Shown: positions 1 through 50,751, counted from the first letter of the stretch. The stretch: 50,751 bases of DNA from Pseudomonadota bacterium (GCA_014584465.1 JACTMU010000052.1:1-50751), one strand, 5' to 3'. Notes: a model not told the origin generated them from the letters alone. A program made the numbers and translations.

Positions 1-1
1 G

Positions 2-26
2 GGGTGTGACCTCAGTATTATGTAGA
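2..26 (+). repeat. Left terminal inverted repeat of the ISKra4-type element
   Basis: It begins GGGTGTGACCTCAGTATTAT and is matched in inverse orientation at 1384-1408 with a single difference (C against T opposite position 15 region). The outer G-rich end is typical of an IS terminus. Confidence 0.85.
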
Positions 27-82
27 CAAATATAAAATTCAAGCTAAGATTTTTGCGCAACCTGAAGTTCAATGGAGGGATT

Positions 83-1381
83 ATGAGCGCAGCAAAGATC
101 GTAGGCAGGAATAAGAAGGACTTTACTATTCAGATTAAAATTCCATATGGCAAGTCAATGCTTGAAGCTGAAGAAGAAATTCAGCGATGTCTCAACGAGG
201 CTGGATCGCTGAGTACGGGTGAGGTGCTTGAACAATTTGACACGGATGGTTCACCCATTAAAATTGGTGATTCGAATTGGACAAGCAAAGGGAAAGTCGA
301 AAAAACATATCAGACGCCATATGGCGAGACTGAAATTAAGCGGCATGTTTACCAAAGCTCCCAAGGGGGACGTATTTTTTGTCCGCTGGAACGGGATGCG
401 AGAATCATTTTAACGGCGACGCCAAAATTTGCGAAAGTGTTGTCTTCAAAATATTCTGAGTTTGGATCATCGCGAGTTATCAAGGATTTGGGTGAGAATC
501 ATGGACGAGAGGTTGCGAGATCTTTTGTGCAAAATGTTTGCGATGCAATCGGCGCTGTTGCTTTTGCGAAAGAGGCTGATTGGCAATACGAATTGCCGAA
601 GATGGAAAAGCCTGTGCACAGCGTGTCTGTGGGACTCGATGGCACGTGCATGTTACTGAGTGAAGATGGATACCGCCAGGCTATGGTGGGCACAATTGCA
701 TTTTTTGATAGAGACGGCGAAAGGCAACATACGATTTATACTGCCGCAGCCCCTGAGTCGGGAAAAGAAACATTTTTAAGTAGACTCAATAATGAAGTTG
801 ATCGTGTAAAAGCTGCCTTTCCAAAAGCCAAATATATCGGTCTTGCGGATGGTGCAAGAGACAACTGGGATTTTCTAGAAAGCCGCACCGATATTCAGGT
901 TCTAGATTTTTGGCACGCGTCGGAGTATCTGGCAAAAGCCTCAGAAGTCATGTTCAAAGGTAAGTCCAAAAGCGAAGAGAAAAAATTGTGGCTTGAACAA
1001 GCTTGCCATGATCTCAAAAATAAGCATCGTTCAGCAGCGCGTCTTCTCAGTGAAGTCGAGAATTTTTGTGAGGGCAAACGTTTTTTGGCAGAAGATAAAG
1101 AAAAAATTCAAAGTACGGTAACGTACTTTACCAACAATAAAAACAAAATGAACTACGCAAGTTGCGTGGAACAAAACTTACCAATAGGCTCCGGAGTTAC
1201 TGAGGCAGCATGCAAAGTCATCGTGAAGCAGCGACTCTGCGGCGCTGGAATGAAATGGGGTACTCGAGGCGCTGCGGTCGTGCTGAGTTTAAGATCCGTC
1301 AATAATACTGAAGGAAGATGGGAGCAGTTCTGGAATAAAGTCGACCAGTATGGATTTCCGGTGGTACCTGAGGCAGCGTAA
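83..1381 (+). CDS. ISKra4 family transposase
   Basis: DDE-type transposase of 432 residues that cuts and moves its own element. Family features seen are the acidic motifs GLDGT (about residue 186) and LADGA (about 256), the DFWHASEYLA block, and the C-terminal PIGSGVTEAACK block that is highly characteristic of ISKra4 transposases. The start chosen is the ATG at 83, because GGAGG lies 4 bases upstream (74-78). An in-frame TTG at 53 would add ten residues but has no ribosome site. The frame is open with no stops or shifts. It is the only gene in the element. Assignment to the family is firm; activity is inferred. Confidence 0.92.
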   Translation: MSAAKIVGRNKKDFTIQIKIPYGKSMLEAEEEIQRCLNEAGSLSTGEVLEQFDTDGSPIKIGDSNWTSKGKVEKTYQTPYGETEIKRHVYQSSQGGRIFCPLERDARIILTATPKFAKVLSSKYSEFGSSRVIKDLGENHGREVARSFVQNVCDAIGAVAFAKEADWQYELPKMEKPVHSVSVGLDGTCMLLSEDGYRQAMVGTIAFFDRDGERQHTIYTAAAPESGKETFLSRLNNEVDRVKAAFPKAKYIGLADGARDNWDFLESRTDIQVLDFWHASEYLAKASEVMFKGKSKSEEKKLWLEQACHDLKNKHRSAARLLSEVENFCEGKRFLAEDKEKIQSTVTYFTNNKNKMNYASCVEQNLPIGSGVTEAACKVIVKQRLCGAGMKWGTRGAAVVLSLRSVNNTEGRWEQFWNKVDQYGFPVVPEAA

Positions 1382-1383
1382 AC

Positions 1384-1408
1384 TCTACATAATATTGAGG
1401 TCACACCC
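1384..1408 (-). repeat. Right terminal inverted repeat of the ISKra4-type element
   Basis: Inverse partner of 2-26, ending GAGGTCACACCC. It marks the right boundary of the element; the sequence beyond it (1409 on) leads into the 3' end of the toxin-antitoxin operon. Confidence 0.85.
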
Positions 1409-1491
1409 GGCCAAAGCAGGATAAAGTTGGCTGAATGTTGGACGGTCGGTTGGTTTTATCTCGTGGTGAATCTCCATATATCGAAATACAG

Positions 1492-1809
1492 TTAAATAGC
1501 CTTCTTCTTTGGTTCCAAGGACAGCTTCAGTCCCAAGGCATCTAGGATCGAATACAGGGACGAAAGCGTAGGATTGCCGCCCTTGGAAAGCAGTTTATAT
1601 AGATTTTCTCTGTTTAGTTTTGTTCGAGTCGAAATTTGACGAATGCCTTTCGCCTTTGCGACGTGGCTAAGAGCATCCATGAAGACCTCTGGAAGGTCGC
1701 TTTCTTCTAGTGCCGCCTTAAGGTATTCATACGCGAACTCAGGTTCTTTGAGTCGAGAAACGAAATCTTTATCGTGGTCTCTATATGGTTTCCTAGTCTT
1801 CTTTGCCAT
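1492..1809 (-). CDS. HigA-type antitoxin (putative addiction module antidote)
   Basis: A 105-residue helix-turn-helix protein of the COG3636 antidote family. The basic N-terminus (MAKKTRKPYRDHD) is followed by a helical region, and a Cro/C1-type HTH lies in the second half (ISTRTKLNRENLYKLLSKGG, then PTLSSLYSILDALGLKL). In this family the antitoxin binds and neutralises the RelE-like partner and represses the operon. Its start overlaps the toxin end by 17 bases, which implies translational coupling, with the toxin gene first. The insertion sequence ends about 80 bases downstream of its stop codon. Confidence 0.87.
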   Translation of the reverse strand: MAKKTRKPYRDHDKDFVSRLKEPEFAYEYLKAALEESDLPEVFMDALSHVAKAKGIRQISTRTKLNRENLYKLLSKGGNPTLSSLYSILDALGLKLSLEPKKKAI

Positions 1810-2125
1810 GATAACGCTCCTTAAAGTCCAGCCATAATTCCTTGGCCTTAACTATGTCCCGCCTTTGTGTTTTCTTGTCTCCTCCGCAAAGCAGCACAAC
1901 TATGGTCGTCCCAATACGCCCGAAGTACACTCGGTACCCAGGACCAAAATCAACTTTCAATTCGCCAACCCCTTCACCAACTGGTTCCCAGTGCCCCAGA
2001 TTGCCGAGTCGAATTCTGCGAACTCTTACCTCGATCTTTGCCGCCGCCTGTTTGTCCCGAAGATCGCTAAGCCAGACCGAATATGGTGCGTGACCATCAA
2101 TGTCTTCGTAAACAAGGACTTTCAT
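1793..2125 (-). CDS. RelE/ParE-type toxin (addiction module killer protein)
   Basis: A 110-residue toxin of the COG3657 / HigB-like branch of the RelE superfamily. The N-terminal part carries the family pattern of a W-x-x-x-L-x-D stretch (PYSVWLSDLRDKQAAAKIEVRVRRI), then GNLGHWEPVGEGVGELKVDFGPGYRVYFGR and the terminal LLCGGDKKTQRRDIVKAKEL block. RelE-like toxins of this type cleave mRNA on the ribosome. It is the first gene of the pair, read from the promoter at 2149-2177. The core residues appear intact, so it is probably a functional module. The exact target is not inferable from sequence. Confidence 0.88.
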   Translation of the reverse strand: MKVLVYEDIDGHAPYSVWLSDLRDKQAAAKIEVRVRRIRLGNLGHWEPVGEGVGELKVDFGPGYRVYFGRIGTTIVVLLCGGDKKTQRRDIVKAKELWLDFKERYHGKED

Positions 2126-2148
2126 CGTTGCAGATTCCCTCTTTTTTG

Positions 2149-2177
2149 AGAGTAGTTTATATACTACTGGATGTCAA
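2149..2177 (-). promoter_or_regulatory. Toxin-antitoxin promoter with palindromic operator
   Basis: On the minus strand a perfect -35 hexamer TTGACA (2172-2177) is followed after 17 bases by TACTCT as -10 (2149-2154), about 24 bases before the toxin start codon. The palindrome AGTAGT-TTATAT-ACTACT occupies 2151-2168, covering the spacer and the -10. This is the placement expected for autorepression by the antitoxin. The overlap with the 3' end of the small upstream reading frame is evident. Confidence 0.65.
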
Positions 2178-2373
2178 GTGCGATTTTTTGCTTGAGATTC
2201 AAGAATTCCACTAAAAGTTCCTGCCTGGTGAGGGGACCTCCAAAGAGAATCTTTCCATCGACGATTTGAATCTTCCCTCCTTCAAGACGGCATTGGTCAA
2301 TGGCAGGAGGCCGATCAGGTACGAGTCCTTTGTCGAGATAAGGTAGGGTCTTACGCTCTCTGGGGGGAGGCAC
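2164..2373 (-). CDS. Possible small protein or gene remnant, unknown
   Basis: A 69-codon frame starting at GTG 2373, just after the glycosidase stop, and ending at TAG 2164, inside the toxin-antitoxin operator. The last 50 residues (around KIQIVDGKILFGGPLTRQELL) have a protein-like composition with alternating hydrophobic positions, whereas the first 15 are proline and arginine rich. There is a G-rich stretch but no convincing ribosome site. I recognise no family. It may be a remnant of a larger gene, or chance. Confidence is low. Confidence 0.25.
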   Translation of the reverse strand: MPPPRERKTLPYLDKGLVPDRPPAIDQCRLEGGKIQIVDGKILFGGPLTRQELLVEFLNLKQKIALDIQ

Positions 2374-2383
2374 TGGATATGGG

Positions 2384-3940
2384 TTAGGGTAGGATGTGGA
2401 TGAGTTTTGCCTTTGTGGTGAGGTCGATCGAAAATGAGCCTTGATCGATGGTGAGGGTTCCAGTCTCAAAGAAGTTAGGATACTCATTTGCGTTGAGGTC
2501 GGATCCACTTGAAGCGGTGGGAACGGTGACGGAGTAGGTGGCTGTGGTGCCTTTCGCCACAGAGATTGTATGGGTTTGAACTTCTGAATCATCCGTTGAG
2601 TCGATCCACGCCACGTAGCTTGTAGACCCGTCACTCTTAGGGAATCGGACCAGAAATAGCCCTCCTGAATCAGCTTTTTCCAAACTCACTTGGTCCCAGC
2701 CGGTTGCGTTGAGTTCATGAGCCAGAAGTTTGTATGTGTAGTATCCAAGTTTTTTGACGCCGTAGCCCTCGTCATCGTCACAATGACCGTCATAGATCAA
2801 TCCGGTCGTCTCAAACATCGTGTCGTTTCGACAATCAAAAGGGGGCCAACCTTCGACCAGGGCCCAAGCGCGAAAGATCTTTTTGACCCCCAAACCCAAC
2901 GGATAGATGAATCTTCGAACGTGATCAACCGCCTGCCACTCCTCATCGTTCGGTGTCGAGGGAGATCCATTCTCCGTCATCCAAATGGGAGTGTTTGTGT
3001 ATCCAATCGCATCGAGCTTGTCGCGGTAGCGGTTGTATTGATCCGCAAAGCTCTTCCAATCACTGAACCAGTGGATGTCAAAGAGGTCAAAATATTTTTT
3101 TGATGAGTCTGCAGCTACCTCGTTAAGAAGTGGACTCCAGAAACTCTCAAAGACAGTTTGGTCGATCGAGTCTCCTTGAACCGTTCCCGCAGAGAGAACG
3201 GTGATCTCAGGATTCCCCTCTTTGATGGCTTCATAGGTGATGTTGAGAAGATGGGCGAACCCTTGAGGGTCTTGGTAGGAGCTTTCGTAACACTGAACCC
3301 CAGAGCAGTCACTTCGAGAAAGCGCACGAACCGAGGGTTCATTTTCGATCTGCCAATAGAGAATCGGCTTTCGAAGTCCAGGCATGTCGTTGACACCATC
3401 TCCATCATATCGCTCAATGGCAGATCGAACAAATTCGAGATAGGCATCTTCATTTTTCAGCTGCCAAGTCCCCTTCTCAAATCGATTTGTACCGGCATAG
3501 ATGTTCACCACAAGCTCGAGATCTTGAGGTACGTCGTTGATGAAATTGTCGGAGATCGACCAATCGTAAGTTTTTTGAGAGATTGCAGTGGAGTCCTCTT
3601 GAACGATGTCCCAATCAATGGCCGGATGGGAGAGGCGTTCCCATCTTGAACCAACATCAATTGCTGTGGAATAGTAGGGAGAGTCATGGGGGTGCTCTTG
3701 AGAGAAATCCTTTCTTGAGGTTGCGCCTGTGTAGGGGTAGTTGGTTCGATCTTGATGATAGAAGGAAGAGAGAAATCCAAATGGGGAGTCTGCGTTCACC
3801 TTGGAACGTGGTTCAACTTGAGATGGACTTTTCTCGTTTGTGAGTGAAGTTCGTGAGCAGGAGCATCCCTGAAGAAGAAGTGTCGAAAAAAAGAAGATCG
3901 CAATGAGATTTATCGTACGTAGATCACGCCACTCCACCAT
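2384..3940 (-). CDS. Glycoside hydrolase-like lipoprotein (clan GH-A fold likely)
   Basis: An exported lipoprotein of about 518 residues. The signal sequence ends in the lipobox LLLQGC (Cys near residue 26), followed by a polar linker. The body looks like a TIM-barrel glycosidase of clan GH-A, comparable with GH39 or GH5 types. An Asn-Glu-Pro motif (YWQIENEP, Glu near 201) fits the acid/base, and a strand-end Glu (PIWMTENGSP, near 323) fits the nucleophile. The last 110 residues look like a beta-sandwich. The start is the ATG at 3940; a GTG at 3952 is also possible. It overlaps the end of the upstream lipoprotein gene by about 30 bases, so the two are co-transcribed. The substrate is unknown. 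Confidence 0.72.
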   Translation of the reverse strand: MVEWRDLRTINLIAIFFFSTLLLQGCSCSRTSLTNEKSPSQVEPRSKVNADSPFGFLSSFYHQDRTNYPYTGATSRKDFSQEHPHDSPYYSTAIDVGSRWERLSHPAIDWDIVQEDSTAISQKTYDWSISDNFINDVPQDLELVVNIYAGTNRFEKGTWQLKNEDAYLEFVRSAIERYDGDGVNDMPGLRKPILYWQIENEPSVRALSRSDCSGVQCYESSYQDPQGFAHLLNITYEAIKEGNPEITVLSAGTVQGDSIDQTVFESFWSPLLNEVAADSSKKYFDLFDIHWFSDWKSFADQYNRYRDKLDAIGYTNTPIWMTENGSPSTPNDEEWQAVDHVRRFIYPLGLGVKKIFRAWALVEGWPPFDCRNDTMFETTGLIYDGHCDDDEGYGVKKLGYYTYKLLAHELNATGWDQVSLEKADSGGLFLVRFPKSDGSTSYVAWIDSTDDSEVQTHTISVAKGTTATYSVTVPTASSGSDLNANEYPNFFETGTLTIDQGSFSIDLTTKAKLIHILP

Positions 3941-4824
3941 GGATACCACCACCCTTTATTGCTTTCACTGCTGTTGCTATTTCCCCATCCAATGCGAAAC
4001 TGATTTCCTCTAGATTTCAACTGATAGATTGTCCTGTTCTTGGGCCATTTATACTCCTTCTTGGTCTTGACCAAGATGGTTTCTTTCTTGGCCTCCTCCC
4101 CAAATGAAACGGCGACACCACCTGTGGGATCTCCAAATGAGACATCACCTGACGATGGAGTTTCAGTCGAATCGTATCCAGACCAGGCCTGATCCCAAGT
4201 GAGTTGTCGGTGGGCTCTTACGATCTTGAGTTTGTTCTTCTTTGGGCCTGCAGCTTTAATCACGTAGTCTTCCAAGTAAAATTCTTGAATTTCAAAGGGA
4301 AGTGTAATGGTGTAGTGACAGGTGCTGTTGTTGTCGCCATTCTTCTTCTTTTTTCGGCAGACAGGCTGATCGTCCGAAGTCCAGTACTTGTCTGGCCCCT
4401 TATCATCTTTCTTCTCGCCAATTTCAGCCTCGATCTTTCCTTGGAAGTAGTTTTTGGCGGCATCGGGAGTGATTCCGGTCCACACGACGCCATCGACAAG
4501 AGCGCAGGGAAGGGAGATTGGATCTTCCCTGTCCGGCAGCTTAAGGTAGTAGTAGTAGCCGTTCTTAATGGCGCCATTATTTTTATATTCTTCTTCACAG
4601 GAGGCCGGCAGTTCATCTTCGCTGACATCGGCATTGACGGGAGTGGTGGGATCTGGCTCATCGTTGGTGTCGGTGCCATCGCCTCCCTCTCCGGTTGAGC
4701 CAAGGCTGCTGAGCCCTCCCCCATCATTGCTGGAGGATTGGCACTGGATCAAAAAGGGTGCCATGAGGAGAAGAACGATCAGGAAATAGTGAGTTTTTGT
4801 TTTCGGTCTCAAAGTTTCCCCCAA
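3910..4824 (-). CDS. Lipoprotein of unknown function
   Basis: A 304-residue predicted lipoprotein. A hydrophobic signal segment ends in LIQC, then comes a long Gly/Asp/Ser/Thr linker (about residues 30-70) that probably tethers the globular part away from the membrane. That part contains several Cys residues that could form disulfides and many Lys/Tyr/Trp residues, ending WWYPWWSGVIYVR. No family is recognised. The start is uncertain: TTG at 4824 or TTG at 4812, the latter preceded by a GGGGGA ribosome-site-like stretch. The 3' end overlaps the glycosidase-like gene, suggesting a joint surface function, perhaps glycan binding. That is inference from neighbourhood only. Confidence 0.6.
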   Translation of the reverse strand: MGETLRPKTKTHYFLIVLLLMAPFLIQCQSSSNDGGGLSSLGSTGEGGDGTDTNDEPDPTTPVNADVSEDELPASCEEEYKNNGAIKNGYYYYLKLPDREDPISLPCALVDGVVWTGITPDAAKNYFQGKIEAEIGEKKDDKGPDKYWTSDDQPVCRKKKKNGDNNSTCHYTITLPFEIQEFYLEDYVIKAAGPKKNKLKIVRAHRQLTWDQAWSGYDSTETPSSGDVSFGDPTGGVAVSFGEEAKKETILVKTKKEYKWPKNRTIYQLKSRGNQFRIGWGNSNSSESNKGWWYPWWSGVIYVR

Positions 4825-4982
4825 GCATGCAGGTTTTCCAGAGATAGTTCTGTAGAGTAAACGTCAGAGAGGGAGTCAGGTTGCAAAATAATTCTAAATT
4901 GATTGAGATGACCGGGGTGTCTCAAAATGATCCACTTGCAGTGAATTCTGGTTAGAGAGAAAGCGTCGAAAAGTCAAAAGAG

Positions 4983-5007
4983 ACGAGGGAACATGATATT
5001 CCCTCGT
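4983..5007 (-). terminator. Rho-independent terminator of the PilJ-domain gene
   Basis: A perfect 9-bp stem (ACGAGGGAA / TTCCCTCGT) with a 7-base loop lies 57 bases beyond the stop of the minus-strand gene. On that strand it is followed by a T-rich tract (TCTCTTTTGACTTTTC). Confidence 0.75.
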
Positions 5008-5063
5008 GGCAATTTCAGATTCGGGTTTCAATCTCAAGTGGAGTTCGTCGGCCAACCGCCTTC

Positions 5064-5951
5064 TTAACCTGCACTCTTTTCGTAGAGTTCGACAGCCTTG
5101 TTCATCTCAACAAGAAGTTTCATATTGATTTCGTTGGAGTCATTCAGATGAGCTTTACGAACTTCACTGCCAGAGGCTGCCGAAGTGACTTGGTCCAGGA
5201 TGGCTTTGTACTCTTTCCAGATGTTGGTCACCGTTCCAAGCTGGCTCAAGATGGCGCTGTCCTTCGTCGCAACAAGACCCTCACTGGCATCTCCCTCTTT
5301 GAGCCCCTTGAGGATCTTGTCAAAGCGGTCAACTGTGTTTTTAAGCTCTTTGCGGTTCTCCTCTGGATTCACCTCGAGTGAGATGAGCAAGAGCTCTTTC
5401 GTCATCTTCTGTGACAACATCCGCTGAGCCCCGGCAAGGTTGATCGTTGTGGCAAGGGTGCTATCGGTGGAGGCGCCTCCCAGCTTTTTGGCAACTTTTT
5501 CCATGAGCCCCACAGCCGCATTCATGTTCTTAAGAATGGGCATATTGTCCGTGGCCACCTGTTTCAAATACTCCACGTCTGCAGTTTTGCCTTTAAGCGC
5601 TTGCTCCACCAGGGGTTTAAAGTTTTTCCAGCCATCTTCGACCACCTTGAGCTGTGCGGTCACTTCCGGATCATTGAGAGCCACAAGGCCCATTTCAGTA
5701 TCTCCTTGAAGTAATCCTTTGAGGGTTTTGTCAAAGAGGGCAGAAGTCTTTTGAAGCTCTTCGAGGTTTTTTCCGGCCTTGATTCTCTTTGCAACAAGGA
5801 GAACCTCTTTGGTCATCTTCTGGATCAACATCCGTTGACGTCCAGCAAGGTTTACGACCTTCGCCATCTCTTGGCTGCTCACTGCAAAGATGGGTTGAGT
5901 GATGAGCGAAATTGCGAGTGTTGTTGCAAGTGTGATCTTCTGTAGACTCAT
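5064..5951 (-). CDS. Periplasmic protein with two tandem PilJ-type sensor domains
   Basis: A 295-residue exported protein. A signal peptide (to about residue 23, ending IFAVSS) precedes two copies of the type IV pilus methyl-accepting transducer N-terminal domain (PilJ type). Each copy opens with the family signature, NLAGRQRMLIQKMTKE near residue 34 and NLAGAQRMLSQKMTKE near 171, followed by a helical bundle. In PilJ, NarX and NarQ this region is the periplasmic sensory helix bundle. Here there is no membrane helix, HAMP or kinase, so it would be a soluble ligand-binding or partner protein. The ribosome site AGGAGGAG lies 7 bases before the ATG. It is monocistronic, with its own terminator at 4983-5007. 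Confidence 0.85.
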   Translation of the reverse strand: MSLQKITLATTLAISLITQPIFAVSSQEMAKVVNLAGRQRMLIQKMTKEVLLVAKRIKAGKNLEELQKTSALFDKTLKGLLQGDTEMGLVALNDPEVTAQLKVVEDGWKNFKPLVEQALKGKTADVEYLKQVATDNMPILKNMNAAVGLMEKVAKKLGGASTDSTLATTINLAGAQRMLSQKMTKELLLISLEVNPEENRKELKNTVDRFDKILKGLKEGDASEGLVATKDSAILSQLGTVTNIWKEYKAILDQVTSAASGSEVRKAHLNDSNEINMKLLVEMNKAVELYEKSAG

Positions 5952-6226
5952 TGGGTGGCTCCTCCTAATTATTTGTCTCTGAGAACATGTCGTTCTGGGT
6001 CTCAGTCTCCTCCGGAGCGTGTTTTCAAAAAAACTTCGTTCCGGTAACTCTTTGATCCAAGGAAGTCCATTTTAGTTTCAATTTGTTGGATAGCCAATGA
6101 GCTCTCATTTAAGATTTTGAAACTCAACTTTGGACCAGTTAAGGTGCCTTCTCTTTGTGCAGATTCATCATGAGTGAACAGATGATATTGACAGAGCGCG
6201 TACAGGTATCAAATCCTATAGGAACA

Positions 6227-8236
6227 ATGCATTTTCAACGGCTTCAACGGCAGATTCATCATTGGATTGGGAGATTTTCCACCTCCTTCTTTGTGAAGAT
6301 CACCTTTTTCAGTATGGCACTCTATTTTTCGATGGGATTCGCCCAAGACACTGAGGTTGAGGAGACGGATGCATACTCAAAACCTATGGGGATGGTGGAT
6401 TCAAAAGAGGTTGAAGCAACCTATTTTCGTTATCAACTGATCCGTGGAGTGAAGCTTAAGCTAGGTCTCACCGTCATAGAGTCTCGTGCAATTGGACTCC
6501 ATCTCAGCTACCATTCGGCTCGATTTTTTGATGAAAGAGGTATAGAAAACGAAAGTGCTGAAGGTACAAAACTTGCCCTTTTGAGTTTTCATTGGCCATC
6601 GGGACATCTTAAGGATGCAAACCTCACGATTGTTGATTCCAAAGGAAATGTCCTATGGAGTCGCGACGTCGATGAAGATAAGCTTTCCGAGTGGCAAGAA
6701 ACTCTTTGGAAGGGAATTGAAGATCCAAGGAGATCAAGGCGCGGAAAAACATGGAAGAGGGTTCAGCAGCGATGGCAGGGGCATGCAGGCTCCTCGTATG
6801 GAATCGCCGGATTTAACTTCAATCTAGGCTTGCAAAAGGGAGAGGCCTTTCGTTTTTGTGTGGCGGGAGTTGAAGCAGACCACAGAGCAACCTTTTGTTC
6901 GAAGTCTTATCAACTGAGCGAAACAAAAGAAAAACAGGAACTCAAACCTGTGCAGTTTAAGGGTAAGGCTTCCGTCGTGCTTGACGGAGCGGCTCGAGAT
7001 CCTTCAGGGAGCCTTATTGTAGATGGTTCTAAGGGTCTCGATATCGATGTGACTTTTGAAGATGGGGCTACATTGAAGGCAGCCACTGCACCTAAGCCCA
7101 TTGAGATCGTGGATCTCGATTGGAACCCGAAAGGGGTCTGGGTTACCGTTGCAAAAGAGAAACCCATGGGAAGAAAGATTGTGACCGTGGCCAAGCCTGA
7201 GGAGCATTGGTTTGGTCCGACCATTGGAGGACAGGAGAGTCTCTGGCGGGTCCACCTCTCTGGCAAAAGGCGTTTTTTCATTTTCCCTGGATATGTGGGA
7301 ATTCCCTTTCAAAAAAAGATGATCACTGGACCACCACCAAAAATGAGAGTCTTTATCGATGAAAGGAGCCCAAGGTCCACCTACAGTGAGGTGACTCAAC
7401 TTAAGGTCAGAGCCCCCCGCGGAGTCCTCCTTTCATCAAAGGAAAAATCCATTGAACAGGTTCAAGATGAGTATTATCTGTGGAACTTTTGGGCGAAGAT
7501 TCCTGGTGAGGCCAACAGATCTCACATTGAATTTCACGACTCTCAAAATCGTAAATGGTTGGCGCACAACACACTCTATAGGGGGTTTTCCAATGAGTTC
7601 AGCGGTCGTGCCGTTTTAGGAATTGCCGATGGTTCTGCGGCGTTTGCCGGAGAACTCTTCTTCAGTTCTTGGTTTGAATCACTCTTTGGATGGGAGAGTT
7701 ATTACCTTTCTCGCCAACGATGGGGAGTGGGTTTGCGACATTTTCAAGGAGTTGCCCCGTTCAAAACCGAATCTGAAGAGTTCTCAGTTGGCCATTCCAA
7801 TTTTGACCTCAAGTATCGTTTTTCTCCTGGGGTTTGGGGTTACGATGAGAGTTGGGGAGCCATCCTAGGAGTTCAAAATGTCACCTATGCAGATCCAAAA
7901 AATGAGATCAATGAATCCGTTCCCATGGTTGGAGGAGGGTTCTTTTGGGCGAGATCGATGCCTCAGTTGTTTGACTCTCTCTTCAACCTGATTCCCTTCT
8001 TGAGATATCCCAAATGGGTGGATCTCGATTTTACATATTATGCAATTTCAACGGGAAAGATTGAACTCAAAACCAACTATCTTTTGAATTTTCATGGAAA
8101 GGTCTTCTGGAGTCGTCACGTTTTTGGAGAGGGTGGAATCACCTTCAAACAGATCGACTTTTTAAATCCAGAGAGTCAGTCGAAAGTTTCAACACTGATT
8201 GTCCTTGGCAAATTTGGTGTCGGCGTGAACTTTTAG
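6227..8236 (+). CDS. Large exported protein, probable outer-membrane beta-barrel, unknown
   Basis: About 669 residues. A signal peptide (VKITFFSMALYFSMGFAQ) is followed by an acidic stretch, a soluble beta-rich region of about 350 residues, and a C-terminal part with alternating aromatic and hydrophobic residues (FAGELFFSSWFESLFGW, VDLDFTYYAISTG, LIVLGKFGVGVNF). The terminal Phe is the usual outer-membrane barrel signature. The ATG at 6227 (AGGA upstream) places the signal peptide near the N-terminus; ATGs at 6170 and 6155 are alternatives. No named family is recognised. The architecture suggests an N-terminal periplasmic or surface domain attached to a small barrel. Confidence 0.65.
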   Translation: MHFQRLQRQIHHWIGRFSTSFFVKITFFSMALYFSMGFAQDTEVEETDAYSKPMGMVDSKEVEATYFRYQLIRGVKLKLGLTVIESRAIGLHLSYHSARFFDERGIENESAEGTKLALLSFHWPSGHLKDANLTIVDSKGNVLWSRDVDEDKLSEWQETLWKGIEDPRRSRRGKTWKRVQQRWQGHAGSSYGIAGFNFNLGLQKGEAFRFCVAGVEADHRATFCSKSYQLSETKEKQELKPVQFKGKASVVLDGAARDPSGSLIVDGSKGLDIDVTFEDGATLKAATAPKPIEIVDLDWNPKGVWVTVAKEKPMGRKIVTVAKPEEHWFGPTIGGQESLWRVHLSGKRRFFIFPGYVGIPFQKKMITGPPPKMRVFIDERSPRSTYSEVTQLKVRAPRGVLLSSKEKSIEQVQDEYYLWNFWAKIPGEANRSHIEFHDSQNRKWLAHNTLYRGFSNEFSGRAVLGIADGSAAFAGELFFSSWFESLFGWESYYLSRQRWGVGLRHFQGVAPFKTESEEFSVGHSNFDLKYRFSPGVWGYDESWGAILGVQNVTYADPKNEINESVPMVGGGFFWARSMPQLFDSLFNLIPFLRYPKWVDLDFTYYAISTGKIELKTNYLLNFHGKVFWSRHVFGEGGITFKQIDFLNPESQSKVSTLIVLGKFGVGVNF

Positions 8237-8262
8237 TTAGGGGGAAAACTTATAGAAATCGG

Positions 8263-8290
8263 CAAAAATGGAATTACCGGACAGCCCCTA
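8263..8290 (+). repeat. 28-bp dispersed repeat, copy 1
   Basis: Identical over 28 bases to 15247-15274 and in the same orientation; the core is GGAATTACCGGACAGCCCCT. It lies 27 bases after the stop of the upstream barrel gene and directly before the DUF4402-like remnant. It has no internal palindrome, so it is unlikely to be a simple terminator. It is more likely a scar or end of a mobile element. Confidence 0.7.
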
Positions 8291-8297
8291 GTTATGA

Positions 8298-8465
8298 TCA
8301 AGGTGCGCTGATCGTAAAGGTGACCGTGTCACCGTGGCCACTGGCGCAGGAGTCAATCCCTCTGGAGGTTTTCGATTGCCAGTGAATGTAACCATTGGTA
8401 GTGTCTCCTACAAAATGGCGGGAGCCTATGCCGACACTTTGACGATCACCGTCGAGGCCAACTAG
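8298..8465 (+). pseudogene. C-terminal remnant of a DUF4402-like protein
   Basis: An in-frame stretch of 55 codons ending at TAG 8463-8465, with no usable start and a stop just upstream at 8295. The translated text (VTVATGAGVNPSGGFRLPVN, then VTIGS..YKMAGAYADTLTITVEAN) matches the usual end of DUF4402 domains: a G-G-F-x-V/L-P-V strand followed by A-G-x-Y-x-x-x-x-T-I-T-V. These are exported beta-sandwich proteins. Only the last third survives, and the 28-bp repeat lies at its broken 5' edge. I infer a deletion or element-mediated truncation. Confidence 0.6.
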
Positions 8466-8477
8466 TGGTTGAACCAC
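8461..8477 (+). repeat. 17-bp repeat shared with 28143-28159
   Basis: ACTAGTGGTTGAACCAC is present here, overlapping the remnant's stop codon, and at 28143-28159, where it forms part of a full 21-base palindrome. Here the second half-arm is broken after CCAC. Confidence 0.5.
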
Positions 8478-8524
8478 GAACACCGGCACTTGCTCGTGGC
8501 TGGCCCATTCTTGGAGGAGGAAAG

Positions 8525-9409
8525 ATGATACGCATCAACCAAAATCAATTGATCGAAATGCTTCTTCAATGTGGGCCCATTCACCCTTGGGCACCTCGCT
8601 CCTGGGAGATTGACCATCAGGGAAATCCCTTCATCGTGCCTGGGATGGGGGGAATTACCTTGAATGCGGGAGTGGGAGACTCGGCATTTGGCTGGGAGGG
8701 TGATCACATTGAGCCAAGTGTAAGTTGTATGGGGACCTCGGACAGTAGCAAGAGGTATGAGAATCCCAATTTGAGTCTACAGGTCTTTGGATGTTGCGGA
8801 AATGAAGCGGTCCTTATCTCTGGAGCTGCAAAGGGAAAGAAGGGGTATGTGATTGGCCACCACGGAGGTGCTGAGCATCTCATCGTGGAGTTTCCAAAGG
8901 CGGTCAAAGTTAAAATGACCTATGATGATAAGATCATGATTCGCTCAATTGGACAGGGTTTGAAGCTGTTGGATCATCCGTCGATCCATGTTCAGAATTT
9001 GGACCCTCATCTCCTAAAGAAGATGAGGATTAAGGATCTTCGAGGTGGAAAACTTGAAGTGCCCGTCACAACGATCGTTCCAGCCGAATGTATGGGATCT
9101 GGAATTGGGTCGCTTCATTTCAAACACGGAGATTATGATGTCATGACCAGCGATGAAGATGCCGTACGTAAGTATAAAATCGATAAGATGAGATTTGGTG
9201 ATTTTGTCGCAATTAAAGATCATGACACACGATATGGTGCGGCCCTGCGGCGGGGCGCAGTTTCAATAGGGATTGTCATTCACAGCGACTCCTTTTTGGC
9301 AGGTCACGGGCCAGGGATCACGATGTTGATGACGAGCCCGAAGAGTGACATCGTGCCTCGTCTCGATTCCAAGGCGAACATCAAGGAGTTGTTTCAGGCG
9401 AGGCGATAG
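8525..9409 (+). CDS. DUF4438 family protein
   Basis: A 294-residue cytoplasmic-type protein that matches my knowledge of the DUF4438 family. Seen are an N-terminal PGMGGITLNAGVGD segment, a GDHIEPSVS region, the Gly-rich GKKGYVIGHHGG stretch, a conserved VPAECMGSGIG motif and the FGDFVAIKDHDTRYGAALRRGAVSIG region, then GPGITMLMTS near the end. No signal peptide is present. Family function is unknown. The start ATG at 8525 follows a clear GGAGGA ribosome site at 8513-8520. A longer frame opening at 8465 has none and would begin inside the upstream remnant's stop region. It stands alone, about 70 bases before the GGDEF gene. Confidence 0.85.
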   Translation: MIRINQNQLIEMLLQCGPIHPWAPRSWEIDHQGNPFIVPGMGGITLNAGVGDSAFGWEGDHIEPSVSCMGTSDSSKRYENPNLSLQVFGCCGNEAVLISGAAKGKKGYVIGHHGGAEHLIVEFPKAVKVKMTYDDKIMIRSIGQGLKLLDHPSIHVQNLDPHLLKKMRIKDLRGGKLEVPVTTIVPAECMGSGIGSLHFKHGDYDVMTSDEDAVRKYKIDKMRFGDFVAIKDHDTRYGAALRRGAVSIGIVIHSDSFLAGHGPGITMLMTSPKSDIVPRLDSKANIKELFQARR

Positions 9410-9451
9410 TCTCGGATCTTTTGCTCCAGACCATGGTTTCGGCTTTGGCTC

Positions 9452-10969
9452 TTGCTCTTGCTCATTGGATTGATCGAAACTATGATGGAAGAAGTGAACC
9501 ACTCTCTTTTTGACAATCTCTATTGTCCAGTTTTGATCGTGAATGAATCCCTAAAGGTGATCTATTGCAACGATGCGATTTTAGGACTTCTCGGAGTCAG
9601 TTCAAGGACGCTTCGCCGAAGCAACAGCGTTTTAGATCAGATTCAATTTGACCCTCCGATGTTTGAGAATGTGGATCTTAAAGATGTGATTCTGCCTACC
9701 CCTTATCAAGAGGTCATACTTGAATCACGAGAGGGTACAAAAGCAAAAGGGCAAGTTGCAATTCAACCACTGGGAGAAGCGCCAGACGAGTTGGGACTGT
9801 GGTTGATTTACATTCGCGATGTAACTCTAGAGGAAAAACTTCAGGCCAAATATCGTAAGGAGATGCAACAAAAGCAGACCATGATTGAGGCCCTTGCAAA
9901 GACAAGTTCGGCTCTCAATAGAAAGCTTATGGAGCTTTCGATGTTGCTAAGAATTGCAAACGTGACCAGCTCTCTTGGAGATCTTGGAGTGATCATTGAT
10001 ACGATCTTTCGAGAGCTTTTCTCGTTCTTTCGGTTTAAACATTCAACTCTCTTTGTGTTGAGTCGAAATGGTTCAGAGTTGCGGGTCGAGGCATTTCACA
10101 GCAATCCACAAACAGCAGATGTGGGATTTGGTCAGCGTGAGATTCTTTTCACCGTGGATCGTTCCCATGAATTGATCAGCGAGGTGCTTCGCAACGAGGG
10201 GCCACTCTATGTTCGTAAGGACTACCAAAAGCCCTTTTTTGAAAACTTTGAAAAGTCGATAGGCTTTGAAGTTGCCGATGCAGTTATGATTCCTGTGAAA
10301 TCTAAGGGGCGCACTTTGGGAATGGTGATGATGTTAGGTTCTCCCGAAGGTTGGGTGGAAAAACCGGAAGATCTCAATCTCATGGATTCGATTGTGGGTC
10401 AGCTTGGAATCATCTTGGAAAACTCTGCACTTTACGAAAGTTCCATTCGAGATGGCTTGACCGGACTTCACAACGTAAGTTACTTCCGCTCTGTTTTGAA
10501 CTCCGAGATCAAACAGACTCTGAGATATGGATATTCGCTGAGCCTTATCTTATTTGACATCGATCATTTCAAATCCTTTAATGACAAATATGGCCATCAA
10601 ACAGGCGATCTTGTTTTGAAAGAGGTGTCCCGAGTGACTCAAGAGGCACTGAGGACCTCTGATGTGGCTGCTCGATATGGTGGTGAAGAGTTCGCAGTCA
10701 TTTGCCCTGCAACAGACGGGTTGGGGGCGGTGAAGGTGGCTGAGCGACTTCGAGAGGCCGTTGCAGCCAATAAGGTCATGGATGACGGAAGAGAGCTTTC
10801 AGTTACGATCAGCATAGGTGTTACGGAGGTCTCCAAGGAGGGCTCCTCGGTTGAGTCCTTGATCAGTGAGGCGGACCAAGCCCTCTATGCGGCAAAAGGT
10901 CGAGGTCGAAATCAAGTGGTTTTTTATAGCATGGAGCTGCTTCAAGAGGCCCAAAAGAAGGCTCAATAG
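9452..10969 (+). CDS. PAS-GAF diguanylate cyclase (GGDEF)
   Basis: A 505-residue signalling protein that should make c-di-GMP from two GTP. Order: a PAS-like domain (about 18-130, beginning LFDNLYCPVLIVNESLKVIYCNDAI), a coiled-coil linker (about 130-170), a GAF domain (about 170-330) and a GGDEF domain (about 335-495). The active site is intact as RYGGEEF. The inhibitory I-site RxxD is present as RTSD five residues before it, so product feedback is expected. Substrate-site elements DGLTGLHN and FDIDHFKSFND are also present. There is no transmembrane segment, so input is cytosolic. An internal ATG at 9482 is a likely alternative start; no strong ribosome site is visible for either. Confidence 0.92.
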   Translation: MLLLIGLIETMMEEVNHSLFDNLYCPVLIVNESLKVIYCNDAILGLLGVSSRTLRRSNSVLDQIQFDPPMFENVDLKDVILPTPYQEVILESREGTKAKGQVAIQPLGEAPDELGLWLIYIRDVTLEEKLQAKYRKEMQQKQTMIEALAKTSSALNRKLMELSMLLRIANVTSSLGDLGVIIDTIFRELFSFFRFKHSTLFVLSRNGSELRVEAFHSNPQTADVGFGQREILFTVDRSHELISEVLRNEGPLYVRKDYQKPFFENFEKSIGFEVADAVMIPVKSKGRTLGMVMMLGSPEGWVEKPEDLNLMDSIVGQLGIILENSALYESSIRDGLTGLHNVSYFRSVLNSEIKQTLRYGYSLSLILFDIDHFKSFNDKYGHQTGDLVLKEVSRVTQEALRTSDVAARYGGEEFAVICPATDGLGAVKVAERLREAVAANKVMDDGRELSVTISIGVTEVSKEGSSVESLISEADQALYAAKGRGRNQVVFYSMELLQEAQKKAQ

Positions 10970-11151
10970 CAGTAAAATTCTCTGTTTCAAAATGAGAAGA
11001 TCTTACATCTCACAAAAAAAGTGCATCTTTTCCGATTTTGAGGCGTTTCTCTATTGTGAGGTGCCCAAAACCGAGCCAGGACTTTTGTTTTTGATGAGAA
11101 ATCGCAAATGACTCTTTTGGTCGGTTTGGCACAATTCTTAGAAATGACACA

Positions 11152-12318
11152 ATGATAGAGAAGGAGTTCAGTTTGACATTGCATGACATCTTACATGAGG
11201 CCTCTGCTCGCAGTGCAAGTGATGTCCACCTTAAAGTGGAGACTCAACCACAAATTCGAATCAATGGCAATCTGGAGCCCATCAGCATCTCTCAGCCAAA
11301 GATTTCAAGAGAAAAGATGCAAACTATGGTGGAGTCCATCTTGGACTCAACTCAACTATCCAGTTTGCGGAACCAAAAAGAGATCGATGTGGGCTATGGT
11401 GTTTCTGGTTTAGGGAGGTTTCGCATCAACATCTTTCATCAAAGGGGATCGCTAGGAATGGTGATTCGATCCATTTCTCACATTGTCCCCTCCATCAATG
11501 AACTCTGCTTGCCTCCGATGGTGGGAAGGATTGCAGACGCGGATCGAGGTTTGGTGCTCGTGTGTGGGTCTCCTGGTTCAGGCAAGTCAACCACCCTGGC
11601 TGCCATGATCGATCTGATCAATCGAACCAGAAACAAACACATCATTACTCTTGAAGACCCTATAGAGTATCTCATTCATGATCAAAAGAGCCTCATCTCT
11701 CAAAGAGAGATTGGAATCGATACAAACAGTTATGCGCGAGCGCTTCGATCGGCTTTACGACAAGATCCAGATGTCATCATGATTGGAGAGATTCGAGATC
11801 GCGCGACTTTGGAGGTCGCGTTGGCCGCAGCCAAAACAGGAAAGTTGATCTTCTCAACATTGTGTGCAATGGACGCACAAGAGTCTCTTCAGCGCATCTT
11901 TGCGATGTACAATAAGGAACAGCAGTCGGACATTCGGAGCCAGGTGGCATCGGCACTTAGGAGCATCATCAGTCAGAAGCTCTTTCGTGAGAAAAAGATG
12001 AAAAGAAAATCTTATCTTCTTGCTGAGATCTTGGTGAACAACGATCAAGTCAGAAGCATGATTTTAGACCCCAGCAAGACGGATCAAGTGAAGCACTTCA
12101 TAGACGAGGGAAGGTCTGGTCGGTACGGACAGTCGTTTGACCAATCTCTCTGGGGTTTGGTTTCACAGGGAGTCATGGAGCTTGAAGATGCTTTGAGTTT
12201 AGCAGAAAATCCCACTCTCTTTCAGAAGCGAATGAAACCTTTAGGAATTCAGAGTTCTCATTCCTCCGAAGAGGACCTCTCCTATCCTCAGGGGTGGCTT
12301 CTTCAACGCCAGCAGTGA
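11152..12318 (+). CDS. PilT-like type IV pilus retraction ATPase
   Basis: A 388-residue ATPase of the PilT/VirB11 secretion superfamily, acting as a cytoplasmic hexamer that depolymerises type IV pili. Seen are an N-terminal PAS-like domain (ASDVHLKVETQPQIRINGNL), Walker A GSPGSGKST (139-147), an Asp box ITLEDPIEY (165-173) and Walker B PDVIMIGEIRD (206-216). In the His box the usual His of TLHT is replaced by Cys238 (FSTLCAMDAQESLQRI). The terminal AIRNLIRE-type motif of classical PilT is not evident, and the tail is Ser/Glu rich. It may be a divergent PilT paralogue with altered catalysis. It follows a 180-base gap after the cyclase gene. Confidence 0.85.
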   Translation: MIEKEFSLTLHDILHEASARSASDVHLKVETQPQIRINGNLEPISISQPKISREKMQTMVESILDSTQLSSLRNQKEIDVGYGVSGLGRFRINIFHQRGSLGMVIRSISHIVPSINELCLPPMVGRIADADRGLVLVCGSPGSGKSTTLAAMIDLINRTRNKHIITLEDPIEYLIHDQKSLISQREIGIDTNSYARALRSALRQDPDVIMIGEIRDRATLEVALAAAKTGKLIFSTLCAMDAQESLQRIFAMYNKEQQSDIRSQVASALRSIISQKLFREKKMKRKSYLLAEILVNNDQVRSMILDPSKTDQVKHFIDEGRSGRYGQSFDQSLWGLVSQGVMELEDALSLAENPTLFQKRMKPLGIQSSHSSEEDLSYPQGWLLQRQQ

Positions 12319-12374
12319 TCTTGGTGTCATGCTCGAAAGCAGCTTTCACGCCAAGCACTGCATTCTGACTGAAT

Positions 12375-13916
12375 CTATGCTGCGGCAATATGATCTCTGT
12401 GGGGTTTGAGATTGGGGATTCGTATGAGAAATGTGGTCCCCTGCCCAGGAGCGCTCGTCACATCTATGGTTCCTCGATGTTTCTTAATGAGTTCCATTAC
12501 AATGTTGAGCCCTAGCCCTGTGCTCTGCTCTCCCTCGGTCCCTGTGCGCCCAGCTTTACTGAATTGATTAAAGAGATTTGGTATCTGGTCCTTAGGGATC
12601 CCAATTCCAGAGTCCTTAATGGAGAACTCGAAGGATCCGTCATCATGATAGGTCTCTGTAACTTTGACCTCGCCTTTCCGCTCTGTAAATTTGATAGCGT
12701 TTGAAATGAGATTGTTGGTCACCCGAATGAGGGCCGAAGGATCCACATAGACCAATTGCCCTACCTTGGAGGCCTGTTGAGTGATTGTGATCGATTTGGA
12801 TTGAGCCATGCTTTTGTAACTGTTGATGCTCTTTTGGATGAGTTCAGTTAAAGAGATCTCTTTGAGTTTTAGCTCCTCCTTTTGAAGCTGAATTTGGGAG
12901 ATGTCGAGAAGGTCATTGATAAGATTAAGGAGATTGAGACCAGATGACTTGATAATTCCCAATCCTTCTTGTTGTTCGGGCTTCAAACTAGGATCCTCGA
13001 GCAATATGGCCGCAAAACCCAAGATTCCATTGAGAGGTCCCCGCAAGTCATGTGAGCATGCCGCCAAGAACTGATCTTTGAGTCGATCGAGATTTTGAAG
13101 CTCGATGAGGTTTTTTTCCAGATTATTATAGAGAAGCTGAATTTCGAGATGAACGTGAAGTCGTGCAAGAAGCTCCTCTTTGAAATAGGGTTTGACAAGG
13201 TAGTCGGTCCCACCGGACTGAAAAAATTCAAGCATTTTGGATCTGTCCGAATCTTCAGTGACGAGGATCATCGGTATCGTCCTTAGACCAAGTTCCGTTC
13301 GAACTCTTCGGCAAAGCTCCTGGCCATTGAGATTTGGAAGATCTTGCTCTGTGATCAACAGATCGAGCTCATGGCCTTGTTGCTCCATAATTTCGTAAGC
13401 GTGCTTGCCGTCATTTGCTTCTAAGACCTCAACTCCGATTTGACTTAAAAAATGAGAGGTCATGTGTCGCGCAGAGTTATGGCTGTCTACGATCAGAGCT
13501 CGAACTCCTGAGAGGCGTTTTTCAGGAAAGAGAATCTTTCTTACGGCGATCCTAAGCTCACCTTTTTGAAAAGATTTTGAGATGAAATCGCTCGCTCCAG
13601 ATTCAAAACCCTTGACTCGTCCAGTTACGGTATCTGTTGCAGTCAAAAAAATAATGGGAGTTCGTCGGGTCTTACCATCTTTGCTGTTACCGAGCGAGCA
13701 TTCATATTCACGAATTCTTCGACACGTCTCATATCCATCCATGCCGGGCATTTCAACATCGAGAGTGATGATACTGATTTTGGGATTCTCCTGGAGGATC
13801 TTGATTCCCTCATCACCATTGCCAGCTTCAAAATAGTCGTCCTCCTTGGTCAGCTGGAGCTCTCTTCGAATGACAAGTCGATAGACAGGACTATCGTCGA
13901 TGATAAGTACTTTCAT
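12375..13916 (-). CDS. Hybrid protein: two receiver domains plus histidine kinase
   Basis: A 513-residue cytosolic protein. Receiver 1 (about 1-130) has the acidic pair DD, phosphoacceptor Asp53 (TLDVEMPG) and a KSF loop. Receiver 2 (about 137-260) has Glu190 (LITEQDLPN) where the phosphoacceptor Asp should be, and a VKPYF loop. The HisKA domain has His289 (ACSHDLRGPL). The HATPase domain has the N box NLISNAIKF, G1 DSGIGIP and G2 GLGLNI. Placing receivers before the kinase fits a soluble kinase controlled by another phosphodonor. The start ATG at 13916 begins MKVLIIDDS; an upstream TTG frame adds 22 unlikely residues. It is divergent from the HPt gene, pointing to one phosphorelay. Confidence 0.9.
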   Translation of the reverse strand: MKVLIIDDSPVYRLVIRRELQLTKEDDYFEAGNGDEGIKILQENPKISIITLDVEMPGMDGYETCRRIREYECSLGNSKDGKTRRTPIIFLTATDTVTGRVKGFESGASDFISKSFQKGELRIAVRKILFPEKRLSGVRALIVDSHNSARHMTSHFLSQIGVEVLEANDGKHAYEIMEQQGHELDLLITEQDLPNLNGQELCRRVRTELGLRTIPMILVTEDSDRSKMLEFFQSGGTDYLVKPYFKEELLARLHVHLEIQLLYNNLEKNLIELQNLDRLKDQFLAACSHDLRGPLNGILGFAAILLEDPSLKPEQQEGLGIIKSSGLNLLNLINDLLDISQIQLQKEELKLKEISLTELIQKSINSYKSMAQSKSITITQQASKVGQLVYVDPSALIRVTNNLISNAIKFTERKGEVKVTETYHDDGSFEFSIKDSGIGIPKDQIPNLFNQFSKAGRTGTEGEQSTGLGLNIVMELIKKHRGTIDVTSAPGQGTTFLIRIPNLKPHRDHIAAA

Positions 13917-14151
13917 TTTGATGATTCCTGATGTTTGTTTCGGAATGATGTTCCCTATTCCTAAAGAAGAAAATGAGGCCATTTTTTTAACTAGACCTCA
14001 AGTTGTGTCGTAGAATTTTTCGAACGGGCTGTAGAATGATTGTAGAGTCCGCTGTTGCGGAACTGGATCAAAGAGGAGTCCAAAGTTAAGTAGTTTTGCC
14101 GATATCTATGAACAGCTATGAGAATATCAACTTGAGAAGTAAGGGGGGATC

Positions 14152-14469
14152 ATGGGTGACGGCGGTCAAAGCGGTAAAATTCGTGTCGAGGTCGACAAAG
14201 AGCTTGCGGATTTGATTCCTAACTTCTTGAACAATCGTAAGAAAGAGATAGACCACATCGACAATCTTCTAAAAAGTAAAGACTACGAGACGTTGTGTCG
14301 CGTGGGTCACTCAATGAAGGGCAGCTGTGGTGGTTACGGATTCATGGAGCTCAGTGAACTTGGAAAGTCAATTGAGCAAGCAGCAGATGGAAAAGATGAG
14401 AAGACCTTGGGGGAGCTTCTCAATCAATACAAGAACATGTTGGATCGTTTTGAAGTCGTCTTTGTTTGA
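14152..14469 (+). CDS. Stand-alone histidine phosphotransfer (HPt) protein
   Basis: A 105-residue four-helix HPt domain. The phosphorylatable His53 sits in the family motif GHSMKGSCGGYGF, followed by the helical stretch ELGKSIEQAADGKD. HPt proteins shuttle phosphate between receiver domains. An AGGGGGG ribosome site lies just before the ATG. It is divergent from the hybrid kinase gene and 54 bases ahead of the receiver/PilZ-like gene, so it could link the two. There is no other domain or membrane segment. Confidence 0.9.
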   Translation: MGDGGQSGKIRVEVDKELADLIPNFLNNRKKEIDHIDNLLKSKDYETLCRVGHSMKGSCGGYGFMELSELGKSIEQAADGKDEKTLGELLNQYKNMLDRFEVVFV

Positions 14470-14523
14470 AATGATGTTGCATTTAGTAGAAGAGATTGGA
14501 CCATAGGCATTGATGGAAGAAGC

Positions 14524-15234
14524 ATGGCACGCATACTGGTGATTGATGACGATGAGGATTTTCGCATGCTTGCAAAGGCCTATCTATGTACAAATGAGCA
14601 TGAGGTGATTTTGGCAAGAGATGCCTTTGAGGCACAGGATCTCCTGGACATTGCAAGATTTGATCTCGTCCTGTGTGACGTCAATATGCCAAGAAAGAGT
14701 GGTTTCAATTTGGTGACGGAACTTCGTCGTGGGCTTCGAAATAAATTTCTGACTATTGCCTTTCTGACGGGAAGAACGGACAAGAGAGACATTCAGAGGG
14801 CCATAGACATTGGAGCTGACGGCTATATTGTAAAGCCCATTGAGAAAGAGAGTTTTCTAGAACAGGTGGAGAAGCTTCTGTTGAAAAATCCGGGGCGGAC
14901 TGATTTGACCCTTGATATACCAGAAACATTTGATGATCCGATCTCTAAAATAGTCATAGAGATCGGGGGGCATCTTCTGCAGATCTCTGATGTTGGGGTC
15001 TTGATAGAGGCGAAGCATGCTCTTCGAGAGGGCGATGTGGTCCTCTATGACTCAAAGATCTTCTCTCTGATCGGGGTCAAGCCACCCGTGATGACGGTCA
15101 ATACCATTCGAGAGATTTTGGGTCGCAACGCATGGCAATTGACCTTAGTCTATCGAAATCCTCCCTTTGAAACTCTTCAGAAAATTCAAGCCTGGCTTAA
15201 GGGCCAAAAGAGTGGCATCCAAAAGGCCATCTAG
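14524..15234 (+). CDS. Response regulator with PilZ-like C-terminal domain
   Basis: A 236-residue protein. A complete receiver (1-125) carries the acidic cluster DDD, phosphoacceptor Asp52 (LVLCDVNMP), a conserved Thr (FLTGR) and the Lys of VKPIE. The C-terminal domain (about 140-225) has the beta-rich pattern PISKIVIEIGGHLLQISDVGVLIEAKHALREGD, which resembles PilZ or YcgR-like barrels with their I-S-x-x-G-x-x-I stretch. I do not see the c-di-GMP-binding RxxxR arginines, so this may be a non-binding PilZ. A GGAAG ribosome site precedes the ATG. It is likely co-transcribed with the HPt gene and is the probable output of the phosphorelay. The PilZ call is less sure than the receiver. Confidence 0.82.
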   Translation: MARILVIDDDEDFRMLAKAYLCTNEHEVILARDAFEAQDLLDIARFDLVLCDVNMPRKSGFNLVTELRRGLRNKFLTIAFLTGRTDKRDIQRAIDIGADGYIVKPIEKESFLEQVEKLLLKNPGRTDLTLDIPETFDDPISKIVIEIGGHLLQISDVGVLIEAKHALREGDVVLYDSKIFSLIGVKPPVMTVNTIREILGRNAWQLTLVYRNPPFETLQKIQAWLKGQKSGIQKAI

Positions 15235-15246
15235 TGCCTGTTCGAT

Positions 15247-15274
15247 CAAAAATGGAATTACCGGACAGCCCCTA
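15247..15274 (+). repeat. 28-bp dispersed repeat, copy 2
   Basis: Identical to 8263-8290 and 13 bases after the stop of the plus-strand response regulator. Its last three bases (CTA) are the complement of the TAG stop codon of the ATP-grasp gene on the minus strand, so the repeat defines the present C-terminus of that protein. Confidence 0.7.
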
Positions 15275-17020
15275 CCTATGTAGCTTGAACTTACTCGTTC
15301 GTATGAGGTTGGCCTTCTGCTTGAGTTTAGGTTTTTGTGGACGATGTTTGACCAAAACCGCGAGTTCATGGCCACGTGCACCCAGATTGACTTTTCCGTT
15401 GCCATCCCTTGGCACGGCACGCGACCAAGGTGTATTGGAAACAATCACTGAAATCTCCTCATTGTGTGGATCTACCTGGACTTGAGAGATGAGCCTCAGA
15501 TCCGTGATGTCATTTCCTACAACTGAAGGGTGCATAAAAGTCTGTGTGATGTATCGGTCATACTCAGATTTGATTGTTTCAATGGCGAGTTTCACTTCTT
15601 TCGGTTGAAGTCGTGGGCCAATGAAGACGCCATCTCCACTTCGGCCATCGACCGGTTTTGCAACTCGTTGCTCCAAGTTTTCAATCAAATCTTTGAAGAC
15701 CTTCTCATTTAGACTGAAAGATCCATCTCTTTCAGCCCTGTAAAGACTCTTTGTGGGAACGTTTCGAAGAATGGGCTTCTCGCCAAGGTAGTACCCGATT
15801 AGATCTTCCATGAAAAGATAGAACTCTTTGTCACCAACGAAGTCAGTTCCTGGGGTGTAGTTGGTGCGCACGTTACCCTGAAGGACGGCCGAAGTAAGGC
15901 CAGGGGTCCCTCGGGCTTGCTGTTTCTGTATCCTATCATAGGGGTAGGGGGACTTCGTTTGTAGGGTCAAGTCAATCTTATCGTAGTCTAAGTGTCCATC
16001 TGAAGTTTGAGTTGCGATTGCCTTTGCGAGGGCAGAGGCTGATTTCTTTGGCAATGCATCTCTGCCTGTGTAGCTGAGCTGCATCTTAGCCTCTTTGACA
16101 AGCCAGAGATTCTTTGTTGCCTCGTGACTCGAATCGGCTTCATGGTACTCACTATTGAGAATCAAATATCCGACACGTCTTTTCACGAGAGATCCATGTT
16201 TATTCGTCCATTCCAAATAGAGCTTTCCATTTCGCTCCTTCAGTTTCTTCTTTGTAAAGGGCGTTACGACATCCACATTGAGTGATTTCCAGATCTTCTT
16301 AAGCCTTAAATCTTCATTGTCCGGATAGGGTGGCACGAGAAAGAAAACGATCCGATCCTTGGGGCGGTTGGTCTGAGCTCGGAAATTTTGGACGAGTTCC
16401 TGAAAGAACTCCATTGGGTTGTCCAAATTCGCAAGTTGTTTTTGATAGTCCATTCGATTGAAGAGAACTTCTCGAGCTTTGAGTAAGTCTCCAATTCCGC
16501 CGATATAGCCAATGTTGTCTTCGAGCACTCGCCATACTCCTTCTGCATCTCGAATGATGTCGGGTCCATAGGGAAAGGAAATTTGGGCATGTTCAAGTTG
16601 GTCTTCAAATGACTCCTCACCATTTCGTTGTATGATTCGTTTTATGACGGACTCTGGGATAATGTTGTCTTTAAGATATTTCTTTTCGCCTGAATAGTGA
16701 TCACGTAGGAACATCGCTATAGCTTTAGCCCGTTGCACAGTGCCTTTTTTGAGTAGTGCATACTCACTCTCTGTGAGTATTCTTGGAATCGGACCTAAGG
16801 CGTTGTCATTTTGAAAATCCCTCTTGGTAACTTCTTTGAATTTTTCTTCTTGCTCAGAAGACCATCCGGAAAAAAGAGGATGGATGTCCTTGTAATGGGC
16901 CCGAACATTGCCTTTGTGATCATAGACCTCGTCGTAGAATTCTTGATCAGCCTTCGTCTGTGGCAGAAGGAGTGCGATCGAGCAGAATGTAAGGGTGATG
17001 GCGTAGGTCAGTCGATTCAT
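15272..17020 (-). CDS. Circularly permuted ATP-grasp protein with signal peptide
   Basis: About 582 residues, matching circularly permuted type 2 ATP-grasp proteins (DUF404/DUF407 region). Seen are the N-terminal FYDEVYDHKGNVRAHY segment, the SFPYGPDIIRDAEGVWRVLEDNIGYIGGIG block, ARGTPGLTSAVLQGNV, and the nucleotide-binding VAKPVDGRSGDGVFIGP loop. The family is thought to form amide bonds in small peptides using ATP. Unusually, a clean signal peptide (MNRLTYAITLTFCSIALLLP, cleavage near TKA-DQ) precedes the domain. The start ATG at 17020 overlaps the upstream stop as ATGA, so translation is coupled to the metallopeptidase gene. The usual partners (DUF403 alpha-E protein, transglutaminase-like gene) are not adjacent. 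The substrate is unknown. Confidence 0.82.
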   Translation of the reverse strand: MNRLTYAITLTFCSIALLLPQTKADQEFYDEVYDHKGNVRAHYKDIHPLFSGWSSEQEEKFKEVTKRDFQNDNALGPIPRILTESEYALLKKGTVQRAKAIAMFLRDHYSGEKKYLKDNIIPESVIKRIIQRNGEESFEDQLEHAQISFPYGPDIIRDAEGVWRVLEDNIGYIGGIGDLLKAREVLFNRMDYQKQLANLDNPMEFFQELVQNFRAQTNRPKDRIVFFLVPPYPDNEDLRLKKIWKSLNVDVVTPFTKKKLKERNGKLYLEWTNKHGSLVKRRVGYLILNSEYHEADSSHEATKNLWLVKEAKMQLSYTGRDALPKKSASALAKAIATQTSDGHLDYDKIDLTLQTKSPYPYDRIQKQQARGTPGLTSAVLQGNVRTNYTPGTDFVGDKEFYLFMEDLIGYYLGEKPILRNVPTKSLYRAERDGSFSLNEKVFKDLIENLEQRVAKPVDGRSGDGVFIGPRLQPKEVKLAIETIKSEYDRYITQTFMHPSVVGNDITDLRLISQVQVDPHNEEISVIVSNTPWSRAVPRDGNGKVNLGARGHELAVLVKHRPQKPKLKQKANLIRTSKFKLHR

Positions 17021-18669
17021 GGCATTGTTCTCCGGTAACGCTGAAAGATCTGTTGAAGTTTTTTGGAAAGGAATTGGTATGGTCTGGTGTTGAAACCCTC
17101 TTCTTCCATAGTTTCGACCGTATGCATAATCCAAGCGTGAGTTTCGTCATGAAGAACGGAATCTTCATAGCCCATCTTCTTGGAGAGCCATGCTTCGACA
17201 TCCTTCAAATTGTACTGAGACAAGATTGAATCAATCTCGGAGCGATAGCGGTGATTCAAATGGTAGAGAGCATGGGCGATTTCATGATCTAGAGTTTTCA
17301 AATCCTGATCAAAAGTTGTTCCGATAAAATAGATATGATCACTGTCTCCGATCTTCTTGAACATCCTAATGAGGATTCGCTCATCTAAGGTAAGATTTGG
17401 AAACTTGCCCGCCAAGAAGGGTTGGATCACAGTTCCTGGAAAATTAAACCCATCCCAGAAGGTGTAGTAGTTTTTGATACTTGGGACATTGGATTTGTAC
17501 CATTTTCGAAATTCAGAACGGCTGAACACTTTGTCTTTGAACATCGGAGATTCGAAATGCTCCTGAAAGCGGACCAAAGACTTGGCCATCCTTCTTTGGT
17601 CATAGAATCGAAAGTGCAAAAGGTTGGGAAGAGGCATCGAGAGCACGCCTAGGTCTGCGATTTCGAAATTGCTTTTACCTTGAAGGTCGGAAAGTTCGGG
17701 TAAACGTGCTTTTCGGACCATCTTTGAAATCTCTTTTTCATCAAAGATGGTCTTGTTTGCGGTTTGATCCAAATCATGAGGGATCGTTCGTGTAGGTTTG
17801 TTCAGGATATCAGTGATGAGTTTGCGCATCAAAGTCCACTGATATCTTCGCCAAGAGTATCCGAGGAGTCTCACAGATTCCATTTCGAGTCGTTGAGCTA
17901 TTTGGTGCGTTCTATGATAGAGCTCCTCCTCAATTTGGAGTTCATCAATGAGCGATTTCTCGACGGATTCATGGATGATCAGAGGTTTTAGGACATTGAT
18001 GGATTCTTGATTATTGTCAAGACGGTAGTGATCTTGAATGGAGCGATCTATATATATCTTAAGGGGAGAGTTTTTGGAATAACCCGCCAACAGCGGTATG
18101 TCATACTCCCTGTTCAGAGTCACTCTAGACCAAATGGCATTGAAGGCCTCTTCCAAAACATGGCTTGAGGTATTAAAGTCCAAGGTTTCCTTTTTCATCG
18201 CAAGTACAAAGGAACGCCAGTTGATTTTCGAGGTCTTGAATATTTGTTTTTGGACTCGTAATGAGAGTTCTCGTGCATGAAGTTCTGAAACGCCAAGGCG
18301 TTTGGTGAACGCAGCCTCGAGAGATGCTTGAACCTTGAAGAAATTATCTAGGTCAACGAACTTTCCAGTTTCTGATACCCATCTTCGAGGTAGCTCGTCT
18401 GAAATTACTACAAGGTCACCTTTTTTGAAGTAGATGGACTTGAGTTGTCGTTCACGGCGGATATGAATTTTTTTTATGATGGCCATGTGGGAGTCAAGGA
18501 GAAAGTATGAAGAGTTTTCAGTGGGGACCGTTGGTTTTCGCGTAAGTAGAAACTCGGCAGAGATCTGATCCTCTGCGAAGAGAGATGAACATTTTTCACT
18601 CCCTAAACCGAAATGAGAGTGAAGTACGAGCATAAGCTCCACAAATAAGAACAAAAAGATACGTGCCAT
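17017..18669 (-). CDS. Putative exported zinc metallopeptidase, two-part protein
   Basis: 550 residues with a signal peptide (MARIFLFLFVELMLVLHSHF). The C-terminal half has HEIAH (462-466) inside LDHEIAHALYHLNHRY and a second acidic motif LHDETHAW (Glu near 509). This is the HExxH plus distal Glu pattern of gluzincin-type zinc peptidases. The middle part (about 195-275) holds a separate conserved-looking block, IPLLAGYSKN..IYIDRS.., then IIHESVEKSLIDEL and THQIAQRLE, whose His/Glu pattern could be a second metal site. The start ATG at 18669 follows AAGGA. A TTG at 18687 is a weaker option. It is the first gene of a two-gene operon with the ATP-grasp gene. Peptidase activity is inferred from motifs only. 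Confidence 0.68.
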   Translation of the reverse strand: MARIFLFLFVELMLVLHSHFGLGSEKCSSLFAEDQISAEFLLTRKPTVPTENSSYFLLDSHMAIIKKIHIRRERQLKSIYFKKGDLVVISDELPRRWVSETGKFVDLDNFFKVQASLEAAFTKRLGVSELHARELSLRVQKQIFKTSKINWRSFVLAMKKETLDFNTSSHVLEEAFNAIWSRVTLNREYDIPLLAGYSKNSPLKIYIDRSIQDHYRLDNNQESINVLKPLIIHESVEKSLIDELQIEEELYHRTHQIAQRLEMESVRLLGYSWRRYQWTLMRKLITDILNKPTRTIPHDLDQTANKTIFDEKEISKMVRKARLPELSDLQGKSNFEIADLGVLSMPLPNLLHFRFYDQRRMAKSLVRFQEHFESPMFKDKVFSRSEFRKWYKSNVPSIKNYYTFWDGFNFPGTVIQPFLAGKFPNLTLDERILIRMFKKIGDSDHIYFIGTTFDQDLKTLDHEIAHALYHLNHRYRSEIDSILSQYNLKDVEAWLSKKMGYEDSVLHDETHAWIMHTVETMEEEGFNTRPYQFLSKKLQQIFQRYRRTMP

Positions 18670-18842
18670 ATTTTTTTCCTTATGCAAACTTCAGACCATG
18701 TTGACTTTTGAGATCAACCTTTGCTCGTGGTCATAGACTACACCTTGGTATTGTTCGGTTTTGTAATGATATTATGAGAATATTTTTGGGATTTGTTTCT
18801 GGTATTTGGCTTTTTGAAGGAATTTCTTTCATGGATCTTTGA

Positions 18843-19266
18843 AAGATTTTCTTGAAGTCTCGAACACTCTTAACCCGAGCTTTGAAAAGTGGGAGAGTTG
18901 ATCTTTTTTACAAGAATAAACTTCCAATTGCGATTTTGGGGTTGACGCGGACGAGAGTCCAACACATTCGTGGGGAGAGAGTGTGGTCTACTTCTTGGTG
19001 TTTACAATGGAGAGAAGATCTTGGGTTTCATGGCTGCGAGCTTTCATGATGAAGGCAAGAAGCTGGGCGGGTTCACCTTTTGTCTCCACCCCTCTATTCA
19101 GGGTTTGGGCATTTCAACGATTGGCTATCGACTTCTGCTGGAGTATTTGAAAAAGAAGAGAGTTGAGAGCTTTAGAGGTGGAACCTCTCAACCCTCCATT
19201 AAGCATCTGGGATCCATAATGAAACGGGAGCATCGCTACACCCTCTTCATCAAATCCAAATCTTAG
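18843..19266 (+). pseudogene. GNAT acetyltransferase pseudogene
   Basis: Fragments of one GNAT-like protein lie in different frames. An N-terminal piece SLKDFLEVSNTLNPSFEKW ends in stops near 18894. A middle piece (FYKNKLPIAILGLTRTRVQHIR) sits in a second frame. A C-terminal piece from about 18970 (VYNGEKILGFMAASFHDEGKK..HPSIQGLGISTIGYRLLLEYLKKKRVESFRGG) sits in a third. The last carries the acetyl-CoA-binding Q-G-x-G-x-x pattern of the fold. At least two frameshifts are needed to join them, so the gene is dead. The C-terminal part alone would lack half the fold. Confidence 0.6.
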
Positions 19267-19653
19267 ATTCATAGATTGCGCTCCTCCTCGAGTCTTTTTC
19301 CAATGTCCGATCCGGGCACCAGCCAAAACATAGGCGTCTCATATTGATCGGGATCCTCTTTGTATCATTTGTGTCAGGCACGATTTGTGTCGAAGGGGTC
19401 GCGTGAATGGATTTGTGTTTGTCTCAAAATCAGACATTGAATCTTCAAGTTGCGTTTCAAAGTGAATGGTTGTGTAGAAATCTTTAAAATTATGTGGCGC
19501 GTTAGACAGAAATTGTGTACGATTCAATATAGTTGCCCGTATGCAGTGATTGCCTCGAACGAATTTTTCCTGTGCATACTTCACGTCATCTCCACTTCCA
19601 ATTGTTTTGATCCTTACATGACTTGGGCGTTTTCGAAGAAAGGAGACAAACGT
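19267..19653 (+). other. Non-coding gap upstream of the VWA lipoprotein gene
   Basis: About 390 bases without a convincing gene. A frame continuous with the downstream lipoprotein is open from 19450, but its translation (Cys, Phe and Ile rich, no signal pattern at its start) does not look like protein and has no ribosome site. I see no terminator or named RNA. The promoter of the lipoprotein gene must lie here, but I cannot place it confidently. Confidence 0.4.
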
Positions 19654-21117
19654 ATGAATTTCATGATGAAATGTGACTACGGTCAAAGGAACTGTCTCAA
19701 ATTGAGCAGTTTGATTCTTGTTGCAGCTTGGCTGACCAGCTGTAAAACCTCAGAGACTGAAAAGAAAGCTCTCGATCAGGTGTTTGATCCTCCACCAGAA
19801 GTTGTGGTGGTCGATGAATCTGATGAAGACAATGTATGTGTCGATTCGGTTGAAGAGAGTGAACCTACCAATGGCTCAGTTGATGGCGGATCGAGTTGTT
19901 ATCAACAAACATTCTACCAACCGCAGGCTGAAGAAACGACCAAGAAGGTCGATGTTCTCTTTGTCACGGACACCTCTGGATCATTGAGAGAAGAGCGTCC
20001 ATCCATCGCCCGAGAAATCGGGGCCTTTGTGGATGAGCTCCCACAAGATGTCGATTATCAGATGGCCGTGATGTTGGCGCATGGAAGCCGAGGTTCAGGG
20101 TCTGGAAAACTCTGGAAGTACAAAAATGATCGACATGTTTTGGCTTCATCTGAGATGAGTTTCGATGAGATTCGAGATCAGCTAGTTTACAAATTGACCA
20201 ATGTTCGAACGGACAGCCACTCCGATGGTGGAGAGGAGGGCCTATACTCTTTGAATCGTGCTCTCGATCATGGAATGTTGACGGCAGCTCGGGCGCATGG
20301 TTTCTTTCGACCCGATGCGGCTCTTGCCGTGATTTTCATTGCCGACGAAAACGACATTTGTGCCCGATATCCTGATGGAGTGACGCCTGAACCTGACCCA
20401 CAGGGTAAGGAAGGACCTGCTTTTGAGCGAGATTGTGGCAACATCTTGGCAGAGTCTCTCTATGGAAGATTGAAAGAACTTCAAGGTGATCGACCTCTTA
20501 TGATTGCAGGAATCTTGTACAATGAGAACTCTGTGATTCCTCAAGGGGGAGAAAATGAGATTGGATACGGATATCTGGATCTCATCCGGCTTGCTCAAGG
20601 GATTTCGATTGATCTGAGCGGTCAACGTTTTCATGAGGGTCTTGAAGCAATCGGTGCTCTTGTAAATAAGAAACTTACACTCAGAAGCCGGTTTCCTATT
20701 GAATACAGCAACATTGATTCGATCAACATGAGTGTGAAGGTGGATGGTGTCGAGGTTCCGTTTGAATATCTCGCTGAGACCAACGAAGTCCATTTGACGG
20801 ATGATCTTGGGAAAGAAGGATCTGAGATTTTAATCACCTATTGTGTAAAAGTGGAGCAGATTCTTGATCCACCTGTGAGCTCAGATGATTCTGCGGGGGG
20901 ATCCGTCGGAGATGAACCTGCCGATACGACAGTGGGTGATGGTGGTGCGGGGGGCTCCACAACAGATCCAGTCCTTGAGGATCCACCTCCGCCTACATCA
21001 GACAGTGGTGGAACATCTCCTACTGTAGGAACTGAACCAAACGATGTGCCCTTCCAAGAGCCTGTCGATGAAGATGGTGATGGAATCGATGACTACACGG
21101 GCGAGGTGTTGCTGTAA
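19654..21117 (+). CDS. VWA-domain lipoprotein
   Basis: 487 residues. A signal sequence ending in the lipobox LTSC (near residue 25) is followed by an acidic linker and a von Willebrand factor A-like domain (about 85-330). The metal-ion-dependent adhesion motif is seen as DTSGS in VDVLFVTDTSGSL, with later Asp-rich loops such as IFIADENDIC. The last 100 residues are a low-complexity Gly/Asp/Ser/Pro tail ending DEDGDGIDD, which resembles thrombospondin type 3 calcium-binding repeats. The start ATG at 19654 has AAAGGAG 10 bases upstream. It is probably surface or periplasm exposed and protein-binding; the partner is unknown. Confidence 0.8.
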   Translation: MNFMMKCDYGQRNCLKLSSLILVAAWLTSCKTSETEKKALDQVFDPPPEVVVVDESDEDNVCVDSVEESEPTNGSVDGGSSCYQQTFYQPQAEETTKKVDVLFVTDTSGSLREERPSIAREIGAFVDELPQDVDYQMAVMLAHGSRGSGSGKLWKYKNDRHVLASSEMSFDEIRDQLVYKLTNVRTDSHSDGGEEGLYSLNRALDHGMLTAARAHGFFRPDAALAVIFIADENDICARYPDGVTPEPDPQGKEGPAFERDCGNILAESLYGRLKELQGDRPLMIAGILYNENSVIPQGGENEIGYGYLDLIRLAQGISIDLSGQRFHEGLEAIGALVNKKLTLRSRFPIEYSNIDSINMSVKVDGVEVPFEYLAETNEVHLTDDLGKEGSEILITYCVKVEQILDPPVSSDDSAGGSVGDEPADTTVGDGGAGGSTTDPVLEDPPPPTSDSGGTSPTVGTEPNDVPFQEPVDEDGDGIDDYTGEVLL

Positions 21118-21127
21118 TTGGCTCACG

Positions 21128-22435
21128 CTAGAAGTAGTAGGAGGAGCCTACGAGAAAGGCGAAGGTCTGAAAGGATTTTGGGAGCACACGGATTGCCTGA
21201 TTCAGATGTTGTGTGCTCTCACCGCGCCCTCCGGTGTAGTATCCTCCCAGTGTCACGCTCACCGCATCGCTTGTGAAGATGGCGAGATTGGCTGAAAAGC
21301 CCCACATGTCCACATGGTCTCCCTGACGCTCTTCTTTGTTGTGGTCAATTTTAGGTGTTGACGAGAAATTGGTGTAGATTCCCAACCGCATACGGAGCCA
21401 ATCGTAGAGGTGGTATTCAAAGCCAAGGGCTCCGTTCCACACTTCGTTGTGAACAATGTTTTCACCGGCTTGAATCAGATCAATGTCAGTGTAATTTTCG
21501 GGTGCGTAATGTGATAGATCCATTGAGAGGGTCCATGCCTTTGGAATTTCGTAAGCAATGCCAATGGCCGCGCGTGCAGGTATGCGTGTTTCTGAATCAA
21601 TGCCCGTTTCACTCAGAACCGCTTTGGTGTAGGGATCGGTCTTGATTTGAGCACTGTAGTAGCTTCCTGACCCGCTCACCTCAAGGGACGGGAATCGGTA
21701 GGAAACCCCCATGGTCCATCGAGGTGCAATCCTTCGATGGTATCCCAGAATGTAGAGAATGGAGTTGTTGTGAAAGGTTTTTTCCTCCACGTACATATCA
21801 CCGGCAGAGGGTCCAAAAGAGAGGTCATTGAGGGTGCGTACCAAATTGCGGGAGGTGTAGTACATGGTGAGGCCGACGCTGTCCTCGGCCGTCAAATTGA
21901 GTGCAAGTGTTCCCCCAACCCAAAGAGATTCATCGATGAGGTTAAGGTATGAGGTGTTTGTTCCATCGGCGAAAATCTCTCCGGCGAAGTACTCATAGTC
22001 CGGAACGAGAATGGAGATGCCAAAGGCAAAGTGGCCGAGAGAGGCGATGCTTCCACTTGCAGCCGGAATGGACTTGAATGCACCACGATTGACTCGAAAT
22101 GGGGCTGAGGAAAAATCTTGATCGACACCATAATCGATCTCGTACTTGTGATAGACGTTGATGGCTGCGGAGAGACTTCGACCATGCATCAAGGCTAAGG
22201 CGGCAGGGTTGTAGAAAGAGCAGCCGCCAGGATCGTTGGTGAGGGCGGTGAAGGCTCCACCCATACCGGCTGCGCGGTCACCAATGAGGATGGAGTTGTA
22301 GTTGGAAAATGCAGCCCATCCAAAGTGAGGATCCAAGAGAATGCATAAGTTGCATAAGAGGATGAGTGCAAAAAAAGTAGATCGTAGGCTTTGATGAGGT
22401 AACTCTCTCAGATCACATTTTCTCCCTCTGTCCAT
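21128..22435 (-). CDS. OMPP1/FadL/TodX-type outer-membrane transport protein
   Basis: A 435-residue beta-barrel precursor. Family hallmarks are the post-signal segment SILIGDRAAGMGGAFTALTNDPGGCSFYNPAALA (the N-terminal hatch with its NPA motif), a series of amphipathic strands with periodic Tyr/Trp, and a C-terminal aromatic end (FLVGSSYYF). FadL-type proteins move hydrophobic compounds such as long-chain fatty acids across the outer membrane. The signal peptide is STFFALILLCNLCILLDPHFGWA; an N-terminal extension of about 17 basic residues precedes it, so the true start could be internal. The gene is divergent from the M50 protease gene and converges with the VWA lipoprotein gene 10 bases away. 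Confidence 0.85.
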   Translation of the reverse strand: MDRGRKCDLRELPHQSLRSTFFALILLCNLCILLDPHFGWAAFSNYNSILIGDRAAGMGGAFTALTNDPGGCSFYNPAALALMHGRSLSAAINVYHKYEIDYGVDQDFSSAPFRVNRGAFKSIPAASGSIASLGHFAFGISILVPDYEYFAGEIFADGTNTSYLNLIDESLWVGGTLALNLTAEDSVGLTMYYTSRNLVRTLNDLSFGPSAGDMYVEEKTFHNNSILYILGYHRRIAPRWTMGVSYRFPSLEVSGSGSYYSAQIKTDPYTKAVLSETGIDSETRIPARAAIGIAYEIPKAWTLSMDLSHYAPENYTDIDLIQAGENIVHNEVWNGALGFEYHLYDWLRMRLGIYTNFSSTPKIDHNKEERQGDHVDMWGFSANLAIFTSDAVSVTLGGYYTGGRGESTQHLNQAIRVLPKSFQTFAFLVGSSYYF

Positions 22436-22550
22436 AGATTTAGCATGAAGCGTGTTTTGGTCTTGTCAATAGGCGAGTTTGAGCCCCGGGGTCAATTCAT
22501 CACTTAGTGACGGCAAATTCTGGACAAAAGGGCAAGAGGGCGCTATTTTG

Positions 22551-23204
22551 ATGGCCATGCAAACCAATTGGGCCTATGTCGGAATCAATTATGTCACACT
22601 TCTTTTTGCGCTCTGTTTTCATGAGTTTGCGCATGGATGGGTGGCGAAGAAGCGAGGGGATCGAACGGCAGAGCTGTTAGGAAGGCTCACGCTTAATCCT
22701 GTGGCGCATGCCGATTTGATTGGCACCGTGGTTCTTCCTCTTATGGGAATGATTTTTCAACCAGCCTTCTTTCTCTTTGGTTGGGCCAAGCCGGTTCCCG
22801 TGAGTGAAAGAAATTTGAAAAACCCACGAGCCGATCTCTTTTGGATTGCGGCGGCGGGGCCGCTCTCCAATCTGATCCTTGGATCTCTGGGTATTTTTTT
22901 GTTTGTGGCGGCAGGCAGATACAGCTTCACAGATGGAGCACTTCTTGCATTTCTCCAATCCTTTGTGGGGATCAATTTCGCATTGGCCTTTTTTAATTTG
23001 ATTCCCATTCATCCACTCGATGGCGGTAAGATTCTTGCGAGATTTCTTCCTGAAAAGATCAATGAGAAATTAGAAACCCATCAATCACTTTTGAGTATGT
23101 TTCTTCTGGTCCTCTTTGTCTCTGGAGGTGTTGGGATGCTCATTCGACCGCCCATTCTCTTTTCCATTCGCACCATAGAATCTTTGGCAAGGAGTCTCTT
23201 TTGA
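22551..23204 (+). CDS. Site-2-type membrane metalloprotease (M50)
   Basis: About 217 residues with five or six hydrophobic segments. The zinc motif HEFAH (FALCFHEFAHGWVAKKRGD) lies in the first membrane helix, and the third ligand lies in the NLIPIHPLDGGKI motif near residue 160. Both are diagnostic of M50 proteases, which cut substrates inside the membrane. The short length with no PDZ domain fits the YwhC/Rv-type small subgroup. The start is ATG 22551 or 22557. It overlaps the following trpS start by 4 bases (TTGA), so it is translationally coupled to the trpS-scpA-scpB genes. Confidence 0.9.
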   Translation: MAMQTNWAYVGINYVTLLFALCFHEFAHGWVAKKRGDRTAELLGRLTLNPVAHADLIGTVVLPLMGMIFQPAFFLFGWAKPVPVSERNLKNPRADLFWIAAAGPLSNLILGSLGIFLFVAAGRYSFTDGALLAFLQSFVGINFALAFFNLIPIHPLDGGKILARFLPEKINEKLETHQSLLSMFLLVLFVSGGVGMLIRPPILFSIRTIESLARSLF

Positions 23205-24214
23205 ATCATTCTAAGAAAGGTGAGGGAGCCGCCCGCCCACGAGTGATGAGCGGCATTCGAGTCACTGGTCCTGCGCACATTGGAAACTTTTTCGGGGCCA
23301 TTCGCAATTGGATAGATCTTCAAAATCACTATGAGTGCTATTTTGGTGTGATGGACTGGCATGGAATGACCACCAAGTTTACCGAGAGCTCGATGATGAA
23401 TGAGTGGACCAGGGACCTCATGGCCGATCTGGTCGCTTGGGGGGTTGATGTTGAAAAGAGTGTTCTCTACGTGCAAAGCCAGGTCCCAGAGACCCTTGAG
23501 CTTTTGATGATCTTGTCCAACATTGCGCCTCTGGGTGCCCTTGAGAGGGTGACCACTTGGAAGGATGCGATCGAGGAGGCCAAAGCGACGGACACCTACA
23601 ATCTGGGGCGATTTGCCTACCCTGTCTTGCAGACCGCAGACATTGCCCTGTTTCGTGGAACGGTTGTGCCTGTAGGAAAGGACCAGGTGGCCCATCTTGA
23701 GCTCTGTCGGGAGATCGTGAGAAAGTTCAATCGTATCTACAAAGGGGCACTTCCTGAGCCTGATCCTCTCTTGACGGAGACCCCCTTGGTTGTGGGGACC
23801 GACGGGAGAAAGATGTCCAAATCCTATGGCAATGTCCTTCATTTGACGGAAGAGAGGTCCACTCTTGAGAAGATCGTGAAGAAGATGATGACAGATCCAC
23901 AACGTGTTCGACGCAATGACCCAGGAAATCCTGAGGTCTGCCCGGTCTACTCCTACCACAAGCTCTTTACGGGCGATGAAGAGCGTCAAACTATTGAAGT
24001 GGGTTGTCGAAGCGCTGGCATTGGTTGTGGGGACTGCAAAGCCATTTTGGTGGCCAGAATCGAGGAGAGGCAAGCTCAGCCTCGAGAACGAAAAAAAGAG
24101 TTGTTGAACAATAAGGGAGCTCTTGATTCAATCATCTCCAAGGGAAATGCAAGGGCGCGTGAGGAGGCTCAGAAGACCTTAAGCGACGTGCGTGCCTGGA
24201 TGAGATGGAGGTAG
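23201..24214 (+). CDS. trpS: Tryptophanyl-tRNA synthetase
   Basis: Class I synthetase of 337 residues that charges tRNA-Trp. Seen are SGIRVTGPAHIGNFFGAIRNW (HIGH-type motif HIGN), the Trp-binding region PVLQTADIALFRGTVVPVGKDQVAHLEL, the KMSKS loop (GRKMSKSYGN) and the C-terminal CRSAGIGCGDCK segment common in this enzyme. The start is the TTG at 23201, because AAGGAG lies 6 bases upstream and the codon overlaps the protease stop. The ATG at 23246 (MSGIRVTG) lacks a comparable site. Length is typical of bacterial TrpS. Confidence 0.95.
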   Translation: MNHSKKGEGAARPRVMSGIRVTGPAHIGNFFGAIRNWIDLQNHYECYFGVMDWHGMTTKFTESSMMNEWTRDLMADLVAWGVDVEKSVLYVQSQVPETLELLMILSNIAPLGALERVTTWKDAIEEAKATDTYNLGRFAYPVLQTADIALFRGTVVPVGKDQVAHLELCREIVRKFNRIYKGALPEPDPLLTETPLVVGTDGRKMSKSYGNVLHLTEERSTLEKIVKKMMTDPQRVRRNDPGNPEVCPVYSYHKLFTGDEERQTIEVGCRSAGIGCGDCKAILVARIEERQAQPRERKKELLNNKGALDSIISKGNARAREEAQKTLSDVRAWMRWR

Positions 24215-24215
24215 A

Positions 24216-25328
24216 TTGGCTCTTCATGTTCAACTTCCTAAATTTGAAGGTCCTTTAGGACTTCTCCTCTACCTGATTCGTAAGGAGGAGATGGACATCT
24301 TTGACATCAACATCGTGGAAATTACGCGCCAGTATCTCGATGCCATTCAATTGATGAAGGATCTTGACCTTGAAGTGGCAGGAGAGTTTGTGGCTATGGC
24401 CGCCACCTTGATTCACATTAAGTCGAAGATGCTGCTTCCTCAGTACAATGAACTAGGTGAAGAGATCGAGGCTGAGGATCCACGGCGTGAACTTGTCCAA
24501 AAGCTTTTGGAGTATGAGAAGTTTCAAGAGGCCTCCAAGCTCCTCTATGAGAGACCTCTCTTGGGTCGCGACATTTGGGCACGATCACAAAAGATCGATT
24601 TTGATGTGGAGGAGGAGGTTGTACTTGATGAAGGCGGTCTCTTCTCGTTGATCTCGGCCTATCGAACGTTGATGAGGGCCATGGCCAAGAAGATTCATCA
24701 TGTTGCAGCTAAGGGGCAATCCATTGCCGGCCGAATTCTTGAAATTCGTGGACGCTTTCGAGTGGGAGAACGAATTCGTTTTACTGATCTTTTTCGATCT
24801 CATGAGGGGGTTGCCCAGACGGTGCTGATCACCTTTCTCTCGATTTTGGAATTGAGCAAGCTTGGGTTTATCTCGCTTTTTCAAAGCGAGCCTCTGGGAA
24901 TGATCTACATCGACACAAAAAAAGATGTTGAAGGCAATGTGATCTCTCAGGTTGAAGAGTTTGATTCTCGACAAGCCGACCAAGTTATCGATCACATAAT
25001 GGAGGATGCTCAAGCCGAGCATGACCATCAGATGCGCGAGGAGAGCGCATTTTTCGGTCATGCATCTGGAGATGATGAATTTCTCACGGGTGAGACCGAA
25101 CAGGAGGAGGCTCCTGAGAATGAGTTGATTGCACCTGCGACCGATGAGGAGATTTTTGCAGCCGAGATGGAAGATCTTGGAAAATATGGTGAGTCGATCG
25201 AAAACGTCGAAAAGAGTGCGACAGAGGCCGAAGATCAGAGAGATGAAATTGTGGCCTATCCAACGGAGATGGATGACACGGATGAGATGGATTTCGATCA
25301 GGAAGGGGATGAGTGGGAATGGACGTAG
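24216..25328 (+). CDS. scpA: Segregation and condensation protein A (kleisin), with long acidic tail
   Basis: A 370-residue ScpA, the kleisin subunit that joins SMC heads with ScpB in chromosome condensation. The N-terminal KFEGPLGLLLYLIRKEEMDIFDINIVEIT and the middle VAGEFVAMAATLIHIKSKMLLP match the family closely. The C-terminal winged-helix region includes FLSILELSKLGFISLFQSEPLG. Beyond about residue 250 there is an extra tail of some 110 residues rich in Glu and Asp, which most ScpA proteins (about 250 residues) lack. It starts at TTG 24216, one base after the trpS stop, with GGAGG inside the trpS end. It overlaps scpB by 16 bases. Confidence 0.93.
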   Translation: MALHVQLPKFEGPLGLLLYLIRKEEMDIFDINIVEITRQYLDAIQLMKDLDLEVAGEFVAMAATLIHIKSKMLLPQYNELGEEIEAEDPRRELVQKLLEYEKFQEASKLLYERPLLGRDIWARSQKIDFDVEEEVVLDEGGLFSLISAYRTLMRAMAKKIHHVAAKGQSIAGRILEIRGRFRVGERIRFTDLFRSHEGVAQTVLITFLSILELSKLGFISLFQSEPLGMIYIDTKKDVEGNVISQVEEFDSRQADQVIDHIMEDAQAEHDHQMREESAFFGHASGDDEFLTGETEQEEAPENELIAPATDEEIFAAEMEDLGKYGESIENVEKSATEAEDQRDEIVAYPTEMDDTDEMDFDQEGDEWEWT

Positions 25329-26614
25329 AGGATGAGAGAGACGAAGAGAACATCGGTTCTCATGAGGATGATGAATTTGAGTCCATTGAATTTGACTCTG
25401 AGGAGAGTGGCTCTCATCTTTTCGGCGAGGTCCAAGAAGGGGTCCATGATGACGATGCCGTTGAAATGGCAAAAGAGGAGTCAGAGAGTGCAGATAGTGG
25501 AGAGACTGTAGAGACCGCAGGCACGGAGTTGGAAGAGTTTGAGGCGGCTGAGATCGAAGAGAGGGAGTTCATTGAAGCTGAGCGAGTGGAGTCGATCATT
25601 GAGAGTCTTCTCTTTGCACAGGATCGTCCGATCAGTTTGAATATGATTCGCCAGGTTTTTCGAGGAACCAACGTGAACTCGTCCATGGTTCGCGATGCTC
25701 TTGAGGTGCTCAAGGTCGAATATGCGGGAGCACGCAGAGGGATCTCACTTGATGAAGTTGGTGGTGGATACCAACTTCGTACGAAGCTCGATAACATGAA
25801 CTACCTTAAACAGATCGTAAAGGGAAAGGTCTTTCGTTTATCAGGACCGGCCCTAGAGGTTCTCTCGATTGTGGCATACAAACAGCCCGTAGTGAAATCA
25901 GAAATTGATGCCATCCGTGGGGTGGAGTCAGGCCACCTTCTTCGAGGCCTAATGGAGAGGAGTTTGGTCTGTTTTGATGGTAAGAGCGAACTTCCAGGTA
26001 AACCCATGAACTATGGTACAACACGGAAGTTTCTGGAGATCTTTGGACTTCGAAATTTAAAAGAGCTTCCCTCCGTAAGTGAAATTGATGATCTTCTTCC
26101 TGACGGCATTGGTGAGGAGGAGAGTCGTCCACTCTTGGGAGATCTTACCCATCAGCTCTCAGAAGAGGTTCAGAACAGTTATTCGGTGGGAGAGGAGGAG
26201 TTGACTCACATCTCAGAGCAACTTGACTCCATCACCACCACGTCCGACTTTTTCGAGCAGGAGAAGCAGCGCCAGCGAATGGCACGAGATGCCGAACGAG
26301 CCCAATCACTCCGCGAGTCCATGCTTCTTGGAGAGACCCTTCCAGAAAAGGACCTTCGATGGCTTCAAAAGTATGAGGCCTCCGTCGAAAACCGCGAGCC
26401 TGCAAGCAGCGCTGAATCTATGGATGGTATTGCTCACGATGATTTCTCGATTGAGTATGCGCAAGGGAAGGTTGATCAGACGGAAGATCAAGTCACAGGG
26501 AAGCGCGATCTCGATACTTTGGCGGCTGATGACGACAAGACGCAGTTCAATGAGTTATCTCTGGATCTTGATGGTGACGATGGAACAGATGGTTCATCCG
26601 AATCAGTAGTCTAA
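25313..26614 (+). CDS. scpB: Segregation and condensation protein B, with acidic extensions
   Basis: 433 residues, about twice the usual ScpB length. The tandem winged-helix core is at about 95-270 (RVESIIESLLFAQDRPISLNMIRQVF.., VEYAGARRGISLDEVGGGYQLRTK.., GPALEVLSIVAYKQPVVKSEIDAIRGV, YGTTRKFLEIFGLRNLKELP), which is diagnostic. It is preceded by about 85 very acidic residues and followed by about 150 acidic, likely disordered residues. ScpB dimers bind the ScpA-SMC complex. The start is GTG 25313 or ATG 25319. It converges with the next lipoprotein gene, overlapping by 12 bases. Confidence 0.93.
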   Translation: MGMDVEDERDEENIGSHEDDEFESIEFDSEESGSHLFGEVQEGVHDDDAVEMAKEESESADSGETVETAGTELEEFEAAEIEEREFIEAERVESIIESLLFAQDRPISLNMIRQVFRGTNVNSSMVRDALEVLKVEYAGARRGISLDEVGGGYQLRTKLDNMNYLKQIVKGKVFRLSGPALEVLSIVAYKQPVVKSEIDAIRGVESGHLLRGLMERSLVCFDGKSELPGKPMNYGTTRKFLEIFGLRNLKELPSVSEIDDLLPDGIGEEESRPLLGDLTHQLSEEVQNSYSVGEEELTHISEQLDSITTTSDFFEQEKQRQRMARDAERAQSLRESMLLGETLPEKDLRWLQKYEASVENREPASSAESMDGIAHDDFSIEYAQGKVDQTEDQVTGKRDLDTLAADDDKTQFNELSLDLDGDDGTDGSSESVV

Positions 26615-27931
26615 TTCAAGATCAGACTCATATTCAGGCCAATTGCCCTCGTAGAATTGATTGCCATCAATTTGCATTGGAAAGAATCCAGTTGAACCGT
26701 TATCACTGTCATAGTCATTGACGTCATCCCAATCGAAACTGTCATTGCAGGGTCCTACGATACCGTAGTTTTCATGACAATCTCCAGCAGATTCAGAACC
26801 GCGATCTGCGTCTGATATCCCTCGACTTTTAACATCAGGATCACCGTTTACGCCTAAACTACTCCCGTAAGTGAGCCACTCGCTGTAGGTGTTCCAATCG
26901 CGAATATAGACACGAATTCGGTTGATCACTTCGGCCGCTTTGTCTAAGCAACGAAACTCATAGGCATCTTGCGTATTCGACAGCACTGTGCCTCCCCGAT
27001 CTGTGCCTGGGCTGATCGCATGAGGTAGGTTTGTAGTGGAAGGGGCATCATCATAGTAATTGGCGCTATGCACACTCATGTGGGAGTTGGGGGTTGCAAT
27101 ATTTCTTGTGATTTCAACATTCATATTCTTTCCTTCATCCCAGGAACCGTATCGAATCCTAACAGGCCACCCCCAATCGGTCTTAGGCCATGAAGGGTGT
27201 GCGGCGGGCCCACCGAAGCAGCCCTCCCAGGAGTCTCCCCAAACCTGTTGGGTCGTGGTTGCATCGCCGTTATTGGATCCGCCTTGGTTCAACGTGTAGA
27301 TCGTTCCAGTTCCCATGCAACAGTTCGGATAGTCGCTGTCAACCCATGTCGCATGATTGTATCGACAGGCCACACTTCCGTCCATGCTGGCCCACGCTTC
27401 AATGGTCGTGTTTGTGCTGTCGCATTCCCCCCAAGTAGCCAAGGTTTGATCCTGCGTGCACTCAATTCCCGTGAGTTCATCATCGGCGTTGTAGATCTTT
27501 TTGATCCCAAACCAACTAGGTCCCACACCAGTGTCAAAGTTGTAATGGAAGTAGTTGTCGACGTCCAGAAAGTGGCACATTCCGGCCGGAACATTCACTT
27601 GGAGTTTCATTGAATAGAAGTAGAGGTCTCCCTCATTGACATCAATAATGCAGGTCAGGTCATTGTTCTGGTCTGAAAAGTCGATTTTGCAGTCCTCACC
27701 AAAGTCATCTTTGACATTGAAGTAGTAGGTGAACTCTGTATCATCCGTGAGTTTTGCGGAGAAGTAATCCTGGGTAACGACATTTTCTTCTGCGTCGCCG
27801 GTGTTAGTTCTAGAGGCGTGGGTCTCCTCTTCGGAACATCCTCCCAAATGAAGGGACAGAGAAAAAAAGATCGCTAGACCTAAGAGACTCAGAAAATTCG
27901 GGGTCCTGTTTTGATTTCGAGAGCAAATCAT
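26603..27931 (-). CDS. Cys-rich lipoprotein of unknown function
   Basis: About 442 residues. The signal sequence FLSLLGLAIFFSLSLHLGGC ends in a lipobox, then an acidic polar linker. The body has many Cys, Trp, Asp, Asn and Gly residues (for example CIIDVNEGD, CCMGTGTIYTL, WEGCFGGPAAHPSWPKTDWGWP, and a DWDDVNDYDSDNG tail). This suggests a disulfide-stabilised, possibly calcium-binding surface domain. The start ATG at 27931 has GGAGAG about 7 bases upstream; a longer frame to 27979 lacks one. No family is recognised. The C-terminal end overlaps scpB in the opposite orientation. Confidence 0.65.
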   Translation of the reverse strand: MICSRNQNRTPNFLSLLGLAIFFSLSLHLGGCSEEETHASRTNTGDAEENVVTQDYFSAKLTDDTEFTYYFNVKDDFGEDCKIDFSDQNNDLTCIIDVNEGDLYFYSMKLQVNVPAGMCHFLDVDNYFHYNFDTGVGPSWFGIKKIYNADDELTGIECTQDQTLATWGECDSTNTTIEAWASMDGSVACRYNHATWVDSDYPNCCMGTGTIYTLNQGGSNNGDATTTQQVWGDSWEGCFGGPAAHPSWPKTDWGWPVRIRYGSWDEGKNMNVEITRNIATPNSHMSVHSANYYDDAPSTTNLPHAISPGTDRGGTVLSNTQDAYEFRCLDKAAEVINRIRVYIRDWNTYSEWLTYGSSLGVNGDPDVKSRGISDADRGSESAGDCHENYGIVGPCNDSFDWDDVNDYDSDNGSTGFFPMQIDGNQFYEGNWPEYESDLELDY

Positions 27932-28507
27932 AATATCTCTCCATATGCAGACCATCCGTAATCGTAACAGCGGTCTCAATTTGGGTCAATTCAGCCCATA
28001 GTTTGGCATGACCATGTACAGCCTCAATGAACCCACATTGCGGGAGTGGCTTTGTTCTCTATCGGTCAAAGGTCGAACAATCTTTAGTCATTGTCATGAA
28101 ATTTGCCATTGGGCCAGGGGCGCTCTTGAGTTCGCGCCAGGCACTAGTGGTTGAACCACTAGTAATAAGATGCGGATCTAGGGAGTCGTGTCTTCCTATT
28201 GAAACGCTCCTAGAGTACGCCTCATATTGAAACAGCTGAGAGTCTGTTGAGTCCATTGAAAGGTAATGTGGAGTTCATTGGGATCAGAAGCTGTAAGAGG
28301 CATCGTCTTGTGGGAGTCCAGGTTTCTCTTATGCGTCCGTGCTGGGCGTCCGGAGGGTTAGGGGTGAGATGGATGAAAGTTTTACAACAGAACAGAAAGA
28401 TATTTTGGCAATGGCATTATTAGTTTATAAAGTAACCTCTACCGAGAACCATTGGAGGTTTTCTGAGATCAGGATTTTTCACTGTTTCACAACTGTGTTA
28501 CACAATC
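27932..28507 (+). other. Gap of about 570 bases holding a palindrome but no clear gene
   Basis: Short frames here have no ribosome site or protein-like composition. The one recognisable element is the 21-base palindrome at 28143-28163. The promoters of the two divergent secreted-protein genes must lie in this gap. There may be degraded coding sequence around 28100-28200, but I cannot identify a family. Confidence 0.35.
28143..28163 (+). repeat. 21-base palindrome sharing 17 bases with 8461-8477
   Basis: ACTAGTGGTT-G-AACCACTAGT is a perfect 10-bp inverted repeat around one base. There is no T-run beside it, so it is not an obvious terminator. It could be a protein-binding operator or part of a dispersed REP-like element. 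Confidence 0.55.
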
Positions 28508-29011
28508 ATGAGTCGCTGCTTTTCAGTTCTTCTTGCCATGTTGATTTTTTCTCCATGGGCTGTCGCGAGCAACTATCCGTCGGATATGCCCATTTGGTCC
28601 GATTCACAGACAATGGATGGCGCCCATATCGAGAGACAAATGCAGGGGTCCGGCGCGGTTGCTCTGAATATTAAATACACTGGATCATTGGCCAACAGCT
28701 CAGGTGTGAGTGTGCTGATCATGATCAATTATTACGATGGACAACGACAACTCCTGATTCCCATGAATAACTTTGGGTCTCATTGGGAAGTCCGAGTGAC
28801 CAACGGATGCCTTATTGGAATGCTTGGAGGTTGTGAGCAATACGGAACCGATGAGATGAGAGAGCTTCTTTATTGGGCTTCATGGCAAAGACCTGGAAAA
28901 ATGTTTCTGAATCGTCTTAGCGTGGGGCTCGCCTTCGTCAATGACAATGGCCAGTGGGATAGTCGTGACGGAAGGAATTTCTCATTTGATTTCCCGGGGT
29001 ATGAACGATAA
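28508..29011 (+). CDS. Small exported protein of unknown function
   Basis: 167 residues with a clear signal peptide (MSRCFSVLLAMLIFSPWAVASN, cleavage near VAS-NY). The mature part is about 145 residues, beta-rich by appearance, with a single Cys pair (NGCLIGMLGGCEQ) that may form a disulfide, and it ends in FSFDFPGYER. No family is recognised. No strong ribosome site is visible before the ATG. The frame overlaps a shorter shifted frame that has no signal or composition support. It is followed by a convergent FAD oxidoreductase gene. Confidence 0.6.
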   Translation: MSRCFSVLLAMLIFSPWAVASNYPSDMPIWSDSQTMDGAHIERQMQGSGAVALNIKYTGSLANSSGVSVLIMINYYDGQRQLLIPMNNFGSHWEVRVTNGCLIGMLGGCEQYGTDEMRELLYWASWQRPGKMFLNRLSVGLAFVNDNGQWDSRDGRNFSFDFPGYER

Positions 29012-29056
29012 GGATCCGGCCCAACCGACCTGGAAGTCTCTAAATAGTGCTTGGCA

Positions 29057-30583
29057 CTATTTGAGTCGCTCGTAGAGTGCGTCGGCGATGCGAACGCCAT
29101 CGCAAGCGGCACTTGTGATGCCACCAGCATATCCAGCCCCCTCTCCAGCCGGAAAGAGCCCTCTGTGGGAGGGAGACTCGAAGCTCGTTGGATCTCTCAA
29201 GATGCGAATGGGGCAGGAGGTACGCGATTCGACGCCATAGAGCTGGGCCCGCTCTGAGCAGAAACCTACAATCTTTTGATCAAAGGCTTGGAGGCCTTGG
29301 CGGAGGTGATCGGTGATCTTTGGATCCAGCATCTGATCCAGTCGAACGGGCAGAACCCCGGAGGGTGAAGAGGTCGGCAGCGATGGCCCTCGTCTCCCTT
29401 CTAGGAAATCAACCACCCGTTGCACAGGGAGTTGTTGATGTCCCCCGCCATCTTGAACAGCACTGCGGGCCCGTTTTTCAATCGCGCGAGCCAATTTGAA
29501 CCCGCCAAAGAGATCTTTGGAGTTGACCTTCACCGTGACCACGATTCCCGAATTGGCAAAGCCTGAGTTTCGACGATAGTTGCTCATGCCGTTGCAGACC
29601 GCCGTTTCCATTTCGCTGGAACTTGAGATGACGTAGCCACCCGGGCACATGCAAAAACTGTAGGTTCCCATTTGAGAGTGCGGGTCATGGTGGGTGAGTT
29701 GGTAATTGGCCGCCTCCAGTTGAGGGTGTCCTGCAAAACTTCGATATTGAGATCGGTCAATGAAGTCCTGAGGATGTTCAATGCGAAGGCCTAGGGCAAA
29801 GGATTTTCCCTCCATGGCGACGCCAATTTCATGAAGATGTTCAAAGAGATCAAGCGCGGAGTGCCCTGTGGCAAGAAGTACAAGGGGGCTTCGAAATTGA
29901 GTCCCGTCAACTGTGGTTACGCCACATACGGAATCACCTTGCATGTTCACACGTGAAACTCGCTGATGAAAATGAATCTCGCATCCCAATTCAAGGAGCC
30001 TCCTTCGAAAAGGAATGAGCAGTCTTCGAATGCGATCGGAGCCAATGTGGGGATTGGCCATCCATTGAATCTCTTCTGGGGCGCCCAGGTCGACAAATCT
30101 TCGTAAAACATAGGGGATATGGGGTGACTTGATACGGGTTGTGAGCTTTCCATCAGAATAGAAGCCCGCGCCACCTTCGCCAAAGGCGACGTTGTCATCT
30201 GGATCAAGTTCACCGTAGCGCCAAAATCGATTGATCTTCACCATTCTTTTTTGAGCATCAGAGCCTCGCTCAATAAGGGTTGAAGGGATTCCCCGCTCGG
30301 CCAATCGAAGGGCGGCAAAGAGCCCAGCCGGCCCCATTCCCACTATCAACGGTTTAGGTCCTTTGTAGTTGTCCATGCGCTCCAAGTGGAACTCATTTTC
30401 CGTGGGGTGTTCGTCCTTTTCAAAGATCTCCACGGAGTAGACGAAGTGAATCTCATGTTTTCGTCGGGCATCCAGAGATTTTCGAAGAATGCGGTAAGAG
30501 GAGTAATCTGGGGCAAGACGCTCAATCTTCTCTTGAAGATCCTCATCGAGTTTGACCTTGAGATCCTGTATCTTCTTGCTCAT
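29057..30583 (-). CDS. FAD-dependent oxidoreductase (COG2509 type)
   Basis: About 508 residues. After an N-terminal domain of about 75 residues comes the dinucleotide-binding motif PLIVGMGPAGLFAALRLAERG, then NVAFGEGGAGFYSDGKLTTRI, LLATGHSALDLFEHL, a Cys-containing FCMCPGGYVISSSSE loop, and the FAD-closing GLFPAGEGAGYAGGITSAACDGVRIADAL. This order is typical of the uncharacterised FAD-dependent dehydrogenase family COG2509. The start is ATG 30583 (MSKKIQDLKVKL); an in-frame ATG at 30634 would add 17 residues. It is cytoplasmic, with unknown substrate, and divergent from the psd gene. Confidence 0.88.
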   Translation of the reverse strand: MSKKIQDLKVKLDEDLQEKIERLAPDYSSYRILRKSLDARRKHEIHFVYSVEIFEKDEHPTENEFHLERMDNYKGPKPLIVGMGPAGLFAALRLAERGIPSTLIERGSDAQKRMVKINRFWRYGELDPDDNVAFGEGGAGFYSDGKLTTRIKSPHIPYVLRRFVDLGAPEEIQWMANPHIGSDRIRRLLIPFRRRLLELGCEIHFHQRVSRVNMQGDSVCGVTTVDGTQFRSPLVLLATGHSALDLFEHLHEIGVAMEGKSFALGLRIEHPQDFIDRSQYRSFAGHPQLEAANYQLTHHDPHSQMGTYSFCMCPGGYVISSSSEMETAVCNGMSNYRRNSGFANSGIVVTVKVNSKDLFGGFKLARAIEKRARSAVQDGGGHQQLPVQRVVDFLEGRRGPSLPTSSPSGVLPVRLDQMLDPKITDHLRQGLQAFDQKIVGFCSERAQLYGVESRTSCPIRILRDPTSFESPSHRGLFPAGEGAGYAGGITSAACDGVRIADALYERLK

Positions 30584-30711
30584 GCAAGTTTGAGTTCTAC
30601 ACCAGAAAATTTCAATTGTATCGGGGCAACTCAAATTTTTTTAGTACCCCTCAGTGGAAATTCTGATAGGTTTTACGCAGTGGATTTTTGGGAGGCCTTA
30701 AGGGCGAAAGG

Positions 30712-31551
30712 ATGGAAAGTTTGAAAAGTTGGATTGTGGGAATACTCCTCTATCTGTTGCCCAAGAATCTATTGAGTCAGGTGGTGGGAAAGGCGGCAGA
30801 TGTACCCTGGCCCAAGCCCCTGTTGGTGCCTCTTTTGAAGATTTTTGTGAGATATTACAAGATTGACATGTCTGAAGCTGAAAAGAGTCTTCAGGAGTGT
30901 CGAACTCTCAATGAGCTCTTTACGAGAAGACTCAAGCCCGGATGCCGACCCATTGCACAGGGGGCTCAGATCGTTCACCCATCCGATTCACGACTTACCC
31001 AGTGCAGTGTGGTTGTGAAGGGAACGATCATTCAGGCCAAGGGCAAGTGTTACGAGATTGCGAAATTCCTAGGTGGTGTTGAAATTGCCAACTGTTTTGA
31101 GGGTGGAGTGAGTTTGACCTACTATCTCTGTCCGACCGATTACCACAGAGTTCACAGCCCCGTGACAGGTGAAATCTGTTCAGTGACCTACCTCCCTGGG
31201 GAGCTTTGGCCGGTGAATGAGTGGAGTGTGAAGAACATCTCAAATCTCTTTTCAAGGAACGAGAGGGTGGTCGTGGAGATTGAGCGTGCTCGAGATCGGG
31301 TCGCCGTCGTCTTGGTTGGAGCAACCAATGTCGGTCAGATTTCACTCGCCTTTGACCCCACCGTTCGATCCAACCAGAAGAGCGTTGAAGGGTTTAAGAC
31401 GGTCTATAAGGCGAAACCTAAGATCGGAGTGGGGGAGGAGCTTGGGACCTTTCATATGGGGAGCACCGTGATCGTTCTCTATGAGAAGGGGGTGATCCCT
31501 TTTGAGAGGGTGAGGGTTGGCCCCGTTTTGGTTGGAGGTCAGTTGGTCTAA
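30712..31551 (+). CDS. psd: Phosphatidylserine decarboxylase proenzyme
   Basis: 279 residues. It makes phosphatidylethanolamine from phosphatidylserine at the inner membrane. An N-terminal hydrophobic segment (IVGILLYLLPKNLLSQVVG) is followed by the family core: TLNELFTRRLKPGCRPI, the catalytic HPSDS and CPTDYHRVHSPVTG motifs, and the self-cleavage site FHMGSTVIVL, where cleavage between Gly and Ser creates the pyruvoyl group. The usual motif LGST is MGST here. The start ATG at 30712 (MESLKSW) follows AAGGGCG; a TTG-type start at 30688 is less likely. Length is typical of the short bacterial enzyme. Confidence 0.94.
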   Translation: MESLKSWIVGILLYLLPKNLLSQVVGKAADVPWPKPLLVPLLKIFVRYYKIDMSEAEKSLQECRTLNELFTRRLKPGCRPIAQGAQIVHPSDSRLTQCSVVVKGTIIQAKGKCYEIAKFLGGVEIANCFEGGVSLTYYLCPTDYHRVHSPVTGEICSVTYLPGELWPVNEWSVKNISNLFSRNERVVVEIERARDRVAVVLVGATNVGQISLAFDPTVRSNQKSVEGFKTVYKAKPKIGVGEELGTFHMGSTVIVLYEKGVIPFERVRVGPVLVGGQLV

Positions 31552-31705
31552 AAGCTTATGGAGATTTGCGCGAATGCAGGTTTCCCGCTGGGCACTGTGT
31601 AAATTTGACAGGGTGGCTCATATCTGATTGCTTTCCTTAAGTTTTTGTAAGATTGATGGTGGGCGAAAGGGGCCATTTTGGGCAGGTTTGGGGCAGATCC
31701 AGTTG

Positions 31706-32884
31706 ATGGTGGATCGGGCTGCTTGCCTTAAGCCAGAGTGGTGGGGACGGGAGATGGTTGAGAGGGGCGAATTATCCGTGAGAGACGATTTCGAACAGCA
31801 ATTGAAGTTGGCTCGTTTGCATATGAGAGTCTACGAGTTCGACCTGGCGCTTGAGATATTGAATCCACAGATTGAAGAGACTCTGAAGCAAAAGAGATGG
31901 GATGTCTACTTTAAAGTCATTCCCCTGTTGCTACGAATCTACAGTGAGATGAATCAGTTTGATGAGATCACTGCGCTTAAGGAGTCCCTTGCAGATCTGG
32001 TGATTCGCGAGGGAATTGAGTTAACCGGCACACTCTTTTATGCGCTCGGAATCTGTTCTGCCTATCGCAACCGCATTGATGAGGCCGAGGCCTATGTGGA
32101 TCGTGCGCTCAAGGCGCTTCCTAAAGAGGATCATCGTGATCGAGGGCTCGCGTTGAATCTGTTGGCGATGGTCTATTTGCACCAGAATAAGTTTGATAAG
32201 GCACTTGAGCTTTTGGAAAAGGTTGACAAGATCTGCGATGAAATCAGTGACGGGGTTGATTTGCGAATTTCGGCTCGAATCACACGTGCTCTCATCTATC
32301 GAAATCAGAAGTCTTTTTTGAAAGCCCTCGAAGCTCTTGAAGATGCCGAGAGGCTATTTGCCATTGAACCCTGTCTCTACACCCATCTGAACATCCTCTA
32401 TGCAAAGGGGAGCATCTATCTTGAGATGGGAGAGTACACCGAAGCGCGCTTCTATCTCAGTGCGGTTCAATCTATGGTGAACCACAAACGTCTCCCCCAC
32501 TGGGCTGAGCAAATTGAGAAGAAGATGGGCGAACTCAATGAGGTTGCCGGGACGGACTACGATCTGGTCATTGATCAGGTTGAGGGGCCTGCCATTTTGG
32601 AGAAGCGACTTGGGAAAATTGACTTTCGGAGTCAGTTTATTCTCTTTGAGCTGCTCAATTTTCTGGCGCGATCACCGGGGAAAGTTTATTCAAAATCAAA
32701 TATCGTGGAGACGATTTGGCACGAAAAATATGAGCCTCAACGTCATGATAACAAACTCTATGTGACAATCAAACGATTGCGGCGCATGATTGAACCTGAG
32801 TTGAGGCGCCCCTCTTACATTTTGAGAAAAAAAGGGGGATACTGCTTAAGTGGCTCGAAGAAGGTGGTCTTCAGGCAGTCGTAA
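31706..32884 (+). CDS. TPR protein with C-terminal OmpR-type winged helix
   Basis: About 392 residues. Residues 30-280 form consecutive TPR-like helical pairs (for example ALGICSAYRNRIDEAEAYVDRAL, LNLLAMVYLHQNKFDKALELLEKV and ALIYRNQKSFLKALEALEDAERL). The last 100 residues match the Trans_reg_C winged helix (IDFRSQFILFELLNFLARSPGKVYSKSNIVETIW, then NKLYVTIKRLRRMIE and the YILRKKGGYCL wing). The order is reversed relative to usual OmpR regulators, and there is no receiver domain. TPRs probably sense a protein partner and the tail binds DNA. The start is ATG 31706; a TTG-initiated frame from 31628 is possible. It overlaps the next frame's possible upstream start but not its chosen one. Confidence 0.82.
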   Translation: MVDRAACLKPEWWGREMVERGELSVRDDFEQQLKLARLHMRVYEFDLALEILNPQIEETLKQKRWDVYFKVIPLLLRIYSEMNQFDEITALKESLADLVIREGIELTGTLFYALGICSAYRNRIDEAEAYVDRALKALPKEDHRDRGLALNLLAMVYLHQNKFDKALELLEKVDKICDEISDGVDLRISARITRALIYRNQKSFLKALEALEDAERLFAIEPCLYTHLNILYAKGSIYLEMGEYTEARFYLSAVQSMVNHKRLPHWAEQIEKKMGELNEVAGTDYDLVIDQVEGPAILEKRLGKIDFRSQFILFELLNFLARSPGKVYSKSNIVETIWHEKYEPQRHDNKLYVTIKRLRRMIEPELRRPSYILRKKGGYCLSGSKKVVFRQS

Positions 32885-32915
32885 GATGGTCCAACTCTTT
32901 ATTGGGGGATTTAAG

Positions 32916-33812
32916 ATGAAATTAGGCATGGTTCGAGTGATCGTTCTTGGTTTGCTTTTTTCAATGTCTTTGGCCTTGCAGCAGGTCCACGCAAAAGTTG
33001 AAACGCAGAAAGGGATGCACAGAAATCCTGCGCAACAGAGATTGCTCGGGGGGGATTGGCCCATCTCGATGTTCTTAGATCCCATTGGAGCTCGTGACAT
33101 TTACGGTGAGTGGAGCATCGGCCGAAATGATCAAATACTTAAGATCAGTCCCGTTGATTCCGAGATTCATGAGGTGGTCTGGGTGGAGCTTCGAAGAGCT
33201 CAAGATGACAAGATTTTGGCGCAAGGTTTAGTCCATCAGCAAAACGAGTTTTTTAGTGGGCTCATTCGTTATGGAACATCTTCAAGAAGTCGTTGGAAGC
33301 GAGTTTTGATCGGACTAGGTCGGTACAATGAGGGGGATCTTCCCAATTTCTACTTTTTGGAAGAGCAGGTGGGCTCAAGCGACTTTGGTACCTTTATGAT
33401 GAAGAGAACACGAAATTTTCAGTCTGAAGTGGTCTTCGATGAAAATGGAAATTGGGTGAAGATCTTTCTTTTTCCTGAGGTCGGTGGTGACGGAGCCGAT
33501 CTCTTTGACAAGATGGTCGGTGGCGTCACAGATGGCAGTATGTACAAGAAAGAGGTTGTGAGTCGCACCGGGGAGTTTTCTCTGACTTGTATGACCATCA
33601 AAGAGATCAATCGACCGAACTGTATGCTTGAATTCACAAGGGGGAGTCACACTGTGATTGATTCATCCAGGCAGTGGGTTCAGTTTCGAGTTGATGGGGA
33701 TGAGGGCGAGCGGTTGAGTCAATCCTTTTATGGTGATTTTCAGGGTCGAGGGCTCAAACTTGATATTAAAACCGGGGCGAAGAACTTTTCTGTTGAGTAT
33801 CTCGGTCAATAA
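32916..33812 (+). CDS. Exported protein of unknown function
   Basis: 298 residues. The signal peptide MKLGMVRVIVLGLLFSMSLA ends near VHA-KV, and no lipobox is present. The mature part is beta-rich with repeated aromatic strands (GEWSIGRNDQILKISPVD, WVKIFLFPEVGGDGADLFDK, FTRGSHTVIDSSRQWVQFRV). No family is recognised. The start ATG at 32916 follows a GGGGGA ribosome site; longer starts at 32850 or 32886 would extend over the regulator's end. It lies 31 bases after the TPR regulator, so it may be its target or co-transcribed. Confidence 0.6.
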   Translation: MKLGMVRVIVLGLLFSMSLALQQVHAKVETQKGMHRNPAQQRLLGGDWPISMFLDPIGARDIYGEWSIGRNDQILKISPVDSEIHEVVWVELRRAQDDKILAQGLVHQQNEFFSGLIRYGTSSRSRWKRVLIGLGRYNEGDLPNFYFLEEQVGSSDFGTFMMKRTRNFQSEVVFDENGNWVKIFLFPEVGGDGADLFDKMVGGVTDGSMYKKEVVSRTGEFSLTCMTIKEINRPNCMLEFTRGSHTVIDSSRQWVQFRVDGDEGERLSQSFYGDFQGRGLKLDIKTGAKNFSVEYLGQ

Positions 33813-33814
33813 GC

Positions 33815-34066
33815 GTGCACTCAAAACAAAAAAAGTTTCCTATCTGCTTATGCAACTCGGTCTCTCGTGAGGCCGTCGAAGATGCGATCCAGAAGGGGGC
33901 GCGGACCATCAACGAGATCTTTGACGTGACGGAGGCGGGGGTGGGTTCCTGCGGAGGATCCTGCCGACCCAAGCTTCAGGCCCTTTTGGATGGCTATCTC
34001 AAAAACGGAGTTTTCCCTGAAAATCTTCCCGTCACGAAGAGAGTTCTCAAGTCATCTAAAAGTTGA
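33815..34066 (+). CDS. BFD-like [2Fe-2S]-binding protein
   Basis: 83 residues, small and single-domain. ICLCNSVS (CxC) near residue 10 and SCGGSCRPKLQALL near 46 match the bacterioferritin-associated ferredoxin (BFD) domain, which binds a 2Fe-2S cluster through four Cys. The second pair is spaced CxxxC, whereas the usual spacing is CxxC. The start is the GTG at 33815, right after the preceding stop (2 bases), so it is likely co-transcribed. BFD proteins often help release iron from bacterioferritin or act in nitrogen enzymes. No such partner is adjacent. Confidence 0.82.
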   Translation: MHSKQKKFPICLCNSVSREAVEDAIQKGARTINEIFDVTEAGVGSCGGSCRPKLQALLDGYLKNGVFPENLPVTKRVLKSSKS

Positions 34067-34832
34067 TTCCAAGCAGTCCCATGAGAGTGAATGAGTCGCC
34101 ATTAGGGGCAACACCTGTTGAGATGGTCGCACCGTTGCTTTCGTAGGTGATCTGCATCCCCTCGTCAGGCATGGAGAAGTATTGGTAAAGTCCTTGAATT
34201 CCAATGAACATATTGTTTTTGAGGATTGGAATCTCAAGTCCTGCACCAAAATTGACGGCTTGAGCTGAATCGGGGCTTCCAAACCCAAGATCGGTAAAGA
34301 CAACATTTCGATAGAGCTGAGAAATACCAACCTTGGCGTAGGGGCTGAGATCGGCAAGTCCCTTGGTCACATTGTCCGTATTGAAGTAGTACTTAAAGTT
34401 AAGCCCCATATCAGTAAATCCAGCGGTTCCCACCTTAGAGTAAGATCCATAGTTGAAGGCCCAGTGATGGTCTCCGACTTGGTAGCTGAACTCTAAGGCA
34501 AATTGGAGACTGAAGAAGTAGGTGGCAGAGATGCCGTAATGGGCCGCAGGAGAGTAGATCTTTCCCATGTTCTCTGTAAATCCCCGATACCCAAGAAGTA
34601 AGCCGACTGTTAAAAAGCGTCCATTTCGAAAAAAATTGATGTCCTCTTCCTCGTCCGTCTGTTGTTCAAATTCACTGAAATCCGAAAAGGGATCGTAACT
34701 GTCGTCATAGATGGCCACTGGAACAGAGCCCTCAACAAAGGGACCTTGAGCAAGAGCCTCTTTTGAAACGCACGCAAATAAGATGGTGGTGCAGAGAATC
34801 CACATTTGAGCAATCGGACCTTTGAGTCTCAT
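34056..34832 (-). CDS. Outer-membrane beta-barrel protein
   Basis: About 258 residues. A signal peptide (IAQMWILCTTILFACVSKEALAQ) is followed by an acidic linker of about 40 residues (DDSYDPFSDFSEFEQQTDEEED) and about eight amphipathic strands with alternating aromatics, ending FTLMGLLGINF with the terminal Phe typical of OmpA/OmpW-size barrels. The start ATG at 34832 gives a normal signal peptide; a TTG at 34850 is possible. It converges with the BFD gene, overlapping by 11 bases. The ligand is unknown. Confidence 0.75.
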   Translation of the reverse strand: MRLKGPIAQMWILCTTILFACVSKEALAQGPFVEGSVPVAIYDDSYDPFSDFSEFEQQTDEEEDINFFRNGRFLTVGLLLGYRGFTENMGKIYSPAAHYGISATYFFSLQFALEFSYQVGDHHWAFNYGSYSKVGTAGFTDMGLNFKYYFNTDNVTKGLADLSPYAKVGISQLYRNVVFTDLGFGSPDSAQAVNFGAGLEIPILKNNMFIGIQGLYQYFSMPDEGMQITYESNGATISTGVAPNGDSFTLMGLLGINF

Positions 34833-34993
34833 ATGGACTCTTATCGGCAAGTCTTAAAATGAGTTAAGACTTTTGGTAAGTTTCAAATAAAAACATCAGT
34901 ACGTCTGTCTCGTTTTGAGATGAAGCGCAGAGAAGTTCAACACACGACCCGTTTGAGTCCACAGGAATTTCATTAGGGATCCACTGAAATTTT

Positions 34994-35506
34994 TCAGACG
35001 GCCTTCTTTTTGTTTCCTGTATTGGCACTTTTTGGAGTTTTGGCGTTGTCGGCATTCCGTTTCTCTTCAGGATCGAAGGGTGGCGATTCTTGATGTTTTG
35101 ATTGGATCGCGGCGATGGAGTTCATGAGGGATTCATCCACAACATTGTGTCTTAGAAGAAAATTGTTCATGGTGGCAAGCCGAGAGGCAAGTCCACGAGC
35201 AAGTGAAATAAGCCACTGGGGTGCTTGGTTGAACTGCTCTTCAATGGCTTCACGAGAGAGTTTCAGGGCAACCACATCTGTTAGAGCAAGGGCAGAAGCT
35301 GAGTGATTGGAACCACTGATCAGGGCCATCTCCCCAAGGTATTCCCCTGATCCTATGACCCCCAAAGGGAGTCGCTGATCATTTTTTCCGATCTTGTAGA
35401 TTTCAACCTGACCTGAGTCGATGATGTAGAGTGCGTCACACTTCATTCTCTCTTGAATGATCAGTGTCCCTGCTTTGAAAGTGACCTTTTGTGAGCGCTG
35501 TGACAT
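34994..35506 (-). CDS. Cyclic-nucleotide-binding (cNMP) domain protein
   Basis: 170 residues. Residues 8-115 match the Crp-type cNMP-binding beta-roll (FKAGTLIIQERMKCDALYIIDSGQVEIYKI, then GEYLGEMALISGSNHSASALALTD). The phosphate-binding cassette normally has Arg where His now sits in SNHSASA, so classical cAMP binding may be altered. There is no HTH domain, and the C-terminal tail is polar (KRNADNAKTPKSANTGNKKKAV). It may be a sensor for a partner protein. AAAGGAG lies 7 bases before the ATG at 35506. It stands alone and is divergent from purM. Confidence 0.85.
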   Translation of the reverse strand: MSQRSQKVTFKAGTLIIQERMKCDALYIIDSGQVEIYKIGKNDQRLPLGVIGSGEYLGEMALISGSNHSASALALTDVVALKLSREAIEEQFNQAPQWLISLARGLASRLATMNNFLLRHNVVDESLMNSIAAIQSKHQESPPFDPEEKRNADNAKTPKSANTGNKKKAV

Positions 35507-35697
35507 CTCTATCTCCTTTCCAGGTGGCACCTTTCATGGCTTCTAGCTCATTTCTCATTTCAGATCCGGGTCATAGCTCTTATCGGAACGTCATTGCCAA
35601 TGGTTCAGTATAGATATTGATAAGGTAAAATATCTCTGCTAAAAGCCAGGCTTCCATCAAGGTAATGGCAATGAAGGCAAAGGCGGGAGGCGAAGGT

Positions 35698-36726
35698 ATG
35701 CGAGGTGAGTCTCAGGGGCAACCGCTAGATTACAAGAGCGCAGGAGTTGACATCGATGCGGGCGATCGTCTGGTCGAGTGGCTGAAGGAGCTTCCACCCA
35801 TTAAAACCCCCTACACAGAGAACCTGGTTTCGGGGATCGGTGGATTTGCAGCCCTGTTCAGCACCAATTTTCCTGAGTTTAAAGAGGCTCAGGATCCCTG
35901 CTTGGTCAGCTCGACCGATGGAGTTGGCACAAAGCTCAGCGTGGCAGTTCACTTTGGAGAGTTTGGGACCGTTGGACAAGATCTTGTAGCTATGTGTGTT
36001 AACGATCTTCTTTGCTGCGGAGCTACTCCACTCTTCTTTTTGGACTATTACGCTGCAGGTCAATTGAGGGTGCCTGAGATGAAAAGCTTTTTAGCTGGCC
36101 TGCGAGAGGCCTGTCAAACGGCACAAGTTCTCCTCATTGGTGGGGAGACAGCTGAAATGCCTGGTGTCTATCGGGAAGGCGAATTTGACTGTGCCGGTTT
36201 TGCTGTTGGCTTTGTGGATCGACCTAAGGCATTGGGATCTCACCGCGTAAAGGTGGGGAGTCGAGCTCTGGGTGTTTCAAGTACGGGGTTTCATAGCAAC
36301 GGCTTTTCACTTTTGAGAAGAGTTTTTGGCAGTGATCTTAATGATTGGCGAGAGGAGCTTCTTCGACCCACAGCACTCTATACGGCGCTTGCGAAGAGAG
36401 TAAACCCCTACATTCAGGCGATGGCCCATATCACAGGCGGAGGAATTCGAAATGGACTGCGTGTGATTCCACATGGAACTCAGTGGAATCTTCCCTCATG
36501 GAGCTGGCCCGAAGGTTTTGTGGAAGTACAAAAGAGATCAGGACTCTCCGATCAACAGATGCTTGAGACTCTCAATTGTGGCGTGGGACTCGTTCTATTT
36601 TTGGACCCACAGCATGAAGCTAAGGTGGCAAGCATTGTTCAAGAGGAGGGATTTTCAGTCCTAGATCTTGGAGAGATTGAATCAGGAGTAGGTGAACCCA
36701 CAATTGTGGGTTGGAAAGGGAGCTGA
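35698..36726 (+). CDS. purM: Phosphoribosylformylglycinamidine cyclo-ligase
   Basis: 343 residues. It makes AIR from FGAM with ATP in de novo purine synthesis. Seen are the N-terminal LDYKSAGVDIDAGDRLV, ENLVSGIGGFAALF, the SSTDGVGTKL motif, DLVAMCVNDLLCCGATPLFFLDYYA, LIGGETAEMPGVY, and the C-terminal HITGGGIRNGLRVIP and LNCGVGLVL. These are all diagnostic of PurM. The start chosen is the ATG at 35698 with GGGAGG about 9 bases upstream; ATGs at 35665 and 35671 are alternatives. It is the first gene of the purine operon. Confidence 0.95.
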   Translation: MRGESQGQPLDYKSAGVDIDAGDRLVEWLKELPPIKTPYTENLVSGIGGFAALFSTNFPEFKEAQDPCLVSSTDGVGTKLSVAVHFGEFGTVGQDLVAMCVNDLLCCGATPLFFLDYYAAGQLRVPEMKSFLAGLREACQTAQVLLIGGETAEMPGVYREGEFDCAGFAVGFVDRPKALGSHRVKVGSRALGVSSTGFHSNGFSLLRRVFGSDLNDWREELLRPTALYTALAKRVNPYIQAMAHITGGGIRNGLRVIPHGTQWNLPSWSWPEGFVEVQKRSGLSDQQMLETLNCGVGLVLFLDPQHEAKVASIVQEEGFSVLDLGEIESGVGEPTIVGWKGS

Positions 36727-36730
36727 GCAA

Positions 36731-38068
36731 GTGGCGGAGGCTCAAGGCATCACAGATACAGAAACAAAATTGCCGGGTTATGACGTTGTTGCGGTTTCAA
36801 TATTTGGGCGAGGAAACTGGCTTGCCGCCGAGCTTCAGCGACAGGGACTCAAGGTTGCTTTGGTGGATCTTTCAAGAGAGATGGGGCGTTGGACCCCGGA
36901 GGATTGGGAGGGTCCCGTTGGACTCTTTCGCTCAGAGGCCTTAACAGGCTCTCAGTTGGCGCGTCTTTTGGAGGATGATTTTCATAACGAAGTTGAAAAT
37001 GGGTTTACCGTGTGGCCTCCCGGAGGGCCACTGGAGCTCAGGGGACCCATCTCGTCGTTTCTGTTGGACAAGTGGAAAGTTCCTTCAATCTTGCGGACCT
37101 ACCTAGAGAACTACGATTCGCTCTCTGAATCGGAGGCCGAGAGTCTCAGGAGCCATCTCAATGAGTTGGGTTTTGAGCAGGCTTGGCTTGGTCACTTGGC
37201 CCACCAATTGGCTTCAAATTCATTTTGTGGGAACGCATATGGCTTAAACCATGGTACTCCACTTTCACTTTTTTCGGCCCACTCGATTCGAAGAGTCAGT
37301 CGAAAGGGTGTCGAGGACTCACTGAAATGGTGTGAGTCGTTGGGGGTGGATGTTTACAGAAACTCCTCAATCTTAGATCTTTCGATGGTTAAGAACGAGT
37401 TGCATTCGGCCGAGGTGGTCGGCGGTTGGTCAGGTGTGGTGAAGGGATCGAAGTGGATCTGGTCTCTTTCAAGCGAAGAGACCTATCGACTGCCAGAGTT
37501 TACATCAAAGAAACTCTTTCCCTATGGGTATCTTGAATCACAGTGGTGCTGGATGCGCTTTCGAGTCGATCTTGGCACAGGAAATGTGGCCGATGCCCTT
37601 CCAGATAAGTTTGTGGTGATTGGCAACCTGTCGCTTCCCTGGGCCCATAGCAATCTTGTGATTTTGCAAAGGACTCTCTCGAAGGGGCACTTTGATTTTT
37701 GGATTCGAATTCCCACTCAATCCCGATTTCAGAAGGAGTACATCGAGAAATTTTACAACGAAGTGGTGGAGATGTTGCGGGAGAGGCTCCCGGGTGTGTC
37801 CATGGTGAACGTTGAGATGCCTCAAGATTATCTGTACAACTACCTAGAGCTTGGACCACCGCGATTTCCGCTCTATGACCTAAGGGAGCTTCAATCTTTT
37901 CGAAAGAGGCTCTTGAGCAACCTCTTCTTTGATGGTCCCGAATGTGGGACTAATTTGGATTGGGTTGGTCAATTTCGTGTTCAGAATCGAATCTTAGGTG
38001 AAATCATAGAGTGGTGGAGCGGACTTCAGAATCAGATCCTTGAAGAGGGCGGGGAGGCTCAGGTATGA
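36731..38068 (+). CDS. FAD/NAD-binding-like protein of unknown function in the purine operon
   Basis: About 445 residues. It begins at GTG 36731, 5 bases after the purM stop, with AAAGGGAG 7 to 8 bases before it. The N-terminal YDVVAVSIFGRGNWLAAELQRQGLKVALVDL has the beta-alpha-beta pattern of a dinucleotide-binding fold, though the glycines are GxG with the third replaced. The C-terminal GPECGTNLDWVGQFRVQNRILGEIIEW resembles the FAD-closing end of amine-oxidase-like flavoproteins. The middle is unrecognised. The end overlaps purB as ATGA. It is not a known purine gene. An FAD-linked role is inferred only. Confidence 0.62.
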   Translation: MAEAQGITDTETKLPGYDVVAVSIFGRGNWLAAELQRQGLKVALVDLSREMGRWTPEDWEGPVGLFRSEALTGSQLARLLEDDFHNEVENGFTVWPPGGPLELRGPISSFLLDKWKVPSILRTYLENYDSLSESEAESLRSHLNELGFEQAWLGHLAHQLASNSFCGNAYGLNHGTPLSLFSAHSIRRVSRKGVEDSLKWCESLGVDVYRNSSILDLSMVKNELHSAEVVGGWSGVVKGSKWIWSLSSEETYRLPEFTSKKLFPYGYLESQWCWMRFRVDLGTGNVADALPDKFVVIGNLSLPWAHSNLVILQRTLSKGHFDFWIRIPTQSRFQKEYIEKFYNEVVEMLRERLPGVSMVNVEMPQDYLYNYLELGPPRFPLYDLRELQSFRKRLLSNLFFDGPECGTNLDWVGQFRVQNRILGEIIEWWSGLQNQILEEGGEAQV

Positions 38069-39369
38069 TTGAACGTTACTCGCGGCCCCGAATGTCCGAA
38101 GTTTGGTCGCAACAGAATCGATTTGAAAAGATGCTTCAGGTGGAGAAGGCGCTTGCGGTGACTCAAGCTGAAGAGGGGTTGATCCCTATGGCTGCGGCTT
38201 CGGCGATCCAAAAAAAGGGGAGCTTTAAGTTGGAGCGCATCACCCAGATTGAAGCTGAAACTCGTCATGATGTGATTGCTTTTGTCTCTGCTGTTGCTGA
38301 AGAGGTTGGTCCCTATGGTCGGTTTGTCCATTTTGGAGTTACAAGTTCGGACATACTTGATACAGGCCTCAATCTCATCATTTCAGAGGCCTTTGAAGAG
38401 ATTCAAAAATCGATCGATAAACTTGATCGCGCGATTCTTAAAAAAATTCAAAAGCATCGTAGCACCTTGTGCGCGGGTCGGACTCATGGAATGCATGCTG
38501 AACCGACGACCTTTGGGTTGAAGCTCTATGGATTTTTGATGGAGCTTAGAAGAAATCGCGACCGGTTGGAGAGGGCGGTCGAGCAGGTGAAGGTCTGTAA
38601 GCTCAGCGGCGCGGTCGGGACCTACTCTGCGATGAGTCCTCAAATTGAAAAGGGCGTCGCTCGTAGGCTGCGTCTTCGTTGTGAAGATGTGGCCACTCAG
38701 GTGGTTCCACGTGATCGTCACTGTGAGGTGATTGTTGCATTGGCCCTTTTGGGTTCGGGTCTCGAACGGTTGTCGGTAGAACTTCGTCACCTTCAAAGAA
38801 CGGAAGTTTCGGAAGTGTGTGAAGGTTTTTCTAAAGGACAGAAGGGTTCAAGTGCCATGCCTCACAAGAAGAACCCCATCAGTTCTGAGAACATCACAGG
38901 AGCTTCACGGCTTTTGCGATCCTACAGTCATGCGGCCATGGAGAACATAGCGCTGTGGCACGAGCGAGACATCTCCCACTCGTCGGTGGAGCGTGTGATC
39001 TTTCCAGACGCCTTCATTTTGTCCGATTACATTGTGGATCGAATGGCTGGCGTGATGGAAGGTCTTCAAGTCGATGTGGAGAGGATGTGGGAGAATATGG
39101 AGTTTTCTCATGGTCAACTCTTTAGCTCTCATGTGCTTTTGGCGCTTGTTCAAAAGGGTGTGTCACGAGAGGCCGCCTACGTGATGGTTCAAAGATCAAG
39201 CCACTCACTCAAGAAGGGTGAGAGTCTCAAAGGTGCGTTGAGCGAAGATCAAGAGGTTCGAAAGTTGCTTTCGCAAAAAGAGCTTGATGAGATCTTTTCT
39301 GGGAAGAGGCATCTGGAATCGATTGAAAAATTAATTAAGGGATTGTTCAAAAAGGAGAAGCTTGGATGA
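38065..39369 (+). CDS. purB: Adenylosuccinate lyase
   Basis: 434 residues. It splits SAICAR and adenylosuccinate, releasing fumarate. Family motifs seen are ETRHDVIAFVSAV, VHFGVTSSDILDTGLNL, CAGRTHGMHAEPTTFGLKLYGF, and the signature loop KGSSAMPHKKNPISSENITG carrying the catalytic Ser. Length and layout match the short bacterial PurB class. ATGA overlaps join it to both the preceding gene (38065) and the following purC gene (39366), so this is a translationally coupled block. Confidence 0.96.
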   Translation: MIERYSRPRMSEVWSQQNRFEKMLQVEKALAVTQAEEGLIPMAAASAIQKKGSFKLERITQIEAETRHDVIAFVSAVAEEVGPYGRFVHFGVTSSDILDTGLNLIISEAFEEIQKSIDKLDRAILKKIQKHRSTLCAGRTHGMHAEPTTFGLKLYGFLMELRRNRDRLERAVEQVKVCKLSGAVGTYSAMSPQIEKGVARRLRLRCEDVATQVVPRDRHCEVIVALALLGSGLERLSVELRHLQRTEVSEVCEGFSKGQKGSSAMPHKKNPISSENITGASRLLRSYSHAAMENIALWHERDISHSSVERVIFPDAFILSDYIVDRMAGVMEGLQVDVERMWENMEFSHGQLFSSHVLLALVQKGVSREAAYVMVQRSSHSLKKGESLKGALSEDQEVRKLLSQKELDEIFSGKRHLESIEKLIKGLFKKEKLG

Positions 39370-40109
39370 AATCATCGGCTTTACAAAAGGGAAGTTTGAT
39401 CTATGAGGGAAAGGCAAAAAAGATTTTTTCTGTGTCTGATCATAGTGATCTCCTGTGGGTTGAGTTTAAGAACTCATTGACCGCATTCAATGCGGCCAAA
39501 AAGGGTTCGTTTGAGGGTAAGGGCTCGCTCAATCGGAACATCACCTCACTGATCTTTCGTTATCTGCAAAAGAATAAGGTTGAGACCCATTGGGTCTCAG
39601 ATGTTGGTGAGCATGAGATGGTTTCTCGAAAACTCGATATGATTTTGCTTGAGGTTGTGGTGCGAAATGTTTTGGCAGGCTCCACGGCCAAGAAGTTTCA
39701 AATTGAGGAGGGGACACCTCTGGATCGTCCGCTTGTTGAGTTTTTTTACAAGAACGACGTGCTTGGAGATCCTTTTGTCAGTGATGAACAGGCCTTGATG
39801 TTGAAGGCGTCCAGCAATCAACAGGAGCTCAATGAGCTCAAACGGATGGCGCTTACGATCAACGAGGTGCTCATTCCCTTTTTTGCGCAGGTCGGAATTC
39901 GTTTGATCGACTTCAAATTGGAGATGGGTAGATCACAGGGAAAGATTGTTTTGGGAGATGAGATCACTCCGGACAGTTGTCGTTTGTGGCAAGAGGGAAC
40001 CAATGAGAAGTTGGACAAGGATCGCTTTCGTCGAGATTTGGGCCGTGTGAAGGAGAGTTATGAACAAGTCTACAGTTTGTTACAGAGTCGATGGGGTGAG
40101 GTGATATGA
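39366..40109 (+). CDS. purC: SAICAR synthase
   Basis: 247 residues. It joins aspartate to CAIR using ATP. Seen are the N-terminal IYEGKAKKIFSV, FKNSLTAFNAAKKGSFEGKGSLNRNI, EVVVRNVLAGSTAKKF, and the late LIDFKLEMGR..IVLGDEITPDSCRLWQ motif that is specific to PurC. It is joined by ATGA to purB upstream and purS downstream (ATG 40106). Confidence 0.96.
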   Translation: MKSSALQKGSLIYEGKAKKIFSVSDHSDLLWVEFKNSLTAFNAAKKGSFEGKGSLNRNITSLIFRYLQKNKVETHWVSDVGEHEMVSRKLDMILLEVVVRNVLAGSTAKKFQIEEGTPLDRPLVEFFYKNDVLGDPFVSDEQALMLKASSNQQELNELKRMALTINEVLIPFFAQVGIRLIDFKLEMGRSQGKIVLGDEITPDSCRLWQEGTNEKLDKDRFRRDLGRVKESYEQVYSLLQSRWGEVI

Positions 40110-40351
40110 AAATTGGTGTGAGAATAATGCCACGAAATGAGGTGCTCGACACTCAAGGACGTGCTGTTGAAAAGACGTTGGGGCATCACGACTTCAAAGT
40201 TCGCTGCTGTCGTGTGGGTCGTTATGTTGAGATTGATTTGGATGAGAGTGATGAAAGGCGCGGTCTGGATCAAGCTCAAAAGATGACCGAGTTTGTCTTG
40301 CACAATCCTCTCATTGAACGCTACGAGTTGGAAGTGATTCATGAAAAGTAG
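40106..40351 (+). CDS. purS: FGAM synthase subunit PurS
   Basis: 81 residues. PurS bridges PurL and PurQ in the split FGAM synthase of bacteria. The pattern MKIGVRIMPRNEVLDTQGRAVEKTLGHHDFKVRCCRVGRYVEIDLDE matches the family N-terminal KGVLDPQG-type motif and the central strand block. It overlaps purC by ATGA and purQ by 11 bases. Confidence 0.93.
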   Translation: MKIGVRIMPRNEVLDTQGRAVEKTLGHHDFKVRCCRVGRYVEIDLDESDERRGLDQAQKMTEFVLHNPLIERYELEVIHEK

Positions 40352-40997
40352 TGTGGTTGGGATTGTCCGGTTTCCTGGGACCAATTGCGATCGTGACGTG
40401 TGGGAAGCCGTTGAGGCTGAGGGCCATCGAGCCAGATGGCTCTGGCATGCCGATCTCTTTGATGTTCGCAGCGTGGATCGAATCATCCTGGCAGGTGGTT
40501 TTAGCTATGGTGACTATCTACGGGCCGGGGCACTTGCGGCACGAAGTCCGGTGATGAGATCCATTCAAGAGGCTGCCGCACGGGGGACGCCTGTGCTTGG
40601 CATCTGCAACGGATTTCAGATTCTTTGCGAGGTGGGGCTGCTTCCTGGCGCTTTGGTGCTCAACACATCAATGAAGTTCATCGATGAGTGGGCTCCCATT
40701 TCACTTAAGGCAACCAATCGATATTGGGGAGGCTCCCATTTTTCAAAGGGAACAAAGTTGAATCTTCCGATTGCCCATGCAGAGGGTCGATTTTATACAG
40801 AGAATCTTCAAGAACTTTTGGATCGCAATCAAGTTTGGTGGACTTATGAAAACAATCCCAATGGTTCACTTGGGAGTGTGGCTGGTGTGATGAACCGCGA
40901 GGGTCACGTTGCGGGGCTTATGTCTCATCCGGAGCGAGCTGTGGCTGAGTGGATGGGTTGTGAGCAAGGAAAACTTTTTTTCAAATCCGACGTTTGA
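40341..40997 (+). CDS. purQ: FGAM synthase glutaminase subunit PurQ
   Basis: 218 residues, a class I glutamine amidotransferase that supplies ammonia to PurL. Catalytic Cys is in VLGICNGFQIL and the catalytic His/Glu pair is in GLMSHPERAVAEW. The N-terminal VGIVRFPGTNCDRD and the GGFSYGDYLRAGALAA motif are typical. It overlaps purS by 11 bases, and its stop touches the purL start region. Confidence 0.95.
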   Translation: MKSSVVGIVRFPGTNCDRDVWEAVEAEGHRARWLWHADLFDVRSVDRIILAGGFSYGDYLRAGALAARSPVMRSIQEAAARGTPVLGICNGFQILCEVGLLPGALVLNTSMKFIDEWAPISLKATNRYWGGSHFSKGTKLNLPIAHAEGRFYTENLQELLDRNQVWWTYENNPNGSLGSVAGVMNREGHVAGLMSHPERAVAEWMGCEQGKLFFKSDV

Positions 40998-41002
40998 GGG
41001 AG

Positions 41003-43231
41003 ATGGTTTTGGAATTGGATAAACGATTGAAATTTTATCGTCTGAGTCGATCCGAGTATGAACGAATCGAGTCTCTTTTGGGGCGTCCTCCGCAAGGGGT
41101 TGAGTGGGCGCTCTTCTCTGCGCTCTGGAGTGAACACTGCAGTTACAAGAGTTCGCGTGTGCACCTCAAAAAATTTGCTTTTAAATCGGCTCGAGTGCGA
41201 GTGGTCGAGAGTGTGGGTGAAAATGCGGGGATCATCGATTTGGGTGAGGGGGAGAGGGTGGCCTTTAAGATGGAGAGCCACAACCATCCAAGTTTCATCG
41301 AGCCAACACAGGGTGCAGCGACGGGTGTTGGCGGTATTTTGCGAGATATTTTTACGATGGGCGCAAGACCCGTGGCCTCTGCAGATTATCTCTGTTTTGG
41401 TGAGCCGACGGCGGACCGTATGGAAGCCTTGGTTGCAGGGGTTGTGAAGGGGATTGGCGGATATGGAAATTGCGTTGGAGTGCCTACGATCACAGGACAG
41501 ACGGAGTTTCATGCATCCTACAACACCAACATTCTCGTCAATGCAATGAACGTGGGCGTCTTTCAGCCCGAAGACAAGGTGTTTTTATCTAAAGCTTCTG
41601 GTCCTGGGAACTATGTTGTCTATGTTGGGGCCAAGACAGGTCGTGATGGGGTCCATGGGGCAAGTATGGCGAGCGAGTCATTTGATGAGGACTCTGAAAA
41701 GAAACGCCCCAATGTGCAGATTGGAGATCCCTTTTTTGAGAAACTTTTGATTGAGTCGTGCTTGGAGGCCATGTCTGAGAATTTGGTTGTGGCCATTCAA
41801 GACATGGGGGCTGCAGGTCTCACCAGTTCAAGTTTTGAGATGGCGTCCAAGGGCAATGTTGGTTTTGAAATTCATCTGGATCGAGTGCCACTTCGAGACC
41901 CATCCATGTCACCCGAAGAGGTTCTCCTTTCGGAGAGTCAAGAGAGGATGCTTCTCATTTGTGAACCCGAAAAGTTCGATCGATTGAAGTCGATTTTTGA
42001 CCGCTGGGATCTTGATGCCACGGTCATCGGAAACGTCGTCTCGGAACGAAAGGTCACACTCCATTGGAGAGGGGAGACCTTAACATCTCTTGACCCTCAC
42101 CTCCTTGTGGAGGAGGCGCCACTTTATGAGCGTCCATTTAAGATATGGACCTCTCAAAATCGTGTTTCAAAGAGAGAGGAGATCTTTTCCACTCTTCAGA
42201 AGGCATTGGGATCAAAGAGCGGCAGTGAAGTATTAAAGACGATCCTGCGAGATTTTCGAGGAGCCTCTCGCTCGTGGATCTATCGTCAATATGACCAACG
42301 TGTGGGGGCCTCGACTGTTTTGGATGCAGATCACTCCATAGGTGCCCTTCGTTTGAAATCAAGCGGGCGAGGTCTTGGGATGGTTCTGGGATGTCGCCCC
42401 TATTTGATGAGATGGGATGCACGGGTGGGCGCTATGGATGCCATTGTGCATCCGGCTTTGGAGCTTGCAGTTAAGGGCTTTGAGCCACTGGCCGTGACCG
42501 ATTGCCTTAATTTTGGAAACCCGGAGCGGGAGTCCATCATGTCTGAGTTTGTGGCTTCCGTTGAGGCGATGAGCGAAATTTGTAAGGCTTTAGGCACACC
42601 GGTGATCAGTGGGAATGTGAGCTTTTACAACGAAACGTTGGGTAAGAACATCAGCTCCACACCTGCAACAGGAGTTGTGGGTTTAAGGCGAAGCGGTGTG
42701 AATCAGATTCCATCGGACCTCTTTGAGTCTGAGGACGATAAGATCTTTTTGATTCGGTTGCCCCAAGTGACCCTGGGAGGAGCTCTGAATGAAAATCTCT
42801 GCGGTTCGTCATTAGGTGTGGGAGAGTTGGATGCAACTCAATTGGCATCTTTTGTAAATAGAACACTTGAGATCGCAAACCGTTTTCCGATTCGGAGCAG
42901 TCGGGTGGTTGGCAAATTTGGTTTGGCCTACACTTTGGCGCGAATGGGTCGAAAACGAGGTTGTAGAATTTTGGAGGAGGATCTCGGGCGAGTGGGGATC
43001 ACTCAAAAGGAGATGCTCTTTTGTGAAAATCTTTATGAAGCGATTTTAGTTCTTCCAGAGAAGGCGAGTGGAAATTTTTTAAGAGATCTTTCGACCCATG
43101 TGGAGGCTCACTACTTAGGAAGTGTGGGCGGGGATGATCTTCAGATCGGAGAGTGGATTTCTCTGTCCACTCAGGAGATCCAAAAGAGTTATCAACAGGG
43201 ATGGGGAGAGACATTTGAAGCATTGGCATGA
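41003..43231 (+). CDS. purL: FGAM synthase large subunit (small PurL type)
   Basis: About 742 residues, the ATP-dependent subunit that forms FGAM from FGAR. Seen are WSEHCSYKSSR, KMESHNHPSFIEPTQGAATGVGGILRDIFTMGARPVA, GVPTITGQTEFH, DMGAAGLTSSSFEMA, and the later VTDCLNFGNPER and SGNVSFYNETLG. The length (about 740 rather than 1300) fits the PurS/PurQ-dependent form. The start is uncertain: TTG 40994, ATG 41003 or TTG 41009. GAGGGAG at 40996-41002 lies only just before the ATG and 7 bases from the later TTG. Its end overlaps purF by 17 bases. Confidence 0.95.
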   Translation: MVLELDKRLKFYRLSRSEYERIESLLGRPPQGVEWALFSALWSEHCSYKSSRVHLKKFAFKSARVRVVESVGENAGIIDLGEGERVAFKMESHNHPSFIEPTQGAATGVGGILRDIFTMGARPVASADYLCFGEPTADRMEALVAGVVKGIGGYGNCVGVPTITGQTEFHASYNTNILVNAMNVGVFQPEDKVFLSKASGPGNYVVYVGAKTGRDGVHGASMASESFDEDSEKKRPNVQIGDPFFEKLLIESCLEAMSENLVVAIQDMGAAGLTSSSFEMASKGNVGFEIHLDRVPLRDPSMSPEEVLLSESQERMLLICEPEKFDRLKSIFDRWDLDATVIGNVVSERKVTLHWRGETLTSLDPHLLVEEAPLYERPFKIWTSQNRVSKREEIFSTLQKALGSKSGSEVLKTILRDFRGASRSWIYRQYDQRVGASTVLDADHSIGALRLKSSGRGLGMVLGCRPYLMRWDARVGAMDAIVHPALELAVKGFEPLAVTDCLNFGNPERESIMSEFVASVEAMSEICKALGTPVISGNVSFYNETLGKNISSTPATGVVGLRRSGVNQIPSDLFESEDDKIFLIRLPQVTLGGALNENLCGSSLGVGELDATQLASFVNRTLEIANRFPIRSSRVVGKFGLAYTLARMGRKRGCRILEEDLGRVGITQKEMLFCENLYEAILVLPEKASGNFLRDLSTHVEAHYLGSVGGDDLQIGEWISLSTQEIQKSYQQGWGETFEALA

Positions 43232-44576
43232 CGAGTGTGGAGTCGTAGGAATATGGAACGATGTTGAGGCAAGTCGTCTGACCTATCTTGGATTGTATGC
43301 TCTTCAACATCGGGGTCAGGAGGCCGCAGGCATTGTGACTCTCGATCAAGGCATTCACCATAGGCATTTGGGTCTGGGGCTGGTTGCAGAGGTCTTCACC
43401 GAGGCGGATTTGGATCGTCTCCAGGGGCCTGCAGCCATCGGACATGTCAGGTACTCAACCGCCGGTCAAAACAGCCTCATCAATGCGCAACCACTGACGG
43501 CAGAACTCTACAGCGGTGCAATCGCCGTTGCCCATAATGGCAACATCGTAAACGGTGAGGCCCTTCGAAGGGAGCTCATCTACAACGGTGCCATTTTTCA
43601 GGGGAGCAATGACACTGAGTCGCTCCTTCATCTTATTGCCAAACACCCCTGTGAGGATACCATATCTTGTTTGGAAGAGACCTTGCCAAGACTTCAAGGC
43701 GCCTACTCTCTCCTTATATTGACCAAGGATCGTCTGATTGCCGCACGAGACCCCTACGGTTTTCGCCCTCTTGTTTTGGGTCAAAGGGCCAACGCAAGCG
43801 GTGAGCGGAGTTGGGTTCTTGCTTCAGAGACGTGCGTCTTTGATCTGATTGGTGCCAAGTATGTGCGCGAGATTGAGCCTGGTGAGATCTTTTGGATCGA
43901 CGCGGCCGGGGAGCATTCTGTTAAGCTTAAAAAGACGGGTCGGCTTGCCCGTTGCATTTTTGAACATGTCTACTTTGCAAGGCCCGACTCTCTGGTTTTT
44001 GGATTGAGCGTCTATGAAAGCCGAAAGCGCTTGGGTCAGATTGTGGCCCGTGAACATCCAGTCGAGGCCGATCTCGTAACTCCTGTTCCTGACAGCGGAG
44101 TTCCAGCGGCCATCGGGTACAGCGAGGAGAGCGGACTTCCTTTTGAATTAGGCATCATTCGCAACCACTATGTGGGGCGAACCTTCATCGAGCCTCAGCA
44201 ATCGATTCGAAGTTTTGGTGTTAAGATCAAACTCAATCCCCTTACGGAGGTTCTCCGAGGAAAGAGAGTGGTGGTCGTGGATGACTCTTTGGTTCGGGGC
44301 ACAACGAGCAAAAAGCTGATCTCTCTCATTCGTCATGCTGGAGCTAAAGAGGTCCATGTTCGCATTTCGGCTCCACCCACCATCGCCCCCTGCTTTTACG
44401 GGGTCGACACTCCTCAAAAGGAGGAGTTGATCGCTTCACAGAAGAGCATTGAGGAGATTCGTAAGTTCTTGGAGGCCGACTCACTTGAATACCTTTCTCT
44501 TGAGGGTCTCCATCATGCCCTTGGCGACGAAACTGGCTTTTGCTCCGCCTGCTTCGACGACCAATACCCCTGCTAG
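43215..44576 (+). CDS. purF: Amidophosphoribosyltransferase
   Basis: About 453 residues. It commits PRPP to purines with glutamine. The start is the TTG at 43215 (GGAG 6 bases upstream), which gives M-K-H-W-H-D-E-Cys8. The catalytic N-terminal Cys would thus follow a 7-residue propeptide. Seen are YALQHRGQEAAGI, AVAHNGNIVNG, GSNDTESLLHLIA, and the PRPP motif VVVVDDSLVRGTTSKKL. Cys residues at ARCIFEH, APCFYG and the end GFCSACFDDQYPC fit the [4Fe-4S]-type enzyme known from Bacillus. It is the last gene of the operon; no terminator is obvious after it. Confidence 0.95.
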   Translation: MKHWHDECGVVGIWNDVEASRLTYLGLYALQHRGQEAAGIVTLDQGIHHRHLGLGLVAEVFTEADLDRLQGPAAIGHVRYSTAGQNSLINAQPLTAELYSGAIAVAHNGNIVNGEALRRELIYNGAIFQGSNDTESLLHLIAKHPCEDTISCLEETLPRLQGAYSLLILTKDRLIAARDPYGFRPLVLGQRANASGERSWVLASETCVFDLIGAKYVREIEPGEIFWIDAAGEHSVKLKKTGRLARCIFEHVYFARPDSLVFGLSVYESRKRLGQIVAREHPVEADLVTPVPDSGVPAAIGYSEESGLPFELGIIRNHYVGRTFIEPQQSIRSFGVKIKLNPLTEVLRGKRVVVVDDSLVRGTTSKKLISLIRHAGAKEVHVRISAPPTIAPCFYGVDTPQKEELIASQKSIEEIRKFLEADSLEYLSLEGLHHALGDETGFCSACFDDQYPC

Positions 44577-44800
44577 GCCTCAACCCACTTCTAATATCTA
44601 CCCTCAAAACTCTCTTATTTTAAGACAATTTTTACGGACTTATATATCTATTTTCATATGAACGAAGCTATCAGTCGTCAGTCTTCAGTCACCAGCATAG
44701 CAATCAGCCTCCAGAAAAACTTTCTCTTTGCAAAAAAAGAATAGAGAGCCTGTTCTGGATGACTCCAAAAAAAAGTAAAATGACTAAAATTAATTCCAAC
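44577..44800 (+). other. Gap between purF and the IS200-type left end
   Basis: About 220 bases, A+T rich with short direct repeats (CAGTCGTCAGTCTTCAGTCAC near 44667-44690). No gene or hairpin terminator could be supported. The outer left boundary of the IS200-like element is probably within or near its end, but IS200 ends carry no inverted repeats that would mark it. Confidence 0.4.
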
Positions 44801-44907
44801 AGGTAAACCGCCGCCTTGTGCGGCGCGACTCCCACAGGTTTGACCGTCCCGGCGTTTGCGTCGGAGGCAAGAAGAGTTAAGACTCCTCCAACAAATGGAG
44901 GAAAAAA
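44801..44907 (+). promoter_or_regulatory. Structured left end and leader of an IS200/IS605-like transposase
   Basis: Several nested helices are visible. GGTAAACC (44802-44809) can pair with GGTTTGACC (44838-44846). Inside is hairpin GCCGC-CTTGT-GCGGC (44810-44824). Next is CCGGCG-TTTG-CGTCGG (44849-44864). A sequestering hairpin CCTCC-AACAAAT-GGAGG (44885-44901) covers the ribosome site of the ATG at 44908. A second GGAGG (44863-44867) could instead hold the CCTCC. IS200-type elements are known to block their own transposase translation with such leader hairpins, which fits. Confidence 0.6.
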
Positions 44908-44975
44908 ATGACTGATTGGAAAACATTATCACATGTGAAATGAGAATGTAAGTATCATCTTATTATGGTTCCAAA
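44908..44975 (+). pseudogene. IS200/IS605 TnpA, N-terminal fragment
   Basis: About 22 codons: MTDWKTLSHVK, a stop (TGA, where the family has Trp), then ECKYHLIMVPK. This matches the conserved start of Y1 transposases, S-L-S-H-x-x-W-x-C-K-Y-H-x-x-x-x-P-K-Y. The coding sequence is cut off at about 44968-44975, where sequence of an IS4-type transposase begins in the opposite orientation. Two lesions (nonsense and truncation) make it dead. The catalytic HUH and Tyr regions are missing. Confidence 0.7.
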
Positions 44976-45596
44976 ATCCAATCACGCGCAATGGCTCGGT
45001 CGAGTTTCCAAGTGGTGCAGTGAACTCAACAATCTTTTGGCCTTTGGCTATGCGCCGTCCGAACAACTCCTTGCCGATAGCTGTCCTTGGTAAACCGTGG
45101 ACGACATCGATAATCCAGACGGTTGCGTTGGACTTGACTCGAGATAGAAAAAATCCACCGACCGCATCAATTGACTGAAGCAAAGCGTAGTCCCAATAGC
45201 CGAGATCAAACATGATCAGCTTACCCACAAGGGTTGCCAGATCCGGAAAATGATTGCTGTCGTGACTGGTACCTGGACTGATATCGAACCACTTCACGAT
45301 GCCACCGAATAGTTCAAAACAGCTATGCCACTTGACAACTGCAGGTGCGACGTTGCTTCGTGGGCCTGGAAAGAATATCCCGGCCATGTTGCGCAAGCTG
45401 ATAGAGCTCGAATCAAGAACCAGGATTCCGCTAACGCCCAAAGTCTTAAGAAGGTCCGATATTTGTTTTGTCTGGTAGCTACCCTGAGCTGCCATTTCCA
45501 TGCACCTCAAGGTTAATTCAAGCAAAAGAGTAAACAGTCTCTTTGTTGCCAGCCTTTCCCAGAAGGTCCCACGAGACACAGATTTGCCCGTCAGTT
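44970..45596 (-). pseudogene. IS4-type transposase, internal fragment
   Basis: About 205 codons of a DDE transposase without its N-terminal 60-70 residues and without the C-terminal catalytic Glu region. Seen are SVSRGTFWERLATKRLF, the first Asp in GILVLDSSSI, the second in IMFDLGYWDY, then GGFFLSRVKSNATV, ending at RVIGFWN, where it meets the IS200 fragment. It is clearly related to, but not the same as, the plus-strand transposase at 46041-47301. The 5' edge abuts the inverted repeat at 45597. An ATG inside that repeat opens the frame by chance. Confidence 0.75.
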
Positions 45597-45616
45597 CATC
45601 TGTGATCGGCATTATT
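45597..45616 (+). repeat. Left terminal inverted repeat
   Basis: CATCTGTGATCGGCATTATT, the exact reverse complement of 47301-47320. It marks the left edge of the element next to the older transposase fragment. Confidence 0.75.
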
Positions 45617-45648
45617 TGTGAGTATTTTCAGCAACATACAAATTTTAT

Positions 45649-45981
45649 CTAGGTTTCAAACTCCTCCAATGCAATCTGTTGACTGATGACGATGGCTTGA
45701 GCCACTAACTTTTCAAGACGTTTTCTCTGTTCAATCCATTGCGACATTTGTTTGAATTGATTTTGAGATATCATTTTTGATGTGGGTCTTCCATTTACTT
45801 TTCTGTCCCATAAGTTGTAGGGTCCATGACGATCCTTTTTGTTCTTTTGACAAGAACAAGTCGCCTTACCACACTTCATGTATATCGTTCTGATAGTACC
45901 TGGAGCCGCAAGGTCAAAATCACCCATTGCCTTCTTAATCCTTTGAAGCTTCATTTGTAAATGTTGTGTAAACTTTTTCAT
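45649..45981 (-). CDS. DUF6788 family IS-associated protein
   Basis: 110 residues, basic. The central motif GTIRTIYMKCGKATCSCQKNKKDRHGPYNLWDRKVNGRP is the DUF6788 signature (a Cys-x-Cys-rich K-C-G-K-x-x-C-x-C segment, then H-G-P-Y). These short proteins are found inside insertion sequences next to DDE transposases and may bind DNA or a metal. The frame is intact, unlike the transposase it accompanies. It is divergent from the transposase across a 60-base gap. Confidence 0.75.
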   Translation of the reverse strand: MKKFTQHLQMKLQRIKKAMGDFDLAAPGTIRTIYMKCGKATCSCQKNKKDRHGPYNLWDRKVNGRPTSKMISQNQFKQMSQWIEQRKRLEKLVAQAIVISQQIALEEFET

Positions 45982-46040
45982 TTCTTCATTGTTCCATACA
46001 TCATAAGAATGTAAAGATCTTTTTTAGATGGAGATATGCA

Positions 46041-47301
46041 ATGAAAATTAAGGAAATTCTCGAAGACATCAAGTCAAAGATCAATCTTCCAAACAAGTAC
46101 GATCGACGATCAAAACTCAGTGATGCATCTCTCGTAACAATGCTTATCTTTTTCTTCAAGGGTGACAGAGAAGGCAAACGTTCTTTACAATCACTCAGAA
46201 GACTTATTCAGGATCACTTCCAAATCCGCCTCAGTCGTGGGGGATTCTAGGAACGCTTAGACACAGATAAACTTCGCGATATACTTGAAACAGTCGTATG
46301 TTCTTTGATTCAGTCGATCTCTTGTCAGCTCATGATTGAATCAAGTGTCCTTAAAACTTTAGGCGTTTCTGCCATTCTCATTTTGGACTCAACCTCTACT
46401 ACGCTCACGGATAAAGCCAAATCAACATTCCCCGCACCTAGAAAAAATGTAGCTCCAGCGACGGTCAAGCTGCATTTATGCTTTGATCTTTTAGCGGGTG
46501 CAGTAGATTGGTTTAATCTCACTGAGGCTAAAAGCCATGACAGAAAGAGTTTTCCTGATCTAAAATCTCTCGTTGGGAAGCTCATCATCTTTGATTTGGG
46601 ATACTGGGACTATCTTTTGCTTGCACAGATAAAGGAAATTGGTGGTTTTTTTTATCACGGGTCAAATCTTCTGCCTCGATCATTGTGGTAAATGTACTTC
46701 AGGGACTTCCAAAACATTTCGAAGGCTTGACTCTTTTCGATAGAAAATTTCCAGATGCATCATAACAAATCGTAGAACTTATCGGCGAGTTAAATCATAA
46801 TTACAAGCCAGTGCTCCAAGCAAGGGTTATCGGATTTTGGAATCCCACCACAAAAGAATACCACTGGTACATCACCAACCTCTTAGCCCCAGCAGAACTG
46901 ATTTACCCACTATACAGACTTCTCTGGCAAATAGAACTCTTCTTTAAATCATTAAAATCATCTTTCCACATTGCCGATCTTCAAACCGCAAATACCAACA
47001 TCATCTTCACGCTTCTATTCTTGTCATTGGCAGCAGCTATTCTTACCTATCCCCTGCCTATGCATTGGCTCAGGAAAATAACCAATACAAAGACGCAGTT
47101 CCTTCACTTCAAAGAGCTGCGATAGTCATCGCGATTTGCGCGCAGCGATTCGTAAATTTCTTATTGAGTCACTCTATGCAGTCAATCGACGAACTCGTCA
47201 TCGGTCTGAGGGCAAATGTCGATGAGTTGTTCGATCCGAATTATAACAAACGTAAATCAGCATTGGAACAAACAATTCAACTTGCTCGGGAGATTGGTTG
47301 A
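46041..47301 (+). pseudogene. IS4-type DDE transposase, inactivated
   Basis: The full length would be about 420 residues, but the frame carries a nonsense codon at 46248 (the Trp of RGxFWERL is TAG), a frameshift in the T-run near 46650, a second stop near 46764 and a frameshift near 47060. Pieces read MKIKEILEDIKSKINLPN.., ILILDSTS (first Asp), IIFDLGYWDY (second Asp), YRLLWQIELFFKSLK (the YREK-type region with Leu in place of the Arg) and QTIQLAREIG at the end. It is inactive; movement would need a transposase in trans. Confidence 0.82.
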
Positions 47302-47320
47302 ATAATGCCGATCACAGATG
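47301..47320 (+). repeat. Right terminal inverted repeat
   Basis: AATAATGCCGATCACAGATG, the exact reverse complement of 45597-45616. It lies directly after the transposase stop codon. Confidence 0.75.
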
Positions 47321-47664
47321 TTGCAAAATATTTGAATGTCGAAGGAGTTATCATCGGAACGACAAGTCGCGGTTCACCGGCTGAAAAAGCAAAACTTCGT
47401 GGTACCGAACGGGTTGCGCAAGGGCGAATTAAGATTGGGGACATCATTGTAGCCATAGATGGCTAAAAATGTTCCAATTATGATGATCTCTACAGCCTTA
47501 TTGAAAACAAACCCATTGGTGAAACCATTTCTCTGACCTACGTACGGGATAATAGAAAACAAACCATCAAGATTCAACTTGTGGAAGTTACCGCACAGGT
47601 TAATGTAAGCCTTCTGGAGTTCTTCCTAAAAACCGCCGCTTCTCTATTTAGTGGTTCGAAATAG
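47321..47664 (+). pseudogene. PDZ-domain fragment of an HtrA/trypsin-like protease
   Basis: A truncated coding stretch right of the insertion element. The translation reads VAKYLNVEGVIIGTTSRGSPAEKAKL, GRIKIGDIIVAIDG, a TAA stop near 47464, then NYDDLYSLIENKPIGETISLTYVRDN, ending at TAG 47662. The GSPAEKA, GDIIVAIDG and NYDDLYSLIE motifs are typical of PDZ domains at the end of HtrA-type proteases. The catalytic part is absent. The left edge coincides with the inverted repeat, so the IS4-type element probably removed the rest. Confidence 0.7.
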
Positions 47665-48907
47665 GCCGCTGGGTCTCCAACATGCCACCGAAATGACATT
47701 GAGTTTGATTGTTTTTTATTCGAATTAGTTGTCGATTGAATATGCCGGGACCAATGGCAATCTCATGTTCACCAAGACCGGAAACTTCAAATGATGAGAG
47801 AGGCAGCCGAGTGAGTGTGCTCACTAGAGTTTGAACATCGCCACGGTTTCGGATCTGGGTTACGTTACTTGGTGGAAAGGCGATGGGTTCGGCAACAGCT
47901 TTTCCCTCACTCGGATGGATCCAAAATCCAGTTGAACTTGTGAGGAAAAAGAAAGTATCCAATATGGGATGAAAAAGTGTGGTGTTTTTATTGAGCAATC
48001 CGCTGACATATCCGATGAAAGGTTTGTTGCATTGTGTAGAGTTGTCACTATCTGGCATTATAGCTACATAATCATATTGCATATGGAAGGTGAGTTCAGG
48101 TCGTGCAGTGGCCAAAACGGTGATATCACTCTTTTCTAAGCTGCCAGTTAAAGATTCAACCTGGAAATCACCAAGCGATTTTCCATTCAAATTGGTAATT
48201 CTCAAAGAGCCACTGCGATTGAGTTTAAGGTAATATTCTTTAAGGGTTAAACCTGGTGTTTTAGGAAGGGCATCGGCAATCGAGTCAAAAAGATCACAAA
48301 GATGGCTGTGGGTGGCCCTAATAAGTGAGGACCCACAATAATGGTTATTTATAAAATCGATTAAACGAGGATATCTTATTCCTTCATGTCGTACAACCGG
48401 TTCGCTAGTATTGAATTCAAGATCAAAACTGATCAATACGTTGCTTTGAGGGTTTGAGTTTTTGGTAAACTTTACTCCTTTCATTTTTAGGAGGAGAAGG
48501 TCTTCTTCCGGAAGACCAGTTCCTTCAATTCGGAGTTTTTTCTCAAAGTGCATCTTCTTCGAAAGGGAGTGTTTCATTGTTTCCGCAAATACGTAGACAT
48601 CATCGCCTAAAGCAATCGTCATGTCGTTAAACCCCATGACCTGGTACTGCCCATTCTGATAATCGACCCAAGGAAAGGTTTCTCTCAAATCACCAGACCC
48701 GTGGTTGCCACCGCCAATCAACACAGGAAGCCCTTGCGAGGTCGATCCAGATGCCACGAAATTCTCGTAACCTCCATTGACCAATACCGGAAGTGCGTTG
48801 CGATCCGAAGTGGTTTGAGCGGTAGCGAACGTAACAGACATGCCAATCATGGCACTGATGCTTGCTTTCGTGAAAGCACGATTTATTTGATTTATTTGTG
48901 GCTTCAT
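47648..48907 (-). CDS. Exported protein of unknown function
   Basis: About 419 residues. The signal peptide (MKPQINQINRAFTKASISAMIGMSVTFATAQT) ends near ATA-QT. The mature part starts with a repeated segment LPVLVNGGYENFVASGSTSQGLPVLIGGGN (two copies of LPVLxxGG), and has scattered Cys pairs and no recognised domain. The start ATG at 48907 follows GAGGAGG; a longer frame to 49090 lacks a site. The 3' end overlaps the PDZ fragment by 17 bases in the opposite direction. Base composition is similar to the core genes, so it may be a resident gene trapped between mobile elements. Confidence 0.55.
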   Translation of the reverse strand: MKPQINQINRAFTKASISAMIGMSVTFATAQTTSDRNALPVLVNGGYENFVASGSTSQGLPVLIGGGNHGSGDLRETFPWVDYQNGQYQVMGFNDMTIALGDDVYVFAETMKHSLSKKMHFEKKLRIEGTGLPEEDLLLLKMKGVKFTKNSNPQSNVLISFDLEFNTSEPVVRHEGIRYPRLIDFINNHYCGSSLIRATHSHLCDLFDSIADALPKTPGLTLKEYYLKLNRSGSLRITNLNGKSLGDFQVESLTGSLEKSDITVLATARPELTFHMQYDYVAIMPDSDNSTQCNKPFIGYVSGLLNKNTTLFHPILDTFFFLTSSTGFWIHPSEGKAVAEPIAFPPSNVTQIRNRGDVQTLVSTLTRLPLSSFEVSGLGEHEIAIGPGIFNRQLIRIKNNQTQCHFGGMLETQRPISNH

Positions 48908-49171
48908 AAAACGAGTCCTCCTCAAAACGAGAATTGTTGTTTCTGGAGTCAGAAATTTAACAGAAAAGGGAAGAATCTTCAACTGTAAGGTTTTAGACAG
49001 TTTGAAAGGAGTACCTGTCAAATGAGTCGACACTTTGATTTTTTTACAAACATTCACTTGTTTGGAGGATTTGGCTTTAATCTCTTCCAAATTTACCTCA
49101 TAAGACTCACTGGTTATTGTGGGGAAAGTTGATCGATAATTATTTTAATTGAATCTAAAAAATGAGAGACT

Positions 49172-49694
49172 ATGAAAGCCGTTTCTTTATTATTAATGAT
49201 TCCCCTCCCCAGTTGGGCAAAGATTACGGTTTTTTCTAATTCACAAGCACTGAGTTTTGTATTGAACTCAACGGAATTGAAAAATGCCGAAGAATTAATG
49301 TCCGAAGATCTATCACTGAAATCAGTGAGCATGAGGAAAAAGGAAGTCAATTCTCTCAACGTATTTAGTGTTTGGCGCGAAACTTCATTTCGGTGAATTT
49401 GTCATAAGTTTTCCTTATACCTTCGTTGAGCCTCGTCGAGTTAGCGCCGCTGGCTAGCCCTTCGTCGTCCCGCCTCGGCATAAGAAAAACTTATGCAAAT
49501 TCACTCGAAAGCAGGTTTCGCGCCAAACACTATTTACCATTTCACTCAAGTACAGCTCAGTGGCTAGGCCTCCGCAACCCCCTCGAAGATGCCTGATTTC
49601 AGCTGTTGTGGAAACAAAGATCATTCGTGTCGGATCCATTACGGCCAGTGAGCTTGTTCTTCAGGAATTAGGCCAACCTTCTTGTAATCGATAA
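49172..49694 (+). pseudogene. Small exported-protein gene split by a MITE
   Basis: The first part (49172-49366) encodes a signal peptide (MKAVSLLLMIPLPSWA) and about 49 further residues. A 165-base palindromic element interrupts it. If the element and one copy of the ATTT duplication (49367-49535) are removed, the frame continues from 49536 without a stop to TAA 49692-49694, giving a 117-residue product that ends SELVLQELGQPSCNR. The gene resembles no family I know. The restored frame shows that it was intact before the insertion. GAGAG precedes the ATG. Confidence 0.72.
49367..49531. mobile_element. MITE-like palindromic element
   Basis: 165 bases with arms of 51 bases (49367-49417 and 49481-49531). 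These form imperfect inverted repeats; the outer 17 positions (AGTGTTTGGCGCGAAAC) match exactly. It is flanked by ATTT on both sides (49363-49366 and 49532-49535), a 4-bp target duplication. There is no coding capacity and the centre is G+C rich. This is the classical architecture of a non-autonomous element moved by a transposase in trans. Confidence 0.78.
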
Positions 49695-49761
49695 CTGATT
49701 CTATCAGAGAGCAAGTTCAAAATCCCACTCGCCTTTCAAGAGTTCAGCCGTTTCTGTGACA

Positions 49762-49794
49762 GACAAAGATCCCTCGTGAGAGGCGATCTTTGTC
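49762..49794 (+). terminator. Hairpin, possible terminator
   Basis: A perfect 10-bp stem GACAAAGATC / GATCTTTGTC with an inner 4-bp stem CCTC / GAGG capped by a GTGA (GNRA-type) loop and one bulged C. A modest A/T-rich stretch (GCTATTATTGATTT) follows. It lies 68 bases after the stop of the split gene. Its bidirectional form could serve either strand. Confidence 0.5.
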
Positions 49795-50012
49795 GCTATT
49801 ATTGATTTGCCATTGCCAAGTTTATAGTTTATCAAGGCGATATTTCAGAAATGTGAGAAATATTGCCTTACTTTCTTTTTGTTTTCTTTGTTATAAATTT
49901 GGCGCCGAGACCCGCAGCAGGAGTGTCAGATCTTCCGAGTTCTGGCAGAGTTGAACTGGATTTGAAGTAAGCACTACATCTGGTGCTGTAGCGAGATAGG
50001 TTGAATTCAGGT
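49795..50012 (+). other. Gap between hairpin and IS66-type gene
   Basis: About 220 bases without a supported gene. The left end of the IS66-type element must lie here (possibly near 49898-49915, GGCGCCGAGACCCGCAGC), but its right end is outside the window, so the terminal repeats cannot be confirmed. Confidence 0.35.
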
Positions 50013-50038
50013 CCCGTTGGCCATCAACCAACGGGAGG
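50013..50038 (+). promoter_or_regulatory. Hairpin overlapping the ribosome site of the IS66-type OrfA
   Basis: CCCGTTGG (50013-50020) pairs with CCAACGGG (50028-50035) around a 7-base loop. The following GGGAGG ribosome site shares its first three G with the stem, 5 bases before the ATG at 50044. Such a hairpin would lower translation of the transposition gene. Confidence 0.5.
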
Positions 50039-50043
50039 TTCAC

Positions 50044-50418
50044 ATGCACAGTCAAGTCAAACAATTGCCAAATGGTAATGCAGCCATCGGCCAGTCCAGG
50101 TCCAGACAGACTCATAAGAAATCAACAATGACCAGAGCGAGAATGAAGTCCGAAGCCAAGAAGCTTCGAATTAAGGGGGTATTCGTTCGAAAGATTGCTG
50201 AGAGGTTCGGTGTTTCTACTGTTCTTGTCTACAGTTGGCTAAGACAGGAAACCACGTTGGGTCAAGTGATGTCGCCACCAAAGCAATTACGGATCAGACC
50301 AGAAGCAGGCAAGGTCAATGAAAATGCGAGGATTGTTTTTGCCTCCGGGATTGCTTTAGAAATCCCACTCAGTCAAGTTGACAAAAATTTGCTTCAAAAC
50401 CTATGTGAGGTGCAGTGA
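50044..50418 (+). CDS. IS66-type accessory protein (OrfA/TnpA)
   Basis: 124 residues. A basic N-terminal region with a helix-turn-helix (AKKLRIKGVFVRKIAERFGVSTVLVYSWLRQE) is followed by the C-terminal ARIVFASGIALEIPLSQVDKNLLQNLCEV, which matches the IS66 OrfA end where a short sheet and helix follow the HTH. The start is the ATG at 50044; an upstream in-frame ATG-like start at 50017 falls inside the hairpin. Its stop overlaps the next start (TGATG), the coupling typical of IS66 orfA-orfB. Confidence 0.8.
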   Translation: MHSQVKQLPNGNAAIGQSRSRQTHKKSTMTRARMKSEAKKLRIKGVFVRKIAERFGVSTVLVYSWLRQETTLGQVMSPPKQLRIRPEAGKVNENARIVFASGIALEIPLSQVDKNLLQNLCEVQ

Positions 50419-50751
50419 TGTTGGCCACATCAGGAAATCATCGGATTTGGCTTGCGAGGCATCGAGTGGATTTTCGTAAGCAGCATCAGGGCCTACTTGC
50501 TGAGGCTTACAAGATGAGTTTGGACCCCTTTCGGGGAGATGTGATCATCTTTGTGGGAAAAGGTATGAGGCGAATTAAGGTTCTCTATGCTGAGGTGAGT
50601 GGTTTGTGGCTTAGCACAAAACTTTTTACAAGCGAAGCGATGAAGACAAACATTTTGTTTTTGAGTGATCCACAGTGTGATGAGATTTCTCAGTCAGAAC
50701 TTGCTTTGATCATTGACGGAAGTCGCTACAGCATTGAGAAAAAAGTGATGT
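50418..50751 (+). CDS. IS66-type TnpB (Orf2-like), partial
   Basis: An open frame of 111 codons running off the window edge. It opens with a R-I-W-L-A-R-H-R-V-D-F-R-K segment and contains LDPFRGDVIIFVGKGMRRIKVLYAEVSGLWLSTKL. This is the IS66 Orf2 pattern P-x-D-x-R-K, then F-x-G-x-x-x-x-x-I-K-x-L-x-x-x-x-x-G-x-W-L. Its function is to assist the IS66 transposase, which would lie beyond the window end. It overlaps OrfA by one base. Confidence 0.82.
   Translation, partial: MLATSGNHRIWLARHRVDFRKQHQGLLAEAYKMSLDPFRGDVIIFVGKGMRRIKVLYAEVSGLWLSTKLFTSEAMKTNILFLSDPQCDEISQSELALIIDGSRYSIEKKVM

Follow-up and report, generated by a model that had tools for sequence, protein, structure and literature searches.

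Because they consume ATP, ligases of the ATP-grasp type are considered cytosolic enzymes. Among the described systems, the nearest to the ATP-grasp protein studied here is the Alpha-E/transglutaminase/Anbu peptide system (Iyer et al. 2009, cited in PMC5666114). The protein and the ligase of that system belong to the same Pfam family and have the same fold and site residues. However, the present protein carries a predicted signal peptide, has neither a transglutaminase nor Anbu adjoining it, and lies outside the classical clade, from which it is deeply diverged. In the classical operons, the Anbu peptidase can be an additional member (PMC5666114). A search of the open-access literature returned no paper on exported circularly permuted ATP-grasp proteins.

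The window, i.e. the whole stretch of 50,751 nucleotides that was analysed, is contig C108 of a 3.75 Mb genome that is 99.67% complete. The host is a Bdellovibrionota-type bacterium, and relatives named among the genome contigs are Bdellovibrionota MAGs. This phylum is known for predatory bacteria.

The gene pair and its distribution

Two genes lie in tandem on the minus strand, with the gene for an HExxH protein as the upstream member and the gene for the ATP-grasp protein as the downstream member (Table 1). The HExxH gene starts with an ATG at 18670-18672, upstream of which is the ribosome site AAGGAAAA. The two genes are joined by an ATGA in the context CCATGAATCG, with a GGAG upstream of the ATP-grasp start. 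An earlier start at 17134, taken from the ORF list, was rejected as too early. The initial annotation had placed the two genes, joined by ATGA, at 15272-18669; its genes and overlap stand, but its end is 3 bases short of 18672. The two ORFs are not a product of chance: searches of other genomes gave relatives of each protein with E < 1e-60. A scan of the pair for promoters and terminators gave results at chance level.

Table 1. Features of the gene pair, with positions in the window unless a locus is named
Feature	Position	Strand	Basis
Gene for 551-aa HExxH protein, probably exported	17017..18672	-	ORF; relatives G068 6e-67, G093 2e-29
C-terminal domain, residues 334-548, common to the Patescibacteria/DPANN/phage family	17029..17673	-	pLDDT about 95; 45 genome and 80 viral loci
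HEIAH, residues 463-467	17272..17286	-	>= 90% conserved in 66 sequences
Glu510, invariant, candidate third metal ligand	17143..17145	-	66-sequence alignment
ATGA overlap, stop of HExxH gene and start of ATP-grasp gene	17017..17020	-	
Gene for 582-aa circularly permuted ATP-grasp protein, predicted exported	15272..17020	-	PF14403 3.3e-42, PF04174 6.4e-35, model pLDDT 92.4
ATP-grasp signal peptide (predicted), residues 1-24, MNRLTYAITLTFCSIALLLPQTKA	16949..17020	-	own rule, not SignalP; read from sequence
E167-D168-N169, probable Mg-binding E-x-N	16514..16522	-	97% in exported members, identical in cytosolic member
K455, probable ATP lysine before Gly-rich loop	15656..15658	-	100% conserved
D507-x-R509	15494..15502	-	100% conserved
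Larger permuted ATP-grasp group	L221 117-2522; L222 5526-8009; L223 1310-4408; L224 4398-7595; L225 5002-8466; L227 4985-7420		

The distribution of the pair was followed at two levels, with one genome per species and with first-look filters applied in the homologue searches. Each protein was searched against 144 genomes of the class, and the phylum, with 369 genomes, was searched with an alignment of the HExxH domain and with one of the ATP-grasp protein. Some 40 ATP-grasp genes were also inspected for their neighbours. An adjacent ATP-grasp/HExxH pair occurs in 1 of the 369 phylum genomes, which is the present one, and the pairing is therefore a local arrangement and at best a weak functional hint. 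What the locus holds is two probably exported proteins translated in tandem here, and the view of the initial annotation that they form a unit, its leading candidate for an undescribed system, finds no support. A pairing confined to this genome is what that annotation had itself named as speaking against it; the two other conditions it named, homologues lacking signal peptides and poorly conserved HExxH and ATP-binding residues, do not hold. A strong HExxH domain is present in six phylum genomes (G000, G068, G093, G327, G352 and G357). Three of these six also have a strong ATP-grasp, compared with 45 of the 369 genomes overall (p = 0.026, uncorrected), a weak co-occurrence. In both G068 and G327 the HExxH gene and the ATP-grasp genes are on different contigs and unlinked.

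Among the surroundings read, the exported ATP-grasp genes have no conserved neighbour beyond the synteny of close kin. The genes beside them include an L,D-transpeptidase (L034), an S9 peptidase (L041), an LCAT-like lipase (L036) and a papain-like protein (L048), none of which repeats. At the last of these loci (8740-11246, genome G141), the exported ATP-grasp gene overlaps by 4 bases, again ATGA, the gene for an exported protein with a papain-family match; this is an independent ligase/protease pairing that parallels the one in the window.

The ATP-grasp protein, its ATP site and its export

The assignment of the downstream protein to the circularly permuted ATP-grasp type, already made in the initial annotation, is secured by its Pfam matches, of which that to PF14403 reaches 145 bits against a curated cut-off of 32. 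An AlphaFold (AF2) model, built from a 35-sequence alignment with a pTM of 0.90, matches the fold of 3n6x at E 9.2e-26 (TM 0.63/0.80). Further fold matches are glutathione and glutathionylspermidine synthetases, several of them solved with ADP or AMP-PNP and Mg, and the permuted ATP-grasp fold is present in the model of the window protein.

Conservation of the site was scored for the residues that exported members have in common with the classical cytosolic member. No variation is seen at D154, K398, K455, G459, G462, Q493, D507, R509, R534 and N545 across 31 exported members, many of which are less than 40% identical pairwise, and E167-D168-N169 is kept in all of them except the signal-bearing L049. 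In the window protein, E167, N169, K398, K455, D507, R509 and N545 are all present and conserved. From general knowledge of the superfamily, rather than from a residue-wise comparison with ligand-bound structures, we take the E-x-N as the probable Mg ligand, and the two lysines, together with the Gly-rich loop, as the probable ATP-binding elements. Since the site residues are conserved among such highly diverged proteins, the use of ATP is likely to have been kept and a dead site is unlikely. This argues against the earlier suggestion that the fold may no longer use ATP.

The ATP-grasp protein begins with a clear signal peptide, MNRLTYAITLTFCSIALLLPQTKA followed by DQ. N-termini were classed with a home-made and lax rule, not SignalP, which looks for a positive n-region, a hydrophobic run and either a small-x-small motif or a lipobox. 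Signal-like N-termini are found by this rule in 32 of the 39 ATP-grasp homologues versus 103 of 278 neighbouring genes (p = 1.3e-7), the latter setting the background of positives at 37%. The seven failures include two N-termini that look like signals and have no basic residue (L039 and L050), two proteins that start near the conserved part (L042 and L044), the classical cytosolic form (L046) and two phylum paralogues without a signal (L285 and L286). Lipoprotein-type sites are seen in the relatives L276 and L278 and, by eye, in L273 and L281; they are a second predicted route to the same compartment. Predicted export of the ATP-grasp protein is the rule in the phylum and not an oddity of this genome. 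The HExxH protein is less typical: Glu11 breaks its hydrophobic stretch, the simple signal rule fails, and its N-terminus is probably an atypical signal peptide. Signals are found in 8 of the 13 listed Bdellovibrionota HExxH members, excluding L228, an internal false start that scores positive. The earlier reading of both proteins as exported thus remains probable, and the prediction is unusual for an ATP-grasp protein when set against the classical cytosolic form.

Five canonical ATP-grasp members start without a signal peptide, in contrast to the window protein. Alpha-E (PF04168) is absent from the present genome and occurs in 1 of the 144 class genomes, G123, which has a classical ATP-grasp operon and a 501-bit match to PF14403; the initial annotation was right that the locus departs from the standard DUF403/transglutaminase arrangement. 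The operon of G123 (L046, 6830-10149) is the sole classical ATP-grasp/Alpha-E operon in these 144 genomes and is followed by what appears by eye to be a transglutaminase-like gene. Maximum-likelihood analysis places the classical members (G123 and the Deinococcus, Hymenobacter, Klebsiella and Sphingomonas plasmid operons) in a clade with 100/100 support, whose branch has a length of 4.65 changes per column. The exported ATP-grasps of the phylum, from families f3, f7, f9, f12, f26 and f27, lie apart from this clade and group roughly by family, in a tree that is unrooted, has few classical members and does not fix the exact place of the window protein. The classical operon on the Klebsiella plasmid includes a proteasome-type protease. 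On the Hymenobacter plasmid, a zinc-binding metallopeptidase gene (L288, 1414-2495) is placed divergently beside the classical ATP-grasp/Alpha-E/transglutaminase operon. The class of the present genome also has a second group of proteins with circularly permuted ATP-grasp domains, of 800-1150 aa and with signal-like N-termini (Table 1), whose regions outside the ATP-grasp gave no Pfam match, and many ORFs of ~1250 aa elsewhere in the phylum have weak matches to the ATP-grasp alignment.

The HExxH protein and its relatives

The C-terminal ~215 aa of the HExxH protein form a confidently predicted domain, and the preceding ~300 residues are of low confidence and shared only with G068. An alignment of 66 sequences shows no variation at Y502 and E510 and at least 90% conservation at H463, E464, H467, W406, G408, F409, N410, P412, D509 and A513, so that the motif noted in the initial annotation holds together with the residues around it. 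In the predicted model, HEIAH sits in a helix (458-472) and E510 is also helical. An HExxH motif with a downstream invariant Glu, both in helices, is the usual layout of zincins and single-zinc peptidases.

A scan of genome contigs with the single HExxH sequence found nothing. A two-motif scan of the same contigs found 45 loci, mostly in Patescibacteria and DPANN archaea (Yanofskybacteria, Paceibacterota and Parcubacteria; Woesearchaeota and Nanoarchaeota), and a scan of viral contigs gave 85 loci, of which 80 were kept. The Patescibacteria, DPANN and phage members are ~205 aa long, with signals in 1 of 123. Searches of Pfam, NCBIfam and PHROGs with the HExxH protein and the 66 alignment members yielded scattered weak matches, none of them informative. 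The PDB gave no match to the HExxH protein by sequence or by fold (fold E < 0.1), for which the poor N-terminal half of the model may be a hindrance; the ATP-grasp model, submitted to the same structural check, did find 3n6x. A search of BFVD returned one uncharacterised Megaviridae protein. As no solved structure matches the domain, zinc binding and peptidase activity are predicted from the motif and its conservation, and the protein is referred to as a putative metallopeptidase.

In the viral contigs (L096-L175), the HExxH gene lies upstream of the same two genes in 71-73 of 80 contigs, at distances of ~0.8 and 2.2 kb; by eye these resemble thyX and a UV-damage endonuclease gene. In phage XacN1, the HExxH gene follows a MazG gene, and its product (BBA65580; L291, 3962-4606) carries the label 'ABC transporter ATP-binding protein', which appears to be wrong.

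Interpretation and comparison with known systems

The window ATP-grasp protein belongs to a known family, of which it is a phylum-wide variant, predicted to be exported and with its site intact. The reading that we prefer, and to which we give about an even chance, is that an exported and still active ATP-grasp ligase, a single-gene subfamily of the phylum, stands in tandem, here only, with an exported putative zinc peptidase. The ligase would be an ATP- and Mg-dependent carboxylate-amine ligase of the permuted glutathione-synthetase/glutathionylspermidine-synthetase type, which would convert a peptide carboxylate to an acyl phosphate and then couple it with an amine. Its place of action would be the envelope or the cell exterior, its substrates cell-wall peptides, surface proteins or matter from other cells, and its fuel ATP leaked or set free outside the cytosol. 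The HExxH protein would be a peptidase with a single zinc, for which H463, H467 and E510 would be the ligands, and in this genome may trim or recycle the substrate of the ligase. In the periplasm of E. coli, ATP is about 24 uM per 10^10 cells and is quickly hydrolysed (review; PMC7432876). Such scarcity of ATP outside the cytosol counts against an active exported ligase, as do the signal-bearing L049 without E-D-N and the signal-less paralogues L285 and L286.

Alternatively, the exported protein may have ceased to use ATP and may serve as an envelope binding or scaffold protein; no ATP supply outside the cytosol is known, and E-D-N is missing from one exported relative at least, L049. We consider this unlikely, because an idle site should drift and the 31 diverged members all keep K398, K455, the Gly-rich loop, D-x-R and N545 unchanged. 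It is more improbable still that the N-terminal segment is a membrane anchor or an unused export signal that leaves the enzyme at the cytosolic face. Although the signal rule cannot separate a cleaved signal from an anchor and the N-terminus of the HExxH protein is atypical, most members show a small-x-small site after their hydrophobic run, a lipoprotein-type Cys occurs in several relatives, and export is the usual fate of a soluble domain behind one N-terminal segment.

About as improbable is a conserved two-gene unit in which exported ATP-grasp and HExxH peptidase always cooperate on cell-wall or other peptides. The ATGA coupling and the uncorrected co-occurrence speak for it, as do by analogy the ATP-grasp/papain-like overlap of G141 and the classical operons with Anbu (PMC5666114) or a proteasome-type protease, but the genes adjoin in one genome of 369, exported ATP-grasps have no common neighbour and in G068 and G327 the HExxH gene is unlinked. 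The alternative that carries the most weight, still somewhat doubtful, is that the HExxH domain has a zinc-like motif but is a binding protein or an enzyme of another kind. In its favour are the lack of a PDB fold match, the many further invariant residues around W-x-GFN-x-P and the intracellular place of the domain in phages and in cells with tiny genomes; against it, the helical HExxH with its downstream invariant Glu is the usual zincin pattern.

A bolder form of the preferred reading, which we think unlikely, is that the active exported ligase is phylum-wide and works outside the cytosol, perhaps using ATP freed by lysis to act on peptides of prey or envelope, and has been coupled in this lineage to an exported metallopeptidase recruited from the phage/Patescibacteria/DPANN family. 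Genus g5 of the same order, which is represented by many genomes, is mostly without a strong exported ATP-grasp, which weakens prey ATP as a general explanation, and the link to predation is a guess.

Each half of the locus is more informative alone than as part of a pair. A subfamily with predicted export, its ATP site conserved throughout a phylum, raises the question of whether ATP-dependent ligation occurs outside the bacterial cytosol and, related to it, where the ATP of an exported ligase would come from. The family defined by the HExxH domain is widespread but has no name and is in part mislabelled; it deserves a family model and a function.

Among solved structures, 3n6x, a 'putative glutathionylspermidine synthase' of Methylobacillus flagellatus, is the closest to the ATP-grasp protein both by sequence (4.5e-27) and by fold. 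The two are 21% identical, and the window protein is longer (582 vs 474 aa) and has the predicted signal peptide. The glutathione-synthetase-like effectors of Globodera pallida (5oeu, 5oev and 5oet; effectors according to their PDB titles) have the same permuted ATP-grasp fold and are secreted, but they are eukaryotic and about 10% identical to the window protein, so the likeness is one of analogy only. The HExxH protein has its counterpart in the unnamed Patescibacteria/DPANN/phage family (e.g. XacN1 BBA65580), with which it shares the ~205-aa domain at 28-45% identity and the same motifs; members of that family are single-domain proteins nearly all without a signal, whereas the window protein is probably exported and has ~300 extra N-terminal residues.
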